Assembly: GCA_021413975.1 (NCBI GenBank)
Contig: JAIOPJ010000054.1
Span: forward strand, 62,001-126,000
Origin: Gemmatimonadota bacterium
Lineage (GTDB): Bacteria; Gemmatimonadota; Gemmatimonadetes; Gemmatimonadales; Gemmatimonadaceae
Length of the DNA stretch: 64,000 bases
Direction: 5' to 3'
Shown: positions 1 through 64,000 of the stretch, one piece after another
Layout of the letters: each line of letters starts with the position of its first letter
How positions within the stretch are numbered: the first letter of the stretch is position 1
Notes under the pieces: model-generated
Seen by the model: the letters and a program-made list of their open reading frames with translations, nothing else
What the model was told of the DNA's origin: nothing
Databases searched by the model: none
Program-made: the position numbers and the translations under genes

Positions 1-455
1 CCCATCGGCTGCCAGGTGTCGCCGGCATCGATCGACTTGAAGACGCCGGTCCCGGGGTAGGCGTAGCCGGCGTATCGCGGCTGTGCTTCGCCGGTGCCCA
101 CCCATACCACCTCGGGGCGGCTCTGCGAGACCGCGACGTCGCCGATCGCGAACGCGCTCTGGTGCTCGAAGATCGGCTTCCACGTGAGGCCGTTGTTCAC
201 GGTCTTCCAGAGATTGCCCGATCCCACGCCGGCGTAGATGGTGCCCGTATTCCCCGGAGGGATCGCGATCGCCTCGACGCGCGCGCCGATCTTCACCGGC
301 CCGACCGGGCGCCAGGCGAGACCGCGGTACCAGGAGCTCTCTGTGAGTGACTGATGCGCGGCCCAGGCGGTCGCGCGCTCGGCCGCGGGGGTGGCCTGCG
401 CCAGGAGCGCCGCCGGGACTGAGAGAGCGACGATGAGCGCGAAGGCGGCGCGCAT
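1..455 (-). CDS. Secreted VPS10/sortilin-like propeller protein, 5' end only
   Basis: The gene runs off the left edge of the window, so only the N-terminal ~150 residues are seen. After a Sec-type signal peptide (MRAAFALIV...ALLAQA) the protein carries bacterial sortilin/BNR-type repeats: phrases such as WRPVGPVKIGAR, GNLWKTVNNGLTW, VWVGTGEAQPR and GVFKSIDAGDTW match the SxDxGxTW Asp-box pattern. It resembles the N-terminus of the full-length relative at 29446-32691. I start it at the ATG at 455 because the signal peptide begins there; an ATG at 491 would add MHHHTSIERACP. Proteins of this family are extracellular beta-propellers often labelled glycosyl hydrolases, but their substrates are unknown. 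It is divergent from gabD. Confidence 0.85.
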   Translation of the reverse strand, partial: MRAAFALIVALSVPAALLAQATPAAERATAWAAHQSLTESSWYRGLAWRPVGPVKIGARVEAIAIPPGNTGTIYAGVGSGNLWKTVNNGLTWKPIFEHQSAFAIGDVAVSQSRPEVVWVGTGEAQPRYAGYAYPGTGVFKSIDAGDTWQPM

Positions 456-660
456 CGGACAGGCGCGCTCGATCGACGTGTGGTGGTGCATCAGGATCAC
501 CGGTGCGGGAGTCGGGAGGTGCGGACCGACGCTCCGATCCGCGACGCCGGAGTATGACGCGCGCATCGGCCATGCGCCATGTGAGTCCGTTCGTCCGCGT
601 CCCACCATCCGCTCGCACGCCGGTCCTCGTAGATTCCCGAATGCTCACACGCCTCGCCGC

Positions 661-2133
661 ATGACCTCGCCCACCGCTCTGCCCGTCTCGGACGCGTCGC
701 TCGTGCGCGATCGCGGTTTCGCCGACGGTGCGTGGCTCACCGCGCCCAGGACGTTCGCCGTTCGCAACCCCGCCACCGGTGCCCTGCTCGCGCAGGTGGC
801 CGATCTCGGACCCACCGAGACCGAGGCGGCGGTCGCGGCGGCCTCGCGCGCGCAACCGGCGTGGGCAGCCCGCACGGCGAAGGACCGTTCGGCGATCCTG
901 CGCCGCTGGTTCGACCTGATCATCGCCGCGCAGGACGACCTCGCCGTGATCATGACGGCGGAGCAGGGAAAGCCGCTCGCCGAGGCCCGGGGCGAGGTGG
1001 TCTATGGCGCCGCGTTCATCGAGTGGTTCGCCGAGGAGGCCAAACGCACATACGGCGAGGTGATCCCGACCCCTGTGCCGGGGCGTAGACTGCTCGCGTT
1101 GCGGCAGCCGGTCGGCGTCGTCGCGGCGATCACGCCATGGAACTTCCCCATCGCGATGCTCACGCGCAAAGCGGGGCCGGCGCTCGCGGCCGGCTGCACC
1201 TTCGTGGTGAAGCCTGCCCACGAGACTCCGCTCTCGGCGCTCGCGCTCGCGGTGCTCGCCGAGCGTGCGGGCGTGCCGGCGGGGGTGTTCAACGTGATCA
1301 CGTCGACGCGCTCGAGCGAGGTGGGAAAGGTGCTGACCGAGAGCCCGCTCGTGCGGAAGTTCTCGTTCACCGGCTCCACCGCGGTGGGCAAGCTGCTCAT
1401 GGCGCAGTGCGCGTCGACTGTGAAGCGTGTGTCGCTCGAGCTCGGCGGGAACGCGCCGTTCGTGGTGTTCGACGACGCCGACCTCGACAGCGCGGTCGCG
1501 GGCGCGGTCGCGTCGCGCTACCGCAATGCGGGGCAGACCTGCGTCTGCGCGAACCGGTTCCTCGTGCAGTCGGGCGTGGTGGAGGAGTTCACGCGCAAGC
1601 TCGCGGCGGCGGTCGCGGCACTGCCGGTGGGTGACGGGAGGACGCCCGGCGTGGTGCAGGGGCCGCTCATCTCGGAGCGCGCGGTGGAGAAGGTCGAGCG
1701 GCTCGTGTCCGATGCCCGGGCGCAGGGGGCACACGTCGTCTGCGGCGGAGCGCGTCACGCCTTGGGCGGCACCTTCTTCGAGCCCACGGTGCTCTCGGGG
1801 GTCACGGGGACGATGGCGATCGCGCGCGAGGAGATCTTCGGCCCGGTGTCCACAGTGATCGCGTTCCGTGATGAAGCCGAGGCGATCGCGATGGCGAACG
1901 ACACGCCGTTCGGTCTCGCGGCCTACGCCTACACGCGCGACCTCGCGCGCGCCTGGCGCGTGGCGGAGCGGCTCGAGTACGGGATGGTCGGGATCAACGA
2001 GGGGCTCATCTCCACCGAGGTGGCGCCGTTCGGTGGGGTGAAGGAGAGCGGGATCGGCCGCGAGGGCGCGCGTCAGGGGATCGAGGAGTACCTGGAGATC
2101 AAGTTCGTGGCGATGGGCGGGCTTGGCGACTGA
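661..2133 (+). CDS. gabD: Succinate-semialdehyde dehydrogenase (NAD(P)+)
   Basis: A 490-residue aldehyde dehydrogenase that oxidises succinate semialdehyde to succinate, the last step of the GABA shunt. It aligns by eye over its length with E. coli GabD: the general-base Glu260 in LELGGNAPF, the nucleophile Cys294 in NAGQTCVCAN with the second Cys296 typical of GabD, TPWNFPIAM near residue 160, and the end EVAPFGGVKESG..EYLEIK. The frame is open upstream to 391, but the ATG at 661 gives the normal family length and the upstream translation is Arg/Pro-rich without family similarity. A truncated class-III aminotransferase at the far end of the window could supply the semialdehyde, but 61 kb separates them. 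A closely related semialdehyde substrate cannot be excluded. Confidence 0.92.
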   Translation: MTSPTALPVSDASLVRDRGFADGAWLTAPRTFAVRNPATGALLAQVADLGPTETEAAVAAASRAQPAWAARTAKDRSAILRRWFDLIIAAQDDLAVIMTAEQGKPLAEARGEVVYGAAFIEWFAEEAKRTYGEVIPTPVPGRRLLALRQPVGVVAAITPWNFPIAMLTRKAGPALAAGCTFVVKPAHETPLSALALAVLAERAGVPAGVFNVITSTRSSEVGKVLTESPLVRKFSFTGSTAVGKLLMAQCASTVKRVSLELGGNAPFVVFDDADLDSAVAGAVASRYRNAGQTCVCANRFLVQSGVVEEFTRKLAAAVAALPVGDGRTPGVVQGPLISERAVEKVERLVSDARAQGAHVVCGGARHALGGTFFEPTVLSGVTGTMAIAREEIFGPVSTVIAFRDEAEAIAMANDTPFGLAAYAYTRDLARAWRVAERLEYGMVGINEGLISTEVAPFGGVKESGIGREGARQGIEEYLEIKFVAMGGLGD

Positions 2134-2145
2134 GTCGATCGCTCC

Positions 2146-2865
2146 CTACGCGAGCACGATCCAGATCCCGACCGTCCCCAGCGCGACGAGCAGGCTGTTG
2201 AAGCGGTCGAGCACGCCGCCCTGTCCGGGGAGCAGCCTCGAGAAGTCCTTGATCTCCGCGCGCCGCTTGACCCAGGAGCCCGTGAGATCACCGGCCAGCG
2301 CCGCCAGGGCGGTGAACGCACCGATCGCGACCGCGCCTGCCGGAGAGAACGGGGTGAGCGACCTCAGCCAGGACGCCACTAGCACCGCCCCCATCATGCC
2401 GCCTACGAGTCCCTCGACCGTCTTGTTCGGACTGATCGCAGGCGCGAGCGCGCGGCGCCCGAGCCACTGACCGATCACCTGCGAGAAACCGTCGCAGGCG
2501 GCCGTCACGAGGAAGATCCACGCGATGACGCGCGGATCGAGTGCGCGTGCCGCGACCACGGCAGCGAAGGCGATCGCGACGGCCACGAGTGCCATCGTCC
2601 ACGGTCGTGGGCGCCGGATCCGCCTCCACGCGCGTCCCGCCTCCCACGCCGAGACGCCCACGATGAGGCCGACGAGCGCGACCGGCGCTGCGCCTCCCAC
2701 GGCGCAGAGCAGGATCACCAGGTGCACGAGCGCGAAGTACACGACGAACTTGAGCACCCGCTCCCGCCGCACCGCGTCAGGTCGCTTGACGGTGCCGAAT
2801 GCCATGAGCATCGCGCCGAGCGTGAAGAGCGCGAGGGAGCGGATGCCGAGTGCGGCGAAGCTCAT
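2146..2865 (-). CDS. CdsA-like phosphatidate cytidylyltransferase, short form
   Basis: A 239-residue polytopic membrane protein with about seven hydrophobic segments. The C-terminal part carries the CdsA signature: SPNKTVEGLVGG, then SWVKRRAEIKDF, then LPGQGGVLDRFNS. The usual motif has LPGHGG; here the His is Gln. CdsA makes CDP-diacylglycerol from phosphatidate and CTP. The gene is last in an operon with a lipid kinase (2903-3826) and a CDP-alcohol phosphatidyltransferase (3851-4441). In order of chemistry these could phosphorylate a lipid alcohol, activate it with CTP and use the CDP-lipid. The protein is shorter than E. coli CdsA, so it could be a dedicated paralogue rather than the housekeeping enzyme. 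Confidence 0.8.
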   Translation of the reverse strand: MSFAALGIRSLALFTLGAMLMAFGTVKRPDAVRRERVLKFVVYFALVHLVILLCAVGGAAPVALVGLIVGVSAWEAGRAWRRIRRPRPWTMALVAVAIAFAAVVAARALDPRVIAWIFLVTAACDGFSQVIGQWLGRRALAPAISPNKTVEGLVGGMMGAVLVASWLRSLTPFSPAGAVAIGAFTALAALAGDLTGSWVKRRAEIKDFSRLLPGQGGVLDRFNSLLVALGTVGIWIVLA

Positions 2866-2902
2866 GGCCGGGGGACGCTCACGTCGCAGCTCGCGGCGCA
2901 GC

Positions 2903-3826
2903 TCACGGCGCCCCGACGCAGCGCAGTGCGCCGGGTAGCACCGCGATCTCGGCGGCGCGGATGTCGTGCATGATCTCCCCGTCGAGCATGATCGTCGAGG
3001 GCGCGGCGAATGCCATGCGCACCGTCGTCCCCTGCCGCAGGAGTCGTGGGCCGGCCAAGCCGACGCCGCTCAGGATGCTCGCATTGTGCAACATCTGGTG
3101 GGCCCACCCGCCGGCGAGCCCCATGAGGTCCAGTCGGCCATCGTCGACACGCGCTGCGGGCAAGGCGCGGTAGTTCGCGAGGTGGGCGGTGTTGTTCACG
3201 ACGAACCCGGTCATGCCCGCGGCATCGACCTCCACGTCGTCGAGCCAGAGGCGCGCGTCGAGCGCGCGCGGCCGCGTGATCAGGCTCGCGACCACGTACG
3301 CGCCGCGACCGAGTGCGCCGAGTGGTCCTCGCCCGGTCACCGTGGTCTCGGCCACGTACCCCGCCGCGATGGTGCAGGTGCCGAGGTACCGGAAGGTGCC
3401 GCGCGAGGCGTCGTGGAGCGTGATGTCGAGCAGGTCGATCGGTCGGATCCGCGCCGACGTCGCTTCGCGCACCGCGGCCGCGAGTGTGTCACGTGCTGCG
3501 GTCATGGCGCCGAGTCCGAGGTCGCGCGCCAGGCAGTTGCCGTGCCCGAGCGGGAGCGAGGCGAAGGCGAGCCGCGCGCGGTCGATGCCGGCGACGATCT
3601 CGTGGTTGGTGCCGTCGCCGCCGAGCGCGACGATGCCGTCGAACTCCCCCGAGGCGGACGCCTCGCGCGCGAGACGCGTCGCATCGCCCGGCACGCGGGT
3701 GACGGCGACCTCGGTCACGACCCGCGCGCGCAGCAGCTCGTCCGCGGTCCGGGGCGCATCGCCCACGGCGCCGCCGGCGACCCCGGCGACGGGGTTCGCG
3801 ATCGCGAGCCAGCGCGGCGTGCTCAT
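2903..3826 (-). CDS. Diacylglycerol kinase-family lipid kinase
   Basis: A 307-residue soluble or peripheral protein with the DAGK catalytic fold. The nucleotide-binding signature GGDGTNHE sits at residues 69-76, preceded by IANPVAG near residue 8, and followed by LPLGHGNCLARDLG, which replaces the usual PxGTxND with GHGN. The C-terminal half ends in a beta-rich part with MLDGEIM, as in YegS/DgkB proteins. The family phosphorylates diacylglycerol, sphingosine or related lipid alcohols using ATP. It lies 24 bases downstream of the CDP-alcohol transferase stop codon and 37 bases before the CdsA-like gene, which supports one phospholipid operon. The actual lipid substrate cannot be read from sequence. 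Confidence 0.85.
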   Translation of the reverse strand: MSTPRWLAIANPVAGVAGGAVGDAPRTADELLRARVVTEVAVTRVPGDATRLAREASASGEFDGIVALGGDGTNHEIVAGIDRARLAFASLPLGHGNCLARDLGLGAMTAARDTLAAAVREATSARIRPIDLLDITLHDASRGTFRYLGTCTIAAGYVAETTVTGRGPLGALGRGAYVVASLITRPRALDARLWLDDVEVDAAGMTGFVVNNTAHLANYRALPAARVDDGRLDLMGLAGGWAHQMLHNASILSGVGLAGPRLLRQGTTVRMAFAAPSTIMLDGEIMHDIRAAEIAVLPGALRCVGAP

Positions 3827-3850
3827 CGTCCCGTCGTCATCGCTTCGCGG

Positions 3851-4441
3851 TCATCGCGCCGGTCCGCGCGCCGGTCCGCGCGCGTCGCGCGCCTTGAGCA
3901 CCCACCAGAGCCCTCGCACGTCGGCCGTCCACTCCGGCAACAGGGCGAGCAGCGCGAACTCCTCGAGCGTCGCCACGGTGAGGAAGGCGACGGCGGCGTA
4001 GAGCAGCCATGCCTTGAAACCGGTGAGGAAGAGCAGACCGATGAAGAAGCCGAGCGCGTAGGCGGCGATGCGCGAGAGGTAGGTGTGGAAGCTCGAGAGG
4101 CGTCCGTACCGCAGCAGCGCGGCGACATTCTCGGTGAGCCAGAGCCCGGGCACGAGCGCGAACGCCGCCGGATGCGCACGCAGGGCGTCCGGGTAGAACA
4201 CCCAGGCACCGTAGATGGCCGTGAAGAACAGCAGCGTGTCGGCGATGGAGTCGAGCATCGCGCCCAGTTCCGACGTCGCACGCAGGGCGCGCGCGAGGAT
4301 GCCGTCGGCGATATCGCCGACGAGGCAGGCGATGAGGATCGTCGTGAACGGGTCGTGACGCTGCGTGGCTGCCAGCCAGACCAAGGCCGGGATGGCGGCG
4401 ATGCGCAACGAGGTGAGGACGTTCGGGAGCTGCTTGAGCAC
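3851..4441 (-). CDS. CDP-alcohol phosphatidyltransferase
   Basis: A 196-residue membrane protein. The full family motif is present: Asp43, Asp46-Gly47, Ala50-Arg51, Gly60, Asp64 and Asp68, with exactly the D-x2-DG-x2-AR-x8-G-x3-D-x3-D spacing. Enzymes of this family swap CMP from a CDP-lipid for an alcohol such as glycerol-3-phosphate, inositol phosphate or serine, in the inner membrane. It starts near LPNVLTSLRIAAIP, a normal PgsA-like N-terminus. It is first of the three-gene lipid operon. The alcohol acceptor is not predictable here; PgsA-, PIS- and cardiolipin-type enzymes share the motif. Confidence 0.88.
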   Translation of the reverse strand: MLKQLPNVLTSLRIAAIPALVWLAATQRHDPFTTILIACLVGDIADGILARALRATSELGAMLDSIADTLLFFTAIYGAWVFYPDALRAHPAAFALVPGLWLTENVAALLRYGRLSSFHTYLSRIAAYALGFFIGLLFLTGFKAWLLYAAVAFLTVATLEEFALLALLPEWTADVRGLWWVLKARDARGPARGPAR

Positions 4442-4547
4442 GGCCGGGGTCGGGAACGGAGAGGGGCAGGCTGCTCTCCCAAACCTAGTGCGCTCGGCCG
4501 GGACGGGTGTGCGGCGTTCCCCGGCGGGAGCGCTTCACCGGCGGGGA

Positions 4548-5018
4548 CTAGTTCTGCATCCGCGCTCTGAGTGCCCGCACCCGGTCGAGCAGCGGCTGCA
4601 CCTCCGCGATCGTGGCGCCGTAGTCGAAGGCAACGGTCTTGTTGCGACCCGGCCCCACGATCGTGAGCGTCTCCGCGCCGCCGTCCGCGCAATCCGGGCA
4701 GCCGATCCTGTCCGGCAGTGTGTCGATCTTCGCCGCTGCCGCCGCCGCTGCGATCTCCTGCCATTCCTGCGCAGAAAGCGGTGTCGCGACGCGCCGGAGC
4801 GGAAGGTCGGCCCCCTCGCCGCGCGCGAACTGCTCGCTGATGAGAACGGCTTCCTTCTCGGTGATCTCCAACGTCGTCTTGCAATACCCGATGCACATCC
4901 CGAATGAGGTCGTCGACGTGACCTTCGTCACCGCGGACGGCTCAGTGGAGACGCTCTGACACGCCGCCAAGCATGTCATGGCCAAGACGGCTGATGCGAT
5001 GCGCGAGACTGTGTTCAC
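4548..5018 (-). CDS. Small lipoprotein of unknown function
   Basis: A 156-residue protein with a lipoprotein signal: hydrophobic stretch then LAAC, giving Cys20 as the likely lipidated residue. The body has paired cysteines (FGMCIGYC near residue 40 and GCPDCADGG near residue 107) that could form disulfides or bind metal, plus a predicted helix with an alanine run. The FGMCIGYC region is reminiscent of the DUF6438 group, but that is a weak impression. It stands alone between the phospholipid operon and an ABC exporter on the same strand. The 155 bases upstream hold no recognisable promoter. Confidence 0.7.
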   Translation of the reverse strand: MNTVSRIASAVLAMTCLAACQSVSTEPSAVTKVTSTTSFGMCIGYCKTTLEITEKEAVLISEQFARGEGADLPLRRVATPLSAQEWQEIAAAAAAAKIDTLPDRIGCPDCADGGAETLTIVGPGRNKTVAFDYGATIAEVQPLLDRVRALRARMQN

Positions 5019-5173
5019 TATGCGAGCTCCGATATCCGCACGAGTTGGCGATCATCCGTCCGACTTGGTACGCACCTGCGAGGGAACCTACGCCGCGAGT
5101 CACATCCCCAGCAAGCACCGCTGCCATACACGCTGCGCGGACCATCGCGGCCGGTCCAACGCCCGCCGACCCG

Positions 5174-7534
5174 CTACTCGTACGCCAACGCCCGCGCCGC
5201 CGGCACGCGCATCGCCCGCCACGCCGGCCAGGCGCTCGCGAGCAACGAGACCACCACCACCAGCGCGAACCAGATACCCACCGCCGCCGCGTCGGGGAAC
5301 GGCCGCGACGGCACCGGCAGCATGATCCGCCCGAACGCTTCGCCGAGGAGCAGGCTCATGGGGACCGAGAGCGGGAGCGCGATCGCCCAACTGAGCAGCC
5401 CGATCGTGAGCCCCTCGGCCTGCACCAGCAGCAGGACCGAGCGGTCGCGCGCACCGATCGCACGCAACACGCCGATCTCGCGCGTGCGTTCGAGCACGGC
5501 GATCGCCATCGTCGACCCGAGCCCGAGTCCACCGACGACCAGCATCAGCCACGCCATCGCCCCGAGGAAGTCGACCACCATGAGCAGGTGATCCTCGGTG
5601 CTGCGCCGCGACTCCGCGAGCCGCATGCTCGACGCCACGGGCATCCCGTGCTCGGCGAGCGCGGCGCGAGTGCGTTGGATCAGGTCGAGTTGCGAGGCCT
5701 CGCCGGCGATGGCGGCACGCACCACCACGGCTCCTGCCCCGCGGCCGGCGAACCCGGCAAGCGCCTCGCGCGACACGTACGCCGTGGGCGCGGGTCCGCC
5801 GGCGACGGTGCCGACGACGGTCCACTCCGCCGCCTTGCCGGCGACGATGAGCCGGAGCCGCGAGCCGACCACGATGTCCGGTTCCTGGCGCTCGAGGCCG
5901 GTGGCGGCCACGAGCGCGAGGCTGTCCCCCGGCTGGAGCCATCGCCCGCCGGTGAGCGTCGCCTCGAAGAGCGTGCTCGAGTCGGGAAGCGCGAGCACGC
6001 TGAACCCGTTGCCGAGGGTCCCGTCCTCGCGGTCGATCGTCGCCGTGGCACCGCTCCAGGCTTCCGCGCCGGCGACGCCCTCGACCGCCCGCACGACCGC
6101 GGTCAGCGAGTCCGGATCGTGCCGTTCGGAGACGCGCAGCGAGAAGTCATACCGTTGCGAATCGAAGACGAGGTCCGTCGAGCCTCGCACCGCGCGACGC
6201 AGGTTGAGCGCCCCGATGAACACCGCGCCCGCCGACGAGAGCGCGAGCAGCGTGAGCACCATGCGCTGCCGGCGGCGGAACGCGTTGCGGATCGACAGGA
6301 GCGCCGGGCGGCTCATGCCCCCGAGCATGAGCACAGGGCGCGGCGGCGAGGCATCGTCACGGATCCCCACGTCGCGCAACGCGTCGGCGACCGACATGCG
6401 GCAGCCACGCAGCACGGGGAAGAGGGCAGCCGCGACCGGGAGGAGCACGCCGACCGTCGCCTGCAGGACGATCGCCCAGAGAGGGACCGAGTAGCCGGTC
6501 AGGTCGAAGTTGAGCAGGTCGGCCTTGAGTGCTCCGTAGCGCGTCCCGGCGACGATCGCGATCGGCACCGAGATCACCGTGGCGGCCACGCCGAGCGCGC
6601 CGGCGACGGTCAGATAGAGCGCGGCGATCTGTCCGCTGCGCGCGCCGATCGCCTTCATGACGCCGATCTCCCGCACCTGGCCTGCGAGCATGGCGGCGAT
6701 GAGGTTCACCACCAGGAAGGCGCTCAGCAGGAGCGCCATGATCGCGAACGCCCCCTGGGTGAGGAGCAGGGAATCCATCTGCGCGGCGTGGATATGCTCG
6801 CCGGGCACCGGCACGTCGACGTTGGTGACGCGCAGGCCGGCCGCCTGCAGCGCGTCGCGCGCGGCGAAGGCCACGCGGCGCACGCCCGTCTGGTCGAGCG
6901 ACCCGTCCTGCACCACGAGCCGGATCTCGTTGGCGCGATCGGGGACGCCCAGCGCGCGCAGCGTCCCCCACGGCACGAAGCCGTACACCACGTGCTCCAT
7001 CCACCCGGGCGCGAGTCCCACGTCGCGGGCGATGCCGCTCACGCGCACGTCGACGGGGTCCCCGTCGCCGACACTCAATCGCACCGATTCACCGACGGCG
7101 ACACCGGAGAACTCCACCGACGATCGTTCGACGGTCATCGCGCCCGGGCCCGGCGGCCAGTCGCCGGACTCGCCGCGCAGCCGGCCGATGCGCCGCGCGC
7201 TCGGGTCGTCCGACGTGAACAGGAAGGCGGTGAGCGTGGTGCCGTTGGCCGTCAGGCGAGCCGTGGTGCTGCGGCGCGCCTCGGCGTCGCGCACACCGGG
7301 GACGGCGCGCACGAGCGCGAGCAGCGCCGCCGGCGCCGAGTCCACGCGCAACGTCGCCGAGGCGGGGTCGCTCGCGAGATAGCCTTCGCGCGTGGCCACG
7401 CGCACGAGGGCCCAGCTGTCGAGCACGGTGCCGCCCGCGGCGAGTCCCGTCACGATCGCGATCACCGAGAGCAGGGTCCGCCCGCGATGCATGGACAGAT
7501 CGCCCGCGGCCTTGCGCCACCGCGGGCTAAGCAC
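5174..7534 (-). CDS. MacB/FtsX-type ABC transporter permease
   Basis: A 786-residue inner-membrane permease with duplicated architecture: an N-terminal TM helix and periplasmic MacB_PCD-like domain, an FtsX domain with helices around residues 260-400, a second periplasmic domain, and a C-terminal FtsX domain containing MAIAVLERTREIGVLRAIGA. The corresponding motif in the first half is VREIGVMKAIGA. These cytoplasmic loops contact the ATPase. The start overlaps the ATPase gene stop by a few bases, so the two are translationally coupled. Such permeases act as mechanotransmitters exporting lipoproteins, peptides or drugs from the periplasmic side rather than as channels. The substrate is unknown and no membrane-fusion partner is adjacent. 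Confidence 0.9.
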   Translation of the reverse strand: MLSPRWRKAAGDLSMHRGRTLLSVIAIVTGLAAGGTVLDSWALVRVATREGYLASDPASATLRVDSAPAALLALVRAVPGVRDAEARRSTTARLTANGTTLTAFLFTSDDPSARRIGRLRGESGDWPPGPGAMTVERSSVEFSGVAVGESVRLSVGDGDPVDVRVSGIARDVGLAPGWMEHVVYGFVPWGTLRALGVPDRANEIRLVVQDGSLDQTGVRRVAFAARDALQAAGLRVTNVDVPVPGEHIHAAQMDSLLLTQGAFAIMALLLSAFLVVNLIAAMLAGQVREIGVMKAIGARSGQIAALYLTVAGALGVAATVISVPIAIVAGTRYGALKADLLNFDLTGYSVPLWAIVLQATVGVLLPVAAALFPVLRGCRMSVADALRDVGIRDDASPPRPVLMLGGMSRPALLSIRNAFRRRQRMVLTLLALSSAGAVFIGALNLRRAVRGSTDLVFDSQRYDFSLRVSERHDPDSLTAVVRAVEGVAGAEAWSGATATIDREDGTLGNGFSVLALPDSSTLFEATLTGGRWLQPGDSLALVAATGLERQEPDIVVGSRLRLIVAGKAAEWTVVGTVAGGPAPTAYVSREALAGFAGRGAGAVVVRAAIAGEASQLDLIQRTRAALAEHGMPVASSMRLAESRRSTEDHLLMVVDFLGAMAWLMLVVGGLGLGSTMAIAVLERTREIGVLRAIGARDRSVLLLVQAEGLTIGLLSWAIALPLSVPMSLLLGEAFGRIMLPVPSRPFPDAAAVGIWFALVVVVSLLASAWPAWRAMRVPAARALAYE

Positions 7535-8249
7535 GCGAGTCGCTCACGAGTCGGCCGTCGGCGAGTGCCACGGTGCGCGAGGCATGGCGCAGGGCCGCCG
7601 GCGCGTGCGTCACGAGCAGCAGCGTCCGTCCGCTGCTCACGATCTCACCGAAGAGCGAGAGCACCGACTCGCTCGTGCGCGAGTCCAGGTTTCCCGTGGG
7701 CTCGTCCGCGAGGAGCAGCGGTGGATCGTTGGCGAGCGCGCGCGCGATCGCCACGCGCTGCTGCTGACCACCGGAGAGCCGCGACGGGAGTTTGTCGGCC
7801 TGGTCGGCGACGCCCACGCGTTCGAGCAGCGCGAGCGCCCGGTCGCGCCGCTCGCGTGCGGGCCAGCGGTCGCAGAAGTCCATGGGAAGCATGACGTTCT
7901 CGGCGGCCGAGAGCGTGGGGATGAGCTGGAAGAACTGGAAGACGATGCCGACCGCGGCGCCGCGCCATTCGGCCATGCGCGCCTCGGGCAGGGAGTGCAC
8001 GGCGGTCGCACCCACCCGCACCTCGCCGCGTGTCGCCCGGTCGATGCCGGCGACCAGACTGAGCAGCGTGGACTTGCCGCTCCCCGACTCGCCGGTGACC
8101 GCGACGAACTCACCGGCGCGGATGTCGAGCGAGAGATCGTCGAGTGCGGTGAAGGGCGCCGTGGCCCCGGGGTAGGTCTTCGTGACGCCCCGCAGACGGA
8201 TGAGCGGGGCATTGTCGGCCGTGGCCGATGCGAGGGCGGAGTTGGTCAT
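7527..8249 (-). CDS. LolD/MacB-type ABC transporter ATPase
   Basis: A 240-residue ABC ATPase. Walker A GESGSGKST is at residues 53-61, followed by the Q-loop in VFQFFQLIP, the signature LSGGQQQRVAIARAL, and Walker B LLLADEPTGNLD. The phrase EPTGNLD is typical of the LolD/MacB/FtsE group. It is co-translated with the 786-residue permease downstream. About 155 bases of non-coding DNA separate it from the divergent gene at 8405, so the promoter of this operon must lie there. Confidence 0.93.
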   Translation of the reverse strand: MTNSALASATADNAPLIRLRGVTKTYPGATAPFTALDDLSLDIRAGEFVAVTGESGSGKSTLLSLVAGIDRATRGEVRVGATAVHSLPEARMAEWRGAAVGIVFQFFQLIPTLSAAENVMLPMDFCDRWPARERRDRALALLERVGVADQADKLPSRLSGGQQQRVAIARALANDPPLLLADEPTGNLDSRTSESVLSLFGEIVSSGRTLLLVTHAPAALRHASRTVALADGRLVSDSRA

Positions 8250-8404
8250 GGCAGTAACCTGCAGTCCCGCCGAGAGGCTCGGGGACCGTTCGTCGGGCTC
8301 GATGCACCGTTGGGCGACGATGACCTCGGGACATGGGCGCGTGGCCTTTATGGTCCACCCACGTCACATTCCCCTGTCCCGGCGCCGCCCGGGAGGAGCC
8401 CCTC

Positions 8405-9013
8405 ATGCGTTCGTTCCGTCATTCCGTCGTGCGCCTCGCCCTGCTCGTCGTCCTGCTGCCCGCGGCGCTGCGGGCCCAGCATGCCGGTGGCGGTGCCGCG
8501 AGCAGCACCTCCACCGCGCCCAAGGAGGCCGAGCAGTTCGCCTTCCTCGTGGGGCAGTGGGAGGTGACCGTCATGCCCAAGGTCTCGTCGCTCGTCGCCA
8601 CGTTGCACGGGCAGCCCAAGCTGCTCGGCACCTGGAAGGCGTGGCGCGCCTTCGACGGGTTCGGCGTGGAGGATGAGTTGCGCATCATCGACGGGTCGGG
8701 CAATCCCAACGCCCTCTCGCACAGCATGCGCATCTACGACGTGACGCTCGGCAAGTGGACGCAGACCTCGCTTGACGTCTATCGCGGCCGCTTCACCACC
8801 GCGAACGGCACCTGGGCGCAGAACGCGCTCTCGCTGCGCAGCGTCGGTCGTGACGCCGAGGGGAAGCCGTTCGTGCAGCGTTCGCGGTTCTACGACATCA
8901 CCGCGACGGGCTTCAAGTACGAGGTGGACCGCTCGAATGACGGCGAGCGCACCTGGGAGACGGGAGTGGTCCGCATCGAAGCGAAGCGCGTGGCCGCGAG
9001 CGCCGCGCGGTGA
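8405..9013 (+). CDS. Secreted DUF1579-like protein
   Basis: A 202-residue protein with a clear Sec signal peptide (MRSFRHSVVRLALLVVLLPAALRAQ). The mature part resembles the DUF1579 lipocalin-like family: FLVGQWEVTVMP, then GTWKAWRAFDGFGVEDELRI, then MRIYDVTLGKW and RSRFYDITATGF. Function is unknown; the fold suggests binding of a small ligand. The ATG at 8405 follows GGGAGGAG with good spacing. Its stop overlaps the GTG of the sensor kinase (GTGA), so it belongs to the operon 8405-10861 and may be the sensed or regulated component, which is inference. Confidence 0.8.
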   Translation: MRSFRHSVVRLALLVVLLPAALRAQHAGGGAASSTSTAPKEAEQFAFLVGQWEVTVMPKVSSLVATLHGQPKLLGTWKAWRAFDGFGVEDELRIIDGSGNPNALSHSMRIYDVTLGKWTQTSLDVYRGRFTTANGTWAQNALSLRSVGRDAEGKPFVQRSRFYDITATGFKYEVDRSNDGERTWETGVVRIEAKRVAASAAR

Positions 9014-10086
9014 TCCCTGCGGTGCCCTCCGCCGCCGACGATCCGGCCTCCGCGGAGGCGACGCCGGCGCGTGGGTGGATCTGGGTCCAGTTGGCGATCG
9101 GGTGGCTGCCGGTCTGGGCGCTCTATTCGTCGATGATCCTCTCGATGCATGGCGGACCCGCCCGGCCGGCGATGCTGATCGCGGCGCGCGCGATCGGCGT
9201 GGCGGCGGTGCTCGGTGTACTCGTGCTGCGGTGGACCGAGCGGTGGCCCTGGCCGCGTCACCTGAGCGCCGGCTTCGTCACGGGGCACGTCGTGGGGGCG
9301 TCGATGTTCGCGGCATCGTGGATGATGACCACGAATCTCTTCGAAGGCGCGTTGAACGGGCGGCTGAGGTTCACGAGTCCGGCGGGGGTGGTCCCGTTCC
9401 TCGTGATCGGGGTCTGGCTCTATCTCGCGGTCGCCGGCGTCTCGTACGCGGCCAGGGCCACCGCCCGAGCCGCTCGCGCCGAGACGACGGCGGCGCGGTC
9501 GCAACTCGCGGCCCTTCGCGGGCAACTCAACCCGCACTTCCTGTTCAATGCCCTGCACACCGTCGTGCAGCTGATCCCAGTGGAGCCGGCGCGCGCGAGC
9601 GACGCGGCCGAACAGCTCGCGGCGCTGTTGCGCACGGCGTCCGACGAGTATCGCGACCTCGTCCCGTTCCGGGACGAGCGCGCCTTCGTGGAGCGCTATC
9701 TCGCGCTCGAGGCCCTGCGCTTCGGTGACCGGCTGCGTTGGCGCCTCGAGGTGGATCCGCGCGCGGAGGAGGCGGTGGTGCCCTCGTTCGTGTTGCAGAC
9801 CCTGGTGGAGAACGCGGTGCGCCACGGGGCCGCGCCGCGCGAGGAGCCGACGACGCTCGCGCTGACCGCGCGGATCGAGGGGGCGGAGTTGCTGATCGAG
9901 GTCTCGGATAACGGCGCCGGCGCCGAACCGGGCGCGGTGGAGAGGGGTGGCACCGGTCTGCGCCGGCTCAGGGAGCGGCTGGCCGCGCTCTATGGTGACC
10001 GCGCCGCGCTCACGGCCAACGGCGGTCCGGCGCGCGGGTTCACCGCGACGGTGCGCCTGCCCTTCGATCCCGGGTCGGACGGGTGA
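9010..10086 (+). CDS. LytS/YehU-type sensor histidine kinase
   Basis: A 358-residue membrane kinase. Four hydrophobic segments fill residues 15-150, with no obvious periplasmic sensor domain. The His_kinase region follows with the phospho-acceptor His176 in LNPHFLFNALH. The C-terminal ATPase has LVENAVRHG (N box) and SDNGAG, GGTGLRRLRERL (G boxes). The GTG start overlaps the preceding stop. It pairs with the LytTR regulator immediately downstream and presumably phosphorylates its Asp67. The signal is unknown; short multi-spanning sensors of this type usually detect membrane or envelope state, or act with a partner protein. Confidence 0.92.
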   Translation: MIPAVPSAADDPASAEATPARGWIWVQLAIGWLPVWALYSSMILSMHGGPARPAMLIAARAIGVAAVLGVLVLRWTERWPWPRHLSAGFVTGHVVGASMFAASWMMTTNLFEGALNGRLRFTSPAGVVPFLVIGVWLYLAVAGVSYAARATARAARAETTAARSQLAALRGQLNPHFLFNALHTVVQLIPVEPARASDAAEQLAALLRTASDEYRDLVPFRDERAFVERYLALEALRFGDRLRWRLEVDPRAEEAVVPSFVLQTLVENAVRHGAAPREEPTTLALTARIEGAELLIEVSDNGAGAEPGAVERGGTGLRRLRERLAALYGDRAALTANGGPARGFTATVRLPFDPGSDG

Positions 10087-10087
10087 C

Positions 10088-10861
10088 GTGAGTCCGGTCG
10101 CCGCCTCCGCCGCGCCGCCGTCCTCGCGCGTGCGCGTCGTCATCGCCGACGACGAGCCGATCGCGCGCGCTGGTCTGCGCCGCATGCTCGAGGCGGTGGA
10201 TTGGATCACCGTCGTCGGCGAGGCGCCGCACGGCCGCGGCGCGGTCGAGATGATCGACCGGCTCCTGCCCGACCTCGTGTTCCTCGACATCCAGATGCCC
10301 GGCCTTCTGGGCACCGAGGTGCCGGTCCGGCTGACGCACAAGCCGTTCATCATCTTCACCACGGCATTCGCGCAGCATGCGGTGACCGCATTCGAGTTGG
10401 GCGCGGTCGACTACCTGCTCAAGCCCTTCGGTGCGACGCGGCTCGCGGCGGCGCTCGAGCGCGTGCGTGCCGCACTCGGCGAGCGCGCCGAGGTGGCGCA
10501 CTTCGACCGCCTGGGCGAAGCGCTCGCGAGCGGGCCCGTCACGCGGCTCTTCGTTCGCAACGGAACGGCGATCGCTCCCGTCGCGGTGGCTTCGGTGCTC
10601 TGGTTCGAGGCGGATGGCGACTATGTCATCGCCCATGCGGAACGGGCGCGGCATGTGCTCACGCTGCCGCTCGCGCGCCTCGAGGCGCGCCTCGATCCGC
10701 GGCGGTTCACCCGCATCCATCGCACGCACATCGTGAACCTCGATCACGTCACCGCGTTCCGACGGCACGGGAAGGGCGGCATGACCGCCGAGCTGCGCGA
10801 CGGGACCCAGCTGGCGGTGAGCCGGGCGCGGGCGCAGGAGCTGCGGAGGCTCGGCGTGTAG
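10088..10861 (+). CDS. LytTR-family response regulator
   Basis: A 257-residue regulator. The receiver domain has the acidic pair in VIADDEP, phospho-acceptor Asp67 in LVFLDIQMPG, Thr in FTTAFAQHA and Lys in YLLKPF. The DNA-binding LytTR domain covers about residues 155-257, with VLWFEADGDYV and FTRIHRTHIVNLDHV. The GTG start one base after the kinase stop is chosen because it directly precedes the receiver; a frame open further upstream lies inside the kinase gene. LytTR proteins bind paired imperfect direct repeats; I could not identify such a site. The amidohydrolase at 10944 follows after 82 bases and is a candidate target. Confidence 0.93.
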   Translation: MSPVAASAAPPSSRVRVVIADDEPIARAGLRRMLEAVDWITVVGEAPHGRGAVEMIDRLLPDLVFLDIQMPGLLGTEVPVRLTHKPFIIFTTAFAQHAVTAFELGAVDYLLKPFGATRLAAALERVRAALGERAEVAHFDRLGEALASGPVTRLFVRNGTAIAPVAVASVLWFEADGDYVIAHAERARHVLTLPLARLEARLDPRRFTRIHRTHIVNLDHVTAFRRHGKGGMTAELRDGTQLAVSRARAQELRRLGV

Positions 10862-10880
10862 CGCCTTTGGCCTCCGAACG

Positions 10881-10910
10881 TTTGCCCCGCGTGGGTCGTA
10901 GGAGCATACT
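10881..10910 (+). promoter_or_regulatory. Possible sigma-70-type promoter of the amidohydrolase gene
   Basis: TTTGCC (10881-10886) and CATACT (10905-10910) are separated by 18 bases, 34 bases before the TTG start at 10944. This is a hand-read match to the -35/-10 pattern in otherwise GC-rich DNA. GGAG at about 10934 would serve as ribosome binding site. Confidence 0.35.
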
Positions 10911-10943
10911 AGAGAACGCGCCATCCTCCACACGGAGCACCTC

Positions 10944-13900
10944 TTGAGAGCTTCCCGCACCCTCCTGGCCCTCGGCCTCCTGCTGTCCGGCACGCTGCCG
11001 GCCACCGGACTCCGCGCCCAGCAATCCTCCCGCACCGAACCCATCGCCGGGCTGCGCGACAACGGCACCGGCTTCCATGCCCTCGTGGGCGCGCGCGTCG
11101 TCACCGGCCCCGGGCAGATGCTCGACAGCGCGACCATCGTCATCCGCGACGGGATCATCACCGCGGTCGGCCGCAACCTGCGCGCGCCCGCGGGCGCCCG
11201 TGTGTGGGACCTCAAGGGTCTGACGGTCTACCCGGGCTTCATCGACGCCCATGCCGACCTCGGGATGGACGCCGTGCCGCCGGGCGGCGACGTGGGACCC
11301 ACGCACTGGAATCCGCAGGTGCGCGCCTGGTTCAGCACCACCGCCAACATGAAGGACGACTCCACGCGGCGCGTCGCGCTCCGCTCGCTCGGCTTCGGCG
11401 CCGCACTCGCGGTGCCCAAGCAGGGGATCTTCCGCGGCACCGCGTCGGTGGTGAACCTCAGCGACGCCGGCGTGCGCGAGCGCGTGCTGCGCGCCGACCT
11501 GCTGCAGACCGTCGGCTTCCAGCGCTCCTTCCTGCTCGGCGGGATGTACCCGAACTCGAGCATGGGCACCATCGCGCTCATGCGGCAGACCTTCATGGAC
11601 GCCGAATGGTACATCCGCGCGAATGCGGCCTACGAGGCGAGCGGACGCTCGGTCCTGCCGCCCGAGCGCAGTGAAGCGCTCGGCGCCCTCGCCGCCGCGG
11701 TCCAGGGCAAGCAGCCGGTGCTCTTCCAGACCGAGAGTGAAGAGGAGTATCTGAGGGCCTACCGGCTCGCCGCCGAGTACAAGGTGACCCCGTGGTTCCG
11801 CGGCAACGGCACCGAGTACCGCTTGATCGACGTCCTCAAGGGACGCACGCAGCCGCTCATCGTTCCGCTCAATTTCCCCGACGCGCCCGACGTGTCGAGT
11901 CCGGAACTGGCGCTCAACGCGTCGCTCTCGGCGATGCGCCACTGGTATCTCGCGCCGACCAACCCGGCGCAGCTCGCGGCGGCGGGCGTGCCGTTCGCGC
12001 TCACGACCGACGGCCTCACCACGCTCACGCAGTTCCTCCCCAACCTGCGCGTCGCCGTCGCCCGCGGTCTCGCGGCCGACAAGGCACTCGCCGCGCTCAC
12101 CACCGTGCCGGCCGCCTGGCTCGGCATCGAGCGCACGCATGGCACCATCGCGGTAGGCAAGGTCGCCAATCTCGTGGTCACCGACGGTGATCTCTTCACC
12201 GAGGAAGCGAGCGTGCGCGATGTGTGGGTGCAGGGCGCGCGCTACGGCGTGACGCGCCCGCCGCAGATCGACCCGCGCGGCACCTGGGCGATCGCCTCGA
12301 CGGATGCGGACGGCTTCAACGCCGTGCTCGTCCTCGAGGGGCCGCTCAACCGGATCCGCGGCACGATCGAGCGCGAAGGCCGCCGCGCGATCCCGCTCGC
12401 GTCCGCGCGCGTGATCTCCGAGACCGGACGCCTCGAAGTGACCTTCGCCGGCGACCCGCTCGGCTACGAGGGCACGGTGCTCATGGCCGGCTCGGTCAGC
12501 GGCGACGAGGTGTTCGGCTGGACCTCGCTCCCCAACGGCACCGATCCGGCATTCCGCGGCAAGCGCACCGAGGCGTTCGAAGGCCCGGCGCGCGGCACCG
12601 TCGCCAAGCGCGTCATGCCGATCGACCTCCCCTGGGTGCGTCCCATGATGGAGTACGGCCGCGCGTCGATCCCCGTGCAGCCGGCCGTGGTGCTCGTGAG
12701 GAACGCGACCGTCTGGACGCAGGGACCGCAGGGCCGGCTCGAGAACGCCGATCTCCTCGTGCGCGCCGGCAAGGTCGTACAGGTGGGGCAGAACCTCACC
12801 GCGCCGGCCGGCGCCGTGGTGATCGACGCCACCGGCAAGCATGTCACGCCCGGCCTGATCGATCCGCACTCGCACACCGGGGTGAGCTCGGTGAACGAGA
12901 GCGGCTTCGCGATCGTCCCCGAGGTGCGGATGGGCGACGTGCTCACGCACAACAACATCTGGATGTACCGCCAGCTCGCCGGCGGACTCACCTCGCAGAT
13001 GGTGAAGCACGGCTCCGCCAACCCGATCGGCGGTGAGAACGTCTTCGTGAAGAACCGGTGGGGCATGCTCCCCGACGATCAGCGGATCGCCGGGGCGCCG
13101 CGCACCGTGAAGTTCGCGCTCGGCGAGAACCCCAAGCGCAGTCCCAACCGGTATCCCAACACGCGCATGGGCGTGCAGGAGATCATCCGCGACCACTTCC
13201 TCGCCGCGCGCGATTACGAGAAGGAGTGGAAGCGTTGGGAGGCGGACAAGAAGGGGATCCCGCCGCGCCGCGACCTGCGCATGGAAGCGCTGCTCGACAT
13301 CCTCAACCAGAGACTGCTCGTCTCGTCGCACGGGTATCGCGCCGACGAGTTCCTCGCGCTCGTGCGCCTCGCCGAGGAGTTCGGCTTCCGGATCCAGACG
13401 CTGCAGCACGGCGTGGAGGCGTACAAGATCGCGACCGAGCTCAAGAACGCCGGTGTGGCCGCCGTGGTGTGGAGCGACTGGGGCGCCTTCAAGCTCGAGT
13501 CGTACGACGCCACGTCGTACAACGCGCGCCTCCTCATGGAAGCGGGTGTGGTGACGGCACTGCACTCGGACGACGCCGAGATCTCGACGCGCATGAACTG
13601 GGAGGCCGGCAAGCTGCTGCGCTCCGGCGTCGGCGAGATCCAGGCGCTCTCCACCGTCACCAATCAGGCGGCCAAGGCCATCGCGATCGACGACCGCATC
13701 GGCTCGCTCGAGGCCGGCAAGGACGCCGACTTCGTGATCTGGAACGGCAACCCGCTCTCGCAGTTCACCCGCGCCGAGCAGACGTGGATCGATGGCCGCA
13801 AGTACTTCTCGCTCGAGGAGGACGCGCTGCTGCGCGCCGAGATCACGCGTCAGCGTTCACAGTTGATCCAGGCGATCCTCACCGCCGGTGCACCGGAAGG

Positions 13901-13949
13901 GCCGACCGGCGCCGGTCCGGCGCGTGGCCGCACGCCGGGGCGCAACTGA
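10944..13949 (+). CDS. Large secreted amidohydrolase with two amidohydrolase-like halves
   Basis: A 1001-residue exported protein with signal peptide (LLALGLLLSGTLPATGLRAQ). It contains two successive amidohydrolase modules. The first, from residue ~50, has the composite beta domain and GFIDAHADLG with His103 and Asp105 instead of HxH. The second, from residue ~570, has GLIDPHSHTG with His642 and His644, then LQHGVEAY, LHSDDAE and a closing beta strand domain. The second half therefore looks catalytically complete and the first partly degenerate. The TTG start is supported by GGAG nine bases upstream and by the signal peptide. The stop is followed after two bases by the ATG of another amidohydrolase, implying an operon. 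Substrates may be cyclic amides, dipeptides or similar; not predictable. Confidence 0.87.
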   Translation: MRASRTLLALGLLLSGTLPATGLRAQQSSRTEPIAGLRDNGTGFHALVGARVVTGPGQMLDSATIVIRDGIITAVGRNLRAPAGARVWDLKGLTVYPGFIDAHADLGMDAVPPGGDVGPTHWNPQVRAWFSTTANMKDDSTRRVALRSLGFGAALAVPKQGIFRGTASVVNLSDAGVRERVLRADLLQTVGFQRSFLLGGMYPNSSMGTIALMRQTFMDAEWYIRANAAYEASGRSVLPPERSEALGALAAAVQGKQPVLFQTESEEEYLRAYRLAAEYKVTPWFRGNGTEYRLIDVLKGRTQPLIVPLNFPDAPDVSSPELALNASLSAMRHWYLAPTNPAQLAAAGVPFALTTDGLTTLTQFLPNLRVAVARGLAADKALAALTTVPAAWLGIERTHGTIAVGKVANLVVTDGDLFTEEASVRDVWVQGARYGVTRPPQIDPRGTWAIASTDADGFNAVLVLEGPLNRIRGTIEREGRRAIPLASARVISETGRLEVTFAGDPLGYEGTVLMAGSVSGDEVFGWTSLPNGTDPAFRGKRTEAFEGPARGTVAKRVMPIDLPWVRPMMEYGRASIPVQPAVVLVRNATVWTQGPQGRLENADLLVRAGKVVQVGQNLTAPAGAVVIDATGKHVTPGLIDPHSHTGVSSVNESGFAIVPEVRMGDVLTHNNIWMYRQLAGGLTSQMVKHGSANPIGGENVFVKNRWGMLPDDQRIAGAPRTVKFALGENPKRSPNRYPNTRMGVQEIIRDHFLAARDYEKEWKRWEADKKGIPPRRDLRMEALLDILNQRLLVSSHGYRADEFLALVRLAEEFGFRIQTLQHGVEAYKIATELKNAGVAAVVWSDWGAFKLESYDATSYNARLLMEAGVVTALHSDDAEISTRMNWEAGKLLRSGVGEIQALSTVTNQAAKAIAIDDRIGSLEAGKDADFVIWNGNPLSQFTRAEQTWIDGRKYFSLEEDALLRAEITRQRSQLIQAILTAGAPEGPTGAGPARGRTPGRN

Positions 13950-13951
13950 CC

Positions 13952-15397
13952 ATGACCCGAACCCTCACACCGACCATGACATCGACCATGAACGGATCCG
14001 AGAGCAGGACGGCGCGCGCGCTGTGGCAGGGCGTGCGGCGGGTCGCCAGCGGCGCCATGGCAGTCGCTCTCGCGGCGGGCACGGCGCTGGCGTTCGCGCC
14101 GCGCACGGCCGCATCACAGGTGCTCATCCCGACGGCGGCGCAGACGCAGCCGGTCGTGCTGCGCGGCGCCACCATCCACACCGTCACCAAGGGCGTGATC
14201 CAGAACGGCACGATCGTGATGGAAGCGGGCAAGATCACCGCGATCGGCGGTCCCGAGGTCGCCGTGCCGCGCGGCGCGAAGGTGGTCGACGTGACCGGCA
14301 AGCACATCTACCCCGGCCTGATCGACGCGTACAGCACGGTGGGCATCACCGAGATCGGCGCGGTCGACGTCTCCAACGACATCACCGAGCGCGGCGACTT
14401 CAATCCCAACGTGCACGCCGATATCGCGGTGAACGCCGAGAGCCGGCACATCGGCACCACGCGCTCCGCGGGCGTGCTCGTCGCGTTCAGCACGCCCGAG
14501 GGCGGCGTGATCTCCGGTCTCTCCTCGGCGATGTCGCTCGAAGGCTGGACCTGGGAGGAGATGTCGATGAAGGGTTCCGCGGCACTCAATGTCGCGTGGC
14601 CCGATCCGACCGCACGTCCGCGTCGCTTCGGCGGCGGCCCGCCGCCGGGAGGACCCGGTGCGCGTCCCGCGCAGCCGGCCCCCAAGACCTACGCCGAACA
14701 GGTGCAGGCGATCAAGGATTTCTTCGCCGAGGCGCGCGCCTACCGTGATGCCGTGGCCGCGGGTCAGCAGGTGCGCACCGACTCGCGGTACGCCGCGATG
14801 ATCCCGGCGCTCAACCGCGAGATCCCGGTGGTGGTGGCGGCCGAGGGTGTGTCGCAGATCAACGATGCCATCACGTGGGGAAAGGAGGAGAAGCTGCGGA
14901 TCGTCATCCGCGGCGGGCGCGACGCGATCTATGTGGCCGAGCGTCTCAAGGCGGAGAACATCCCCGTCATCCTCACCTCGACGATGGCCGCACCGGAGCG
15001 CAGCTCCGACGCGTATGACGGCCGGTACAACGCGCCGGCGCAGCTCTTCGCCGCCGGTGTGCGCTTCGCGATCGCCGGCGGTTCGGGCGGCCTCTACAGC
15101 TATCGTCTGCCCTGGGAGGCCGGTGTGGCCGTGGCGTTCGGCCTGCCTGAGGAGGAGGCGCTGCGGTCGGTGACGATCAACGCCGCCGAGTTCATGGGCA
15201 TCGCCGACAAGGTCGGCTCGCTCGAGGTGGGGAAGCAGGCGACGTTGATCATCACGACCGGCACGCCGCTGAACATGACGTCGAACGTGGAGCAGTCGTA
15301 CATCCAGGGTCGTGAGATCGACATGAACGACATCCAGAAGCAGTTCTTCAAGAAGTACATGGAGAAGATCCGTCAGCAGCAGAAGATCGCGATGTGA
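13952..15397 (+). CDS. Secreted amidohydrolase-fold protein lacking key metal ligands
   Basis: A 481-residue exported protein with an extended N-terminus and a hydrophobic segment near residues 30-52 that looks like a signal peptide. It has the amidohydrolase beta domain (VVLRGATIHTVTKG, GKITAIGG, GKHIYPGLIDA), but the metal HxH is replaced: the text reads GLIDAYSTVG. The usual terminal Asp is also absent in RFAIAGGSGG. A proline/glycine-rich insert lies near residues 228-246. It is two bases downstream of the larger amidohydrolase and probably works with it, perhaps as a non-catalytic partner. An ATG at 13988 is an alternative start. Fold assignment is firm; enzymatic activity is doubtful. 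Confidence 0.85.
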   Translation: MTRTLTPTMTSTMNGSESRTARALWQGVRRVASGAMAVALAAGTALAFAPRTAASQVLIPTAAQTQPVVLRGATIHTVTKGVIQNGTIVMEAGKITAIGGPEVAVPRGAKVVDVTGKHIYPGLIDAYSTVGITEIGAVDVSNDITERGDFNPNVHADIAVNAESRHIGTTRSAGVLVAFSTPEGGVISGLSSAMSLEGWTWEEMSMKGSAALNVAWPDPTARPRRFGGGPPPGGPGARPAQPAPKTYAEQVQAIKDFFAEARAYRDAVAAGQQVRTDSRYAAMIPALNREIPVVVAAEGVSQINDAITWGKEEKLRIVIRGGRDAIYVAERLKAENIPVILTSTMAAPERSSDAYDGRYNAPAQLFAAGVRFAIAGGSGGLYSYRLPWEAGVAVAFGLPEEEALRSVTINAAEFMGIADKVGSLEVGKQATLIITTGTPLNMTSNVEQSYIQGREIDMNDIQKQFFKKYMEKIRQQQKIAM

Positions 15398-15431
15398 GTC
15401 GGGGGGCACGTGGCAGCCGTCGAGGGGTGGG

Positions 15432-15437
15432 TATATT
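15432..15437 (+). promoter_or_regulatory. -10-like hexamer TATATT
   Basis: TATATT stands out in GC-rich DNA 53 bases before the GTG start at 15490. No convincing -35 element is seen at the normal distance. Similar AT-rich hexamers precede the genes at 17410 and 46951. Confidence 0.3.
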
Positions 15438-15489
15438 GAGGGTGCTCCGCGGCCGTCCGGTGCGTGAGTACCCCTCTCGAGAGCTGCCA

Positions 15490-16257
15490 GTGCCGAATCC
15501 CCGACTGCTCCTGCCCGTTGCAATCACGCTCCTGCTCGTCGGCAGTGGACGGCTCGTCGCCCAGGGTCCCGCCGGCGGGTGGCCGCAGCACTCCATGGAA
15601 CGTCCCAAGCCCCCGGTCGAGCGCGCCCCGGCGCAACGGCTCCCGGTCCCGGCACCGGCCGGCGCGATCGTGCTCTTCGACGGCCATGACCTCTCGTGGT
15701 GGGAGAAGTGGGATGGCACGCCGGCCGGCTGGCGCATCGCCGATGGCGCCATGGTGGTCGTGAAGGGTTCGGGCGGCATCCAGACCCGCGTGGGATTCGG
15801 CGACGTGCGCCTGCACGTCGAATGGGCATCGCCCAAACCCGCCGTGGGCGCGGGACAGGACCGCGGCAACAGCGGCGTCTTCCTCATGGGCCGGTACGAG
15901 GTGCAGGTGCTCGACTCGTACGGCAACGACACGTATGCGGATGGACAGGCCGCCGCACTCTACGGCCAGTTCCCGCCGCGCGTGAACGTGAGCCGCGCGC
16001 CGGGGGAGTGGCAGAGCTACGACATCGAGTTCCGGCGGCCGCGCTTCGACTCGACGGGCGTCGTTCTCGCGCCGGCGCGGGTCACCGTGCGCCACAACGG
16101 CGTGCTCGTGCATGACGCCGTCGCACTGCTCGGCCCCACGTCGAACGGCCGGCGCGATCCGTACGTGATGCACGCGGACCAGTTGCCGATCTCGTTGCAG
16201 GACCATGGCCACCCGGTGCGGTTCCGGAACATCTGGGTGCAGCCGCTCGCACCGTGA
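15490..16257 (+). CDS. Secreted DUF1080 (3-keto-disaccharide hydrolase-like) protein
   Basis: A protein of 255 residues with a signal peptide (PNPRLLLPVAITLLLVGSGRLVAQ) and a concanavalin/laminarinase-like DUF1080 domain. Diagnostic phrases are IVLFDGHDLSWWEK, NSGVFLMGRYEVQVLDS, and WQSYDIEFRRPRFD. The family acts on or binds oxidised (3-keto) disaccharides and other glycans outside the cytoplasm. I choose the GTG at 15490 because it opens the signal peptide; the frame is open back to 15394 and would overlap the preceding stop. If the upstream hexamer TATATT is a promoter, the GTG start fits well. Confidence 0.82.
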   Translation: MPNPRLLLPVAITLLLVGSGRLVAQGPAGGWPQHSMERPKPPVERAPAQRLPVPAPAGAIVLFDGHDLSWWEKWDGTPAGWRIADGAMVVVKGSGGIQTRVGFGDVRLHVEWASPKPAVGAGQDRGNSGVFLMGRYEVQVLDSYGNDTYADGQAAALYGQFPPRVNVSRAPGEWQSYDIEFRRPRFDSTGVVLAPARVTVRHNGVLVHDAVALLGPTSNGRRDPYVMHADQLPISLQDHGHPVRFRNIWVQPLAP

Positions 16258-16310
16258 GCGCGTCGGCGCCCTGATCGCAGGACCACCACACACACCACCG
16301 CAGGGCACGA

Positions 16311-17279
16311 ATGCAGACGATGAACTTCAAGGCGATCCCGACGCCGAAGGGGCCCGAGGAGAGCAGCGATCCGGGATTCGGCGCGGTCGTCTCCACGGCG
16401 AGCGGCCGACGCCTGCTGAATCCCGACGGAAGCTTCAATGTGCGGCGCGACGGACTGCCCTGGTCCGAGGTCGTGAGCCTCTACCATGCCGCGCTCGTGG
16501 CGGGCTGGCCGCTCTTCCTGGCCTGGGTCGCGATCATCTACGTCGGCATCAATGTCGTCTTCACGGCCGCGTTCGCGCTCGCGGGGGCGGGCGCGATCGT
16601 CGGACCGGCGTCCCAGTCGGTGGACGGACTGATCGCGCGCGCCTTCTTCCTGAGCGTCGAGACCTTCGCGACGATCGGGTACGGGAACCTCGCGCCTCAG
16701 GGGCTCTTGGCGAACTGGATCATGACGGTCGAGTCGTTCGTGGGCATCCTCGCGCAGGCCCTGATCACCGGGCTCGTCTTCGCGCGGTTCGCGCGCCCCA
16801 CGGCGGCGGTCACGTTCAGCCGCCGCGCGGTGGTCGCGCCGTTCAAGAACGGCAGGGCGCTCATGATGCGGATGGCGAACCGCCGCAAGAACGAACTGAT
16901 CGAGCTCACCGCGACGCTCTCGTTCAGCTACGTGGAACAGGTGGGCGGCGAGTCGGTGCGTCGCTACCGGCCCCTCCCGCTCGACCGGGCGAAGGTGACC
17001 TTCTTCCCCCTCGCCTGGACGATCGTGCACCCGATCACGCCGGAGAGCCCGCTCTGGGGACTCTCCCCCGAGCAGCTCGAGGCGCGCGACGCCGAGTTCC
17101 TGCTGCTGCTGAGCGGGATCGACGACGGCTTCGCCGCGACGGTGCATGCGCGCACGTCGTACAAGGCCGCCGAGGTGGTCTGGGACCACAAGTTCACCAA
17201 CATCTTCAACCCTGCAGGCGACGACGGGGTACTGTCGATGGACATCTCGCGGCTCGACGAGGTGCAGGAGGCGCGGTGA
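16311..17279 (+). CDS. Inward-rectifier (KirBac-type) potassium channel
   Basis: A 322-residue protein with Kir architecture. There is a cytoplasmic N-terminus with a slide-helix region (LPWSEVVSLYHAAL), a first TM helix at about residues 62-88, a pore helix and the selectivity filter TIGYG in SVETFATIGYGNLAP, and a second TM helix ending in GLVFARFARPTA. The C-terminal cytoplasmic immunoglobulin-like domain carries the conserved phrases RRAVVAPFKNGRALMMRMANRR and FFPLAWTIVHPI. It likely passes K+ inward across the inner membrane, gated by lipids or pH as in KirBac1.1. A short alternative start is the Met at 16320. It is the second candidate K+ channel in the window, with the TMEM175-like gene at 57387. 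Confidence 0.94.
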   Translation: MQTMNFKAIPTPKGPEESSDPGFGAVVSTASGRRLLNPDGSFNVRRDGLPWSEVVSLYHAALVAGWPLFLAWVAIIYVGINVVFTAAFALAGAGAIVGPASQSVDGLIARAFFLSVETFATIGYGNLAPQGLLANWIMTVESFVGILAQALITGLVFARFARPTAAVTFSRRAVVAPFKNGRALMMRMANRRKNELIELTATLSFSYVEQVGGESVRRYRPLPLDRAKVTFFPLAWTIVHPITPESPLWGLSPEQLEARDAEFLLLLSGIDDGFAATVHARTSYKAAEVVWDHKFTNIFNPAGDDGVLSMDISRLDEVQEAR

Positions 17280-17356
17280 GGCGGCCGCGGCTCCCGCACG
17301 AGAAGGGAGGAACAGCGCCGTCCCGCGCCCGTTCCCAACGCACTTGATGGGTTGTG

Positions 17357-17362
17357 CATATT
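17357..17362 (+). promoter_or_regulatory. -10-like hexamer CATATT with upstream TG
   Basis: TTGTGCATATT forms an extended -10-like element 47 bases before the start codon of the TonB-dependent receptor at 17410. No clear -35 hexamer is present. The evidence is composition contrast only. Confidence 0.3.
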
Positions 17363-17409
17363 CCTACCAGCGTCTGTCCTCTCCGGATTCCCGACCCTCG
17401 GATCCTCCA

Positions 17410-19542
17410 ATGAACCTCCCGATCCGTTGCCGCCTGCTCTCGGCACTCGTCGTCTGTCTTCCCGCGCTGGCGAACGCACAGGCGCCGGCGCGCGACACCA
17501 CCCGCGCGCGCCTCGACACCGTGATGGTGACCGCGACGCGCGAGCCGCGCAGCCTCACGCAGGTGCCGTTCGCCGTCTCGGTCATCACCGCTGACCAGTG
17601 GACCGGTCGCTCGGGGCTCGGCATGGACCAGGCGCTGCAACAGGTGCCGGGCGTCTTCACGCAGTCGCGTTACGGCACGAGCGACATCCGCCTCACGATC
17701 CGCGGCTTCGGCGCCCGCGGCGCGGGTGACCGCTCCAACGCCGGCACCTCGCGTGGCGTGCGCGTCCTCCTCGACGGCATCCCCGAGACCGAACCCGACG
17801 GCCGTACCGCCTTCGACCAGATCGATCTCGCGACGATCGAACGGATCGAGGTACTCCGCTCCAACGGCAGCGCGGCCTGGGGCAACGCGGCCGGCGGTAT
17901 CGTGAGCCTGAGTTCGATGCCGATCTTCGACAAGGACTTCGGCGAACTCACCCAGCAGTCGGGGAGTTTCGGGCTCACGCGCACCGTGGCGCGCATGGGC
18001 ACGAGCATGGGCAGCGCGAAGAGCTGGCTCTCGCTCACCCGCACGAGCTTCGGCGGCTGGCGCGACCACTCGGATGCGTCGCGGTCCCAGCTCGTGGGCG
18101 GCCTCATGGCCCCCACGGCCAGGGGGGGCCGGATCGGCGTGCAGCTCTCGGGCGCGAGCAACCTCTTCCGGATCCCGGGTCCGCTCACCCCGGCGCAGTA
18201 CGACGCCGATGCCCAGCAGCCCAATCCGACCTACCTCGCGCGCGACGAGCGTCGTTTCAACCGCCTCATGCGCCTCGGTGTCACGCTCGACCAGCCGGTC
18301 GGCGAGGCCTCGGACGTGAGCGCGATGCTCTTCGTGAACCCCAAGTACCTGCAGCGCTCGGAGCGGAACACCTTCCGTGATTTCAACCGGTACCATGTGG
18401 GCGGGGCGGGATCGTGGGGCACGCGCTTCACCGCCGCCGGCATGGGGCACCGCGTGCGCGTCGGTGGCGACCTCGCGTACCAGGACGGATCGATCCAGTT
18501 CTACAACCTCGGCGCCGGGAACATCCGCGGCACCACGCTCCAGCAGAACAAGGGCGAGGCGGCGCAGAACAGCGGGCTCTTCGTGCAGGATGAGGTCGCG
18601 CTCCGCAGCGACCTCACGCTGATCGTCGGCGCGCGTTACGATGCGCTCAGCTATTTCTATCGTGATTTCATCACCCCGGCGCTCGACGCGAGCCGCCGCT
18701 TCTCCCGTGTCTCGCCCCGCGGCGGCCTCACCTGGCACTCGGCCAACGGCACGAGCATCTACGCGAGCTACGGTGCCGGCGTGGAGATCCCCGCCGGCAA
18801 CGAGACCGACCCGCCGGCCGTCGGCCTTCCCGGACCGGCCAAGGCCCTCAGCCCGCTGATCGACCCGATCCTGTCGAACACGATCGAGACGGGCGTGCGC
18901 CGCTTCGTGTCGCTCGACCACGGTCCGCTACGCGGGCTCTTCGTCGATGCGGCGCTCTACCGCGTGATGGTCGACGGTGAACCGCAGCCCTACAACGGCG
19001 GTCGCTTCTATCTCACCGCCGGCGAGGTGCAGCGCCGCGGCCTCGAGCTCGCCCTCTCGGGGCAGTTCGTGGGCGGCTTCTCGGCGCGGTTCGCGGGGAC
19101 CTTCTCGCACAACAGCTATGACCGCTACGTGGTCGACTCGACGTATCTCGGCGTCCCGGGCGCCACTGCCGACTTCAGCGGCAACCGCGTGGCCGGCCTG
19201 CCGGGACGCGTAGTGAACGTCGGCCTCACCTGGCAGCCGCCCGCCTCCGGCTGGCTCTCGCTCGAGCTCGGCGCGCAGCACAACAGCGACTACTTCGCCG
19301 ACGACCGCAACGCCGTCGATGTCCCGGGCTTCACGGTCTACCGTGCGGCCGCGTCCGCCGAGCGCACGCTCCGGGGTGGCGTGATGGTTCGCGCCTCCGT
19401 CTCGGCGGAGAACGTCACTGACGCGCACTACGTCGGGAGCGCCTTCATCAATCCCGACTTCTCGGCCGGGCAGCCGCTGGTGTACGAGGGGGGGCTCCCG
19501 CGATCGGTGCTGTTCGGGCTGACCTTCCGCCGCGCGCACTGA
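17410..19542 (+). CDS. TonB-dependent outer-membrane receptor
   Basis: A 710-residue outer-membrane beta-barrel protein with a signal peptide ending near LANAQA. Directly after it, RLDTVMVTATREPRSL resembles a TonB box and linker. The plug domain follows: DQALQQVPGVFTQ, LTIRGFGARG, VRVLLDGIPETEPDGRT, IERIEVLRSNGSAAWGNAAGG. The remaining ~500 residues are barrel strands, ending in VLFGLTFRR, compatible with a C-terminal aromatic strand. It is most like receptors for iron chelates (FecA/FhuA type), but the ligand is not evident and no TonB, ExbBD or binding protein gene is adjacent. The ATG at 17410 gives the signal peptide. Confidence 0.93.
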   Translation: MNLPIRCRLLSALVVCLPALANAQAPARDTTRARLDTVMVTATREPRSLTQVPFAVSVITADQWTGRSGLGMDQALQQVPGVFTQSRYGTSDIRLTIRGFGARGAGDRSNAGTSRGVRVLLDGIPETEPDGRTAFDQIDLATIERIEVLRSNGSAAWGNAAGGIVSLSSMPIFDKDFGELTQQSGSFGLTRTVARMGTSMGSAKSWLSLTRTSFGGWRDHSDASRSQLVGGLMAPTARGGRIGVQLSGASNLFRIPGPLTPAQYDADAQQPNPTYLARDERRFNRLMRLGVTLDQPVGEASDVSAMLFVNPKYLQRSERNTFRDFNRYHVGGAGSWGTRFTAAGMGHRVRVGGDLAYQDGSIQFYNLGAGNIRGTTLQQNKGEAAQNSGLFVQDEVALRSDLTLIVGARYDALSYFYRDFITPALDASRRFSRVSPRGGLTWHSANGTSIYASYGAGVEIPAGNETDPPAVGLPGPAKALSPLIDPILSNTIETGVRRFVSLDHGPLRGLFVDAALYRVMVDGEPQPYNGGRFYLTAGEVQRRGLELALSGQFVGGFSARFAGTFSHNSYDRYVVDSTYLGVPGATADFSGNRVAGLPGRVVNVGLTWQPPASGWLSLELGAQHNSDYFADDRNAVDVPGFTVYRAAASAERTLRGGVMVRASVSAENVTDAHYVGSAFINPDFSAGQPLVYEGGLPRSVLFGLTFRRAH

Positions 19543-19564
19543 GCGCGCGGCGCGGGCGGCCGCG

Positions 19565-19798
19565 CTACTCGAACGCCTGAGCGGTCCCGGTCGAGAAGAC
19601 CAGCGTCATCAGGCGGTCGGCGAAGGCATCCACGCCGTCGATGAAGCGACCGACCACCCGGGGCTGCCCGCGCTCCGGGGTTGCGTCAGGGCGTGCCTGC
19701 GGCCGTGCGTTCGGCCGCGCGCGCTCCGGTCGCGCCGGGCGCGTGGATCGCGTCGTTTCCTTCGCAATGGCGATCGGCCGGTCGGCGAGGGTCGGCAT
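19565..19798 (-). CDS. Possible small protein, unrecognised
   Basis: A 77-residue frame in the 345-base gap between the TonB receptor and the ABC exporter. The first half is Arg/Pro-rich and looks disordered; the end (VVGRFIDGVDAFADRLMTLVFSTGTAQAFE) could form an amphipathic helix. No ribosome binding site is obvious. If it is not a gene, the gap holds nothing else I can recognise apart from GC-rich dyads just after the receptor stop. Confidence 0.35.
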   Translation of the reverse strand: MPTLADRPIAIAKETTRSTRPARPERARPNARPQARPDATPERGQPRVVGRFIDGVDAFADRLMTLVFSTGTAQAFE

Positions 19799-19887
19799 GA
19801 CGGGGACTCGGTGGAGGCGGGTGGGAGGGGTTCCCGTATTCCAGTCTCGGCCCGTCCCGCGCCCCACTTGAGCGCCCGCCCCCCGGC

Positions 19888-21714
19888 TCAGCGGTAGCCG
19901 GCCGCCTGCAGCTCGAACAGCCGCGCATACCGCCCCTTGGCAGCGAGCAGTTCCTCGTGGGTCCCGAGTTCCTGCACACGCCCGTCGTCGATCACCGCGA
20001 TCCGGTCGGCGATCCGCACCGTGGAGAACCGGTGCGAGATCACGATCCCGATCCGCCCGCGGAGGTTCGCCTTGAGCTCGGCGAAGACCGCGGCCTCGGC
20101 CTCGGGATCGAGCGAGCTCGTCGGTTCGTCGAGGATCCAGACGTCGGCGTCGCGATACATGATCCGCGCGAGCGCGAGCCGCTGCCATTCGCCGCCCGAG
20201 AGGTCGTGACCGCCCTCGAAGAGCCGCCCGGTGCGTGAGTCGAGTCCGGCGGGGAGCTTCCTCACGAGCGCATCGGCGCGGGCGTCGCGCAGGGCCTTCT
20301 CCACGCGCCCGTCGTCGACCGCGGCTCCCGGGCGGCCCATCGCCACGTTCTCGCGCACGGTCAGTTCGTAGGTCGCGAAATCCTGGAAGAGCACGCCGAT
20401 CCGCTCGCGAAGCACCTCGGGCGGGATGTCGCGGAGGTCCACGCCGCCGATGTGCACGCTGCCGCGGTCGGGGTCGTAGAAGCGCAGGAGCAGCTTGACG
20501 AAGGTGCTCTTGCCGGTGCCGTTCTCGCCGACGAGCGCCAGCAGCTCCCCATCCCTGATGTGCAGGTTGAAGCCGTCGACGGCGGGACTGGACCCACCCG
20601 GGTACTCGAACATCACGTCGCGGAACTCGATCCCCTCCGCCAGGCGGTGCGGGATCGCCTTGGGGTCGGCAGGCACGGGCACGAGCGTCTCGATCGCGAG
20701 GAACGAGAAGTAGTCGTCGAGGAAGGTCGTGTGCTGGTCGACCGCGACGAACGTCGACGAGATGTTGCTCAAGGTGCCCGAGACCGCCGCGAAGGCGCCG
20801 ATCACCAGCACGACGCCGCCGGCGTCGATGAGACCGTGCACGCCGCGCCACGCCACGAAGGCGTAGGCGAGCGCGAGGCTCGTGCCCGTCACGAGGCCCG
20901 TGATCATGGAGGTGTTCGCGCCGGCCTTGTACATCTCGGTGCGCTTGACGAGCAGCGCCTCGGAGATGCGCTTGTGCCGGTCGAGGAGGTGGTCCGCGAG
21001 CACATAGGCGCGGACCTCCTTGGTGCTCTTGGGCTCCACGAGGAGGTTGCCCAGATACTCGCGCTCGCGTTCCTCGGGCGTCTCCTTGTAGAAGAACTCG
21101 TACATCCGCACCGTGTTCCGCCGCTCGAGGAAGAGTGATGCGGCCGCGGCGAGCATCGCGAGGACCACGAGCGCCCAGTGCAGGCTGGCGAGGATGCCGG
21201 CCATGAGCAGGATCGTGACGAAGTTCCCCGAGAGGCCCAGCACCGACCAGGTGAGGTCGCCGGGCCGCCAGGAGACATCGCGCTTGGCGCGTGCGAGCCG
21301 GTCGTGCCAGTCGGAGTTGTCGAAGTGTCCGAGGTCGATCGTCGACGCCTTGGCGAGCAGGCGGCGTTCGGCCTCGAGCTGCACGCGGCGCACGAAGAGG
21401 TCCCGCCCGAATCCCTGGTAGGCGCTGATGGCGCGCTGCACCGCGCTGACGAGCCAGAGCCCGCCGATGATCGGCACCACGTCCATGAAGGTGACCTGCC
21501 CCGTCCGACCCGAGGCGATCCGGCTCACGAGCATGCTGCCGAGCACCACGGTGAACGGCTGCACGGTCGCGCTCACCATGCCGAGCACGGTGAACTTCAC
21601 GAGCTCGCGCGGGCCGGCGCCCCAGGCGAGGTCGAGTCCCTTGCGCAGGTTCCGCACGACCCGCTTGGTGCGGTTGCGCAGGTCGGGTGCGGGGGTGGGC
21701 GGCGTGACGGTCAC
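19888..21714 (-). CDS. ABC exporter, fused membrane and ATPase domains
   Basis: A 608-residue half-transporter. The membrane domain covers residues ~30-340 with about six helices. The ATPase follows with Walker A GENGTGKST, Q-loop VLFQDFATYELTVREN, signature LSGGEWQRLALAR and Walker B VWILDEPTSSLD, then the His switch ISHRFSTVR. It would function as a homodimer. The sequence is of the MsbA/lantibiotic-exporter type; no peptidase C39 domain is present. It is divergent from the PycTM-like gene, with about 104 bases between the start codons, and TAGATT in the minus strand there is a possible -10. Substrate unknown. Confidence 0.92.
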   Translation of the reverse strand: MTVTPPTPAPDLRNRTKRVVRNLRKGLDLAWGAGPRELVKFTVLGMVSATVQPFTVVLGSMLVSRIASGRTGQVTFMDVVPIIGGLWLVSAVQRAISAYQGFGRDLFVRRVQLEAERRLLAKASTIDLGHFDNSDWHDRLARAKRDVSWRPGDLTWSVLGLSGNFVTILLMAGILASLHWALVVLAMLAAAASLFLERRNTVRMYEFFYKETPEEREREYLGNLLVEPKSTKEVRAYVLADHLLDRHKRISEALLVKRTEMYKAGANTSMITGLVTGTSLALAYAFVAWRGVHGLIDAGGVVLVIGAFAAVSGTLSNISSTFVAVDQHTTFLDDYFSFLAIETLVPVPADPKAIPHRLAEGIEFRDVMFEYPGGSSPAVDGFNLHIRDGELLALVGENGTGKSTFVKLLLRFYDPDRGSVHIGGVDLRDIPPEVLRERIGVLFQDFATYELTVRENVAMGRPGAAVDDGRVEKALRDARADALVRKLPAGLDSRTGRLFEGGHDLSGGEWQRLALARIMYRDADVWILDEPTSSLDPEAEAAVFAELKANLRGRIGIVISHRFSTVRIADRIAVIDDGRVQELGTHEELLAAKGRYARLFELQAAGYR

Positions 21715-21818
21715 GGGACGCGCTCCGGTGAGGTACTCAGGCGGGAGACCGCAATCTACAGGCTGGCCCCACCACCCCGCCGCGTGCCATCTTGTGATGC
21801 CTCCCCCGCCCCCCGCCG

Positions 21819-22475
21819 ATGACCATGCCGCCGCTCCCGCCGGAGCCCGCCAAAGACAAGGACGCCAAGAAGCGCGAGAAGGAGGCCAAGCGCCTCGAGG
21901 CCGAGCGCGGACCGCTCGAGCCCGCGTTCCGCTACAAGGCGATCCTCAACGCGCTCGAGGCGGGGCAGGACATGATCGAGCTCGCCGACCGCAAGGCGCG
22001 CTTCGCGCTGGTGATCATCTCGGTGCTCAACGCGGTCGCGCTGGTGGTCGTCGTGCGCGGCGGCGATTCGTTCATCCCGAGGTTCGGCGTGTGGGGTACG
22101 GTGACCCACGCGGAGATCGTGGCGTACGTGCTCGTCACCATCTACTACATCTTCCAGGCGATCGAGGCGCTGCGGCCGCGCGGCTCCGGCCCGACCACCG
22201 ACGCGCTCCCGACCGCAGGTGGCGCGGGGGAGTCGATGCGCGTGCTCTTCCACGGCGACATCGTGCGCCGCGACCGCGCCGCCTTCCGCAAGGTCTGGGA
22301 CGAGTTGCGGATGGACAACCTCAACACCGAACTCGCCGACCAGCTGCACACCATCGCGCGGATCAACCAGGACAAGTACGCCGCCCTGGCCAAGCTCTAC
22401 CGCGGCGTGACCATCATGACGGCCTTCCTCACGGCGACGCTCGTCACGATCGCGGCCTGGAACCTGACGCGATGA
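21819..22475 (+). CDS. PycTM-like (Pycsar effector family, DUF5706) membrane protein
   Basis: A 218-residue protein: a charged Lys/Glu-rich N-terminus (residues 10-35), two TM helices after the family phrase MIELADRKARFALVIIS, an intervening ...YYIFQAIEALRPR, a cytoplasmic part with VLFHGDIVRRDRAAFRKVW and TELADQLHTIARINQDKYAALAKLY, and a last TM helix. This order matches the PycTM/DUF5706 group, whose anti-phage members disrupt the membrane on sensing cCMP or cUMP. No nucleotide cyclase lies nearby, so a defence role is not shown here. The stop overlaps the ATG of the next gene (ATGA), so it is co-expressed with the ICMT/DUF1295-like protein. Confidence 0.7.
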   Translation: MTMPPLPPEPAKDKDAKKREKEAKRLEAERGPLEPAFRYKAILNALEAGQDMIELADRKARFALVIISVLNAVALVVVVRGGDSFIPRFGVWGTVTHAEIVAYVLVTIYYIFQAIEALRPRGSGPTTDALPTAGGAGESMRVLFHGDIVRRDRAAFRKVWDELRMDNLNTELADQLHTIARINQDKYAALAKLYRGVTIMTAFLTATLVTIAAWNLTR

Positions 22476-23188
22476 GCGTGGCCCCGCGCTGGGCGCAGGC
22501 GATGCAACGACTCTCGCGGCACCTCTCCGAGGACTTCCTCGGCGGCCCGCGACCCTGGCCGCTCGCGTGGGTGATCGACTTCCAGAAGGGCGGGACCTGC
22601 CTGTTCGTCGGCCTGCTCATGTGGTGGTACGGGAACACCTCCGCTCCCGCCTGGACGTATCTGGCGATGCACGGGAGCTACGGTCTCGTCTGGCTGCTCA
22701 AGGACGTCGCGTTCCCCGACCCGCGCTGGCGCACGCGCGTGACGATCGGCGGCGGGATCATGGCCTTCCTCATGGTGCTCGGGCCCTACTGGCTCTTCGG
22801 CTGGCTGCTCGTGTCCGGCGTGTCGCAGCCCTCCTATCCGCTCCCGGAGCCCGCCTGGCTCGCCCTCTGCGTCTCGCTCTGCATCCTGGGCTGCGTGATC
22901 ATGATCGCGGCCGACGCGCAGAAGTTCTACACGCTGCGCCTGCGGCCGGGACTCATCACCGACGGGATGCACAGGCTCGTGCGGCATCCCAACTACCTTG
23001 GCGAGATGCTCGTCTACGGCAGTTTCGCGATGGTGGTCTGTCACTGGATCCCGGTGCTCGTGCTCGCCTGGGTCTGGCTCGGCGTGTTCGCCGTGAACAT
23101 GGTCATGAAGGAAGCGAGTCTCTCGCGGCACGCGGAATGGCCGCAGTACCGTGACCGTACCTGGTGGCTCATCCCATGGGTGTTCTGA
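22472..23188 (+). CDS. ICMT/DUF1295-like membrane protein, putative methyltransferase or reductase
   Basis: A 238-residue protein with six or so TM helices. The C-terminal signature GMHRLVRHPNYLGEMLVYGSF and the ending YRDRTWWLIPWVF match the isoprenylcysteine carboxyl methyltransferase / DUF1295 steroid-reductase-like superfamily, where the RHPNY segment helps bind the cofactor (SAM or NADPH). It sits in a coupled chain: its ATG overlaps the stop of the PycTM-like gene, and its stop overlaps the ATG of the next lipoprotein gene (TGATG). Substrate unknown. Confidence 0.78.
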   Translation: MSVAPRWAQAMQRLSRHLSEDFLGGPRPWPLAWVIDFQKGGTCLFVGLLMWWYGNTSAPAWTYLAMHGSYGLVWLLKDVAFPDPRWRTRVTIGGGIMAFLMVLGPYWLFGWLLVSGVSQPSYPLPEPAWLALCVSLCILGCVIMIAADAQKFYTLRLRPGLITDGMHRLVRHPNYLGEMLVYGSFAMVVCHWIPVLVLAWVWLGVFAVNMVMKEASLSRHAEWPQYRDRTWWLIPWVF

Positions 23189-24603
23189 TGACTGGACGTC
23201 GACCTCTGCCTCTCTGCGCGCTGATCGCGGCCCTCGCCACGCTGCTCGGCTCCGCCTGCGAGGAGACCGTCGCACCGCCGGGACTGAGCGAAGTGCTCAC
23301 GGTCGCGGTCGACACCACCGCGATGCCGCTCGTCCGCCGCGTGACGGTCGTGATGCGCGCGGCCGGTCCGGCCACCGTGACCTGGGGTGCGACCGGCACG
23401 CCCGTGCTCTCGCTCACCGCCGACTCGGCCGCGTTCGTCCACCAGTTCCTCGTGCCGCGGTTGCGGCAGGGGCGCAACTACATCGTGGAGGCGTCCGCCC
23501 CCGGGAGCACCCGGACGCCCGTGCGCGCCACCTTCGCCACCGACTCGTTGCCGCCGATCGTGCGCGCCATCCGGATCAACCGGACGGGAACGCCGAGCCT
23601 GCCGGTGGCCCTGATCGAGGTGGTCGGGGCGACGCAGTTCGCCGGCCTGCTCATGATCGAGGACGGCGAGATCGCCGGCTGGTTGCCGCTCGTCGGCTCG
23701 CTCTTCGGTGCCACGCGCCGCGACAACGGCGAGATCACGATGCTCGACGCCGAGCTCGGACTGACATCGTACCGGATCGACGGCACGCTCGCGCACCGTC
23801 TCCCCCAGCCGACGGCGGCGGCACCGACCCTCTACGGGCGCATCCATCACGACGTCATCGCCACGCCGCGGAACACGTTGCTGTTCATCGCCAACGACAC
23901 GCGCGTGCTCGGCGCCGAGACCGTGGTGGGAGAGGCGCTCTGGGAGTGGTCGCCGGAGACCGGCACCGTGCAGAAGCGCTGGAGCGCATTCGACTTCCTG
24001 AACTGGAACGTCCTGCGCGGTTCACGCTCGGTGCCCGGGAACTGGCTGCATGGCAACGGACTCAGCTTCGGCCCGCGCGGCAACGTGCTCATGTCGCTGC
24101 GCAATGCCGACCAGGTGATCTCCATCGCGCCCGATTTCACCACGGTCGAGTGGTCGCTCGGCGGCACCAACGGCACGCTCGCCGTCGCCGACAGCAACCG
24201 GTTCTGGGGGCAGCACTACGTCTCCGAGCCGGCGGCCGGTCGCGTGCTCGTGTTCGACAACGGATTCGACCGGCCGGGTGCGCCGTTCTCGCGGGCGATC
24301 GAGTATCAGGTGAGCACCACGAGTAATTCGGCCGTGAAGGTGTGGGAGTACCGCGCCGCGCCCGACATCTACGCGGCACTCGTCGGCTCGGCGCGGCGGC
24401 TCCCGAACGGGAACACGGCGATCCTGTTCGGGATGCTCGCCGGGGCGAACGCCTCGACGGGGCCGATCACCGCGCTGGAGGTCACGCCCGCGGGCACGCC
24501 GGTGTGGCAGCTCACGTTCGGGCCGGAGCTCACGCGACTCTACCGTGTCACGCCGGTCGCGTCGCTCGAGGGCGAGGTGCCGGGAGTGTTCCGCGGGCGT
24601 TGA
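23188..24603 (+). CDS. Arylsulfotransferase-like beta-propeller lipoprotein
   Basis: A 471-residue protein with a lipoprotein signal (LIAALATLLGSAC). After an N-terminal Ig-like domain (to residue ~115) a six-bladed propeller of the arylsulfotransferase type follows. Candidate catalytic or binding histidines occur in RIHHDVIATPRN, NWLHGNGLSFGP and FWGQHYVSEP, and RRLPNGNTAILFG is a typical blade end in this family. Known members transfer sulfate between phenols in the periplasm with a His nucleophile; many relatives are probably not sulfotransferases. Its start overlaps the preceding stop, making a three-gene operon 21819-24603. Confidence 0.72.
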   Translation: MTGRRPLPLCALIAALATLLGSACEETVAPPGLSEVLTVAVDTTAMPLVRRVTVVMRAAGPATVTWGATGTPVLSLTADSAAFVHQFLVPRLRQGRNYIVEASAPGSTRTPVRATFATDSLPPIVRAIRINRTGTPSLPVALIEVVGATQFAGLLMIEDGEIAGWLPLVGSLFGATRRDNGEITMLDAELGLTSYRIDGTLAHRLPQPTAAAPTLYGRIHHDVIATPRNTLLFIANDTRVLGAETVVGEALWEWSPETGTVQKRWSAFDFLNWNVLRGSRSVPGNWLHGNGLSFGPRGNVLMSLRNADQVISIAPDFTTVEWSLGGTNGTLAVADSNRFWGQHYVSEPAAGRVLVFDNGFDRPGAPFSRAIEYQVSTTSNSAVKVWEYRAAPDIYAALVGSARRLPNGNTAILFGMLAGANASTGPITALEVTPAGTPVWQLTFGPELTRLYRVTPVASLEGEVPGVFRGR

Positions 24604-24633
24604 ACCACCCGTTCCGTGTCGCCTCGTACGGCC

Positions 24634-26181
24634 TCAGTACCTGAGGACCATCAACTTTCCACCGAGTCGCGTGACGATCGCCTCGCCGCGGACCGGATCC
24701 ATCGCGCTCCTGAGCGGAGAATAGCCGGTCGACTGGACGACGACCGCCCGCGTGGTGGCGTCGAGCACGAAGACGGCGGATCCGATCTGTGTCACGATGA
24801 GGCGAGTCCCGTCCGGTGAGTACCGGATGTCGTACGTACCGGTCATCGAGGGGATCGATCCGACGGTGCTCAGCGATGAGGTACTCAGCTGAATGACCGC
24901 CGAGTCCTGGCGCGCGACGAGGATCGAGGTGCCCGTTGGATCGACGTCAAGGCCATGCGGGACTCCGCCCACGGACACGGAGCGCGCGAGCGTGAAGGTC
25001 GTGAGCGCGACGTCGTGGACGGAGCCCGAGGTCGAGGTGACATAGAGCCGTGGCAGCGTCGGGTGGCGTGCGATGCCGTTCAGCACGCCCCCGAGCGTGA
25101 TCGAGGTCCAGGTGCGCGTGGCGACATCGATCTTGAGGAGCTGCCCGTTGTCGAGCGCGGCGTACACGGCATCACCGCTCGCCGAGGCCAGGACCCGTTG
25201 CACCACCGACGGGACGGTGATCGTGGCGATCAGTGTGGTGCTCGCCACGTCAACGACGTACACCTCAGGCGCGGCGTTCCCCGCGAGGTACGCTTGCGTG
25301 CCATTGGGCAGGAACGTGACATCGTAGACGGAACTGGGCAGCACGAGTGAGGTGCGGGCGGTCCGGGCACCTCGGTCGATCACGAACAGCTCCGAGGGGA
25401 TCCCCCAGGACAAGACGTAGGTGAGTCCGCTCGCCGAGGTCGCCACGGCGAGGGTCGGATTGTTCACCGCGATGCTGTCGAAGGGAGCCAGTGCCGGTGG
25501 AGGCGTCACGGTCACGGACACGGTGTCGACCAGCGGACCGATGGATGCGACGATACGGGCGACTCCCGGCGCGAGCCCGCGGACACGGCCCGACGCCGAC
25601 ACGGACGCGACGGTCGGAGCGAGTGCGGTGAACACGGGGAGTGTGGGACTCGGTACGATGTTGTTGAACTGATCCTGCCTCACCCATGCGAGCTGGACGG
25701 AATCACCGACCGTGATCTGGGCGGCCTCCGGAGTGAGGATCAGGACGGTGGGAGGAGCGACCTGTGCATCGGCGAGGAACGTCACTCTGGCGCCTGTCGT
25801 CGCATTCGCCACGAACGCGATCATCTCCTGCGGGCCAGGTCGCCGACCGACCGTCCAGACACCGGAGGTCGCGATCCCGTCCGCGTCCGTGAGCGAGGAG
25901 GCATCCGTGACCCTGCCTCCACCGCGTGTCGCCGCGAACATCACCCGGGCACCCGCGAGCGGACGTCCGCTCGCGTCCGAGACACGGACGGACGATCGTG
26001 CGGCGACCGCGGTGTTGACGAAGGTGACCTGCGGTGCGGTCGATGTCACGGCCTCCAAGTTGACGGTCGTCTCCACCGGCGCGACCGTGCCTTCGCACGA
26101 GGCCGTGAGGATCGACAGGATGAGGAGCGCGATCCGGTGGCCGTACGGATGACCGGTCTTGGTCCGACGCATGAACGTCAT
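24634..26181 (-). CDS. Lipoprotein with Ig-like domains and a YVTN/YncE-like propeller
   Basis: A 515-residue exported lipoprotein (signal RIALLILSILTASC). Residues ~30-130 are a Big_1-like domain (GRPLAGARVMFAATRGGG), ~140-230 a Big_2-like domain (ITVGDSVQLAW, GRVRGLAPGVARIVAS), and the rest a beta-propeller with recurring phrases such as TFLPNGTQAYLAG, VDPTGTSILVARQ and YSPDGTRLIVTQ. Such proteins are surface or periplasmic and often adhesive; the function is unknown. The start ATG overlaps the TGA of the preceding small lipoprotein gene, which fixes the start at 26181 over the in-frame Met at 26172. Confidence 0.82.
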   Translation of the reverse strand: MTFMRRTKTGHPYGHRIALLILSILTASCEGTVAPVETTVNLEAVTSTAPQVTFVNTAVAARSSVRVSDASGRPLAGARVMFAATRGGGRVTDASSLTDADGIATSGVWTVGRRPGPQEMIAFVANATTGARVTFLADAQVAPPTVLILTPEAAQITVGDSVQLAWVRQDQFNNIVPSPTLPVFTALAPTVASVSASGRVRGLAPGVARIVASIGPLVDTVSVTVTPPPALAPFDSIAVNNPTLAVATSASGLTYVLSWGIPSELFVIDRGARTARTSLVLPSSVYDVTFLPNGTQAYLAGNAAPEVYVVDVASTTLIATITVPSVVQRVLASASGDAVYAALDNGQLLKIDVATRTWTSITLGGVLNGIARHPTLPRLYVTSTSGSVHDVALTTFTLARSVSVGGVPHGLDVDPTGTSILVARQDSAVIQLSTSSLSTVGSIPSMTGTYDIRYSPDGTRLIVTQIGSAVFVLDATTRAVVVQSTGYSPLRSAMDPVRGEAIVTRLGGKLMVLRY

Positions 26182-26567
26182 GGCGTCGGCATCCGTATGA
26201 CGGTCCGGCTCGCCGACCTCCCCACATAGCTCGCGGTGACCTCGAACGACGCCGGGGCAGTGGGTGTGGTGTACAGCTCGTACACGCCATTCCCCAGGGA
26301 GATGACACCACCGCCTCTCGTGACGGTCCAGATGGGATCGTATCCACGCATGACGGGGTCGGTCACCACTTGGAACACCACGGTCGGGTTCGCTGGTGAG
26401 ATGGTGTCGACGCTGGAGACGAGACGCATCTCGAACTGGAGGCCCGTGTCGTTCGGATTCGCGCGCACGAATGGTCCGTCGACGCATGAGGAGAGCGTCG
26501 CGAGGATTCCGGCGAGCCAGAGCGCGCGGCCCGGGCGCGTGAGCAAGGAGTGCGGGAGGCGATGCAT
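26178..26567 (-). CDS. Small lipoprotein, possible Ig-like fold
   Basis: A 129-residue protein with a lipoprotein signal (GRALWLAGILATLSSC). The mature part is beta-rich, with SPANPTVVFQVVTDP and APASFEVTASYVGRSASRTVIRM, and looks like one Ig-like domain of the kind seen in its downstream neighbour. The gene starts nine bases after the stop of the 502-residue secreted protein and its stop overlaps the next start by four bases. All three genes of 24634-28084 therefore form one operon of exported proteins. I do not recognise a named family. Confidence 0.75.
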   Translation of the reverse strand: MHRLPHSLLTRPGRALWLAGILATLSSCVDGPFVRANPNDTGLQFEMRLVSSVDTISPANPTVVFQVVTDPVMRGYDPIWTVTRGGGVISLGNGVYELYTTPTAPASFEVTASYVGRSASRTVIRMPTP

Positions 26568-26575
26568 GGTCGAGG

Positions 26576-28084
26576 CTACCATGTGATCGAGACGGAGAGT
26601 CCGTGGTCGGAGCCTCGGAGGATCGGTGCGACGCCGACAGCACGCGGGCGAACGCGGCGTCCGTACTGCTGGACCTCGGCGAGCGACTGCGCGTGCCGGC
26701 GCTCCTTCCAGACTCCATGAATCACTTGCGCGCTCCACGCCGCGGCGGTCGCGGCCCAGAGGGCACGTCCCCGTGTCCGGAGCGCTTCGGCATCGGCGTA
26801 GATCGCGCTGGGGGGTTCCTGTGGATTGACGGGGTCGGGGATCGCGTTCTGGTATGCCAGGTACTCGTCATAGCGGTCCCGTGCTTGCGAGCCCGAGCTG
26901 GCCGCGACCACCGCCGCGCCGACCATGAGGCCGAGCATCGTGACGCGCGGCACGACCGCGACCGCTCCCCTCACCGGCCGTCCGAAACCCGGGAGCACGG
27001 CGGACTTCGCCGCGGTGAACCAGAGCGCCTGGCTCGTGCAGCGGGCATATGGACGCGACAGTGCGTCCACCAGCACCTTCGCTTCCGCGGGGGACGTGGC
27101 CGCCAGCGTGAAGCACGGATCGGACTCGACGACCCGTCCGAACGCGACGCGTGCGGCCGACGTGTCTCTCAGTGCGAAGAACGAGAGTCCGAGTATCACC
27201 CGTCCGTTCCGGGCCTCCGACGGCGGGAGGTTCTTGGTCACGAGCCGGGGCGCGGCGACACGGATCGCGCGCGCTGGGTCGCCGCTCGCGTATGCCGCAT
27301 GGGCATCCCGCAGAACCTCGTCCATCGGTTCGGGCAGCGGCATCGGTGCGGCCGCGGCCTCTGTCGCAGGACGGATCGAGAAGGTCGACTCCCAGACCTC
27401 GCGGAGCGCCGGCCACGGGATCGGCAGCAGCTCCGGCACGGCCGACGAGGCGAAACGGACCTCGAGCACGAGGCTGTCCACGCCTCCGCCCGCAGAGGGT
27501 GCGAGGTCGGTCAGGTCGAACGCGACGCGGGAGAGGTGCGAGCGGCGGGGTCCGAATCCTCCTACACCGAGTCGCCGCACCAACTCGGAGCGAGAGGCCA
27601 ACGGCACGATCACGCGATCGCCGCGTCGCAAGACCACTTGTTCGATGTCGCGGTCGCGAGTGTACGCGGTGTCGAAGGAGATGCGCAGTCCGCGCGATGT
27701 CGCGACCAGCGACTGACCCTGTGGGTCGCCGCAACCCGCTTGGAACCCCTCATTCGGGAGCACGGTGAACACGACGATGTTGCGACCGTTCGCTTCCGGT
27801 TCGACGAAGCGATCCGGCACGGCGGTGACCGCAGCGGCGCTATCGGCTTCGCTGATCGACAGACTGCGCCGGCAGCCGTCAATGAGCAGCGACATCCGCT
27901 TCAGGTCGACTCCGGCATCCCGGATCGCGGGCGCGCCGAGGACGACATCGGCTCGACTGGTCTGCACCAGCACCATGCCGGTCGGTGTGGCCTGCGCCCC
28001 GAGCCCCAGCGGTGTACCTGCTTGCGCCAGGAGCACCGAGAGCGCGACTGCGAGCGACCCGCGAACCGACCGAACGAAAGGCAA
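26576..28084 (-). CDS. Secreted protein with TPR-like middle and DUF5683-like C-terminal part
   Basis: A 502-residue protein with a signal peptide (GSLAVALSVLLAQAGTPLGLGAQA). Residues ~30-240 are beta-rich with no recognised family. Residues ~255-360 look like TPR helices (AHAAYASGDPARAIRVA, GLSFFALRDTSAARVAFGRVVESDPC). The C-terminal part has two hydrophobic stretches and AKSAVLPGFGRPVRGAV, reminiscent of the DUF5683/P13-like membrane fold. I prefer the TTG at 28084, which follows GGAGAGCACG and opens the signal peptide. The frame is open to 28306, but an upstream start would overlap the divergent gene at 28242. First gene of the operon 24634-28084. Confidence 0.72.
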   Translation of the reverse strand: MPFVRSVRGSLAVALSVLLAQAGTPLGLGAQATPTGMVLVQTSRADVVLGAPAIRDAGVDLKRMSLLIDGCRRSLSISEADSAAAVTAVPDRFVEPEANGRNIVVFTVLPNEGFQAGCGDPQGQSLVATSRGLRISFDTAYTRDRDIEQVVLRRGDRVIVPLASRSELVRRLGVGGFGPRRSHLSRVAFDLTDLAPSAGGGVDSLVLEVRFASSAVPELLPIPWPALREVWESTFSIRPATEAAAAPMPLPEPMDEVLRDAHAAYASGDPARAIRVAAPRLVTKNLPPSEARNGRVILGLSFFALRDTSAARVAFGRVVESDPCFTLAATSPAEAKVLVDALSRPYARCTSQALWFTAAKSAVLPGFGRPVRGAVAVVPRVTMLGLMVGAAVVAASSGSQARDRYDEYLAYQNAIPDPVNPQEPPSAIYADAEALRTRGRALWAATAAAWSAQVIHGVWKERRHAQSLAEVQQYGRRVRPRAVGVAPILRGSDHGLSVSITW

Positions 28085-28241
28085 CGTGCTCTCCGGCGCC
28101 GGGGAGACTCGTCGAGCAGGACCTGATGGAGTCTCGCTCGTGCACCTGGAACGGTCAAGAGCGCCGCAGCGCCGCAGCGCGGCAAGGTGGGAGACGGGAA
28201 GCGGTGCTCGCCAGCGGGTCCCTCGAGGTGCATCTTGGGTC

Positions 28242-29444
28242 ATGCTCGAAACTCGAATCCTGGCATTCATCGCCCTGCTTCCCGCCGTCGCGTCGTCGCA
28301 GCCCACTCCCCCTCGCCAGACCGACGCCGACGCCTACACGCGCTACGAACTCCTCGCCCCCGGCTCGGGCAAGTTCCGCATCATCTACGAGGTGACCGCG
28401 ACCACCCCGGGCGCGACGCACTACTACAACCCCATCCGCGCCGGCAGCATCGCGACCGATGAATCGGTGTTCGATCGCCGGACCGGGCGCCCGCTGCGGT
28501 TCGACGAGGTCGGCGGTGCCGTCGCACGCGCGGGCGGTGTGCGGGGGGCCGACACGACCGGGCGCTACATCCGCGTGACGCTCGCTCGCCCGGTTCCCGC
28601 CGACGGCGAGGGCCGCATCCTCATCCTCAAGACCTACGAGGACCGCGCCAGCTATCTCCTGCGCGGCGACACGATCGTCTTCACGCGGCCGCTCGGCATC
28701 AAGCGCAACGCGGTCGCGCTGCCGGTGGGCTACGAGCTCGTCGCGTCCAACTATCCGTCGCAGGTGCTGCAGGAGGCTGATGGCCGCATCGTCGTGAGCT
28801 TCTGGAACTCCACGCCGGCCGAGGCGCCGCTCACCCTGCGCGCGCTGCCGCGGGGCGCGACGGCCGCGCCGTCCTCCGTGGCCTCACGCCTCGACGAACG
28901 CGCGCACCAGGACCGCGAGATCATCTACTTCCTGCAGCAGCCCGAGACGCACGCCTTCGACCTCTACCACGACTACACCGAATCGCGCGCGGGCACGGGC
29001 ACCTACCTGAACGTCGTGCGCGCGGGGAGCACGGTCTCCGATCCGCGCGCGCGCGACCTCGACACCGGTGAGGAACTGCGCTTCGAGGTCGTGAAGGGCG
29101 AGGCGATCACGCGCGCCGGCCTCGACGTGCCGAACGTGACGCCGTTGACCGAGGTGGTGGTCTTCCGCTTCGCGCCCATCCCGGCCGGCGGATCGACGCG
29201 CCTCCGGATGTACGAGACCTACACCGACAGCGCGCGGTACCGCCTGGAGGGCGAGGAGCTGGTGTGGGACCGCGGCCTCGGCCGCCCGCTCGACATCGTC
29301 GTGCTTCCCGCGGGATGGGTCCTCACCAACAGTTCGATCCCCGCGACCGTGAGCACGCGCGAGGACGGACGCGTGCAACTCGACTTCGTGAACGCCCGGC
29401 CCGACGAGATCCAGGTGCTGATCACGGCGCGCCGCCGCCGGTAG
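28242..29444 (+). CDS. Secreted protein with an internal duplication, unknown function
   Basis: A 400-residue protein with a signal peptide (RILAFIALLPAVASSQ). It consists of two homologous halves. The first (about residues 40-205) has FRIIYEVTATTPGATHYYNPIRAGS, DRRTGRPLRFDEV, then LKTYEDRASYLLRGD and ALPVGYELVASNYPSQV. The second (about 230-395) repeats these as FDLYHDYTES..LNVVRAGS, DLDTGEELRFEVV, MYETYTDSARYRLEGEE and VLPAGWVLTNSSIPATV. The repeats suggest two beta-sandwich domains. I know no function. It is divergent from the secreted-protein operon with about 157 bases between starts. Confidence 0.75.
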   Translation: MLETRILAFIALLPAVASSQPTPPRQTDADAYTRYELLAPGSGKFRIIYEVTATTPGATHYYNPIRAGSIATDESVFDRRTGRPLRFDEVGGAVARAGGVRGADTTGRYIRVTLARPVPADGEGRILILKTYEDRASYLLRGDTIVFTRPLGIKRNAVALPVGYELVASNYPSQVLQEADGRIVVSFWNSTPAEAPLTLRALPRGATAAPSSVASRLDERAHQDREIIYFLQQPETHAFDLYHDYTESRAGTGTYLNVVRAGSTVSDPRARDLDTGEELRFEVVKGEAITRAGLDVPNVTPLTEVVVFRFAPIPAGGSTRLRMYETYTDSARYRLEGEELVWDRGLGRPLDIVVLPAGWVLTNSSIPATVSTREDGRVQLDFVNARPDEIQVLITARRRR

Positions 29445-29445
29445 C

Positions 29446-32400
29446 CTACGCGATCGGCTTCATCGGCGGCACGAACACCGGCGGGATCCCGTTCCGCTGC
29501 AGGAGATCGTTGAAGCGCGCGAGCTCCTCGCGCTCGATCCGGTCCAGCTCCCGCAGCTGCACGTCGAGCCTCGACTTGAGCCCGTCGTACACCTCGCCGC
29601 TCTGCTTCGTCGGCGCATACGCGCCCGTCTGCAGCTGCATGTTGAGGGTGATGAACTTGTTGTAGAGCTTGGTCGGCATGTCCAGCGTGCACTGGTCCAC
29701 ATGGCAGCCCACCTCGTAGAGCTCGGCGCGCACCGACTCGATCTTCGTGCGCACGGCCCTCGCCGAGTCGCCGAGCATGCGCGCCACGCTGGTGTCGGCG
29801 GCACGCTTCGCGCGGTCCATGAGCTGCGACTGCAGGTCCTCGGCGCGCTTCACGCCGTCGACGATCTGCGTGACGCGGTCGACCACCCGCCGCGCCGCCG
29901 CGTACTGTGCCGTGAGTTCGGCGGTGGTGCTCGTGACGCGAGGATCGGCGACGACGGTGAAACGCCGCGCGAGCGTGTCGTTGCCGACGATCAGCCGCAT
30001 GCCGTACTCGCCCGGGGGCACCACGGCGCCGCGGAGCGTGCCGAAGTCGATCACCGTGTTGGGGAGCTTGGGCGCCGAACGGGTGCGCAGGTTCCAGACG
30101 AACCGGTTGGTGCCGCGCCGCACGGGCACGATCGAGTCGGACGGCTGGTAGGAGATGCTGTCGGCACCGCTGGCGGAATCGGCCGTGACGAAGTGCCGCA
30201 ACACCGCGCCCTGCGCGTCAGTGAACTCGACCCTGGCCTTCGTGGTGGTCGAATCGGAGATCCACCAGTCCACCAGCACGCCGGAGCGCGGATTCTCGCC
30301 GGTGCCATCGCCGCCGCCACCGCCGTTCCAGAGCACGGCGGTCGCCGGCTGGAAGAGATGCACCCGCTTGCGCGTCACGCTGTCGGCGAGTTGCCGGATG
30401 GGGGAGAGGTCGTCGAGCACCCAGAAGGCACGCCCGTGCGTCGCCGCGACGAGGTCGTTGCCCTGGACCTTCAGGTCGCGCACGCTCACGCGCGGCAGGT
30501 TGAGCTGCATCGGGCGCCAGTTCGCGCCGTCGTCGAGCGAGGTCCAGACGCCGTACTCGGTGCCGGCGTAGAGCAGTCCGCGCCGCGCCGGGTCCTCGCG
30601 CACGACCCGCGTGTACGCCGTGCGCGGGATGCCGTTGGTGATCTTCGTCCAGGTCCTGCCGAAGTCGGTGGTCTTCCAGAGGTAGGGCGCGAAGTCGTCC
30701 TGCTGGTACCGGTTCGCGGCGACGTAGGCGGTGCCCGCGTCATGCGCCGAGGCGTCGATGTGCGCCGTGCGCGTGAGGCGGCCATAGCCGGCCGGCGTGA
30801 CGTTCTGCCAGGTCGCGCCGTTGTCGCGCGAGACGTGGATGAGGCCGTCGTCGGAGCCGGCCCAGAACACCCCCGCCTGCTTCGGTGACTCGACGAACGC
30901 GTAGATGGTCGCGTACCACTCGGCGCCGGTCATCTCGCCATGGATCGGGCCGCCGGTCCGCTCGAGCGTCGCCGGCTCGTGTGCGGTGAGGTCGGGACTG
31001 ATGCGCTCCCAGCTCGCACCCTCCGTCCGCGACCGCCAGACATGCTGCGACGTCACGTAGAGCGTGCGCGGGTCGTGCTTCGAGACGAGGATCGGGAAGG
31101 TCCACTGGAACCGCTCGGGCGCGTCCTTGGCCGCGTAGCCGTCCCAGTTGATGTCGGTCACCGAGATGTCGCGCTCCTGCCGCGTGCGGCGGTCGTAGCG
31201 CGAGAGCTGGCCGAGGTAGCAGCCGCCATAGGTGATGTCGGGATCGCGCGGATCGGGGGCGATCGTCGCGTTCTCGCAGCCGGCCACGTTGAAGTAGTCG
31301 CGGATGCCGATGCCGCCCTCGTCGCCGCGCGAGGCGATCGAGATCGCCGAGTTGTCCTGCTGCGCGCCGTAGATGCGGTAGGGGAACCGGTCGTCGGTGT
31401 TGACGTGATAGAACTGCGCCGTCGGCTGGGTGTGCTGCGAGCTCCAGCTCTGTCCGCCGTCGAACGTGACGGACGCGCCGCCGTCGTCGGCGAGGATCAT
31501 CCGCTTGGGGTCGGCGGGATCGACCCAGAGCTGGTGCGTGTCGCCGTGCTGCCCGTCGAGCTCGTTGAACGTCTTCCCGCCGTCGATCGACTTGAGGACG
31601 CTCAGGTTCATCACGTAGACGGTGTTCTCGTCCTTGGGATCGGCGGTGACGGCCGAGTAGTACCAGTTGCGCACCCACATGCGGGCGTCGTCGTTCATGC
31701 GGGTCCAGCTCGCGCCGGCGTCGTCGGAGCGGAAGAAGCCGCCGGTGGAGTCCGGGGCCTCGATGCTCGCGTACACCCGGTTCGGGTTCGCGCGCGAGAC
31801 GTCGACGCCGATCTTGCCGAGCACCGAGCGCGGGATGCCCGGCGCCTTGCTGATGTCGGTCCAGGTGTCGCCGCCGTCGGTGGTCTTCCAGAGGCCGCTC
31901 CTGCCGCCGCCGGCGTTCATGCTCCAGGGCGTGCGCTGGAACTTGTAGAGCGCCGCGTAGATCACGCGCGGGTTGGACGGATCCATCGAGAGGTCCTGCG
32001 CGCCGGTGGAGTCGTCGACGAAGAGGACCTTCTTCCAGCTCTTGCCGCCGTCGGTGGTGCGGAAGACGCCGCGCTCGGGGTTGGGTCCGAAGGCATGGCC
32101 GATCGCCGAGACGTACACGCGGTCGGCGTCGCGCGGGTCGACGATGATGTCGGTGATCTGCTGCGCCTCGGTGAGGCCGAGGTGCTGCCAGCTCTGCCCG
32201 GCGTCGGTCGACCGGTACATGCCGGTGCCGAAGGTGAGGTCCTCGCGCAGCTGCGCCTCGCCGGTGCCCACGTAGATCACGTTCGCGTCGCTGGGTGCGA
32301 CGGTGATCGCCCCCACCGACGAGATGTCGCTCTTGCCGTCGGTGATGTTGTCCCAGCTCAGGCCGCCGTTGGCCGTGCGCCAGACGCCGCCGTTCACCGA

Positions 32401-32691
32401 GCCCATGTAGAAGAGGAAGGGCTTCTGCCGGTCACCGACCACCGCGTTCACGCGACCGCCGCGGAAGGGGCCGACGGAGCGCCAGCGCAGGGCCTTGAAG
32501 GCGCGCTCGGTCGCGGTGGGGGAGGTGTAGAGCGTGGGGTCGTAGGCGGGGTTGTCCGCCGCGCGGTTCACGGCGGACGGGACGGCCGCGTTCGGCGTCC
32601 GCGGGCGCTGCGCGGCGGCGACGTGCGTGATGCAGAGCGCCAGGCCCGCGACGGCGAGGCGACGGAGTACGGGGCGAAGGATGTTCGTCAT
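29446..32691 (-). CDS. Secreted VPS10/sortilin-like propeller protein, full length
   Basis: A 1081-residue protein with a signal peptide (RRLAVAGLALCITHVAAAQ). The first ~770 residues form two large propellers with many Asp-box repeats: TANGGLSWDNIT, STDAGQSWQHLG, TTDGGKSWKKV, SDDAGASWTRM, SRDNGATWQNV, TTDFGRTWTKI, SLDDGANWRPM. The C-terminal ~300 residues add a beta domain and a helical tail. The family is common and multi-copy in Gemmatimonadota and Bacteroidota; function unproven, sometimes labelled glycosyl hydrolase. The ATG at 32691 opens the signal peptide; GGAGG lies directly against it, which is unusually close. The truncated gene at the left edge is a paralogue. Confidence 0.9.
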   Translation of the reverse strand: MTNILRPVLRRLAVAGLALCITHVAAAQRPRTPNAAVPSAVNRAADNPAYDPTLYTSPTATERAFKALRWRSVGPFRGGRVNAVVGDRQKPFLFYMGSVNGGVWRTANGGLSWDNITDGKSDISSVGAITVAPSDANVIYVGTGEAQLREDLTFGTGMYRSTDAGQSWQHLGLTEAQQITDIIVDPRDADRVYVSAIGHAFGPNPERGVFRTTDGGKSWKKVLFVDDSTGAQDLSMDPSNPRVIYAALYKFQRTPWSMNAGGGRSGLWKTTDGGDTWTDISKAPGIPRSVLGKIGVDVSRANPNRVYASIEAPDSTGGFFRSDDAGASWTRMNDDARMWVRNWYYSAVTADPKDENTVYVMNLSVLKSIDGGKTFNELDGQHGDTHQLWVDPADPKRMILADDGGASVTFDGGQSWSSQHTQPTAQFYHVNTDDRFPYRIYGAQQDNSAISIASRGDEGGIGIRDYFNVAGCENATIAPDPRDPDITYGGCYLGQLSRYDRRTRQERDISVTDINWDGYAAKDAPERFQWTFPILVSKHDPRTLYVTSQHVWRSRTEGASWERISPDLTAHEPATLERTGGPIHGEMTGAEWYATIYAFVESPKQAGVFWAGSDDGLIHVSRDNGATWQNVTPAGYGRLTRTAHIDASAHDAGTAYVAANRYQQDDFAPYLWKTTDFGRTWTKITNGIPRTAYTRVVREDPARRGLLYAGTEYGVWTSLDDGANWRPMQLNLPRVSVRDLKVQGNDLVAATHGRAFWVLDDLSPIRQLADSVTRKRVHLFQPATAVLWNGGGGGDGTGENPRSGVLVDWWISDSTTTKARVEFTDAQGAVLRHFVTADSASGADSISYQPSDSIVPVRRGTNRFVWNLRTRSAPKLPNTVIDFGTLRGAVVPPGEYGMRLIVGNDTLARRFTVVADPRVTSTTAELTAQYAAARRVVDRVTQIVDGVKRAEDLQSQLMDRAKRAADTSVARMLGDSARAVRTKIESVRAELYEVGCHVDQCTLDMPTKLYNKFITLNMQLQTGAYAPTKQSGEVYDGLKSRLDVQLRELDRIEREELARFNDLLQRNGIPPVFVPPMKPIA

Positions 32692-32739
32692 CCTCCAAAG
32701 GTGGTGCGGCCGCCGCCGTCGCACCACTCCCCGCCCCCG

Positions 32740-32985
32740 TCAGCGCTTGGAGCGCACCAGCGCGGTGATGAGGTCGAGCGTGTTGAGGTTGTCGACGCTC
32801 GCCTCGTGCGCTTCCACCTGGATCCCGAAGCGCTCCTCGAGGAACGAGACCAGGCGCATGGTCGCGAGCGAGTCGAGGATGGCGCTCGTGACCAGCGGCG
32901 TGGTCGGCTCGAGTGCCGCCGGATCCTCGCCGGGCAGGAACTGAGCGAGGATGAAGTCCTTCACGATCCGTTGCGTGTCTTCCAT
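32740..32985 (-). CDS. Peptidyl/acyl carrier protein (PltL/CloN5-like)
   Basis: An 81-residue carrier protein. The phosphopantetheine attachment site is Ser39 in SAILDSLATMRLV, followed by SFLEERFGIQVEAHE and a last helix VDNLNTLDLITALV. The shape matches stand-alone carriers that hold L-proline during pyrrole formation and also D-alanyl carriers; context decides. It is last of four minus-strand genes, 28 bases after the MBOAT-SGNH gene. The frame is open further upstream, but the ATG at 32985 gives a normal carrier length. It would be charged by the ligase at 36900-38447, oxidised by the dehydrogenase and serve as acyl donor to the MBOAT, which is inference. Confidence 0.88.
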   Translation of the reverse strand: MEDTQRIVKDFILAQFLPGEDPAALEPTTPLVTSAILDSLATMRLVSFLEERFGIQVEAHEASVDNLNTLDLITALVRSKR

Positions 32986-33013
32986 CGTCGGTCTCGGCGT
33001 GCGTGCGTGGAGG

Positions 33014-35755
33014 TCAGTGGCCGGGCGCCGGCGGCGCACGGTGGGACATGATGGCCGGATCGGCCCGGAGCGCGCGCTCGAGGGCGTCGGCGATCAGCCG
33101 GTGCCCCTTGGTGTTGGGATGATAGTCGAAGCGGGTCAGTTGCAGCGATGCCAGGTCCACGCCCCGGTACGCGTCGGAGAGGTCGATCACCGCGAAGCCG
33201 GCGCGCCGCGCGAGCGCCGCCAGCGACGGGACCTCCTGGGATGGCTCGCGGTCGGGCGTCGGGACGAACACCCACACCGGCAGCGCGCCGCGCGCGCGCA
33301 CCTGCGCCGCGAACCGCGCGTACATCCACTCGAGCAGTTCGCGCTTGTGCTCCTCGAGGCGCTTGCGCACGAGCGGCTCCGGCGCGCTCCCGAGGCCGGC
33401 GGTCCGCGCCGCACTCGCCAGCGAGTCGAGCGGCACTGCCACCCCCTCCCGCGCGCGATCGAGGATGCGGTTCACGGATTCGCGCGCGTCGATCTCATGC
33501 GCCGCGAGGAGGACGACGTCGGGCGAGAAGTCCAGCACCCGGTCGAGGATGAGCAGTTGCTGGGGCACCGTGAAGGCGCCGATGGAGAAGTTGAGGACCT
33601 CCACGCCGCCGCCACCGGGTGCCCGCCGGGCTTCGCGATCGAGGCTCGTCTCCAGCAGTGACTCGAACGCCTCCCCGTCGCCGACCCCCCATCCCATCTC
33701 CACCGACGCGCCCATGAGCGCGTACCGGCGTGTTCCCTCCGGTCGCACCTGCTCGTAGTCGCGGTCGCGCATGCCCCATCGATTGACCGTCAGGATCGAG
33801 CCGAGGAAGTTGATCTTGGCACCCGGCACGAGCTCGACCTTCCGGAAATCGCCGGTGAGGTGCGCGGCCGTCGTCTCCTCGAGCCTGGGCCACGCCGCCG
33901 CCGGTGGGCGGCGCATGTAGACCTCCCAGAGCTGCGAGTTGAACCGGCTCACGCCCATGAGGTCCTCGTAGTAGCCGCGCTGCAACTGCGTCACGTCGCG
34001 CGCGTTGAGCTGCGAACTCCGCAACGACGCGACCACGCGCGCCGTCGGATCCCCCATGACCGCACCGACCTTCGGGAGGGCCAGGAGGAGCACGCCGCCC
34101 ATGAGCAGCGTCGTCGCCGTCGCGCCGCGCGTGAAGACGGTCGGGTCCTTGGCCCCGCGCAGTCCGCCGGAGCTGCCCGAGAGGGGAAGGAGCACGGCCG
34201 CCGTGAGGAGCACCCCGAGCGAGAGCACCGGCAGCCCGCCCATCGTGGTGCTCGGTGCCCATCCGCTGACCGACCAGAGCGCGAGCCAGTCCCCGAAGGT
34301 CGGACTCATCCAGAGGGACCAGAGCAGGCAGATGGCGATGAAGGTCCCCACCGTCGCGAACGAGCGCGCGGCGAACGCCTTCGCGTCGAAGCCCTTCGCG
34401 GTGAGGGTGCGGGCGCGACCGAGGCGCGCCTCTCGCAGCGAGTTGAACACCAGCAGCACCGCGAGCGTGCCCCAGAAGAGGGTATCGGTGGCGGTGACCG
34501 GGAACGAGCCGAGCAGCCAGAACCACTGGTACGAATGCAGCGCCCACGTCATGACGAACACCGCGAGGGTGGCCACCACCATCGCCGTCCGCTCTCCGTA
34601 TCGCTTCAACCGGAAGTGCAGGGGATAGTAGAAGACCTTCGTCATGAAGTCCTTCCAATAGATGTTGATGCGGCGCCAGAAGTCGGTGAAGCTCGACGCG
34701 AAGAAGGGGCGGCGATGCGTCTCCGGCAGGTGGAACCCGAACAGGTGCAACGAACCGATGATCAGGTGGAACTGCCCCGAGACGCGCACGTAGAGCAGGA
34801 AGTTCGCCACGAGGAAGCGCGCCAGGTCCGACCAGGACCGCACGTCCCCCTGCGCGATCATCAGGTACTGGTAGACGAGCCGGTAGAGGATGAGCTGCAG
34901 CGTGCCGCGGAACATCCATTCCACGCCGCGCTGCAGGATGCGGTGCGCCTCGGTGTCGTAGTAGGTCCGCCGGAAGGCCGCGAAGTCGACGACCGGGAAG
35001 AGCGGGAACGCGACGTTCGGGAGCAGGAAGAAGTAGGCGAGGCGCGCGGTCCACGAGGCGGGGACCTTCAGGTTCCGCAGATCGTAGAGGTAGACGATCG
35101 TCCGGAACATGAACATCGAGCCGAGGATCGGCCACACGGCGCGCGACCAGGGGACCGGCAGCAGGTCGACGCGGGCCGCGGCGAGTGCCACGCCCAGGCC
35201 GCCGACCACCGCGACGCGCAGGCCGAACGGGATCGGGAGATGACAGGCGGCGACGATCGTGACGCCGAGCGTGATGAGCCAGGGCGCGTCCGGGTACCCG
35301 AACACGAGCCAGATCGCGGTGAACGAGAGCAGCAGGAAGTAACCGAGTCGGTGCGGCCGCGGCACCAGCGCGTGCAGCGCAGCGCCACCGATGAGCAGCG
35401 GCGCGATGAGGGTCCAGAAGGAGGGATTCTCGATCTCGTAGACGCGGATCAACAGATAGAGCAGCGCGAATTCGAGACCGAGCGTCCCGAGCCGCACGAC
35501 GGTCGCGCGTCGCACGTCAGCGGGCGCATCCCACCACGCGGCCACGGACGCCCATGCCCCCTCGTCACGCAGTGCGGCGCCGCGCAGCACGAGTGCGATG
35601 CCGGCGAGCAGGATCGCCAGTTCGTAGAGCCCCGGTGACGCGTCCGCCCCCGCGATGCCCAGCGCGCCGAGCACGAGGCGGCCGGTGAAGGCGAGGATCG
35701 CCAGTGTCCCCGCACCCTGAAGGCCGCCGGCGACGTACCTCTGGCGCGCGCTCAC
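33014..35755 (-). CDS. MBOAT acyltransferase fused to SGNH/AlgJ-DltD-like domain
   Basis: A 913-residue protein. Residues ~10-540 are hydrophobic with a dozen or more helices and MBOAT landmarks: SFTDFWRRINIYWKDFMTKVFYYPLHFRLKR and the active-site His407 in WALHSYQWFW. Residues ~590-913 form a periplasmic SGNH domain: block I Ser684 in YALMGASVEMG, LLAAHEIDAR in the middle, and block V Asp877/His879 in FDYHPNTKGH. In alginate and D-alanine systems these two activities are separate proteins (AlgI with AlgJ/X, DltB with DltD); here they are one chain. The GTG start overlaps the stop of the dehydrogenase gene (GTGA). It probably moves an acyl group from the carrier protein across the membrane to an envelope or exported acceptor. 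Confidence 0.87.
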   Translation of the reverse strand: MSARQRYVAGGLQGAGTLAILAFTGRLVLGALGIAGADASPGLYELAILLAGIALVLRGAALRDEGAWASVAAWWDAPADVRRATVVRLGTLGLEFALLYLLIRVYEIENPSFWTLIAPLLIGGAALHALVPRPHRLGYFLLLSFTAIWLVFGYPDAPWLITLGVTIVAACHLPIPFGLRVAVVGGLGVALAAARVDLLPVPWSRAVWPILGSMFMFRTIVYLYDLRNLKVPASWTARLAYFFLLPNVAFPLFPVVDFAAFRRTYYDTEAHRILQRGVEWMFRGTLQLILYRLVYQYLMIAQGDVRSWSDLARFLVANFLLYVRVSGQFHLIIGSLHLFGFHLPETHRRPFFASSFTDFWRRINIYWKDFMTKVFYYPLHFRLKRYGERTAMVVATLAVFVMTWALHSYQWFWLLGSFPVTATDTLFWGTLAVLLVFNSLREARLGRARTLTAKGFDAKAFAARSFATVGTFIAICLLWSLWMSPTFGDWLALWSVSGWAPSTTMGGLPVLSLGVLLTAAVLLPLSGSSGGLRGAKDPTVFTRGATATTLLMGGVLLLALPKVGAVMGDPTARVVASLRSSQLNARDVTQLQRGYYEDLMGVSRFNSQLWEVYMRRPPAAAWPRLEETTAAHLTGDFRKVELVPGAKINFLGSILTVNRWGMRDRDYEQVRPEGTRRYALMGASVEMGWGVGDGEAFESLLETSLDREARRAPGGGGVEVLNFSIGAFTVPQQLLILDRVLDFSPDVVLLAAHEIDARESVNRILDRAREGVAVPLDSLASAARTAGLGSAPEPLVRKRLEEHKRELLEWMYARFAAQVRARGALPVWVFVPTPDREPSQEVPSLAALARRAGFAVIDLSDAYRGVDLASLQLTRFDYHPNTKGHRLIADALERALRADPAIMSHRAPPAPGH

Positions 35756-36900
35756 AACCCCGACCACCGTGCGATGATGTTGCGTTGCATCTCGTTGGTG
35801 CCGGAGTAGAGCGTGCTTCCGAGGGCATCGCGGACGGCGCGCTCCACCTCGAAGTCGGTCATGTAGCCGTAGCCCCCGTGGATCTGCAGCACGTCGAGCG
35901 CGGTCTTCACGAGCGTCTCGCTCACGAAGAGCTTCGCCATCGCGGCGTCGAGGGAGACGGAGCGCGACGTCTCGAGCCGGGACGCCGCCCGGTAGGTGAG
36001 GAGGCGTGCGGCCTCGAGCTGCACCTTCAGGTCCGCGATCTTGTGCGAGACCGCCTGGAACTTCCCGATCGGCTGGCTGAACTGCTGGCGGGTGCGCGCG
36101 TACTCCACCGCCGTCTCCAGCAGCCGCTCGATCGTCCCGACGTGCGCGGCGAAGAGGAGCGTGCGCTCCCAGTCCATCGCCTGCGTGAACATCGCGGCGC
36201 CGCCCCCGACGCCGCCCACGGCGGCGCTCGCCGGCACCCAGACGTCCTCGAAGACGAGCTCGCCGAGCGGGGAGGTCCGCAGGCCCATCTTCTCGAGCGC
36301 CTTGGGCGTGTGGAAGCCGGGCGTCCCCTTCTCGACGATGAAGGGTGTGGTGCCTCCGTGGAATCCCTTCGCCTTGTCGGTCATGGTGAAGACGATCACG
36401 ACGTCGGCGACGGGTCCGTTCGAGATGAAGGTCTTGGTCCCGTTGATCCGGAACCCGTCCCCGTCGGGCACGGCCCGCGTCGAGAGGTTGAAGGCGTCCG
36501 ATCCGGAGCCGGGTTCGGTCATCGCGTGGACGCCGATCAGCGTGCCGTCGCAGAGCCCGGGGAGGTACTTCCGCTTCTGCTCCTCGGAGCCATGCTTCCA
36601 GATCGGCACCACGCACGACAGCAGATGCGCGCAGATCGAGAAGGTGAGGCCGCCGTCCCGGCACCCGTGCCCGAGCGCCTCGAGCGCGATCGCCGAGGTG
36701 AGCGGGTCGAGCCCGGTCCCGCCGTACTCCTCGGGCACCGGAAGTCCGCAGAGCCCCATCTTCGCGCACTCCACCCAGAGATCACGGCGGAACGACTGCG
36801 TGCGATCACGCTCGACGAGTCCCTCGTTGAGCACCTCCCGGGCGAAGCGGGAGACATCGTCCCGCAGCTGCCGCTGCTCGCTGGTGAACGTGAAATCCAC
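35752..36900 (-). CDS. Prolyl-carrier-protein dehydrogenase-like flavoenzyme (PltE/RedW/CloN3 type)
   Basis: A 382-residue acyl-CoA-dehydrogenase-fold flavoprotein. FAD and substrate motifs are MTEPGSGSDAFNL (residues 127-139) and RQQFSQPIG. The catalytic base is probably Glu245 in MDWERTLLFAA, the isovaleryl-CoA-dehydrogenase position. The MCAD-type base is missing: YEGT reads YSGT at 365-368. That arrangement, and the phrases GLTFSICAHLLSCVVPI and FQAVSHKIADLK, match what I remember of PltE-type enzymes that oxidise L-prolyl-carrier to pyrrole-2-carboxyl-carrier in two steps. The GTG start overlaps the ligase stop by one base. A plain short-chain acyl-CoA dehydrogenase is the alternative, but the neighbours argue against it. 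Confidence 0.83.
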   Translation of the reverse strand: MDFTFTSEQRQLRDDVSRFAREVLNEGLVERDRTQSFRRDLWVECAKMGLCGLPVPEEYGGTGLDPLTSAIALEALGHGCRDGGLTFSICAHLLSCVVPIWKHGSEEQKRKYLPGLCDGTLIGVHAMTEPGSGSDAFNLSTRAVPDGDGFRINGTKTFISNGPVADVVIVFTMTDKAKGFHGGTTPFIVEKGTPGFHTPKALEKMGLRTSPLGELVFEDVWVPASAAVGGVGGGAAMFTQAMDWERTLLFAAHVGTIERLLETAVEYARTRQQFSQPIGKFQAVSHKIADLKVQLEAARLLTYRAASRLETSRSVSLDAAMAKLFVSETLVKTALDVLQIHGGYGYMTDFEVERAVRDALGSTLYSGTNEMQRNIIARWSGL

Positions 36901-38447
36901 TAGGCCATCTCCTGGATGCGCTGGTAGTCCGTCTTGTCGGTGGAGGTGCGCGGCAACGCCGGTACGAACAGGAACTGGTCGGGCACCATGTAGAGCGGCA
37001 CCCGTTCGGCGCAGTGCCGCTTGAGCGCGATCAGCGAGATCCGCCCGCCGTCCCGTGACGCGATCACGGCGGTGATGCGCACCCCGTCCTCGGTCGCGCT
37101 CGCGACCACCGCGGCCTCCGCGACCGCGGGATGCGTGAGCACGCACGCCTCGACCTCGCCGAGCTCGACCCGGTAGCCGCGCTTCTTCACCATCCGGTCG
37201 CGCCGTCCCCGGAAGGTGAAGGTGCCGTCCGGAGCTTCGACGACCAGATCGCCGGTTCGGTACCAGCGCCGACCGTCGGGGCCGCTGACGAAGGCGCGCG
37301 CGGACTGCTCCTCGAGCCCCCAGTAGCCGACCATCACGTTCGGACCGCTGATGAGCAACTCGCCTTCCTCGCCGCGCGCGGTGTCACCCAGGTCGGGCGC
37401 GACGACACGGGCCATGAGGTTCTCGCAGGTGCGACCGATCGGGTAGGGATCCGTGCGCTCCTCGGGGATGTCGGGCGGGATCTCGTGATACGTGCAGACG
37501 TTGGTCTCGGTCGGTCCGTAGAGATTGAAGTAGCGGGGATGCGGCAGGCGTCGCTGCAGCGCCCGCAGGTGCTTCACCGGGAAGACCTCGCCGGCGAAGA
37601 GCACGAGGCGCAGCGACGGGAACGCGAGCGGGGCCGGCGCACCGTGCGCCGCGAGGAGGGTGAGGATCGACGGGGCCGAGTACCAGACGGTCAGGGCGTG
37701 TGCGGCGACGAGCTCCGCGATCCGCGCGGGATCCTTCCCGACCTCGTGACTGACGAGCACGAGCGTCGAGCCGCGAGTGAGCGGGAGGAAGAGGTCGAGG
37801 ATCGAGAGGTCGAAGTGGAACGGGGCGTGGGAGCTGAACCGGTCGGCGGGCGTCGGGGCGAAGACCCCGGCGCACCAGCCGACGAAGCTCAGCGCGTTGC
37901 CATGCGTGAGCATCACGCCCTTGGGACGTCCGGTCGAGCCCGACGTGTAGAGCACGTAGGCGAGGTCGTCGGCCCCGCGGGCGACGGGCGCCGGCGCCGG
38001 CCCATCTCGCCCCGGCATGTTCGACACGCCACCGCCATCGCGCCCGAGCTCCACCAGTTCCAGCGGGATGTCGGCGCCGATCGTCGCCAGTTCCGGCGCG
38101 AGCAGGGGCTGCAGCGTTCGCTCGACGATGGCGAGCGCCACGCCGCAATCGTGCATGATGAACGCATTGCGGGGAACCGGACCGTGCGGGTCCACGGGGA
38201 TATAGACCGCCCCCGCGCGCAACACACCGAGGATCGCCGCGATGCCCTCGATGGACTTCTGCACGTGGATCGCGACGCGATCGCCGGGACGCACGCCGCG
38301 GAGCGCGAGCAGGCCGTGGATGCGCGTGGCGAGGGCCTCCAGTTCACCGAAAGTGACCGAACCCCGATCGGGATCGACCACGGCGATGGCGCCGGGCTGT
38401 CGCGCGGCGGCCACAGCGAAAGCGGTGAACAGGTCGGCGGTCGGCAC
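36900..38447 (-). CDS. Stand-alone proline-type adenylation ligase (PltF/RedM/CloN4-like)
   Basis: A 515-residue acyl-adenylating enzyme. Core motifs: YVLYTSGSTGRPKGVML (165-180), HFDLSILDLF (211-220), FNLYGPTETNVC (307-318), WYRTGD (395-400) and catalytic Lys505. Aligning by hand to the PheA specificity positions gives D213 L214 L217 Y256 L283 A285 L309 V317 C318 K505, that is DLLYLALVCK, the code I recall for L-proline ligases feeding pyrrole formation. The enzyme would make prolyl-AMP and load the carrier at 32740. The GTG at 38447 gives the family length; the frame is open to 38729, but upstream translation is not family-like. First gene of the four-gene operon. Confidence 0.85.
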   Translation of the reverse strand: MPTADLFTAFAVAAARQPGAIAVVDPDRGSVTFGELEALATRIHGLLALRGVRPGDRVAIHVQKSIEGIAAILGVLRAGAVYIPVDPHGPVPRNAFIMHDCGVALAIVERTLQPLLAPELATIGADIPLELVELGRDGGGVSNMPGRDGPAPAPVARGADDLAYVLYTSGSTGRPKGVMLTHGNALSFVGWCAGVFAPTPADRFSSHAPFHFDLSILDLFLPLTRGSTLVLVSHEVGKDPARIAELVAAHALTVWYSAPSILTLLAAHGAPAPLAFPSLRLVLFAGEVFPVKHLRALQRRLPHPRYFNLYGPTETNVCTYHEIPPDIPEERTDPYPIGRTCENLMARVVAPDLGDTARGEEGELLISGPNVMVGYWGLEEQSARAFVSGPDGRRWYRTGDLVVEAPDGTFTFRGRRDRMVKKRGYRVELGEVEACVLTHPAVAEAAVVASATEDGVRITAVIASRDGGRISLIALKRHCAERVPLYMVPDQFLFVPALPRTSTDKTDYQRIQEMA

Positions 38448-38628
38448 GAGGGGCTCTGGCGTCGCGGAGGGGGGATCGTCGGACGGAGAATAGCGCTCAC
38501 CGCCGACAGCAGACAGGGTCGTTGCAGGAGTCGGGCCAGACGGCGCTCCCGGTGTCCCGGGCCCTCGACGGCCCCGAGGGCGAACGTGTATCGTCCCTTG
38601 GTCGGATCGACCCCCCGAACCCCCACGC

Positions 38629-39279
38629 ATGAGCCACGAGACCGATCCCCGCCGCGACGACCTCAGCTTCGACCGTGCGATCCCGGTCACCGGCGCCGCG
38701 ACCGCGAGCGGCCCGGCGGTGCGGTGCACCGCCTGTCATCGTGCCATCACCGCCAGCTACTTCTCGGTGAACGGCGAGGCGGTCTGCGAGTCCTGCCTCG
38801 ACCTGGTCACGGCCATCAGCGCGCCGGTGCGGGAACCGGCCGCGATCGCGAAGGCCCTGCTGCTCGGCTTCGGAGCCGCGCTCGTGGGCGCGGTCGTGTA
38901 CTGGGCGGTGATCCGCTTCTTCAATCTCGAGATCGGCATCGTCGCCGTCCTCAACGGCTGGATGGTCGGCAAGGCGATGCGCGTCGGAGCGGGCGGTCGT
39001 GGCGGCCGCGTGCTGCAGGTCTTCGCGGCCCTGCTCACGTATCTCTCGGTCGGCATGGCGTACGTCCCCCTGGTGACTCCAGCGAGTGCACCGATCGGCC
39101 TCTCCATGCTCATCTCGGCCTTCGTCATCCCGATCGGTGTGGTATTCGCCTCGCTGCCCGGCGGCCTCATCTCGGCGCTCATCATCGGCTTCGGCATGAT
39201 GCAGGCCTGGCAGCTCACCGGCACGCCGACGCTCGTCGTCCAAGGCCCGTTCCGCGTCGGCAACGCGCCCGCTGCCTGA
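38629..39279 (+). CDS. Zinc-ribbon membrane protein
   Basis: A 216-residue protein. An N-terminal zinc ribbon (residues ~32-58: CTACHRAITASYF then CESCLDL) is followed by four or five TM helices from residue ~80. No enzyme motif is visible. It ends one base before the start of the site-2-protease-like gene, which also begins with a zinc ribbon, so the two proteins probably act together. Function unknown. Confidence 0.8.
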   Translation: MSHETDPRRDDLSFDRAIPVTGAATASGPAVRCTACHRAITASYFSVNGEAVCESCLDLVTAISAPVREPAAIAKALLLGFGAALVGAVVYWAVIRFFNLEIGIVAVLNGWMVGKAMRVGAGGRGGRVLQVFAALLTYLSVGMAYVPLVTPASAPIGLSMLISAFVIPIGVVFASLPGGLISALIIGFGMMQAWQLTGTPTLVVQGPFRVGNAPAA

Positions 39280-39280
39280 G

Positions 39281-40309
39281 ATGATCGTCACCGGGACTCC
39301 GTCGGCCACGCCGGGTCGGCGCAACTGTGCGCAGTGCGGCACCGAGCTCGCCCCCGGGGCCGTCGTCTGCCCGGCCTGTCACACGCTCGTGCATGCCGAG
39401 CGGCTGCGCTTCCTGGCGTCGCGCGCCGAGTCGTTCACGGCGGCCGGGAAGCTCGGTGAGGCGCGGTCGGCGTGGGAGGAGGCGCTCCTGCTGCTCCCCG
39501 ACAGCTCGCAGCAGCATGCGGCGATCGCCGCGCGGGTGAAGGACCTCGCGACGCGGATCACCGATGCGTCCGAACTGGGCGACGGTGCCGCACCGGGAGC
39601 AGCCCCGGTGGAGGGGCCGTTCTGGAAGCGCTGGGGCGCCGGCGCGGGCGCGTTCGCGATCCTGCTGCTGACGAAGGGGAAGTTCCTTCTCCTCGGGCTC
39701 ACCAAGCTGCCCACGCTGATCTCGGCGTTCGCGTTCTTCGGCGTGTACTGGGCGGCCTTCGGCTGGCCCCTCGCACTCGGGCTCGTGGTGAGCATCTACA
39801 TCCACGAGATGGGACATGTGGCGGCACTCGTGCGCTTGGGCAAGAAGGCAAGCGCGCCGATGTTCATCCCCGGTGTGGGAGCGTTCGTCTCGTATTCCCG
39901 CGGCATCACCGATCCGCGGGAGGATGCCTACATCGGCCTCGCGGGTCCGATCTGGGGAGCGGGGGCGGGCCTCGCCGCGTTCGGGATCGCCAAGTGGACC
40001 GGCAGCGACGCCTGGATGGCGATCGCGCATCTCTCGGGCGTGCTCAACCTGTTCAACCTGCTGCCGGCGTTCGGTCTCGACGGCTCGCACGGCTTCAAGG
40101 CGCTCAACGCGATGCAGCGCTGGGGTGTGGTCGCCGCCCTCGCGTTCGCGTTCTGGCTCACGGGCTTCAAGTTGATCGTGCTGCTCGTGATCGTGTCGGC
40201 GTGGCGGGCGTTCGGGAAGGACGCGGGCCCCGGCGACGAGCGGACGTTCGCGAACTTCCTCGGGCTCGTGGGCGTGCTCTCCTGGATGGCGTCGCTCAGC
40301 CCCATGTGA
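39281..40309 (+). CDS. Zinc-ribbon / TPR / site-2 protease (M50) membrane protein
   Basis: A 342-residue protein. An N-terminal zinc ribbon (CAQCGTELAPG..CPACHTLVH) is followed by a short helical TPR-like stretch (AGKLGEARSAWEEALLLLP, residues ~47-66). The membrane metalloprotease part has HEMGH at residues 175-179 and the third zinc ligand Asp267 in NLLPAFGLDG. S2P proteases cut transmembrane helices within the bilayer, often releasing regulators. The start follows the partner gene stop by one base. A free-standing M50 with its own zinc ribbon and TPR could recognise substrate without a PDZ domain, which is absent. Confidence 0.88.
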   Translation: MIVTGTPSATPGRRNCAQCGTELAPGAVVCPACHTLVHAERLRFLASRAESFTAAGKLGEARSAWEEALLLLPDSSQQHAAIAARVKDLATRITDASELGDGAAPGAAPVEGPFWKRWGAGAGAFAILLLTKGKFLLLGLTKLPTLISAFAFFGVYWAAFGWPLALGLVVSIYIHEMGHVAALVRLGKKASAPMFIPGVGAFVSYSRGITDPREDAYIGLAGPIWGAGAGLAAFGIAKWTGSDAWMAIAHLSGVLNLFNLLPAFGLDGSHGFKALNAMQRWGVVAALAFAFWLTGFKLIVLLVIVSAWRAFGKDAGPGDERTFANFLGLVGVLSWMASLSPM

Positions 40310-40332
40310 GGCGCGCGGCCGGCTCCGCTCGG

Positions 40333-42156
40333 TCAGCGCGCGGGCAGCACCGGCAGCACAAGCCGCGACGGGTGCGCCGCATCATGCCGGATGGTGATCC
40401 ACGCCGGCGCGAGCGCCGCACTCGTCCGTTCCGACTCCCCTGTCTGCGGATTGAGCGAGAAGTGCGGCTGGAACGCGCCCATGATGTGCACGCGCAGTCG
40501 ATGGCCCGCGAGGAACCGGTTCGCGGTGAGGAGATCCCCCAGCCGCAACGAGTAGGTGCGACCCGGTTCCAGCAACTGCCGTCCGCGCGCCGGCTCGCGA
40601 TACGATGCCCGCAGCACCTCGAGTCCCGGTGACATGAGGTTGTAGGCGGTCCCGTCGGGCGCGACGTCGAGCACCTTCACGTACACATCCACGTCGCGCG
40701 CATCGGTCTCGAGCTGCAACTCGGCCGTCATCGCGCCGATCACCTCGACCGCCTGCGTGAACGGCGCCGTCTCGAACGTGAGCAGGTCGCTCCGTGCGGC
40801 GAGCGCGCGGAAGTCGTGGGCCCCGTACGCGGCGTCGTAGGGATCGCGCACCGGGTCGCGCGGGTCGGAGACGAAGTTGCTCGCGGCGGCACCACCCGCG
40901 CGGCCGTTGGCCGGCAGCGCTGCGGGAGCGGTCCGCTCGAGCCGTCCGCCGGCGGCGAACCAGAGTGTCTCGGCGACGATCCCCGGCAGTGGCCAGCGAT
41001 CGGCGGTGCGCCACTCGTTCGCGCCCATCACGAAGACCCGCACCGCGGGATCGCGCTCGACGCCGTTCGCCTCGCCCTTGAGCCAGTGGTCCATCCAGCG
41101 CAGCACGACCTCGTCGTAGTCGATCCGCGCCGCGGCCCCGAACTCGCGCTGTCCACTCCGCGTGCGCGCCGTCGCCGTCACGCCATGCACCCAGGGCCCG
41201 ATCAGCATCGCCGTGCGCGCCGACGGTCCGCCGCGGCGTGACTCGACGAGTCCCATGAAGTTGTTCGTCGCGCCATGCGGTCCGTACGCCTCGTCGTGCC
41301 ACCCGGAGAGGTTGAGCACCGCGGCCGTCGTTCGCGTGTATCGGCCCGAGAGTTCGGCGAAGTCCCACCACGCATCGGTCGGCTCGCGGCGCATCCACTC
41401 GTAGAACCAGGGGGCGACGCCCTTGAAGTCCGGGAGTTCCAGCAACGGCCGCTGCGCGAGCACACGCGCGGACTCGCGCTCCCACGTCGCGCGCGCCTCG
41501 CGCTCGGTGCGCGGGCCCGGCGCATTCAGGCGCACCCGGAGGTCGGGCGCGATGTTGTCCCACACCCAGCCGGCCCAGCTGAGGTCCCAGGCGCCGCCCG
41601 AATAGAAGAACTGCCGCGGACTCGCGAAGGTCATCGCCGGCACCATCGCCTTGAGGTGCGGCGGTGATTCCATCGCCGCCAGCCACTGCACCGCGCCGGG
41701 ATACGAGAGCCCGAACGTCCCCACGGCACCGGTGGACCAGGGCTGTGCGGCGGCCCACTCGATCGTGTCGTAGCCGTCCGGCCCTTCCTGACGGTAGGCC
41801 TCGAAGGTGCCCGCCGAGCGATAGCGGCCGCGCACGTCCTGGACCACGACCGCGTACCCGCGCGCGACCGCATGCTGCACCGTCGTGTAGTCGCGTGCGG
41901 CCTCGTCCTTCCCGTATGGCGTGCGGTAGACCAGCACCGGGAACGGCCCGCGACCGCGGGGCCGGTGGACGTCGGCCCGCAGGACGGTGCCATCGCGCAT
42001 CGGGACGGCGACGTCCTTCTCCACGATCCAAGTGGTGTCCGTCCCGGCCTTCGGCACGGCCGCCGCGCCCGACCGGGGTGCGGGCGCACCCGACTGCGGC
42101 GGGGCCGCGACCGCGACCACGAGCGAGGTGACGAGAGCGAGTGCGGCGACGAGCAT
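40333..42156 (-). CDS. Secreted CocE/NonD-family (S15) hydrolase
   Basis: A 607-residue alpha/beta hydrolase with a signal peptide (LVAALALVTSLVVAVA). The X-Pro dipeptidyl-peptidase/cocaine-esterase N-terminal domain has VAVPMRDGTVLRADVHRP, the oxyanion-region TPYGKDE, and the nucleophile Ser151 in FGLSYPGAVQ. The C-terminal jelly-roll domain includes RFLAGHRLRVHIMG near the end. The family cleaves amide or ester bonds of acyl-amino acids, beta-lactams or X-Pro peptides. Together with the divergent PSMA-like peptidase at 42284 it may degrade peptides in the periplasm. No clear ribosome binding site precedes the ATG. Confidence 0.88.
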   Translation of the reverse strand: MLVAALALVTSLVVAVAAPPQSGAPAPRSGAAAVPKAGTDTTWIVEKDVAVPMRDGTVLRADVHRPRGRGPFPVLVYRTPYGKDEAARDYTTVQHAVARGYAVVVQDVRGRYRSAGTFEAYRQEGPDGYDTIEWAAAQPWSTGAVGTFGLSYPGAVQWLAAMESPPHLKAMVPAMTFASPRQFFYSGGAWDLSWAGWVWDNIAPDLRVRLNAPGPRTEREARATWERESARVLAQRPLLELPDFKGVAPWFYEWMRREPTDAWWDFAELSGRYTRTTAAVLNLSGWHDEAYGPHGATNNFMGLVESRRGGPSARTAMLIGPWVHGVTATARTRSGQREFGAAARIDYDEVVLRWMDHWLKGEANGVERDPAVRVFVMGANEWRTADRWPLPGIVAETLWFAAGGRLERTAPAALPANGRAGGAAASNFVSDPRDPVRDPYDAAYGAHDFRALAARSDLLTFETAPFTQAVEVIGAMTAELQLETDARDVDVYVKVLDVAPDGTAYNLMSPGLEVLRASYREPARGRQLLEPGRTYSLRLGDLLTANRFLAGHRLRVHIMGAFQPHFSLNPQTGESERTSAALAPAWITIRHDAAHPSRLVLPVLPAR

Positions 42157-42283
42157 GTGGCGCGCGATAGGAGAGTGACGGGCGGACGGCGCCGCCCTGA
42201 TGCATCTTCTCTGGCTGGAACATGGCACTCGGCGCGCCCTTCCGCCCGTGTGTCGCGTCGATCCCCCGCACACCGGCCCGCCC

Positions 42284-44506
42284 ATGCGTCGCAGCGCCCT
42301 GCTCCTCATCCCGCTCTCCCTCGTGCTCGTGGCCGCTGCGGTCGCGCGGCCGGTCGCACGCGCCGTCGCGCTCCCCGGCGCGCCACTCAGTGCGACCCAG
42401 GCCGGGGATCCCATGCGCGGATACTCCATGTCGACCGCCGCGCGCGAGCGATCGCTCGAGTCCGCGCTCGCGGGCCGCCTGAGCCGCGACTCGGTGCGCG
42501 CCTTCTTCCGGCACTTCACGGCCGAGCCGCATCCGGCGGGCTCGGTGCGCAACAAGGCGCTCGCCGACTTCATCGCCGAGCGCTTCCGCGCCTACGGGCT
42601 CGACGACGTGCGTCTCCATCGCTACGACGTGCTGTTGCCGCTGCCGCGCGAAGTGCGCGTCTCGATGGTCTCGCCGACGCGCTACGACGCGACGCTGACG
42701 GAGGACGCCTACCCCGAGGATCCGCAGACCAGGCAGGACGCGGGCCCCACCTTCCTCGGCATGTCCGCGTCTGGCGACGTGACCGCCGAACTCGTCTACG
42801 CCTCGAGCGGGAATCCGTCCGACTACGACTGGCTCGAGTCGCAGGGGATCGATCTCAAGGGGAAGATCGCGATCGTCCGCTACTCGGTGCCCTACAGCTA
42901 CCGCGGATTCAAGGCGCTCACGGCGGAGAAGCGCGGGCTCAAGGCGCTGCTCATCTACTCAGACCCGGCGCAGGACGGCTTCACCAAGGGCAAGACCTTC
43001 CCCGACGGTCCGTGGGGTCCGGCCAGCCACATCCAGCGTGGCGCGCTCTCGTACGACTTCATGTATGCCGGCGATCCGCTCACGCCGGGCTACGCGTCGC
43101 TGCCGGGGGCTCCGCGCATCCCGGAGAGCGAGTCGGTGCAGATCCCGCGCATCATCGCCGTGCCCCTGTCGTACCGCGACGCCGAGCCACTGCTCCGCGC
43201 CTTGGGCGGTCCTGAGGCACCGGCCGAGTGGCAGGGGGCGTTGCCGTTCAGGTATCACGTGGGCTCAGGCCCCGCGACCGTGCGCGTGAAGGTGGACATG
43301 GATGGCGCGACGCGCCCCATCTGGGTCGTCGAGGGCCGCATCCGCGGCACCGAGGAGCCCGACAAGTACGTCGTCCTCGGCAATCATCGCGACGCCTGGG
43401 CGTTCGGCGCCGTCGATCCCTCGTCGGGCACGGCGACGCAGCTCGAGCTCGCGCGTGTGCTCGGGGGCCTCGCGCGCGAGGGCAAGCGCCCCAAGCGGTC
43501 GATCGTCTTCGCGAGCTGGGACGCAGAGGAATGGCACCTCACCGGCTCGACCGAATGGGGGGAGCAGTTCGCCGACGACCTGCGGAAGAACGCCATCGCC
43601 TACCTCAACGTCGACGGGTCGACGAGCGGGAGCACCTTCGACGCCGGCGCGATCGCGTCCCTGAATGCCCTCGTCACCGAGACCGTACGCGACGTCCGCG
43701 ATCCCGGGGCGGAAGGCTCGGTGCTCGACTCGTGGGGCCGCTCGCTCGCCGGTGCAACGCGTGAAGCGATGATCGGCGGCGGCGGGACGCGCGGGACCAC
43801 GACGCGCCGGCCGATCGACTATCCGGGCAATGCGCTCGGGTCGGGATCCGACTACACGGTCTTCCTGAACTTCCTCGGCCTCCCGGTCGTGGAGATGAGC
43901 TTCAACGGGCCGTACGGCGTCTATCACTCGATCTACGACAACGCCTATTGGATGGAGCACTTCGGCGACCCGGGCTACCGCTACATGACGGCGATGGGCG
44001 AGGTGTGGGGCCGGATGGCGCTGCGCCTCGCGAACGCGGAACACTATCCGCACGACTTCACGCTCTACGCCGATCGCGTCGGCGGGTTCGTCGATGCGCT
44101 CGAGTCACAGCCGGCCGCCGCGGCCGAGCTCGACCTCGCGGCGGTCCGCGCGGCGCAGGCGCGCTGGCGGGTGGCCGCGGTGGAACTCGAGGCGGTGCTC
44201 TCGCGTCGCCTCGCCTCGCCCGACGGCGACGCCCGTCGCGCCGCGCTCGCGCGCACCAACGAGGCGATGCGCGCAGTCGAACAGGCCTTCCTCGCCACGT
44301 CAGGCATCCCGGGGAGGCCCTGGTTCAAGCATGTGCTCTACGCGCCCAAGTACACCTACGCGGCGATGACGCTCCCGGGGGTCCAGGAGGCGATCGATGC
44401 CTCCGACTGGCCGCGCGCGCGGGCACAACTCGCGGTGATCACGGCGCGGCTCGACGCTGTTGCCGCCGCGACGCGCGCCGCGACCGTGGCCGGCGGCACG
44501 CGCTGA
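42284..44506 (+). CDS. Glutamate carboxypeptidase II-like (PSMA/TfR group) M28 metallopeptidase
   Basis: A 740-residue exported peptidase (signal LLLIPLSLVLVAAAVA). The order is the PSMA layout: a PA domain inserted near residues 150-330 (GKIAIVRYSVPYSYRGFKA), catalytic zinc domain with GNHRDAWAFGAVDPSSG, the general base region WDAEEWHLTGSTEW, YLNVDGS, GSGSDYTVF and the last ligand region YHSIYD, then a helical dimerisation domain. It removes C-terminal Glu or similar residues from peptides outside the cytoplasm. Divergent from the S15 hydrolase; the 127 bases between hold the promoters but no clear element. Confidence 0.92.
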   Translation: MRRSALLLIPLSLVLVAAAVARPVARAVALPGAPLSATQAGDPMRGYSMSTAARERSLESALAGRLSRDSVRAFFRHFTAEPHPAGSVRNKALADFIAERFRAYGLDDVRLHRYDVLLPLPREVRVSMVSPTRYDATLTEDAYPEDPQTRQDAGPTFLGMSASGDVTAELVYASSGNPSDYDWLESQGIDLKGKIAIVRYSVPYSYRGFKALTAEKRGLKALLIYSDPAQDGFTKGKTFPDGPWGPASHIQRGALSYDFMYAGDPLTPGYASLPGAPRIPESESVQIPRIIAVPLSYRDAEPLLRALGGPEAPAEWQGALPFRYHVGSGPATVRVKVDMDGATRPIWVVEGRIRGTEEPDKYVVLGNHRDAWAFGAVDPSSGTATQLELARVLGGLAREGKRPKRSIVFASWDAEEWHLTGSTEWGEQFADDLRKNAIAYLNVDGSTSGSTFDAGAIASLNALVTETVRDVRDPGAEGSVLDSWGRSLAGATREAMIGGGGTRGTTTRRPIDYPGNALGSGSDYTVFLNFLGLPVVEMSFNGPYGVYHSIYDNAYWMEHFGDPGYRYMTAMGEVWGRMALRLANAEHYPHDFTLYADRVGGFVDALESQPAAAAELDLAAVRAAQARWRVAAVELEAVLSRRLASPDGDARRAALARTNEAMRAVEQAFLATSGIPGRPWFKHVLYAPKYTYAAMTLPGVQEAIDASDWPRARAQLAVITARLDAVAAATRAATVAGGTR

Positions 44507-44542
44507 GGCGCACGTTGAAGCGCACGCTGCAGCGGCGCTGAG

Positions 44543-44570
44543 CCCCGCCCGGGATCAGTCGCGGGCGGGG
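44543..44570. terminator. Hairpin between convergent genes
   Basis: A perfect 9-base inverted repeat CCCCGCCCG / CGGGCGGGG with a 10-base loop spans the gap and the last codons of the receiver gene. It could act as a terminator for both directions, though no T-tract follows. Confidence 0.45.
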
Positions 44571-44926
44571 AGGTTCTTCCGCACGATCTCCACGACCATC
44601 TCGGCGTGGACCGGCTTCTCGTACACGTTCGCGGCACCAAGCTCCCGCAACTCGGCGTGCGTGTGATCCGCGTAGCCGGTGAGGAAGATCAGTGGCGGCG
44701 GCGCCGCGCGGGTCCGCAGCTCGGCGAGCAGCGCCGGCCCGTCCATCACCGGCATCCGCACGTCGCTGATCACGAGGTCGACGGGCGACGCATCGAGCTG
44801 CGTGAGCGCCTCGCGTCCGTCACCCGCCACGGCGACCGCGTAGCCGTTCGCCCGCAGGACCCGCTGCAGCAGGCGTCCGAGGATCGGCTCGTCGTCCACC
44901 ACGAGGATGCGTTGTTCGCCCGTCAT
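44555..44926 (-). CDS. Stand-alone receiver-domain (CheY-like) protein
   Basis: A 123-residue single receiver domain. The acidic pocket is in RILVVDDEP, the phospho-acceptor Asp in LVISDVRMPVMDG, Thr in FLTGYADH and Lys in YEKPV. No output domain is present. It lies 37 bases after the stop of the M28 peptidase gene on the same strand, though a functional link is not obvious. The cognate kinase is not adjacent; the LytS-type kinase of this window already has its own partner. Confidence 0.9.
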   Translation of the reverse strand: MTGEQRILVVDDEPILGRLLQRVLRANGYAVAVAGDGREALTQLDASPVDLVISDVRMPVMDGPALLAELRTRAAPPPLIFLTGYADHTHAELRELGAANVYEKPVHAEMVVEIVRKNLPARD

Positions 44927-44963
44927 GCCGGCACCTTCGATGCAGAGGGGTCTGGCGGTGCGA

Positions 44964-46778
44964 TCACGGGATCGGCTTCGGCCGCGCCGGCTTGCTGCCG
45001 TTCAGCCGCGGCCGCGGACCGTTCCCCACCTCGATCGTGATGTCGCGCAGGAGCGTCGTGATCCGCGCGTAGTGCGGATAGTCGATGAACTCCGGCTCGT
45101 CGCTGCGCTGGTGATAGTCGCCGTGCAGCCCGGTGAAGAAGAACGCGATCGGCACGCCCTCGCGGGCGTAGTTGAAGTGGTCGCTGCGGCCGTAGAGGTT
45201 GTTGTAGTCCGGCCAGGCAGGGATCGGGACGTCGAACTTGTAGTCGAGGGCGAGCGGGCGCGCCTGCTTGCGGTTCGCCGCCTGCACCGTCTCGCCGAGG
45301 TCCTTGGAGTCGAAGAACGAGCCGATCACGCCGACGAAGTCATCGCCGCCACCCGGCAGGTCCTCGGCGCGGCCGCGGCCGATCATGTCGACGTTGATCT
45401 GCGCGACCACGGAGTCGATCGGCACCGTCGGGTTGCGCGTGAAGAAGGCCGAGCCCACGAGGCCGCCCTCTTCGCCAGTGTGCCAGATGAAGATCGTCGA
45501 GCGCTTGGGCTTCACCGGCATCGCCGCCATCGCCTCGGCGATCTCGAGCACGCCCATCGAGCCCGACCCGTCGTCGTCGGCGCCGTTGTTGATCGAGTCC
45601 ATGCGCGCCACCGGATGCACGCGGCGGATGCTGTCCATGTTCACCTTGAACGTCGAGAGCACCTCGATCGTAGGTTGCACCATGTTGTTGGCGATCCTCC
45701 AGCGGATCCGCAGGTCGTTGAACACCTTGAGCGAGTCCTTGTCGACCGGCGTCGAGAAGCCCACGTGGTCGTTGTGCGCGCCGATCGCGACGTATTGGTT
45801 GCGCAGCACCGGGTCGCTCCCCGGCAGCACCGCGACCACGTTCCGCGCGAACTCCGTCGGGAGTTCGACGAAATCGAGGGCGGCGTTCACGGTGCCGCCC
45901 TTGGTGCCGGTCGCGACGCCCTCGAAGCGCGAACGCGAGAAGAGCCGCGCCGCGGCGTCTCGGGTGATGCGGAAGGTCGCCTGCGGCTGCAGCGCCGCGA
46001 GCTGCTGACGGAGCATCGCCATGGTGTCGACCACCGCGGGCGCGGCGCCCGGCGGCGCGCCGCGAGGTGCGCCGATCTGCGAGGCGACCGTGGGTTCGTT
46101 GATCGCCGCGCGCTGCGCGGGCGTCAGGTCGTCGAGGTCGATCGTGGCCACGGCCGCCGCGTCGGCGAACCGGTTGGGCGCCTGCGGGCCGCCGAAACGG
46201 GCACCGCCGAACGCCTGCGGACCCTGCGGCCCGCCCGCGCCGCGGCGCCCCGGGGCGGGGAGCAGCACCACGAACTTCCCGGCGGCATCGGCCGCGCTGA
46301 TCTGCGTCGTGGTATCACCCGCCGTGCCGCCGAAGACGACCTCGGCCCCCGAGACCGGCCGTGGCGCGCGCTGCCCCGGCACCGCTACCACATCCTGGTT
46401 CCATGCGAGCGGATTGCCGTTGACGGTCACGCGCGAGCTCGTCGTGAACTTGCGCAGGTGGTACGGCAGCACCTGGAAGTAGGTCCCGTTGTCGCCCATG
46501 GGCACGAGGCCGAGCCGCTTCATCTCGGCGGCGATGTAGTCGGTGCCCTTCTTGTTGCCGAAGCGCCCCACCTGCCGACCCTGCATCGAGTCGTCGGCGA
46601 ACTGGTAGAGGCGGATCTGAAGGTCGCGCGCCGAGATCGCGGCGGCCGTGGGGGCCGGTCGCATCGTCGGCGGGTTGCCGTAGCGGTTGACCTTGGGCGC
46701 GGACTGGGCGGCGCCCGAGAGGGGCAGCGCGACGAGCGGCAGGACGAGGGCGAGACGGGCGAGCCCGAAGGACCGCAT
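44964..46778 (-). CDS. Secreted M28 metallopeptidase
   Basis: A 604-residue exported peptidase (signal ARLALVLPLVALPLSGAAQ). An N-terminal region with a PA-type insertion is followed by the M28 zinc domain: IGAHNDHVGF, NNGADDDGSGSMGVLE, WHTGEEGGLVGSAFF, INVDMIGR and SDHFNYAREG supply the five ligands and the general base pair. The ATG at 46778 follows GGAGCACAT. A glycine/proline-rich insert (residues ~168-190) is unusual. Probably an aminopeptidase of the periplasm or surface. Confidence 0.9.
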   Translation of the reverse strand: MRSFGLARLALVLPLVALPLSGAAQSAPKVNRYGNPPTMRPAPTAAAISARDLQIRLYQFADDSMQGRQVGRFGNKKGTDYIAAEMKRLGLVPMGDNGTYFQVLPYHLRKFTTSSRVTVNGNPLAWNQDVVAVPGQRAPRPVSGAEVVFGGTAGDTTTQISAADAAGKFVVLLPAPGRRGAGGPQGPQAFGGARFGGPQAPNRFADAAAVATIDLDDLTPAQRAAINEPTVASQIGAPRGAPPGAAPAVVDTMAMLRQQLAALQPQATFRITRDAAARLFSRSRFEGVATGTKGGTVNAALDFVELPTEFARNVVAVLPGSDPVLRNQYVAIGAHNDHVGFSTPVDKDSLKVFNDLRIRWRIANNMVQPTIEVLSTFKVNMDSIRRVHPVARMDSINNGADDDGSGSMGVLEIAEAMAAMPVKPKRSTIFIWHTGEEGGLVGSAFFTRNPTVPIDSVVAQINVDMIGRGRAEDLPGGGDDFVGVIGSFFDSKDLGETVQAANRKQARPLALDYKFDVPIPAWPDYNNLYGRSDHFNYAREGVPIAFFFTGLHGDYHQRSDEPEFIDYPHYARITTLLRDITIEVGNGPRPRLNGSKPARPKPIP

Positions 46779-46887
46779 ATGTGCTCCGACGAGGGATGAT
46801 CGGGAGAGAGAGGACCCGCCGAAGTTACGCGTTCGACCGGCCGGACGTTCGGGAGCCCGGCAGGGTCCGTGGAGCCGCCAGCGCATG

Positions 46888-46893
46888 TATATT
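46888..46893 (+). promoter_or_regulatory. -10-like hexamer TATATT
   Basis: TATATT preceded by TG lies 58 bases before the GTG at 46951. It overlaps the competing ATG start at 46885 of the same frame, so if it is a promoter the upstream start cannot be used. Confidence 0.3.
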
Positions 46894-46950
46894 CGTCTCT
46901 TCCTCCGCGCCGCGCCCACGTCCCGTCCCGCACGTCCCGACCACCCCAGA

Positions 46951-49248
46951 GTGCATTCCGCGTCCGGCCAGCTGATCGAGAGCATTCGGCGCGCACTCGC
47001 TCCCGACTATGGCGTCGAGCGCGTGCTCGGCTCCGGAGGCACGGCGACGGTCTTCCTCGCCGAGGATCGCAAGCACGACCGGATGGTCGCGATCAAGGTC
47101 CTGCACCCGGAACTCGCGCATACCCTCGGCGCCGAGCGCTTCCTGCGCGAGACCCGGCTCGCGGCGCGCCTGACGCATCCGAACATCGTGCCGTTGCTCG
47201 ACTCGGGCCGCGCCGGCGACGCGCCGTTCTTCGTGATGCCGTACATCGAGGGTGAGGCGCTCCGGGCCCGCCTCGAACGCAGGCAGCTCTTCCCGCTCGC
47301 CGACGCCGTGACCCTCATCCGGGAGGTCGCCGACGCACTCGACTACGCGCACGCGGCCTGGATCGTGCACCGGGACATCAAGCCGGAGAACATCCTGCTC
47401 CTCCGCGGCCACGCGCTCATCGCCGACTTCGGCATCGCGCGCGCACTCACGCAGGCGACGGGGTCCACCGAGAACACGACCGCGGGTCTCGTGCTCGGCA
47501 CGCCGGCCTACATGAGCCCCGAGCAGGCGGCCGGCGAGCACGATCTCGACGGACGGAGCGACATCTACTCGCTTGCGACGGTGCTCTTCGAGATGATCAG
47601 CGGCGTCCCGCCCTTCTCGTCGCCGACCACGCAGGGGCTCATCGCGAAGCGCTTCCGCGAGACGGCGCCGCGCCTCGCCGGCCTCGTGAAGGACCTCCCG
47701 ATCTGGGTCGACGAGGCCGTCGCCTCGGCGCTCGCCCTGGAGCCGGACGAACGACCGAGCACGGCGCTCGCGTTCGCCCGCCGCATCGCGCTCCCCTCCG
47801 ACGAGGGCCCGTCGGCGACGCCCGGTGCGAGCGCGCTCTCGGCACTGCGCACGAGTGGCGTGCCCGGGGCGCCGGCGCTGCCCTCCGTCGCCGTGCTGCC
47901 GTTCGCGAACCTGAGCAACGACCCCGAGAACGAGTTCCTCAGTGATGGCATCACCGAGGAGATCATGAGCACGCTCAGCCGCCTGCGCACCATGCGAGTG
48001 GCGGCGCGCGCCTCGTCCTTCGCCTTCAAGGACCGCAAGACCGACGTGCGCGAGTTCGCCGAGCGGCTCGGCGTGGACCATGTGCTCGACGGCAGCGTCC
48101 GTCGCGCCGGCGGGCGCGTGCGGATCAACGCCGAGCTCGTGGACGCGCGGTCCGGCTTCCAGCTCTGGTCCGACCGCTTCGACCGGCCGTTCGACGACGC
48201 CTTCGCGATCCAGGACGAGATCGCCCGCGCCATCGCCGATGCGCTCTCGGCGACCCTGCTCACCGACACGCGCAACACGGCGCGCGAGAGCATCGCCGGT
48301 GCCGCGTACGAGTCCTACCTCCGCGGACGGTTCGCGCTCAACAAGCGCACCGAGTCCGCCCTCGATGCGGCGGCGAAGCACTTCATCGACGCGGCCTCGG
48401 CGCAGCCGGGGTACGCACTCGCGTACGCCGGACTCGCCGATGCACTCGTGGTGCTCGGCATCTATGGCGCGCGTCCCGCCGCCGAGGTCATGCCCGAGGC
48501 CCGGGCGGCGGCCGAGCAGGCGCTGGCGATCGATCCCTCGCTCGGCGAGGCGCACACCACGATCGGCGCGGTCCGCGCCCTCTACGACTGGGATTGGACC
48601 GGGGCCGCCGATTCGTTCAAGCGCGCCGTCGCGCTCACCCCGCGCTACCCGACCGCCTGGCAGTGGCGCGCGATGGATCTCCTGCTGCCGCTCGGGAAGC
48701 TCGACGAGGCACGTGCCGTGATCGACCGCGCGCGCGCCCTCGACCCGCTCTCGATGGTCATCGCCACGAGCGTCGGCGTGGTCTATCATCTCGCCGGCGA
48801 CACCGCCGGTGCGGTGCGGGCGCTGCAGCGCGCGGAGGAGATGGATCCGAACTTCGGCATGACGCACTACTTCCTCGGCGGCGCGCTGCGCGATGCCGGC
48901 GACCTGACGGCCGCCGCGGCGGCCTTCCGGACCGCGATCGCCAAGACCGGCGGCACGCCGGAGATGACGGCCGGGCTCGCGCAGGTGCACGCACGCGCCG
49001 GCGAGGTCGACGCCGCTCGCGCGCTCCAGCGGGAACTCGAGGCGACCGCGGCGACGCGCAACGTGCCGGCGACCCTGCTCGCGCAGGTGCATGCCTCACT
49101 GCTCGAGATCGGCCCCGCTGTCGACGCGCTCGAACGCGCCGCCGAGGCGCGCGAGCCCGAACTCGTCTTCATCGGCGTGCGGCAGGCGTATGCGCCGCTG
49201 CGCGGCAACGCGCGCTTCGACGCCCTGCGCGCACGGATCGGCGTCTAG
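46951..49248 (+). CDS. Ser/Thr protein kinase with TolB-like and TPR domains
   Basis: A 765-residue protein. The kinase domain (residues ~10-275) has the glycine loop VLGSGGTATVFLAED, VAIKVLHPE, the catalytic HRDIKPENILL with Asp142, ADFGIAR and GTPAYMSPEQA. A TolB/FlgO-like segment follows (PSVAVLPFANLSNDPENEF, GSVRRAGGRVRINAELVDA). The remainder is TPR-like repeats to the C-terminus. No TM helix is evident, unlike PASTA kinases. The GTG at 46951 directly precedes the conserved start of such kinases; an in-frame ATG at 46885 would add an Arg/Pro-rich leader. The stop codon overlaps, tail to tail, that of the convergent flavoprotein. Substrates unknown. Confidence 0.9.
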   Translation: MHSASGQLIESIRRALAPDYGVERVLGSGGTATVFLAEDRKHDRMVAIKVLHPELAHTLGAERFLRETRLAARLTHPNIVPLLDSGRAGDAPFFVMPYIEGEALRARLERRQLFPLADAVTLIREVADALDYAHAAWIVHRDIKPENILLLRGHALIADFGIARALTQATGSTENTTAGLVLGTPAYMSPEQAAGEHDLDGRSDIYSLATVLFEMISGVPPFSSPTTQGLIAKRFRETAPRLAGLVKDLPIWVDEAVASALALEPDERPSTALAFARRIALPSDEGPSATPGASALSALRTSGVPGAPALPSVAVLPFANLSNDPENEFLSDGITEEIMSTLSRLRTMRVAARASSFAFKDRKTDVREFAERLGVDHVLDGSVRRAGGRVRINAELVDARSGFQLWSDRFDRPFDDAFAIQDEIARAIADALSATLLTDTRNTARESIAGAAYESYLRGRFALNKRTESALDAAAKHFIDAASAQPGYALAYAGLADALVVLGIYGARPAAEVMPEARAAAEQALAIDPSLGEAHTTIGAVRALYDWDWTGAADSFKRAVALTPRYPTAWQWRAMDLLLPLGKLDEARAVIDRARALDPLSMVIATSVGVVYHLAGDTAGAVRALQRAEEMDPNFGMTHYFLGGALRDAGDLTAAAAAFRTAIAKTGGTPEMTAGLAQVHARAGEVDAARALQRELEATAATRNVPATLLAQVHASLLEIGPAVDALERAAEAREPELVFIGVRQAYAPLRGNARFDALRARIGV

Positions 49249-50720
49249 GCGGTGAGGTAGTCGTCGGCGGCGACGCGCGCGGCCAGGCGCCGGAACCGAT
49301 CGACCCCGAAGGGCCAGAGCGTCGAGTTGCGCCCGGTGCGGTCGAGGTACCAGCTGCGGCACCCCCCCGCGTTCCAGACCGTCGTGGCGTGACTCGCGTC
49401 GATCCACGCCACATAGCGCGCCTGCGCGTCCGCACGCGGCTCGACCGCGCGCACATGGCGCGACTCGGCGAGCGCGAGCACGCCGAGTACGTGCTCGATC
49501 TGTGCCTCTGCCATGAGGACCACCGATGAGTGGCCGAGCCCGGTGTTGGGTCCGGCGAGCATGAACAGGTTCGGGAAGCCGGCGACGGTCGTCCCCATGT
49601 ACGCCTTCGGGCTCCCCTGCCAGGCGTCGGCGAGCGAGCGTCCGTTCCGTCCGATGATCGTCGGTGCCAGGATCGGGTCCGTCACGCGGAAGCCGGTCGC
49701 GAGGATGAGCACGTCGATCCCGTGCGTGCGACCGTCGGCGGTGGTGATCGCGTGCGCGCCGATGCGCTCGACGGCCGACGTGACCACCTCGACGTTGGGC
49801 CGGACCAGCGCGGGATAGTAGTCGTCGGAGAGCAGCAGTCGCTTGCAGCCCACGCCGTAGGTCGGTCGCAGCGCGCGCCGCAGCTGCGGGTCGCGCACCT
49901 GCGCCGCGAGGTGCCAGCCGACCGCGGCCTGGACCAGGCGTCGCGGCAGGGGGTGGCGGAACGGAAGGAACATCATCTCGTGCCAGGCATGCAGCGCTCC
50001 GCGCGCGATGCGCTGCGTGAACGGCACGCGGGCGTAGAGCGCGCGACGCCACGCGGGGACCGCGCGATCGTGCCGCGGGAGCACCCAGGCTGGCGTGCGC
50101 TGCAGCACGATCAGCCTGGCGACGCGCGGCTGGATCGCGGGGATCACCTGGATCGCCGACGCGCCGGTGCCGATGACGGCGACGCGCCTGCCGTCCAGCG
50201 GGACCTCAGCGTCCCACTGCGCGGTGTGGAAGCTCGCACCGGTGAACTGGTCGAGGCCCGGCAGTGGAGGGACGCTCGGATCGCTGAGCGCGCCGTTCGC
50301 CATCACCAGGTGCTGTGCCCGCCAGAGGCCGGAGGTCGAGGTGACCACCCACTCCTGTGCCGGCTCGTCCCACCGCGCACCATCCACCGCATCGTTGAAG
50401 CGGATCAGCGGCGTGATGCCGTGATCGTCGGCCACGCGGCGCAGGTATGCCTGGATCTCCGGCTGCGGCGAGAAGGTGCGGGTCCAGCCGGGGTTGGGCG
50501 CGAAGGAGAACGAGTAGAGCGTGGACTCCACGTCGCAGGCGCAGCCGGGGTATCGATTGTCGCGCCAGGTGCCGCCCAGGTCGGCGGCGCGTTCCAGGAT
50601 CACCACGTCGGTGATGCCGCGCTCACGCAGCCGGATCGCCATGCCGATGCCGGCGAACCCGGTCCCGATGATGAGGACGCGGGCCGAACGCGGTGCGGAG
50701 CGATTCCCCGGGACTGTCAT
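49245..50720 (-). CDS. Baeyer-Villiger-type flavin monooxygenase
   Basis: A 491-residue FAD/NADPH enzyme. FAD site VLIIGTGFAGIGMAIRL at the N-terminus, GGTWRDNRYPGCACDVES, the Baeyer-Villiger fingerprint FTGASFHTAQW, a second Rossmann motif VAVIGTGASAIQ and the closing motif DVLILATGF. Family members insert oxygen next to ketones or oxidise S and N centres. The ATG at 50720 is the only plausible start, and it lies within the loop of a perfect hairpin. The cytochrome c gene ends 21 bases upstream on the same strand, so the two may be co-transcribed unless the hairpins terminate. Substrate unknown. Confidence 0.9.
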   Translation of the reverse strand: MTVPGNRSAPRSARVLIIGTGFAGIGMAIRLRERGITDVVILERAADLGGTWRDNRYPGCACDVESTLYSFSFAPNPGWTRTFSPQPEIQAYLRRVADDHGITPLIRFNDAVDGARWDEPAQEWVVTSTSGLWRAQHLVMANGALSDPSVPPLPGLDQFTGASFHTAQWDAEVPLDGRRVAVIGTGASAIQVIPAIQPRVARLIVLQRTPAWVLPRHDRAVPAWRRALYARVPFTQRIARGALHAWHEMMFLPFRHPLPRRLVQAAVGWHLAAQVRDPQLRRALRPTYGVGCKRLLLSDDYYPALVRPNVEVVTSAVERIGAHAITTADGRTHGIDVLILATGFRVTDPILAPTIIGRNGRSLADAWQGSPKAYMGTTVAGFPNLFMLAGPNTGLGHSSVVLMAEAQIEHVLGVLALAESRHVRAVEPRADAQARYVAWIDASHATTVWNAGGCRSWYLDRTGRNSTLWPFGVDRFRRLAARVAADDYLTA

Positions 50721-50731
50721 CCCGGGGAATC
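50702..50731. repeat. Perfect inverted repeat enclosing the monooxygenase start codon
   Basis: GATTCCCCGGG and CCCGGGGAATC (11-base arms) flank the 8-base loop ACTGTCAT. On the transcript the loop reads ATGACAGT, so the start codon of the monooxygenase sits in the loop and the stem covers the ribosome-binding region. It could control translation, be an operator, or be the terminator of the upstream cytochrome gene. Confidence 0.8.
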
Positions 50732-50741
50732 TGCCCTGCTG

Positions 50742-50766
50742 CTACAGCTTGTGCGACAAGCTGTAG
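50742..50766 (-). terminator. Hairpin over the cytochrome gene end
   Basis: A perfect 11-base inverted repeat CTACAGCTTGT / ACAAGCTGTAG with a 3-base loop covers the last codons and the stop of the cytochrome gene. No T-tract follows. It is the first of two tandem hairpins before the monooxygenase. Confidence 0.5.
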
Positions 50767-51182
50767 ACGTACGCCGTGACCGCGCGCGACTGCTCGAGCT
50801 TCAGCGGCGCGCCTCCGAACGGGGGCATGATGCTCGTGAACTGCTTGGGGGCCATCACGCCGCTCGACACCGTCTTGTGGATCCCTTCCCAACTGCCGTC
50901 GCTGTGCAGCCACTCGGCGTCGGTGAGATTCGGCGCGACCGTTCCCTGGTCACCCTTAGGACCGTGGCACGACTGACAGGAGGTCGCGCCGATCAGGCCG
51001 TGGAAGAGGCTGTCGCCCAGGGCGAGCATCTGCGGCGTGATCTCCTTGGGATCCCACGAGACGGTCTCGGCGGTCGGCGCCTTGTCGTCGTCGCGCTTGG
51101 ATGCGCCGTTGTCGTCGTCGCCCTTGGCGCCGCAGGCCATGGCGCCGAGCAGGAGGGTCAAGGAGATGAGGGTGCGTCGCAT
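50742..51182 (-). CDS. c-type cytochrome lipoprotein
   Basis: A 146-residue protein with a lipoprotein signal (LISLTLLLGAMAC) and an acidic linker (KGDDDNGASKRDDDK). The single heme c site is CQSCH in GATSCQSCHGPKGDQG, with a likely axial Met in FTSIMPPFGG. This is a class-I cytochrome c anchored in the membrane, probably an electron shuttle to an oxidase or dehydrogenase. The Met at 51182 opens the signal; an upstream Met at 51218 lacks one. Its partner is not clear; the monooxygenase downstream normally takes electrons from NADPH, not cytochrome. Confidence 0.88.
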   Translation of the reverse strand: MRRTLISLTLLLGAMACGAKGDDDNGASKRDDDKAPTAETVSWDPKEITPQMLALGDSLFHGLIGATSCQSCHGPKGDQGTVAPNLTDAEWLHSDGSWEGIHKTVSSGVMAPKQFTSIMPPFGGAPLKLEQSRAVTAYVYSLSHKL

Positions 51183-51271
51183 GAGGTATCCGGTTCGGGG
51201 AAGGAGGATTTGGTGCACCGGGTAAAGATGCCGATTAGATGCACCTTAGCAAGTCGGGCGTGCCTCCGACC

Positions 51272-51913
51272 CTAGGTAGGCGAATCCCCGACAGGGTTCC
51301 GAGCGAGGAACCACTCGGCGATGAGCAGGTTCGGCACCCAGCAGGACCAGGCGATCACCGGGTAGGCACTCTCGAAGGCGAGGCCGGCGATGAGTGCCAC
51401 CGGGATCTGGATCCGCAGGCTCACGCCGGCGAGGATGAGCGCGAAGCTGCGGATCATCCAGCGCCGATGCTCCATGATCCGACCCCGGCGCACGAGCTGG
51501 AACGCGCGCCCGGTGGTCCCGAGCGTGAGGAGAGCGAGGCACCCGAAGCCGAGTCGCGCCGTGAGCCCGGTCTGAGCGAACGGTGCGAGCACGAGGCCGG
51601 CACTCGCTCCCACGAGCACTCCGATCACATAGAGGCGCCCGGTCCGGACGTGCATCGTGCTGCGCTTCCGCAGGCGACCGGTCATGAACTGCCACGGCCC
51701 CAGCAGGAGCGCGAGGCCGCCGCCCCCGAAGTGCGCAAGCACGGCGATCGGTACGGGCGACTCGCGCATGAACTGCGGGCGCAGATCGGGCCGCGCGAAC
51801 AGGGCGAGCCCATAGCCCGCGATCGCCGTGGCCATGAGCATCATGATGCTCCAGAGGACCACCGTCGACGTGGTCCAGTGTGCAGCGCGAGGGTGCGCGG
51901 TTGCCGGCGGCAT
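51272..51913 (-). CDS. DUF2306 membrane protein
   Basis: A 213-residue protein with six or seven TM helices. The family phrases are ALLLGPWQFMTGRLRKRS, MHVRTGRLYVIGVLVG and EHRRWMIRSFALILAGVSLR, with the conserved His and Arg that face the membrane interior. The function of DUF2306 is unknown. Its start is only 24 bases from the divergent lipoprotein gene at 51938, leaving little room for two promoters, so either start may really lie further in. Confidence 0.82.
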   Translation of the reverse strand: MPPATAHPRAAHWTTSTVVLWSIMMLMATAIAGYGLALFARPDLRPQFMRESPVPIAVLAHFGGGGLALLLGPWQFMTGRLRKRSTMHVRTGRLYVIGVLVGASAGLVLAPFAQTGLTARLGFGCLALLTLGTTGRAFQLVRRGRIMEHRRWMIRSFALILAGVSLRIQIPVALIAGLAFESAYPVIAWSCWVPNLLIAEWFLARNPVGDSPT

Positions 51914-51937
51914 CGCGACAAGCTACGCTCGTACTCC

Positions 51938-53440
51938 ATGCGACTGCTACTGCTGCTCTTCCTCATGGCCTGTGCCCCCCGATCGCGGTCAGCGTCTCTC
52001 GCGACCGCCCCCGCCGAGGTGCAGGGAACCGTCCTCACGCTCCGGCCCACGCAGCCCGGGCTGTTCTCGACACCCGGTGCACTGGTGAATGCGCTCGCCG
52101 ATGTCGATGCCGACGGGGATGCCGATCTCTTCGTGGGATTCAACGGCACGCCCAATCGCCTCTACCGCAATGATCGCGGTCTGTTCACCGACGTCGCCGC
52201 TGCCGCCGGCGTCGCCGACGCGCGCGCCACGCGGGCCGCCGCCTTCGGCGACTGGGATGCCGACGGCGATGCCGATCTCCTGGTCGGCTTCGCACCCGGT
52301 GCCGGTCCCGTGCTGCGGCTCTACCGCAACGACAAGGGCCGCTTCACCGACGCCACGGCGCTGGCCGGTCTCACGGTCGAGTCGGGCGCGGTGCGCCAAC
52401 CGGTCTGGGTGGACTTCGATGCCGACGACGATCTCGACCTCTTCATCGCATTCCGCGATCGTCCGAACATGTTGCTGCGCAACACCGCGGGTCGCTTGAC
52501 CGACATCGCCGCCGAGGTCGGACTGGCGGACGCGCGAAAGAGCGTCGGCGCGGTCTGGGCCGACCTCGACGCCGACGGCGACCTCGACCTGATCGTGGCG
52601 AACATGGACGGCGACGCGAACGGTCTGTTCCGCAACGACGGCGGGCGCTTCACCGACGTGGCCGAGGCGTGGGGACTCGCGTGGGGTGGCCGCACGCCGC
52701 GCGATGCGGCGAATGGAACGGTGCGTCCCTGCGTGGCCGACGTGAACGGCGACGGGCGCCTCGACCTGGTCACCGCCAACTATGGAACGCCGGGGCTCTT
52801 CCTCGCGACCGCCGACGGCAAGTGGACCGACGCCGGCGCCGCGTGGGGGATCGCCGTGGACGGGCACTATGACTCGTGCGCCCTCGCCGACGTGGATCAT
52901 GACGGTCGGCTCGATCTCTACATCAACGGCACGGTGACCCAGGGCAGGAACTGGCCCGACTATCTCTACCGCAACACCGGGACGGCCTTCTCGCTGGTGA
53001 CTCCGGCCGTGCTCACGGCGATCCCGGCCGATCATGGCGCGCAGTGGGCCGACCTGAACGGCGACAGGACCGCCGACCTGGTGCTCGCGGGGCAGGGGCC
53101 GCACGCGGTGCTGTTCAATGAACTGCCGCCCGATCGGGCGCGCCGATCGCTGCAGGTGCGCGTGCGTGACGCGCGTGGCTTCGCCACGCGCGCCGGCGCC
53201 GAGGTGCGCGTGTACGCGGCGGGAACACGACGGCTGCTCGGCATGCGGCTCGTGGACGCGGGGTCGAGCTACGACGCGCAGTCGGAGGTACCCGTCCACC
53301 TCGGGCTCGCGGAGTCCGGTCGTGTGGACATCGAGGTCACCTGGCCGGCGAACGGCGTGCGACAGGTGACCCGCAAGCGCAACGTCGCGCTCGGCGGCGC
53401 TGTGGTCGAGGTCAGAACGACGGAGCGACGCGCGCGGTAG
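51938..53440 (+). CDS. CRTAC1/ASPIC-like lipoprotein with VCBS/FG-GAP repeats
   Basis: A 500-residue exported lipoprotein (signal LLLLLFLMAC). It forms a propeller of FG-GAP/VCBS repeats with calcium-type loops: DVDADGDADLFVGF, DWDADGDADLLVGF, DFDADDDLDLFIAF, DLDADGDLDLIVAN, DVNGDGRLDLVTAN, DVDHDGRLDLYING and DLNGDRTADLVLAG. The C-terminal ~90 residues are a UnbV/ASPIC domain (RAGAEVRVYAAG, VDIEVTWPANGVRQ). Such proteins are surface or periplasmic calcium-binding; a specific role is unknown. Confidence 0.9.
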   Translation: MRLLLLLFLMACAPRSRSASLATAPAEVQGTVLTLRPTQPGLFSTPGALVNALADVDADGDADLFVGFNGTPNRLYRNDRGLFTDVAAAAGVADARATRAAAFGDWDADGDADLLVGFAPGAGPVLRLYRNDKGRFTDATALAGLTVESGAVRQPVWVDFDADDDLDLFIAFRDRPNMLLRNTAGRLTDIAAEVGLADARKSVGAVWADLDADGDLDLIVANMDGDANGLFRNDGGRFTDVAEAWGLAWGGRTPRDAANGTVRPCVADVNGDGRLDLVTANYGTPGLFLATADGKWTDAGAAWGIAVDGHYDSCALADVDHDGRLDLYINGTVTQGRNWPDYLYRNTGTAFSLVTPAVLTAIPADHGAQWADLNGDRTADLVLAGQGPHAVLFNELPPDRARRSLQVRVRDARGFATRAGAEVRVYAAGTRRLLGMRLVDAGSSYDAQSEVPVHLGLAESGRVDIEVTWPANGVRQVTRKRNVALGGAVVEVRTTERRAR

Positions 53441-53516
53441 TGCACGGTCCGTTGCGAGTTGCGGCGACCGGCGCGCCGCACCGGTTCGAGCGACCCGGAT
53501 CGCCGCCGCCTCGCGG

Positions 53517-54005
53517 ATGCTCCCGACGCCCAAGTGGTTGACCCGCGCCGAGTTCGCTCGGGCGCGCGCGATCGTGACGGCCGCGGCGCGGGTCTTGCTC
53601 CTGCAGCCGTTCATGCGTGCACTGCGGGAGCTGGTGGCTGTATTCGACCTGGTGATCGGGCCCTCGCTCGGCGTCCTAGCGCACGTCGCATTCGCCGCGC
53701 TCGTCTTCCTCGTGGCGGCGGGGCCGTACCGCGGATGCAGCGGGGCGAGGGCGTACACGACGGTGATGAGGTCCGATCTGCGCAACATCGTGACCGCGCA
53801 GGAGGCTCATTTCGCGGAGCATGCGAGGTACGCGTCGGTCCTTTCACCCGACGAGTATCGTCACTCGACCGGGGTGGAGCTCGTATCGCTCGACGTCGGA
53901 GCGATGGGCTTCGTGGCGGTCATGGCGTATCCCGGCCGGACGAAGCAGCGCTGCACGCTCATCTACCGCCGCGGGATCGCGCCCATACCCACCTGCGAGC
54001 CGTGA
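53517..54005 (+). CDS. Pilin-like C-terminal domain protein with one TM helix
   Basis: A 162-residue protein. After a cationic N-terminus and a hydrophobic helix at about residues 42-72, the rest resembles the globular part of type IV pilin-like proteins common in this phylum: MRSDLRNIVTAQEAHFAEHARYAS, then GVELVSLDVGAMGFVAVM and a Cys pair (QRCTLIY, PTCEP). A canonical prepilin cleavage motif (Gly/Phe-Thr-x3-Glu) is absent, so it may be a membrane-anchored domain rather than an assembled pilin. The start is uncertain; the Met at 53517 is the first one after the previous gene. Confidence 0.62.
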   Translation: MLPTPKWLTRAEFARARAIVTAAARVLLLQPFMRALRELVAVFDLVIGPSLGVLAHVAFAALVFLVAAGPYRGCSGARAYTTVMRSDLRNIVTAQEAHFAEHARYASVLSPDEYRHSTGVELVSLDVGAMGFVAVMAYPGRTKQRCTLIYRRGIAPIPTCEP

Positions 54006-54091
54006 GCCGAGCGCGACCGGAGGTGGGGGCGCGGTCTGGTCATCCGCGCGCGCGGCGCGTAGCATGAGGCACGCAAACCCCGAGGTCGTCC

Positions 54092-56608
54092 GTGCCGGTC
54101 CCGAGCTCACAGCCCAGCGCACCGCTCCCAGCCACGTCACAGGTCCCCGTCCACGCGCGCGTCGTCGTGATCGGCGGCGGCGTGATCGGCTGCTCGGTCG
54201 CGTACCACCTCGCGCACATGGGTTGCCGCGACGTGGTGCTCCTGGAACGCCACCAGCTCACCGCCGGCACCACCTGGCACTCGGCCGGCCTCATGGTCAC
54301 GTTCGGCTCCACGTCCGAGACCTCGACCGAGTTCCGGAAGTACACCCGCGACCTCTACGCGCGGCTCGAGGCCGAGACGGGGCAGGCGACGGGCTTCAAG
54401 CCGGTGGGGTTCATCGAGTGCGCCGCCGACAAGGACCGGCTCGAGGAGTACCGCCGCGTCTCGACCTTCAACCGCTACTGCGGCGTGGACGTGCACGAGA
54501 TCTCGGCGCGTGAGGTGCAGGATCTCTTCCCGATCGCGCGCACCTACGACATCCTCGCCGGCTTCTATGTGAAGGAGGACGGCCGCGTCGATCCGGTGGA
54601 CGTGACCATGGCGCTCGCGAAGGGCGCGCGGATGCAGGGCGCGACGATCCTCGAGGGCGTCGCCGCGACGGGACTCATGACGTCGCAGGGCGCGGTGACC
54701 GGCGTGCGCACTTCGCAGGGCGACATCACCTGCGAGATGGTGATCAACTGCGGCGGCGCCTGGGGCCGGCAGATCGGCGCGCAGGCCGGCGTGACCGTGC
54801 CGCTGCAGGCCGCCGAGCACTACTACCTGCTCACGGAGGAGATCGCCGGAGTCTCCAAGTCCTGGCCGGTGCTCGAGGATCCGGCGAGCTACGGCTACTT
54901 CCGCGAGGAGGGCGGTGGCCTGATGATCGGCCTCTTCGAGCCCGTCTGCGCTCCGTGGAAGATCGAAGGCGTGCCCGAGGACTTCGCGTTCGGCGAGATC
55001 CCGCCCGACTGGGACCGCGTGGGTGAGTACATCGAGACCGCCATGCGGCGCGTGCCCATCTCCATGCAGACCGGCGTGCGCAAGCTCTTCTGCGGTCCCG
55101 AGTCGTTCACGCCCGACCTGCGCCCCTGCCTGGGCGAGGCGCCCGAGCTCAAGAACTACTTCGTCGCGGCCGGGCTCAACTCGATCGGCATCCTCACCGG
55201 CGGCGGCGTGGGGCGCGCGATGGCGCACTGGATGCTCAACGGTCGCCCCGACGTCGACATGACGGGCTTCAACATCGACCGGCTGCACAAGTACCAGGCC
55301 AACCCCGAGTACCGGCGCACGCGCACGGTCGAGTCGCTCGGCATGGTCTACCAGACGCACTACCCCAACCGTTCGATGGTCACCGCGCGCGGCGCCAAGC
55401 GTTCGGCGATCCACGAGCGGCTCGTGGCGCGCGGCGCCTGGTTCACGGACGTGAGCGGCTGGGAAGGGGCCGACTGGTACACGCCCGACGGTTCGGCACC
55501 CGATCAGGAGCCGCTCACCTTCGGCCGGCCGTCGAGCTGGGCCAACTGGAAGGCGGAGCACGACGCCTGCCGCAACGGCGTGATCCTCATGGACATGTCG
55601 TTCATGTCCAAGTTCCTCGTGCAGGGGCGCGACGCCGGCCGGGTGCTCAACGGGATCTCGGCCAACTCCGTCGACGGCGAGAGCGGGCGCACCACCTACA
55701 CGCAGTGGCTCAACGAGGGGGGCACGCTCGAGGCCGACCTCACGGTGACCAAGCTCGACGCCACCTTCGGCGCCGGCAACGTGGGCCATCAGTACCTCGT
55801 CGTCGCGGCCGACAACGCGCACCGGCACGCCGAGACCTGGATCAAGCGGCATACGCCGGCCGACGCGCACTGCTTCACCACCGACGTCACGAGCGCGTAC
55901 GCGCAGATCAACATCCAGGGTCCTCGGTCGCGCGAGCTGCTGCAGCGGATCACCACGGCCGACCTGTCCAACGACGCGTTCCCGTTCCGCACCGCGCGCG
56001 AGGTCGACATCGGCTTCGCCCGTGTGCTCCTCGTGCGCATCACCTACCTCGGCGAACTCGGGTACGAGCTCTACATCCCCACCGAGCAGGCGGTGCATGT
56101 GTACGACCTGCTCGTGGCCGAGGGTGCGCAGGTCGGGCTGCGGCACGCGGGCCTCAAGGCGCTCGCGAGTCTCCGCATGGAGAAGGCGTACCGCGACTAC
56201 GGGCACGACATCGACAACACCGACAGCGTGCTCGAGGTGGGGCTCGGCTTCGCGGTCGATCTCAAGAAGGCGTCGTTCATCGGCAAGGAGGCGGTGCTCG
56301 CCAAGAAGGCGGCGGGCATCAGGAAGAAGCTCGTCCAGGTCCTCGTGAAGGACCCCGAGCCGCTGCTCTTCCATGCCGAGGTCGTGCGGCGCGACGGCGT
56401 GGCGATGGGCTACGTGCGCGCGGCGTCGTACGGGCACACGCTCGGCGGCGCCGTGGGGCTCGCGATGATCGAGCGCGCTGCGGAGCCGGTCACCGAGGCG
56501 TGGCTCAAAGCCGGGACGTGGGACGTCGAGATCGCCGGCGCCCGGTACCCGATGGTGGCGTCGTTGAAGCCCATGTACGATCCGGAGATGCTGCGCATCA
56601 AGGCGTGA
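54092..56608 (+). CDS. Dimethylglycine/sarcosine dehydrogenase-like flavoprotein
   Basis: An 838-residue enzyme. The DAO-type FAD domain has VVVIGGGVIGCSVAYHL, and the likely covalent flavin His63 in TAGTTWHSAGL. The C-terminal half is a GcvT-like folate domain (residues ~430-838: NGVILMDMSFMSKFLVQG, GYELYIPTEQAVHVYDLL, GLKALASLRMEKAYRDYGHDI). Such enzymes remove N-methyl groups from dimethylglycine or sarcosine and pass the carbon to tetrahydrofolate. The GTG at 54092 follows GAGG. The related amine dehydrogenase at 57979-60036 suggests a methylated- or primary-amine use region. Lack of an obvious mitochondrial-type electron acceptor gene nearby leaves the exact substrate open. Confidence 0.88.
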   Translation: MPVPSSQPSAPLPATSQVPVHARVVVIGGGVIGCSVAYHLAHMGCRDVVLLERHQLTAGTTWHSAGLMVTFGSTSETSTEFRKYTRDLYARLEAETGQATGFKPVGFIECAADKDRLEEYRRVSTFNRYCGVDVHEISAREVQDLFPIARTYDILAGFYVKEDGRVDPVDVTMALAKGARMQGATILEGVAATGLMTSQGAVTGVRTSQGDITCEMVINCGGAWGRQIGAQAGVTVPLQAAEHYYLLTEEIAGVSKSWPVLEDPASYGYFREEGGGLMIGLFEPVCAPWKIEGVPEDFAFGEIPPDWDRVGEYIETAMRRVPISMQTGVRKLFCGPESFTPDLRPCLGEAPELKNYFVAAGLNSIGILTGGGVGRAMAHWMLNGRPDVDMTGFNIDRLHKYQANPEYRRTRTVESLGMVYQTHYPNRSMVTARGAKRSAIHERLVARGAWFTDVSGWEGADWYTPDGSAPDQEPLTFGRPSSWANWKAEHDACRNGVILMDMSFMSKFLVQGRDAGRVLNGISANSVDGESGRTTYTQWLNEGGTLEADLTVTKLDATFGAGNVGHQYLVVAADNAHRHAETWIKRHTPADAHCFTTDVTSAYAQINIQGPRSRELLQRITTADLSNDAFPFRTAREVDIGFARVLLVRITYLGELGYELYIPTEQAVHVYDLLVAEGAQVGLRHAGLKALASLRMEKAYRDYGHDIDNTDSVLEVGLGFAVDLKKASFIGKEAVLAKKAAGIRKKLVQVLVKDPEPLLFHAEVVRRDGVAMGYVRAASYGHTLGGAVGLAMIERAAEPVTEAWLKAGTWDVEIAGARYPMVASLKPMYDPEMLRIKA

Positions 56609-56609
56609 G

Positions 56610-56635
56610 GGTGCGGCCCGTGGCCGGGCCGCACC
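56610..56635. terminator. Bidirectional hairpin terminator
   Basis: A perfect inverted repeat GGTGCGGCCCG / CGGGCCGCACC with loop TGGC lies between the convergent dehydrogenase and Dps genes, right after the former's stop. The absence of a T-tract is normal for high-GC genomes. Confidence 0.6.
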
Positions 56636-56644
56636 CCGCCGCCA

Positions 56645-57247
56645 TCAGTGCCCGCGCGACTGCTGGTGCGCTTCGACGAACCAGAGCCACTGGTCGATGC
56701 CGCGCGAGACCTCGGTGAGGAGGTCGGCGGAGCCGGCGTCCGTGAGATCGTTCATCTCCGCGATGCCCAGGCGAACGGTGCGGCCGAACTGCGAGAGCGA
56801 GTCGGAGAGCGCGGCGACGTGCTCCTCGCCGCTGCCGAGCGCGAGCGGATAGTCGATCAGCGCTGACTTGGCGGCGACCGCGCGCACGGTCCCTTCGGCG
56901 ATGCCTCCGAGTTGGACGATGCGTTCCGCGATCGCGTCGACGTAGCCCTCGACACTCTCGTTGATCCGGTCGAACAGTTCGTGCAGGGCGATGAAGTTCG
57001 GCCCCTTCACGTTCCAGTGCGCCTGCTTGCACTGGCTCTGGAGATCGAGGCAATCGGCGAGCCGCTGACCCAGCAGGTCCACCACCTGCAGGCGCGTGGC
57101 CCCGGGGAGGTCGTGCTTGGTCGTGTAGAGCGCGATGCCGTTCTCTGCCGCGCCCTCGGGGTCGCTCCGGCGGGTCTTGGAGACCTTCTTGCCGTTGCCG
57201 TCGTGGGGTGCGTGGAGGAGGGGGGTGCTCGAGGAGGTGCGGGACAT
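56645..57247 (-). CDS. dps: Dps-family ferritin-like protein
   Basis: A 200-residue Dps. The ferroxidase ligands are all present: His77 in QAHWNVKG, His89 and Asp93 in IALHELFDRI, Asp104 and Glu108 in YVDAIAER, with the exact E. coli Dps spacing. The N-terminal ~35 residues are Lys/Arg-rich and could bind DNA directly. Dps oxidises Fe(II) with peroxide inside a 12-mer shell and protects DNA. The C-terminal part shows GIDQWLWFVEAH as in the family. Convergent with the amine dehydrogenase; the upstream gap to the TMEM175-like gene holds no recognisable operator. Confidence 0.93.
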   Translation of the reverse strand: MSRTSSSTPLLHAPHDGNGKKVSKTRRSDPEGAAENGIALYTTKHDLPGATRLQVVDLLGQRLADCLDLQSQCKQAHWNVKGPNFIALHELFDRINESVEGYVDAIAERIVQLGGIAEGTVRAVAAKSALIDYPLALGSGEEHVAALSDSLSQFGRTVRLGIAEMNDLTDAGSADLLTEVSRGIDQWLWFVEAHQQSRGH

Positions 57248-57386
57248 GGGAAGCGCTCCGATGGGCGAGTGACGGCGGTCGCGCGGTGATCGCGCGTCCG
57301 TACTCGGACGATGGGGGCGAGGCCGCGGCCGGGGTATCCGTCGTTCGGGGGATGGAGGGATTAGAGCCGCACGGTCCCGGGCCCGC

Positions 57387-57962
57387 TCACGGCACCAGTT
57401 CGCGCTCGATCCTGGGGTCCGGCACGAGCCAGATGACCGCCACCGTCACGTAGAGCCCGTTCGCGGCCCACGGCTCCACGAACGAGAGCCCGATCCCCGC
57501 GGCGTAGAGCACGAGCGAGATCATACCCTTGCGGTCGCGCCCGATCGCGCGCGCGAGCGCCGAATCCTTCTCGTGGTGCGCGAGGAGGCTCCGCACGAGG
57601 ATCGTGTAGGCCAGGCCGGCCATCAGCAGGACGATCCCGTAGAGGGCTGTCGGCGCGGCGGCGAAGTGGTTCTCGCCCAGATAGCCCGCCGCGAACGGGA
57701 AGAGCGAGAGCCAGAAGAGCAGGTGCAGGTTGGCCCAGAGCACCCCGCCGCCGATCCGGTCCACCGCCTTGAGCAGGTGGTGGTGGTTGTTCCAGTAGAT
57801 GCCCACGTAGATGAAGCTCAGAACGTAGCTCACGAACACCGGCAACAGCGGAGTGAGCGCCGACCACTCCGCGCCGTGCGGCACCTTGAGTTCGAGCACC
57901 ATGATCGTGATGATGATCGCGAGCACGCCGTCGCTGAACGCTTCGAGCCGATTGCTTTCCAT
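57387..57962 (-). CDS. TMEM175-like potassium channel protein
   Basis: A 191-residue protein with six TM helices. The family signature RLEAFSDGVLAIIIT (Arg-x3-Phe-Ser-Asp) opens helix 1, whose residues form the pore in bacterial TMEM175. A histidine cluster NNHHHLL after helix 2 or 3 and WANLHLLFWLSLFPF follow. Bacterial TMEM175 proteins are tetrameric K+ leak channels. The second K+ pathway of the window after the KirBac gene. It follows the amine dehydrogenase gene on the same strand with a short gap of 16 bases. Confidence 0.88.
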   Translation of the reverse strand: MESNRLEAFSDGVLAIIITIMVLELKVPHGAEWSALTPLLPVFVSYVLSFIYVGIYWNNHHHLLKAVDRIGGGVLWANLHLLFWLSLFPFAAGYLGENHFAAAPTALYGIVLLMAGLAYTILVRSLLAHHEKDSALARAIGRDRKGMISLVLYAAGIGLSFVEPWAANGLYVTVAVIWLVPDPRIERELVP

Positions 57963-57978
57963 GGGTATCGATCCTCGC

Positions 57979-60036
57979 TCAGTCCTGGGTCACGACGGGA
58001 AGGTGTCGCCGGAACGGTACGTCAGGTCGCGGTTCGCCGAACTCGCGGGCATAGCGATGGCCGGCGTAGACGGCATGCGCGATGAGCCCCGGCGCGAGCG
58101 CGTCACCGATGCACTCGACCGACTTGACGCCGGCGACCGCCCATTCGTTCCCGCGCGCGAGCAGGTCCGCGTGCAACATGTCCTGCGGCAGGCGCGCCGT
58201 GACGCTCACGAGCGCTTCGCAGCCGAGCTCCTGTCGAGCCCCCGACCAGGCGTGCTGAAGCACGAGCCCGCTCGCCGATGCCTCGATCGCGTTGCTCGAG
58301 ACCGCCTGCCGCACGCCGAGCGCGTGCAGCCGTTTCTGCAGGTGTCGGTAATCGAGCGTGTTCGCCGACCAGGTCGCGACGGTGGCGTCGGGCGTGACGA
58401 TCGTGGCGCTCCCGCCCGCGCGCACGACGAGCTCGGCCATGAGACTGCCCATGTAGAAGCCGTCGTCGTCGAAGATGACCACGTGCCCGACCGGCACGTT
58501 GCCGGCCATGAGGTCGTCGGGCGTGAGCGCCCGCTCCGCGAAGCCGGGAATGGCGCCACCGTTCGACCGGCCGAAGCCGTCGCGCCGCCAGACGGCGCCC
58601 GTAGCGAGCACCACGTGCGACGCGCCGAACTCGAGCACTTCGTCGGCGGTGATCGGCGACTCGCGGTACAGGGTCACCTTGCTCAGCTTCTCGATCTGCG
58701 TCACCCGCCAATCGCGGACGCGCATCCACTCGGCGAGCCCCGGCAGCTGCGCCTCGCGCCGCACGCGGCCGCCGAGCTCGCGGTCGGCCTCGGAGAGGTG
58801 CACCTCGTAGCCGCGCTGCCCCAGTGCGCGCGCCGCTTCCAGCCCTGCCGGTCCGGCGCCGACCACGAGCACGCGCGCCTCGCTGCTGCGCGGCGAGATG
58901 CTCTCGGGATGCCACCCTTTCCGCCACTCCTCGCCCATGGTCGGGTTCTGCGTGCAGCGGATCGGCGTGCTCGTCATGTCGCCGCTCACGCAGATGTTGC
59001 AGCCGATGCACTCGCGGATGTCCTCAATGCGCCCTTCCTCGATCTTCCGCGGGAGGAAGGGGTCGGCGATGCTCGGCCGTGCCGCACCGATCAGGTCGAT
59101 CACGCCGCGACGGATCTGGTCGACCATGGTGTCGGGCGAGGTGAATCGTCCGACGCCCACCACGGGCTTGGTGGTGTAGCGCTTGACCCAGTCGACGTAC
59201 TGCTCCTGATGCCCCTCCTTCGCGTAGCGCGACGGGACCGAGTCATTGTACCAGGCCGCGACATTCACGTCCCAGAGGTCGGGGAGCTCGCCGAGCAGGT
59301 GGAGGACCTCCTGCGCCTCGGCGACCGACATGCCGTCGGGGCCGAGCAGCTCCTCCACAGCGAGGCGCACGGCGATCGCGCAGGTGTCGCCCACCGCCTC
59401 GCGCGTGTCCTCGATCACCTCGCGCAGCAGCCGGGCGCGATTCTCCAGCGAGCCACCGTACTCGTCGGTGCGGTGATTGCGACGCCGCTGCAGGAAGTGC
59501 ATCGGGAGCGGGAGGTCGTGCGCCGCGTAGACGTAGATGATGTCGAACCCCGCCGAACGGCCGCGGATCGCCGCCTCGCGATGCCAGCGCCGGTACTCGC
59601 GGATGTCGTGCTTGGTCATCGCCCGCGCCTGATGCGGGTGATGGTACTTCTGCGGCTGGTGCGACGGCGCCAGCGGGATCTCGCGCGAGTAGAGATTGCT
59701 CGCCGTCGGTCCGTTGTGCGTGAGCTCCACCGCCGCGAGGGCGCCATGGCGGTGGACCTTCTCGCACATGAGCGCGAGCGCAGGGATGTCCGCGTCGTCC
59801 CAGAGGCGCGCCTCCACGTAGGGCGAGAGGTCGCTGCTCGGGTGGATCTCGCATTCCTCGGTGGAGACCACGGCCCAGCCGCCCTCGGCCTTGGCCTCGC
59901 GCATCGCGGCATGCGCGGCGGGCATCTGATGGCCCATGCCGTTGCAGTGCGGCACCTGGAAGAACCGGTTGCGGGCGGTCACCGGGCCTATGCGGACCGG
60001 CTCGAAGAGGATGTCGTAGCGGGGGTCGCGCGGCAT
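57979..60036 (-). CDS. Trimethylamine/histamine dehydrogenase-like iron-sulfur flavoprotein
   Basis: A 685-residue enzyme: an FMN TIM barrel, a [4Fe-4S] site (CIGCNIC plus a later Cys in TPIRC), and a C-terminal FAD/ADP-type domain (VLVVGAGPAGLEAARALG). It matches trimethylamine dehydrogenase from the first residues (RDPRYDILFEPV). Cys31 in QVPHC is the covalent 6-S-cysteinyl-FMN residue. The catalytic Tyr and His are in IYVYAAHD, and Asp in AAWYND. The substrate cage differs: TMADH Tyr60 is Glu61, Trp264 is kept, Trp355 is Asp. That resembles histamine dehydrogenase (Gln, Trp, Asp) as I recall it. The start at 60036 gives the family N-terminus. Confidence 0.87.
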   Translation of the reverse strand: MPRDPRYDILFEPVRIGPVTARNRFFQVPHCNGMGHQMPAAHAAMREAKAEGGWAVVSTEECEIHPSSDLSPYVEARLWDDADIPALALMCEKVHRHGALAAVELTHNGPTASNLYSREIPLAPSHQPQKYHHPHQARAMTKHDIREYRRWHREAAIRGRSAGFDIIYVYAAHDLPLPMHFLQRRRNHRTDEYGGSLENRARLLREVIEDTREAVGDTCAIAVRLAVEELLGPDGMSVAEAQEVLHLLGELPDLWDVNVAAWYNDSVPSRYAKEGHQEQYVDWVKRYTTKPVVGVGRFTSPDTMVDQIRRGVIDLIGAARPSIADPFLPRKIEEGRIEDIRECIGCNICVSGDMTSTPIRCTQNPTMGEEWRKGWHPESISPRSSEARVLVVGAGPAGLEAARALGQRGYEVHLSEADRELGGRVRREAQLPGLAEWMRVRDWRVTQIEKLSKVTLYRESPITADEVLEFGASHVVLATGAVWRRDGFGRSNGGAIPGFAERALTPDDLMAGNVPVGHVVIFDDDGFYMGSLMAELVVRAGGSATIVTPDATVATWSANTLDYRHLQKRLHALGVRQAVSSNAIEASASGLVLQHAWSGARQELGCEALVSVTARLPQDMLHADLLARGNEWAVAGVKSVECIGDALAPGLIAHAVYAGHRYAREFGEPRPDVPFRRHLPVVTQD

Positions 60037-60050
60037 TCGGGAGAAGATAC

Positions 60051-60062
60051 GGTGCGCGCACC
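60051..60062. promoter_or_regulatory. 12-base palindrome, possible operator
   Basis: GGTGCGCGCACC is a perfect palindrome between the divergent dehydrogenase and DUF3472 genes. In the minus direction it is followed by TATCTT, a possible -10 close to the dehydrogenase start. Short GC palindromes occur by chance in such DNA, so this is weak. Confidence 0.3.
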
Positions 60063-60143
60063 GACAACGCCGCCGGTGTCCGCCAGGAAGACGTAGCCCT
60101 TGTGCGCTTCCGGAGTGGGCGGTTTCATCGCACCTTGCACCGC

Positions 60144-61484
60144 ATGATCCGCACCGCACTCGCCGCCGGCCTGGCCTCGTTGGCGCTCCCGTTCAGCCTC
60201 GTGGAATCGTCAGCGCCCGTTCGGTCGGCGGGTGAACTCCGACTACCCGCCCTGACGGCCTACGCCAGCCCCGACCCCGAGGGCGTGCGTTTCCCACGCA
60301 ACGGCGAGGTCGCGCCCTTCGCGAAGCCCGGCACGAGTCTGCTCTGGTTCGGCGAGTTCAAGGCGGCGGGCATGGTGAGCGCGAGCATCGAACTCACTGC
60401 GCCGCTCGGCGTGCGGGTCACGGTACGGCTCGCCGTCGCCGGCGAGCCGCACGACACCGCCTGGCGCGGTGATTGGGAGAGGGTGCCGGCAGCGCAGCGC
60501 GAGGTCTCGGTGGTGGGCACCGGCGCCATGCAGCGCGTGCTCGCCGGCGACTTCGCGATCGCCGCTCCCGGCTACGCGCGCTTCGCGCTCAGCGCGTCGG
60601 AGGTCCGCGCGGTACCTGGCCGCGACGCAGCGCCGAACGTGAAGGTCGCCGCGCTCGTCCTCGATGGCGCCCCGACCGCGGATGCGCACTTCAACCTGCT
60701 CCCCCGCCGCAACGCGGCCAGCGTCCACCTGCGCTACCCCACCGACAGCACCGTGCTCGTCACCGGCTTCTACAACGAGGTCACGGCGGTCGACGATCCG
60801 GTGACGACGTACTACATGGCCACCGGTTTCGCCCGCGGCTACTTCGGCATGCAGGTGAACTCGCCCACCGAGCGCCGGATCATCTTCTCCGTCTGGGACG
60901 CCGGCGCGGGCACCAATGCCAACGACCGCAGCACCGTCGCGTTGGCGGACCAGACGCAACTCATCGGCAAGGGCGTGGGCGTGGTCGCCGATGTCTTCGG
61001 CAACGAGGGCACCGGCGGTCACTCGCACCTCGTCTACGATTGGAAGACCGGCTCCACGCAGCGCTTCTTCGTCACCGCCGAGGTGGACGGGACGCACACC
61101 ACCTACAGCGGCTACTGGTTCCACCCCGACAAGCAGCAGTGGATGCTCATCGCCAGCTTCCGCGCGCCCAACGACGGCAAGGGCCTGCGCCGACTCTACT
61201 CGTTCAGCGAGAACTTCGGTGGCGCCACCGGCCACCTCCGGCGCAAGGCGCTCTTCGGTCCGTCGTGGATCAGGCTCGCGAGCGGTGAGTGGCAGGAGAT
61301 CACCACGGTGACCTTCAGCCACGACGTCACCGGCCGCGCCGACCGGTTCGACCGCTGGATGGGCGTCGAGGACGGTCGCTTCTTCCTGCAGCATGGCGGC
61401 TTCGTCTCGGGCTTCACCGCGACGGGCACCGCCTTCACGCGTCCGCCCTCGGCCGCGCCGCCACGCATCGATCTCCCGCACTGA
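60144..61484 (+). CDS. Secreted DUF3472 (with DUF5077-like) protein
   Basis: A 446-residue protein with a signal peptide (TALAAGLASLALPFSLVESS). Residues ~20-190 resemble a DUF5077-type beta domain that often precedes DUF3472. The DUF3472 part (from ~200) has YYMATGFARGYFGMQVNSP, IIFSVWDAG, GGHSHLVYDWKTGSTQRFFVTAEV and HTTYSGYWFHPD. It is beta-rich and probably a carbohydrate- or ligand-binding surface protein; no function is proven. The GC-rich gap to the divergent dehydrogenase holds the palindrome at 60051. Confidence 0.82.
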   Translation: MIRTALAAGLASLALPFSLVESSAPVRSAGELRLPALTAYASPDPEGVRFPRNGEVAPFAKPGTSLLWFGEFKAAGMVSASIELTAPLGVRVTVRLAVAGEPHDTAWRGDWERVPAAQREVSVVGTGAMQRVLAGDFAIAAPGYARFALSASEVRAVPGRDAAPNVKVAALVLDGAPTADAHFNLLPRRNAASVHLRYPTDSTVLVTGFYNEVTAVDDPVTTYYMATGFARGYFGMQVNSPTERRIIFSVWDAGAGTNANDRSTVALADQTQLIGKGVGVVADVFGNEGTGGHSHLVYDWKTGSTQRFFVTAEVDGTHTTYSGYWFHPDKQQWMLIASFRAPNDGKGLRRLYSFSENFGGATGHLRRKALFGPSWIRLASGEWQEITTVTFSHDVTGRADRFDRWMGVEDGRFFLQHGGFVSGFTATGTAFTRPPSAAPPRIDLPH

Positions 61485-61515
61485 GCTGTCGGTCGTCCCC
61501 ACTCGGAGAAGCATC

Positions 61516-63063
61516 ATGTCCGCACGCATCAAGCCGGTCGCCCTCGCCGCCCTCGTCCTGATCGGCGCGAGCGCCTTCACGCAGGCGGTCTCCGTCGACT
61601 GGGCCACGGTCGCGAGGATCCGCGAGGAGGGCCTGCAACGCTCGAAGGTCATGGAGTACGAGTCCTACATGGTCGACGTGCTCGGCGCGCGCCTCACCAT
61701 GTCGCGCGACATGCAGCGCGCACAGGGCTGGCTGCAGGCCGAGCTCACGCGGATGGGGCTCGCGAACGTCGCCGCCGAGCCGTTCATGGACTACGGCGTG
61801 ACCTGGGACAACGAGTACGCCTCGGTCCACATGATCGAACCCGACTACACCACGATGATCGGCTACCCGATCGCGCATACGGCTGGCACCGACGGCAAGG
61901 TCGTCGCCGAGGCGGTGATCGTGGACCTGCAGACGCGTGACGATGCCGAGAAACTGCGCGGCACGCTGCGCGGCAAGGCCGTGCTCGTGTCAGGACCGGC
62001 GACGATCGACCTCGCCACGCTCACCATCGGCGTGCCGCGCTACACCGACGATCAGCTTGCGGCGCTCGAGCGCACGGCCATCGTGCCCACGCGCCCTGCA
62101 CCAGCGCGCGCGATCCCGAACCCCGCCGTGATGACCGCGGTGGAGAAGGTCGCCTTCTACAAGAGCGAAGGCGTGGCGGTGGTGATGCAGACCGACGGCA
62201 ACCGGATGGGCGTGGTGCCCGGCTATTCGCGGCCGGGCTCGGGGCAGGACCGTTGGTCCGCCGAGGGAATGCGCAACTCGCCGCCGATGATGGTCATCAC
62301 GCCCGAGCACTACAACCGCATGTACCGCATCCTCAAGCGCGGCATCCCGGTGAAGGTCGAGGTCGAGGTGCGCAACCGGATCGGCGACCGCGTGGAGCAG
62401 GCGATGAACATCGTCGGCGAGATCCCCGGCACCGACCCGCGCGGCGAAGTGGTGATGCTCGGCGCGCACTTCGACACCTGGCACGCGAGTCCCAACGCCA
62501 GCGACAACACTTCGGGCGTCGCGGTGGCGATGGAGGCGATGCGGATCCTCAAGGCGATCGGCGTGAAGCCCAAGCGGACCATCCGGATCGCGCTCTGGGC
62601 GGGCGAGGAGCAGGGGCTCTTCGGCTCACGCGCCTATGTGCGGCAACACTTCGGCGACCCGCGCGACGCGAAGGTGGGCATGAAGCCCGCCTACGAGAAG
62701 CTCTCGGCGTACTTCAATCAGGACTACGGCGCCGGGCAGTATCGCGGCATCTACCTGCAGGGGAACGAGTCGGCCCGGTCGATGCTCGCTGCCTGGATGG
62801 AACCGTTCCGCGACCTCGGCATGACGGCCGTCTCGAACCAGAGCGTCGGGAGCACCGACCACATCGCGTTCGACGAGGTGGGGTTGCCGGGCTTCCAGTT
62901 CCTGCAGGACCGCACGCCGGGGACCGGCGGGCACACGAACGTCGACTTCCTGGAGGGGATCCAGGAACAGGACCTGATCAAGAACGCGACGATCATGGCG
63001 TCGTACGTGTACCATGCGGCGATGGCGGAGGAGCGGATGCCGCGGAAGGCACCGCCGCGTTAG
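61516..63063 (+). CDS. Secreted M28 metallopeptidase
   Basis: A 515-residue exported peptidase (signal VALAALVLIGASAFTQA). A PA-like domain (residues ~130-290, RGKAVLVSGPATID) is followed by the zinc domain: LGAHFDTWHASPNASDNTSG, WAGEEQGLFGSRAY, YFNQDYGAG and TDHIAFDEVGLPGFQF supply the ligands. The start ATG follows GGAGAAGCATC. It lies 31 bases downstream of the DUF3472 gene and may be co-transcribed. It is the third M28-type peptidase in the window and distinct from the other two in the order of its insertions. Confidence 0.9.
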   Translation: MSARIKPVALAALVLIGASAFTQAVSVDWATVARIREEGLQRSKVMEYESYMVDVLGARLTMSRDMQRAQGWLQAELTRMGLANVAAEPFMDYGVTWDNEYASVHMIEPDYTTMIGYPIAHTAGTDGKVVAEAVIVDLQTRDDAEKLRGTLRGKAVLVSGPATIDLATLTIGVPRYTDDQLAALERTAIVPTRPAPARAIPNPAVMTAVEKVAFYKSEGVAVVMQTDGNRMGVVPGYSRPGSGQDRWSAEGMRNSPPMMVITPEHYNRMYRILKRGIPVKVEVEVRNRIGDRVEQAMNIVGEIPGTDPRGEVVMLGAHFDTWHASPNASDNTSGVAVAMEAMRILKAIGVKPKRTIRIALWAGEEQGLFGSRAYVRQHFGDPRDAKVGMKPAYEKLSAYFNQDYGAGQYRGIYLQGNESARSMLAAWMEPFRDLGMTAVSNQSVGSTDHIAFDEVGLPGFQFLQDRTPGTGGHTNVDFLEGIQEQDLIKNATIMASYVYHAAMAEERMPRKAPPR

Positions 63064-63091
63064 GCGCGCGCGGCGGACGCGCGCCCAGCGG

Positions 63092-64000
63092 CTACGCCGT
63101 TGCGCGCGCCTCGGCAAGGCTCGCCTCCAGGATCGTCATCGCCTCGTCCACATCCGAGCGCGTGATCAACAGCGGCGGCATGAACCGCACCGTGCTCGCC
63201 CCGCACGAGAGCAGGATCAGTCCGTTGTGGTAGGCGCGGGTGACGAGGTCGTCGCAGAGCTTCCGCGCGGGCGTCTTGTCCCCGGCGCCATTCACGAGCT
63301 CCATCCCGATCATGAGCCCGCGCCCGCGCACCTCGCCGATGCTCGGCTCCCGCGTCTGCCACTCGCGGAGCCGCGCCATGAAGTAGTCACCCACCGCGGC
63401 GGCATTCGCCATGTACCCGTGCTCCACCAGGTCGAGCGTCGCGATCGCCGCTGCGCAGCAGACGGGATTGCCGCCATAGGTGTTGCCGTGCGCGCCGCGC
63501 TTCCACAGCTCCATGTGCTTCTTCTTGGCCACCACGAGCCCGATCGGCATGCCGCTGCCGAGTCCCTTGGCGAGGCACATGATGTCGGGGACGACGCCCA
63601 CGTGATGCGCGGCGAACATCTTGCCCGTACGCCCCACGCCCGACTGCACCTCGTCGAAGATCAGCATGATGCCGTGCCGATCGCAGAGGGCGCGCAGGCC
63701 CTGCAGGAAGCCATCGGGCGGCACCACGTAGCCACCCTCGCCCTGGATCGGCTCGATGAGGATCCCCGCGACCTCCTTGGCCGGCACGTTGTGCGTGAAG
63801 AGGACGTTCTCGATGTAGTCGAGCACCGCCTTCCCCTGGTCGTCACCGGCGAAGATCGGCCGGTAGTTGTTGGGGTAGGGCACATGCGTCACGCCGGGCA
63901 TGGTGGGGAAGAAGCCCGCCTGCTGGGTGTACTTGCTGCTCGTGAACGCGAGCGATCCCATGGTGCGGCCGTGGAAACCGCCCAGGAAGCCGATGAAGCG
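63092..64000 (-). CDS. Class-III PLP aminotransferase, 3' part
   Basis: The gene continues beyond the right edge; about 302 C-terminal residues are seen, beginning with GFLGGFHGRTMGSLAFT. PLP features: GILIEPIQGEGGY, IFDEVQSGVGRTGK with the PLP Asp, and the Schiff-base Lys in CLAKGLGSGMP. HGNTYGGNPVC is the usual next motif. Candidate substrates are GABA, acetylornithine or beta-alanine-type amino groups. Its distance from gabD in this window prevents a firm pathway link. Confidence 0.88.
   Translation of the reverse strand, partial: RFIGFLGGFHGRTMGSLAFTSSKYTQQAGFFPTMPGVTHVPYPNNYRPIFAGDDQGKAVLDYIENVLFTHNVPAKEVAGILIEPIQGEGGYVVPPDGFLQGLRALCDRHGIMLIFDEVQSGVGRTGKMFAAHHVGVVPDIMCLAKGLGSGMPIGLVVAKKKHMELWKRGAHGNTYGGNPVCCAAAIATLDLVEHGYMANAAAVGDYFMARLREWQTREPSIGEVRGRGLMIGMELVNGAGDKTPARKLCDDLVTRAYHNGLILLSCGASTVRFMPPLLITRSDVDEAMTILEASLAEARATA

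Follow-up and report, generated by a model that had tools for sequence, protein, structure and literature searches.

A carrier-bound proline-to-pyrrole enzyme set beside a fused MBOAT-SGNH membrane acyltransferase suggests a Dlt-like pyrrolyl relay in Gemmatimonadota

Teichoic acids are D-alanylated by the Dlt pathway, which consists of DltA, DltC, DltB, DltX and DltD. Transfer of pyrrole-2-carboxyl groups to a sugar hydroxyl is known from clorobiocin and coumermycin, where it is a soluble step within the antibiotic pathway. The gene set described here shares with Dlt an amino-acid ligase, a discrete carrier, an MBOAT, an SGNH domain and a candidate shuttle tyrosine, but differs in its proline-type ligase, in an extra dehydrogenase, in the fusion of the SGNH domain to the MBOAT and in having an MBOAT that PF03062 does not reach. 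With the thiotemplated pyrrole triads (PltF/PltE/PltL, PigI/PigA/PigG and Bmp) it has in common the ligase pocket, the dehydrogenase lineage with its catalytic glutamate and the discrete carrier, and some relatives of the operon also contain a halogenase; however, its acceptor side is a membrane acyltransferase, and no NRPS or PKS was recognised beside the operon, as the initial annotation had noted. The clorobiocin and coumermycin transfers place the same group on a sugar hydroxyl, but by soluble acyl transfer and not by a membrane relay. The MBOAT/SGNH systems of envelope acetylation (PatA/PatB and AlgI/AlgJ-AlgX) share the MBOAT catalytic histidine, the SGNH triad and a tyrosine past the final membrane helix; according to PMC12148441, these use an acyl-CoA donor and separate SGNH proteins, whereas in our protein the two are fused and a carrier is the likely donor. 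A system that joins an MBOAT to proline-to-pyrrole carrier chemistry was not described in the literature searched, which comprised open-access PMC papers only and left subscription papers uncovered; the initial annotation, too, knew of no described system of this form.

The window, a 64,000-nucleotide stretch of a Gemmatimonadota genome, carries four open genes on the minus strand between 38447 and 32740 that nearly touch one another. Judged from the coordinates, the ligase stop and the dehydrogenase start have one base in common; the dehydrogenase and MBOAT-SGNH genes overlap by GTGA, and a 28-base gap separates the latter from the carrier gene. The overlapping or near-touching ends that had been reported are thus all present. 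The list of open reading frames for the window began at 70 aa, so a smaller microprotein of the DltX kind would not show in it.

The first gene (36900–38447, minus strand, 515 aa, GTG start) encodes a putative proline-type adenylation ligase with a DltA-like role, which matches TIGR01733 with 374.6 bits. Nine mapped pocket residues, at positions whose choice rests on PheA numbering, read DLLYLALVC and are the same as those of PltF. This identity extends to 37 of 58 family ligases, and the other 21 have one or two changes; the string itself was absent from the open-access PMC papers searched. Comparison of the pocket fragment with the PDB gave 6o6e_B, an L-proline--[L-prolyl-carrier protein] ligase, as the top match (174 bits, versus 106 bits for DltA); at the level of sequence, the proline-type assignment made earlier is supported. 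Ordinary Dlt-type D-alanylation, with a broad-specificity dehydrogenase alongside, would account for the DltB-like fold of the acyltransferase and for the resemblance of the ligase to the DltA family, but the pocket equals that of PltF (no residue-by-residue alignment with DltA was made) and the score against the DltA model TIGR01734 is only 243 bits, far below the cut-off of 559.85; we have rejected this reading on the latter ground and give it next to no credence. Use of the pyrrole by an NRPS or PKS was likewise rejected, since apart from the operon ligase itself, which scores 1159 bits, no ligase match in the genome to which the window belongs (92.7% complete) exceeds 115 bits.

The second gene (35752–36900, minus strand, 382 aa) encodes a flavoenzyme whose best PDB match is the prolyl-ACP dehydrogenase 4irn (377 bits), followed by 5zw0 (323 bits) and 6cxt (308 bits). 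The titles of 4irn and 5zw0 name prolyl-carrier dehydrogenases, and 6cxt is Bmp3 (PMC10849742). Against the NCBIfam models the enzyme scores 438 bits for PigA (cut-off 500) and 421 bits for RedW (cut-off 650), and by these scores it is a relative, not a member, of both equivalogs. A glutamate that is named essential in AnaB and Bmp3 in PMC10849742 is present in the window enzyme and in all 46 family rows longer than 300 aa; its position was read from 6af6, in which alanine stands in place of the 5zw0 glutamate. At this position, six other acyl-CoA dehydrogenases of the same genome carry G, A or F. An ordinary acyl-CoA dehydrogenase was rejected as an explanation, given that the other matches in this genome do not exceed 220 bits and the six that were aligned lack the glutamate. 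The nearest solved relatives and the retained glutamate bear out the earlier description of the enzyme as prolyl-carrier-like, and the predicted formation of a pyrrolyl-carrier from proline is well supported by sequence.

That the prolyl-carrier undergoes a four-electron oxidation is an inference, without an enzyme assay. Within the family clade of the dehydrogenase tree, support is weak (0.10) for the placement among AnaB, PigA and Bmp3, and the tree leaves the two- and four-electron outcomes undecided. The same relay could carry prolyl or dehydroprolyl groups instead, with a two-electron oxidation or none: besides the weak placement, the top-scoring solved relative, 4irn, is AnaB, which we take to be a two-electron oxidase that stops at dehydroproline. 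We regard this cargo as unlikely. The pyrrole-forming enzymes 6cxt (Bmp3) and 5zw0 (PigA) are close too, and a sister operon at locus L045, with the order carrier-ligase-halogenase-dehydrogenase-MBOAT, has a dehydrogenase 64% identical to that of the window and a halogenase of PltA type (559 bits to 5buk, 546 to 5dbj). PltA-type halogenases work on pyrrolyl thioesters, and the presence of one at this locus points to pyrrole over dehydroproline. In known thiotemplated pathways, moreover, pyrrole formation precedes halogenation (PMC10849742). A halogenase is absent from the window operon, and a search of its genome, which lacked a positive control, found none either. Sister operons also contain B12 radical SAM and Rieske genes; these and the halogenase are probably pyrrole-tailoring genes, and they strengthen the initial interpretation with evidence that was not available to it.

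The fourth gene (32740–32985, minus strand, 81 aa) encodes a discrete carrier protein with an LDSL phosphopantetheine site, most likely starting at the ATG at 32985 rather than at the upstream GTG at 33039. A match to PF00550 (24.9 bits) and a phosphopantetheine serine that is found in 72 of 72 family rows agree with its initial assignment as a carrier; the best PDB match is the peptidyl carrier 2my5 (38.6 bits), and no second match to the carrier was found in the genome (92.7% complete). Among the NCBIfam models it matches ACP_for_OlsHI best (105 bits, below the cut-off of 130). This raised the possibility of an ornithine-lipid system, which was rejected because OlsH- and OlsI-type proteins are not among the family matches. 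OlsH is GH3-like and needs no ACP, and OlsI is an alpha/beta-hydrolase (PMC12493201).

Between the dehydrogenase and carrier genes lies the gene for the membrane acyltransferase (33014–35755, minus strand, 913 aa), in which an MBOAT region (residues ~106–496) is followed by the candidate shuttle Tyr596 and an SGNH domain (~630–905). In the AlphaFold2 model (mean pLDDT 78.4) the fold of the MBOAT half resembles that of DltB, with Z 20.2 and rmsd 4.6 over 364 aligned residues, and CgnD follows with Z 19.2, although the VIA-align comparison barely covers the model outside residues 106–496 and 671–904. PF03062 had no match in this protein or in its genome and gave matches in three of 14 control genomes. 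A PDB profile search with the alignment of the protein yielded only weak SGNH matches and chance matches. Profile-profile comparison with AlgI-like MBOATs (a set of six proteins, for which no Pfam scan was made) gave an E value of 4.4e-12 and placed His407 on their WHG histidine. This catalytic histidine is conserved in 101 of 101 alignment rows, as is Ser684 of the SGNH triad, and the remaining triad members are nearly so (Asp877, 99/101; His879, 100/101). The DltB-like fold and the intact triad confirm the fusion of DltB/AlgI type that had been annotated; the operon encodes no separate DltD-type protein. Tyr596 is likewise present in 101/101 rows, between the final membrane helix and the SGNH domain, in a motif RGYYExL of which GYYExL is invariant; compared with FXYXXF, the motif of the acyl-shuttle tyrosine in MBOAT-SGNH envelope acyltransferases, glycine replaces the first phenylalanine. 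We consider it a candidate shuttle because an acyl shuttle like those of Dlt and PatA would be at that place, but the loop that contains it (592–620) is poorly modelled, with low AlphaFold2 confidence.

The explanation that we consider best, and hold to be likely, is a Dlt-like relay for the transfer of pyrrole-2-carboxyl groups to an extracytoplasmic acceptor. The ligase would activate L-proline with ATP and load it on the carrier, and the dehydrogenase would convert prolyl-S-carrier into pyrrole-2-carboxyl-S-carrier; both steps rest on close homology and on residue conservation, in the absence of biochemistry. The carrier would then meet the MBOAT at the cytoplasmic face, where His407 may hand the acyl group to Tyr596 at the outer face, and Ser684 of the fused SGNH domain would receive it and esterify a hydroxyl of the acceptor, probably a glycan or glycolipid. 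These later steps are inferred from the fold, from invariant residues and by analogy with Dlt and PatA/PatB, and it is likewise an inference that the MBOAT domain draws on the carrier, that the acyl group crosses the membrane and that the acceptor belongs to the envelope. The pyrrolyl modification of the cell envelope put forward in the initial annotation is supported in those parts that sequence can test. If true, it would add to Dlt a second MBOAT system that depends on a carrier, and it would connect transmembrane acylation of the cell surface with the carrier-bound pyrrole chemistry of antibiotics and pigments, fields that have so far been separate. A protein that combines MBOAT, SGNH domain and candidate shuttle tyrosine in one chain would also help to study how acyl groups pass across the membrane, which is an open question.

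None of the checked neighbours in the window indicates an acceptor. It remains possible, though we doubt it, that the pyrrolyl group is placed on a small exported lipid or metabolite, as a natural-product ester, and not on an envelope polymer. Sugar pyrrolyl esters occur in clorobiocin and coumermycin, and no polysaccharide gene was found among the checked neighbours in the Pseudothauera, Rhodoferax and Aromatoleum relatives or in the window; in Mesorhizobium, Microvirga, Calditrichia and at locus L042, by contrast, polysaccharide genes lie near the gene set, and MBOAT/SGNH pairs of known function target envelope polymers (PMC12148441).

A wide genome scan recovered 78 loci in many phyla, and most of the hosts that it named belong to Gram-negative groups by our own assignment. 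At 35 loci the flanks reach at least 6 kb on either side, and at 31 of these the MBOAT is accompanied by carrier, ligase and dehydrogenase; seven of the 35 are from Mesorhizobium and four from Microvirga, all 11 complete, so that the count becomes 22/26 when each genus counts once. As for conservation of the four-gene order, suggested as a check on the initial annotation, the set is kept while its order is rearranged among loci. It seems to us somewhat probable that a widespread, carrier-dependent relay with a fused MBOAT-SGNH protein, a "pyrrolyl-Dlt", decorates surface glycans or glycolipids with pyrrole-2-carboxyl groups, in some lineages first halogenated, methylated or hydroxylated, in Gemmatimonadota, Pseudomonadota, Acidobacteria, Planctomycetota, Hydrogenedentota, Rhodothermales and others. 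Bacteria from soil, the rhizosphere and wastewater (Mesorhizobium, Microvirga, Thauera and Accumulibacter) would then be predicted to bear aromatic and possibly halogenated ester groups on their surfaces.

Among 395 Gemmatimonadota genomes, the fused protein (E <= 2.9e-57) occurs in 14, the prolyl-type dehydrogenase (E <= 1e-90) in 21 and both in 11 (Fisher p 1.5e-13); the parts co-occur more than by chance. This, the presence of all parts at 31/35 well-flanked loci in spite of their varied orders, and the lack of another ligase above 115 bits in the window's genome that could use the pyrrole argue against an incidental adjacency, in which the triad would make a free or separately used pyrrole and the MBOAT-SGNH protein would have another donor. 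Such an arrangement appears quite improbable, although MBOAT homologues do exist without a nearby triad or with a fatty-acyl-AMP-ligase-like gene. Three of the 14 MBOAT-positive Gemmatimonadota genomes have no prolyl dehydrogenase match, and in one of them (G102, estimated to be 100% complete) only carrier and MBOAT are in view. Loci L109 and L117 have a fatty-acyl-AMP-ligase-like gene after the carrier and no proline ligase in the sequence stretch covered, and L050 keeps the dehydrogenase but has a different AMP-ligase-like protein after the carrier. From these cases we conclude that the link to pyrrole does not hold across the whole MBOAT family.

Some related membrane proteins accompany other ligases or none. 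In the plasmid collection, one Microvirga replicon carries the gene, which is unannotated there.

The cluster at 38447-32740 is filled by four minus-strand genes, encoding a ligase (38447-36900, 515 aa), a dehydrogenase (36900-35752, 382 aa), an MBOAT-SGNH protein (35755-33014, 913 aa) and a carrier (32985-32740, 81 aa). By their coordinates the first two genes have one base in common, and a GTGA overlap joins the second to the third. The carrier follows after a gap of 28 bases if it starts at the ATG at 32985, which we think is the start rather than the GTG at 33039. The four-gene arrangement described in the initial annotation is correct. Downstream lies a Sortilin-Vps10 protein and upstream, on the plus strand, a protein without a Pfam match and an M50 peptidase; these flanking genes look unrelated to the operon. 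Only 2 kb from this proline-using operon, probably by coincidence, is a gene (40333-42573) whose product combines Peptidase_S15 with PepX_C and so falls in the X-Pro dipeptidyl-peptidase family. The genome is 3.08 Mb and 92.7% complete.

The ligase belongs to the amino-acid adenylation family (374.6 bits with TIGR01733, above the cut-off of 317.4). Its pocket fragment matches 6o6e_B best among solved proteins, an entry titled L-proline--[L-prolyl-carrier protein] ligase that we take to be PltF (174 bits, versus 106 for DltA). At nine positions mapped from the PheA code it reads DLLYLALVC, the same as PltF, in line with the proposed specificity for proline. Across 58 family ligases this pocket is identical to that of PltF in 37 and has one or two differences in 21. 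The carrier bears an LDSL site whose serine is present in 72/72 family rows (at least two of which are duplicates), and its best solved match is a peptidyl carrier protein (2my5, 38.6 bits). Among named families it scores highest with NCBIfam ACP_for_OlsHI (105 bits, under the cut-off of 130), which takes its name from ornithine-lipid biosynthesis; this relation is unexplained.

For the dehydrogenase, the closest solved proteins are 4irn (377 bits), 5zw0 (323 bits) and 6cxt (308 bits). The first two are titled prolyl-carrier dehydrogenase and are presumably AnaB and PigA, respectively; 6cxt is titled butyryl-CoA dehydrogenase. The last of these is Bmp3, and a conserved catalytic glutamate is described as essential in AnaB and Bmp3 (PMC10849742). 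We fixed the position of this residue through entry 6af6, which has alanine where 5zw0 has glutamate. The glutamate is present in all 46 family rows over 300 aa; in six further acyl-CoA dehydrogenases from this genome the position is G, A or F. A FastTree tree groups the family with AnaB, PigA and Bmp3 in a single clade (0.99) that excludes the six, with weak branching of AnaB, PigA and Bmp3 inside it (0.10). The annotation as prolyl-carrier dehydrogenase-like holds. Because its scores stay below the curated cut-offs (PigA, 438 of 500; RedW, 421 of 650), the predicted enzyme is a relative of the PigA and RedW equivalogs and a member of neither.

Pfam recognizes only a GDSL-type domain in the MBOAT-SGNH protein; PF03062 has no match in the whole genome and matched in 3/14 control genomes. 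An AlphaFold2 model built from 18 sequences (mean pLDDT 78.4) matches DltB best over residues 110-496 (8jem_B, Z 20.2, rmsd 4.6, 364 residues), and its C-terminal part matches SGNH proteins (CgnD, Z 19.2 over 617-897; TesA, about 15). Profile-profile comparison with six phylum proteins, which we take for AlgI-like MBOATs, gave E 4.4e-12 and aligned His407 to their WHG histidine. Conservation was counted in 101 rows, comprising the 18 aligned sequences and 83 of the 88 wider-scan matches of at least 700 aa; eight genes entered twice, so the rows represent about 93 genes. His407 and Ser684 are conserved in 101 rows, His330 and His879 in 100, and Asp877 in 99. Between the last hydrophobic segment (545-567, family average) and the SGNH domain lies the motif RGYYExL, also highly conserved (Gly594 and Tyr596, 101; Glu597, 100; Tyr595 and Leu599, 99). 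In Dlt and PatA/PatB, an acyl-shuttle tyrosine within FXYXXF follows the last membrane helix; among the known MBOAT/SGNH systems that the same source covers, the two are separate proteins and only Dlt uses a carrier (PMC12148441). By analogy we infer that Tyr596 is the fused counterpart of this tyrosine. The system is predicted to work in the manner of Dlt without being a member of it: the ligase does not qualify as DltA (243 bits with the DltA model, below its cut-off of 559.85) and the operon has no separate DltD, the SGNH domain being fused to the MBOAT.

In a protein search of 395 Gemmatimonadota genomes, 13 besides this one gave strong MBOAT-SGNH matches (E ≤ 2.9e-57), at 19 places of which two have an internal TGA; the strongest match below this group was 9.8e-12. 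Among 18 loci of the phylum (L031-L046, L006 and L009), all four genes occur in six (L032, L033, L034, L043, L044 and L045). The L033 carrier was found by tblastn, in L004; the MBOAT gene is on the opposite strand in L044 and truncated by the contig end in L045. L042 combines a ligase and a carrier with two MBOAT genes, and its genome has a dehydrogenase on another contig. L036 and L006 are partial sets at contig ends, L037 has only carrier and MBOAT, and the remaining eight contain a complete or fragmentary MBOAT gene. Gene order differs among the six complete loci. Of the 395 genomes, the MBOAT occurs in 14, a prolyl-type dehydrogenase in 21 and both in 11 (p 1.5e-13); ten have the dehydrogenase without this MBOAT. 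The reverse holds for G179 (87% complete), G354 (82%; part of a dehydrogenase gene lies where a contig ends) and G102 (100%).

In the wider scan, 255 stretches in genome_contigs encode a relative (E ≤ 1e-3), and the best 80 gave 78 loci, many of them short contigs. Carrier, ligase and dehydrogenase are all present in 41 of these, carrier and ligase in nine, carrier and dehydrogenase in two, the carrier only in 11, and none in 15. With at least 6 kb on each side the complete set is found in 31/35, the exceptions being L054 (ligase matches in pieces), L097, L109 and L119. Seven Mesorhizobium and four Microvirga loci, all complete, are among the 35; counting each genus once gives 22/26. The gene set is spread across the whole MBOAT tree; its hosts include Burkholderiales, Thauera, Accumulibacter, Rhodoferax, Methylomonas, Paraglaciecola, Mesorhizobium and Microvirga, as well as Acidobacteria, Hydrogenedentota, Phycisphaerae, Rhodothermaceae and Calditrichia. 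In Pseudothauera (L062) the MBOAT gene is closely preceded by a gene for an acyl carrier protein phosphodiesterase (9061-9687), which may or may not act on this carrier.

Evidence on the cargo comes from L045, where a halogenase gene stands between ligase and dehydrogenase (carrier, ligase, halogenase, dehydrogenase, MBOAT). This halogenase reaches 559 bits with 5buk (presumably Mpy16), 546 with 5dbj (PltA) and 541 with 7fco (ChlB4), and at most 176 in the other 19 matches. PltA chlorinates pyrrolyl thioesters. In the thiotemplated pathways treated in PMC10849742, pyrrole formation precedes steps such as halogenation. Since this operon holds a PltA-type halogenase together with a dehydrogenase 64% identical to ours, we read the cargo as pyrrole. 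Lower-similarity halogenase-like genes, some of which may be other flavoenzymes, occur at L036, L066, L084, L094, L107 (no triad seen), L108 and L115. In Methylomonas (L066, 12808-16348), the two subunits (alpha and beta) of a Rieske oxygenase and a B12 radical SAM protein are encoded between carrier and ligase; CloN6, an enzyme of the B12 radical SAM type, reportedly methylates the clorobiocin pyrrole. In two phyla (L036, 3764-7864; L094, 2980-5604) the halogenase-like genes close to the operon have a CPA2-type Na+/H+ exchanger gene as their neighbor, and L096 has a related gene.

The MBOAT family as a whole is not tied to pyrrole, because other ligase-like genes occur at L109 (10001-14574) and L117 (10001-14625), where a fatty-acyl-AMP-ligase-like gene follows MBOAT-SGNH and carrier in place of the proline ligase, and at L050, where a different AMP-ligase-like protein follows the carrier; L037/L097 has neither ligase nor dehydrogenase at the locus. 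Fatty acyl groups may be the cargo of this relay at L109 and L117. No prolyl dehydrogenase was found in the apparently complete genome G102, to which L037 belongs. At L037 (9365-15999; also L097), carrier and MBOAT-SGNH are followed by two sulfatase-family genes; L032 and L036 likewise have sulfatase-family neighbors.

As to the acceptor, Mesorhizobium L070 encodes a flippase-family protein, a polysaccharide pyruvyl transferase, a bacterial sugar transferase and glycosyltransferases, all within 10 kb. In Microvirga L122 the MBOAT gene is directly followed by one for a GT2, and a GT1 gene lies past the dehydrogenase; L042 has a flippase-family gene and L108 a GT1. Family matches among the 109 neighbor proteins of 31 hand-picked loci include six to GT1, two to GT2, two to pyruvyl transferase, five to halogenase, three to radical SAM and four to AA_kinase families. 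The latter belong to the amino acid kinase family PF00696, and a link to proline biosynthesis is unchecked. No polysaccharide genes were seen among the checked neighbors in the Pseudothauera, Rhodoferax and Aromatoleum loci or in the window. Two or three MBOAT-SGNH genes occur at eight of the 78 loci and at L042, which would fit several acceptor positions. These observations make a glycan or glycolipid the most likely acceptor, but this is not shown. Sequence evidence, to the extent that it can, supports the initial proposal that a pyrrolyl (or dehydroprolyl) group made by the triad would be placed by the MBOAT-SGNH protein on an envelope glycan, lipid or exported metabolite; experiments are needed on two- versus four-electron oxidation, on whether the MBOAT uses this donor and on acceptor identity. 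Among the loci with several MBOAT-SGNH genes (L084, L115, L103, L119, L067, L069, L086 and L092), some have no donor gene set in view and others have one.
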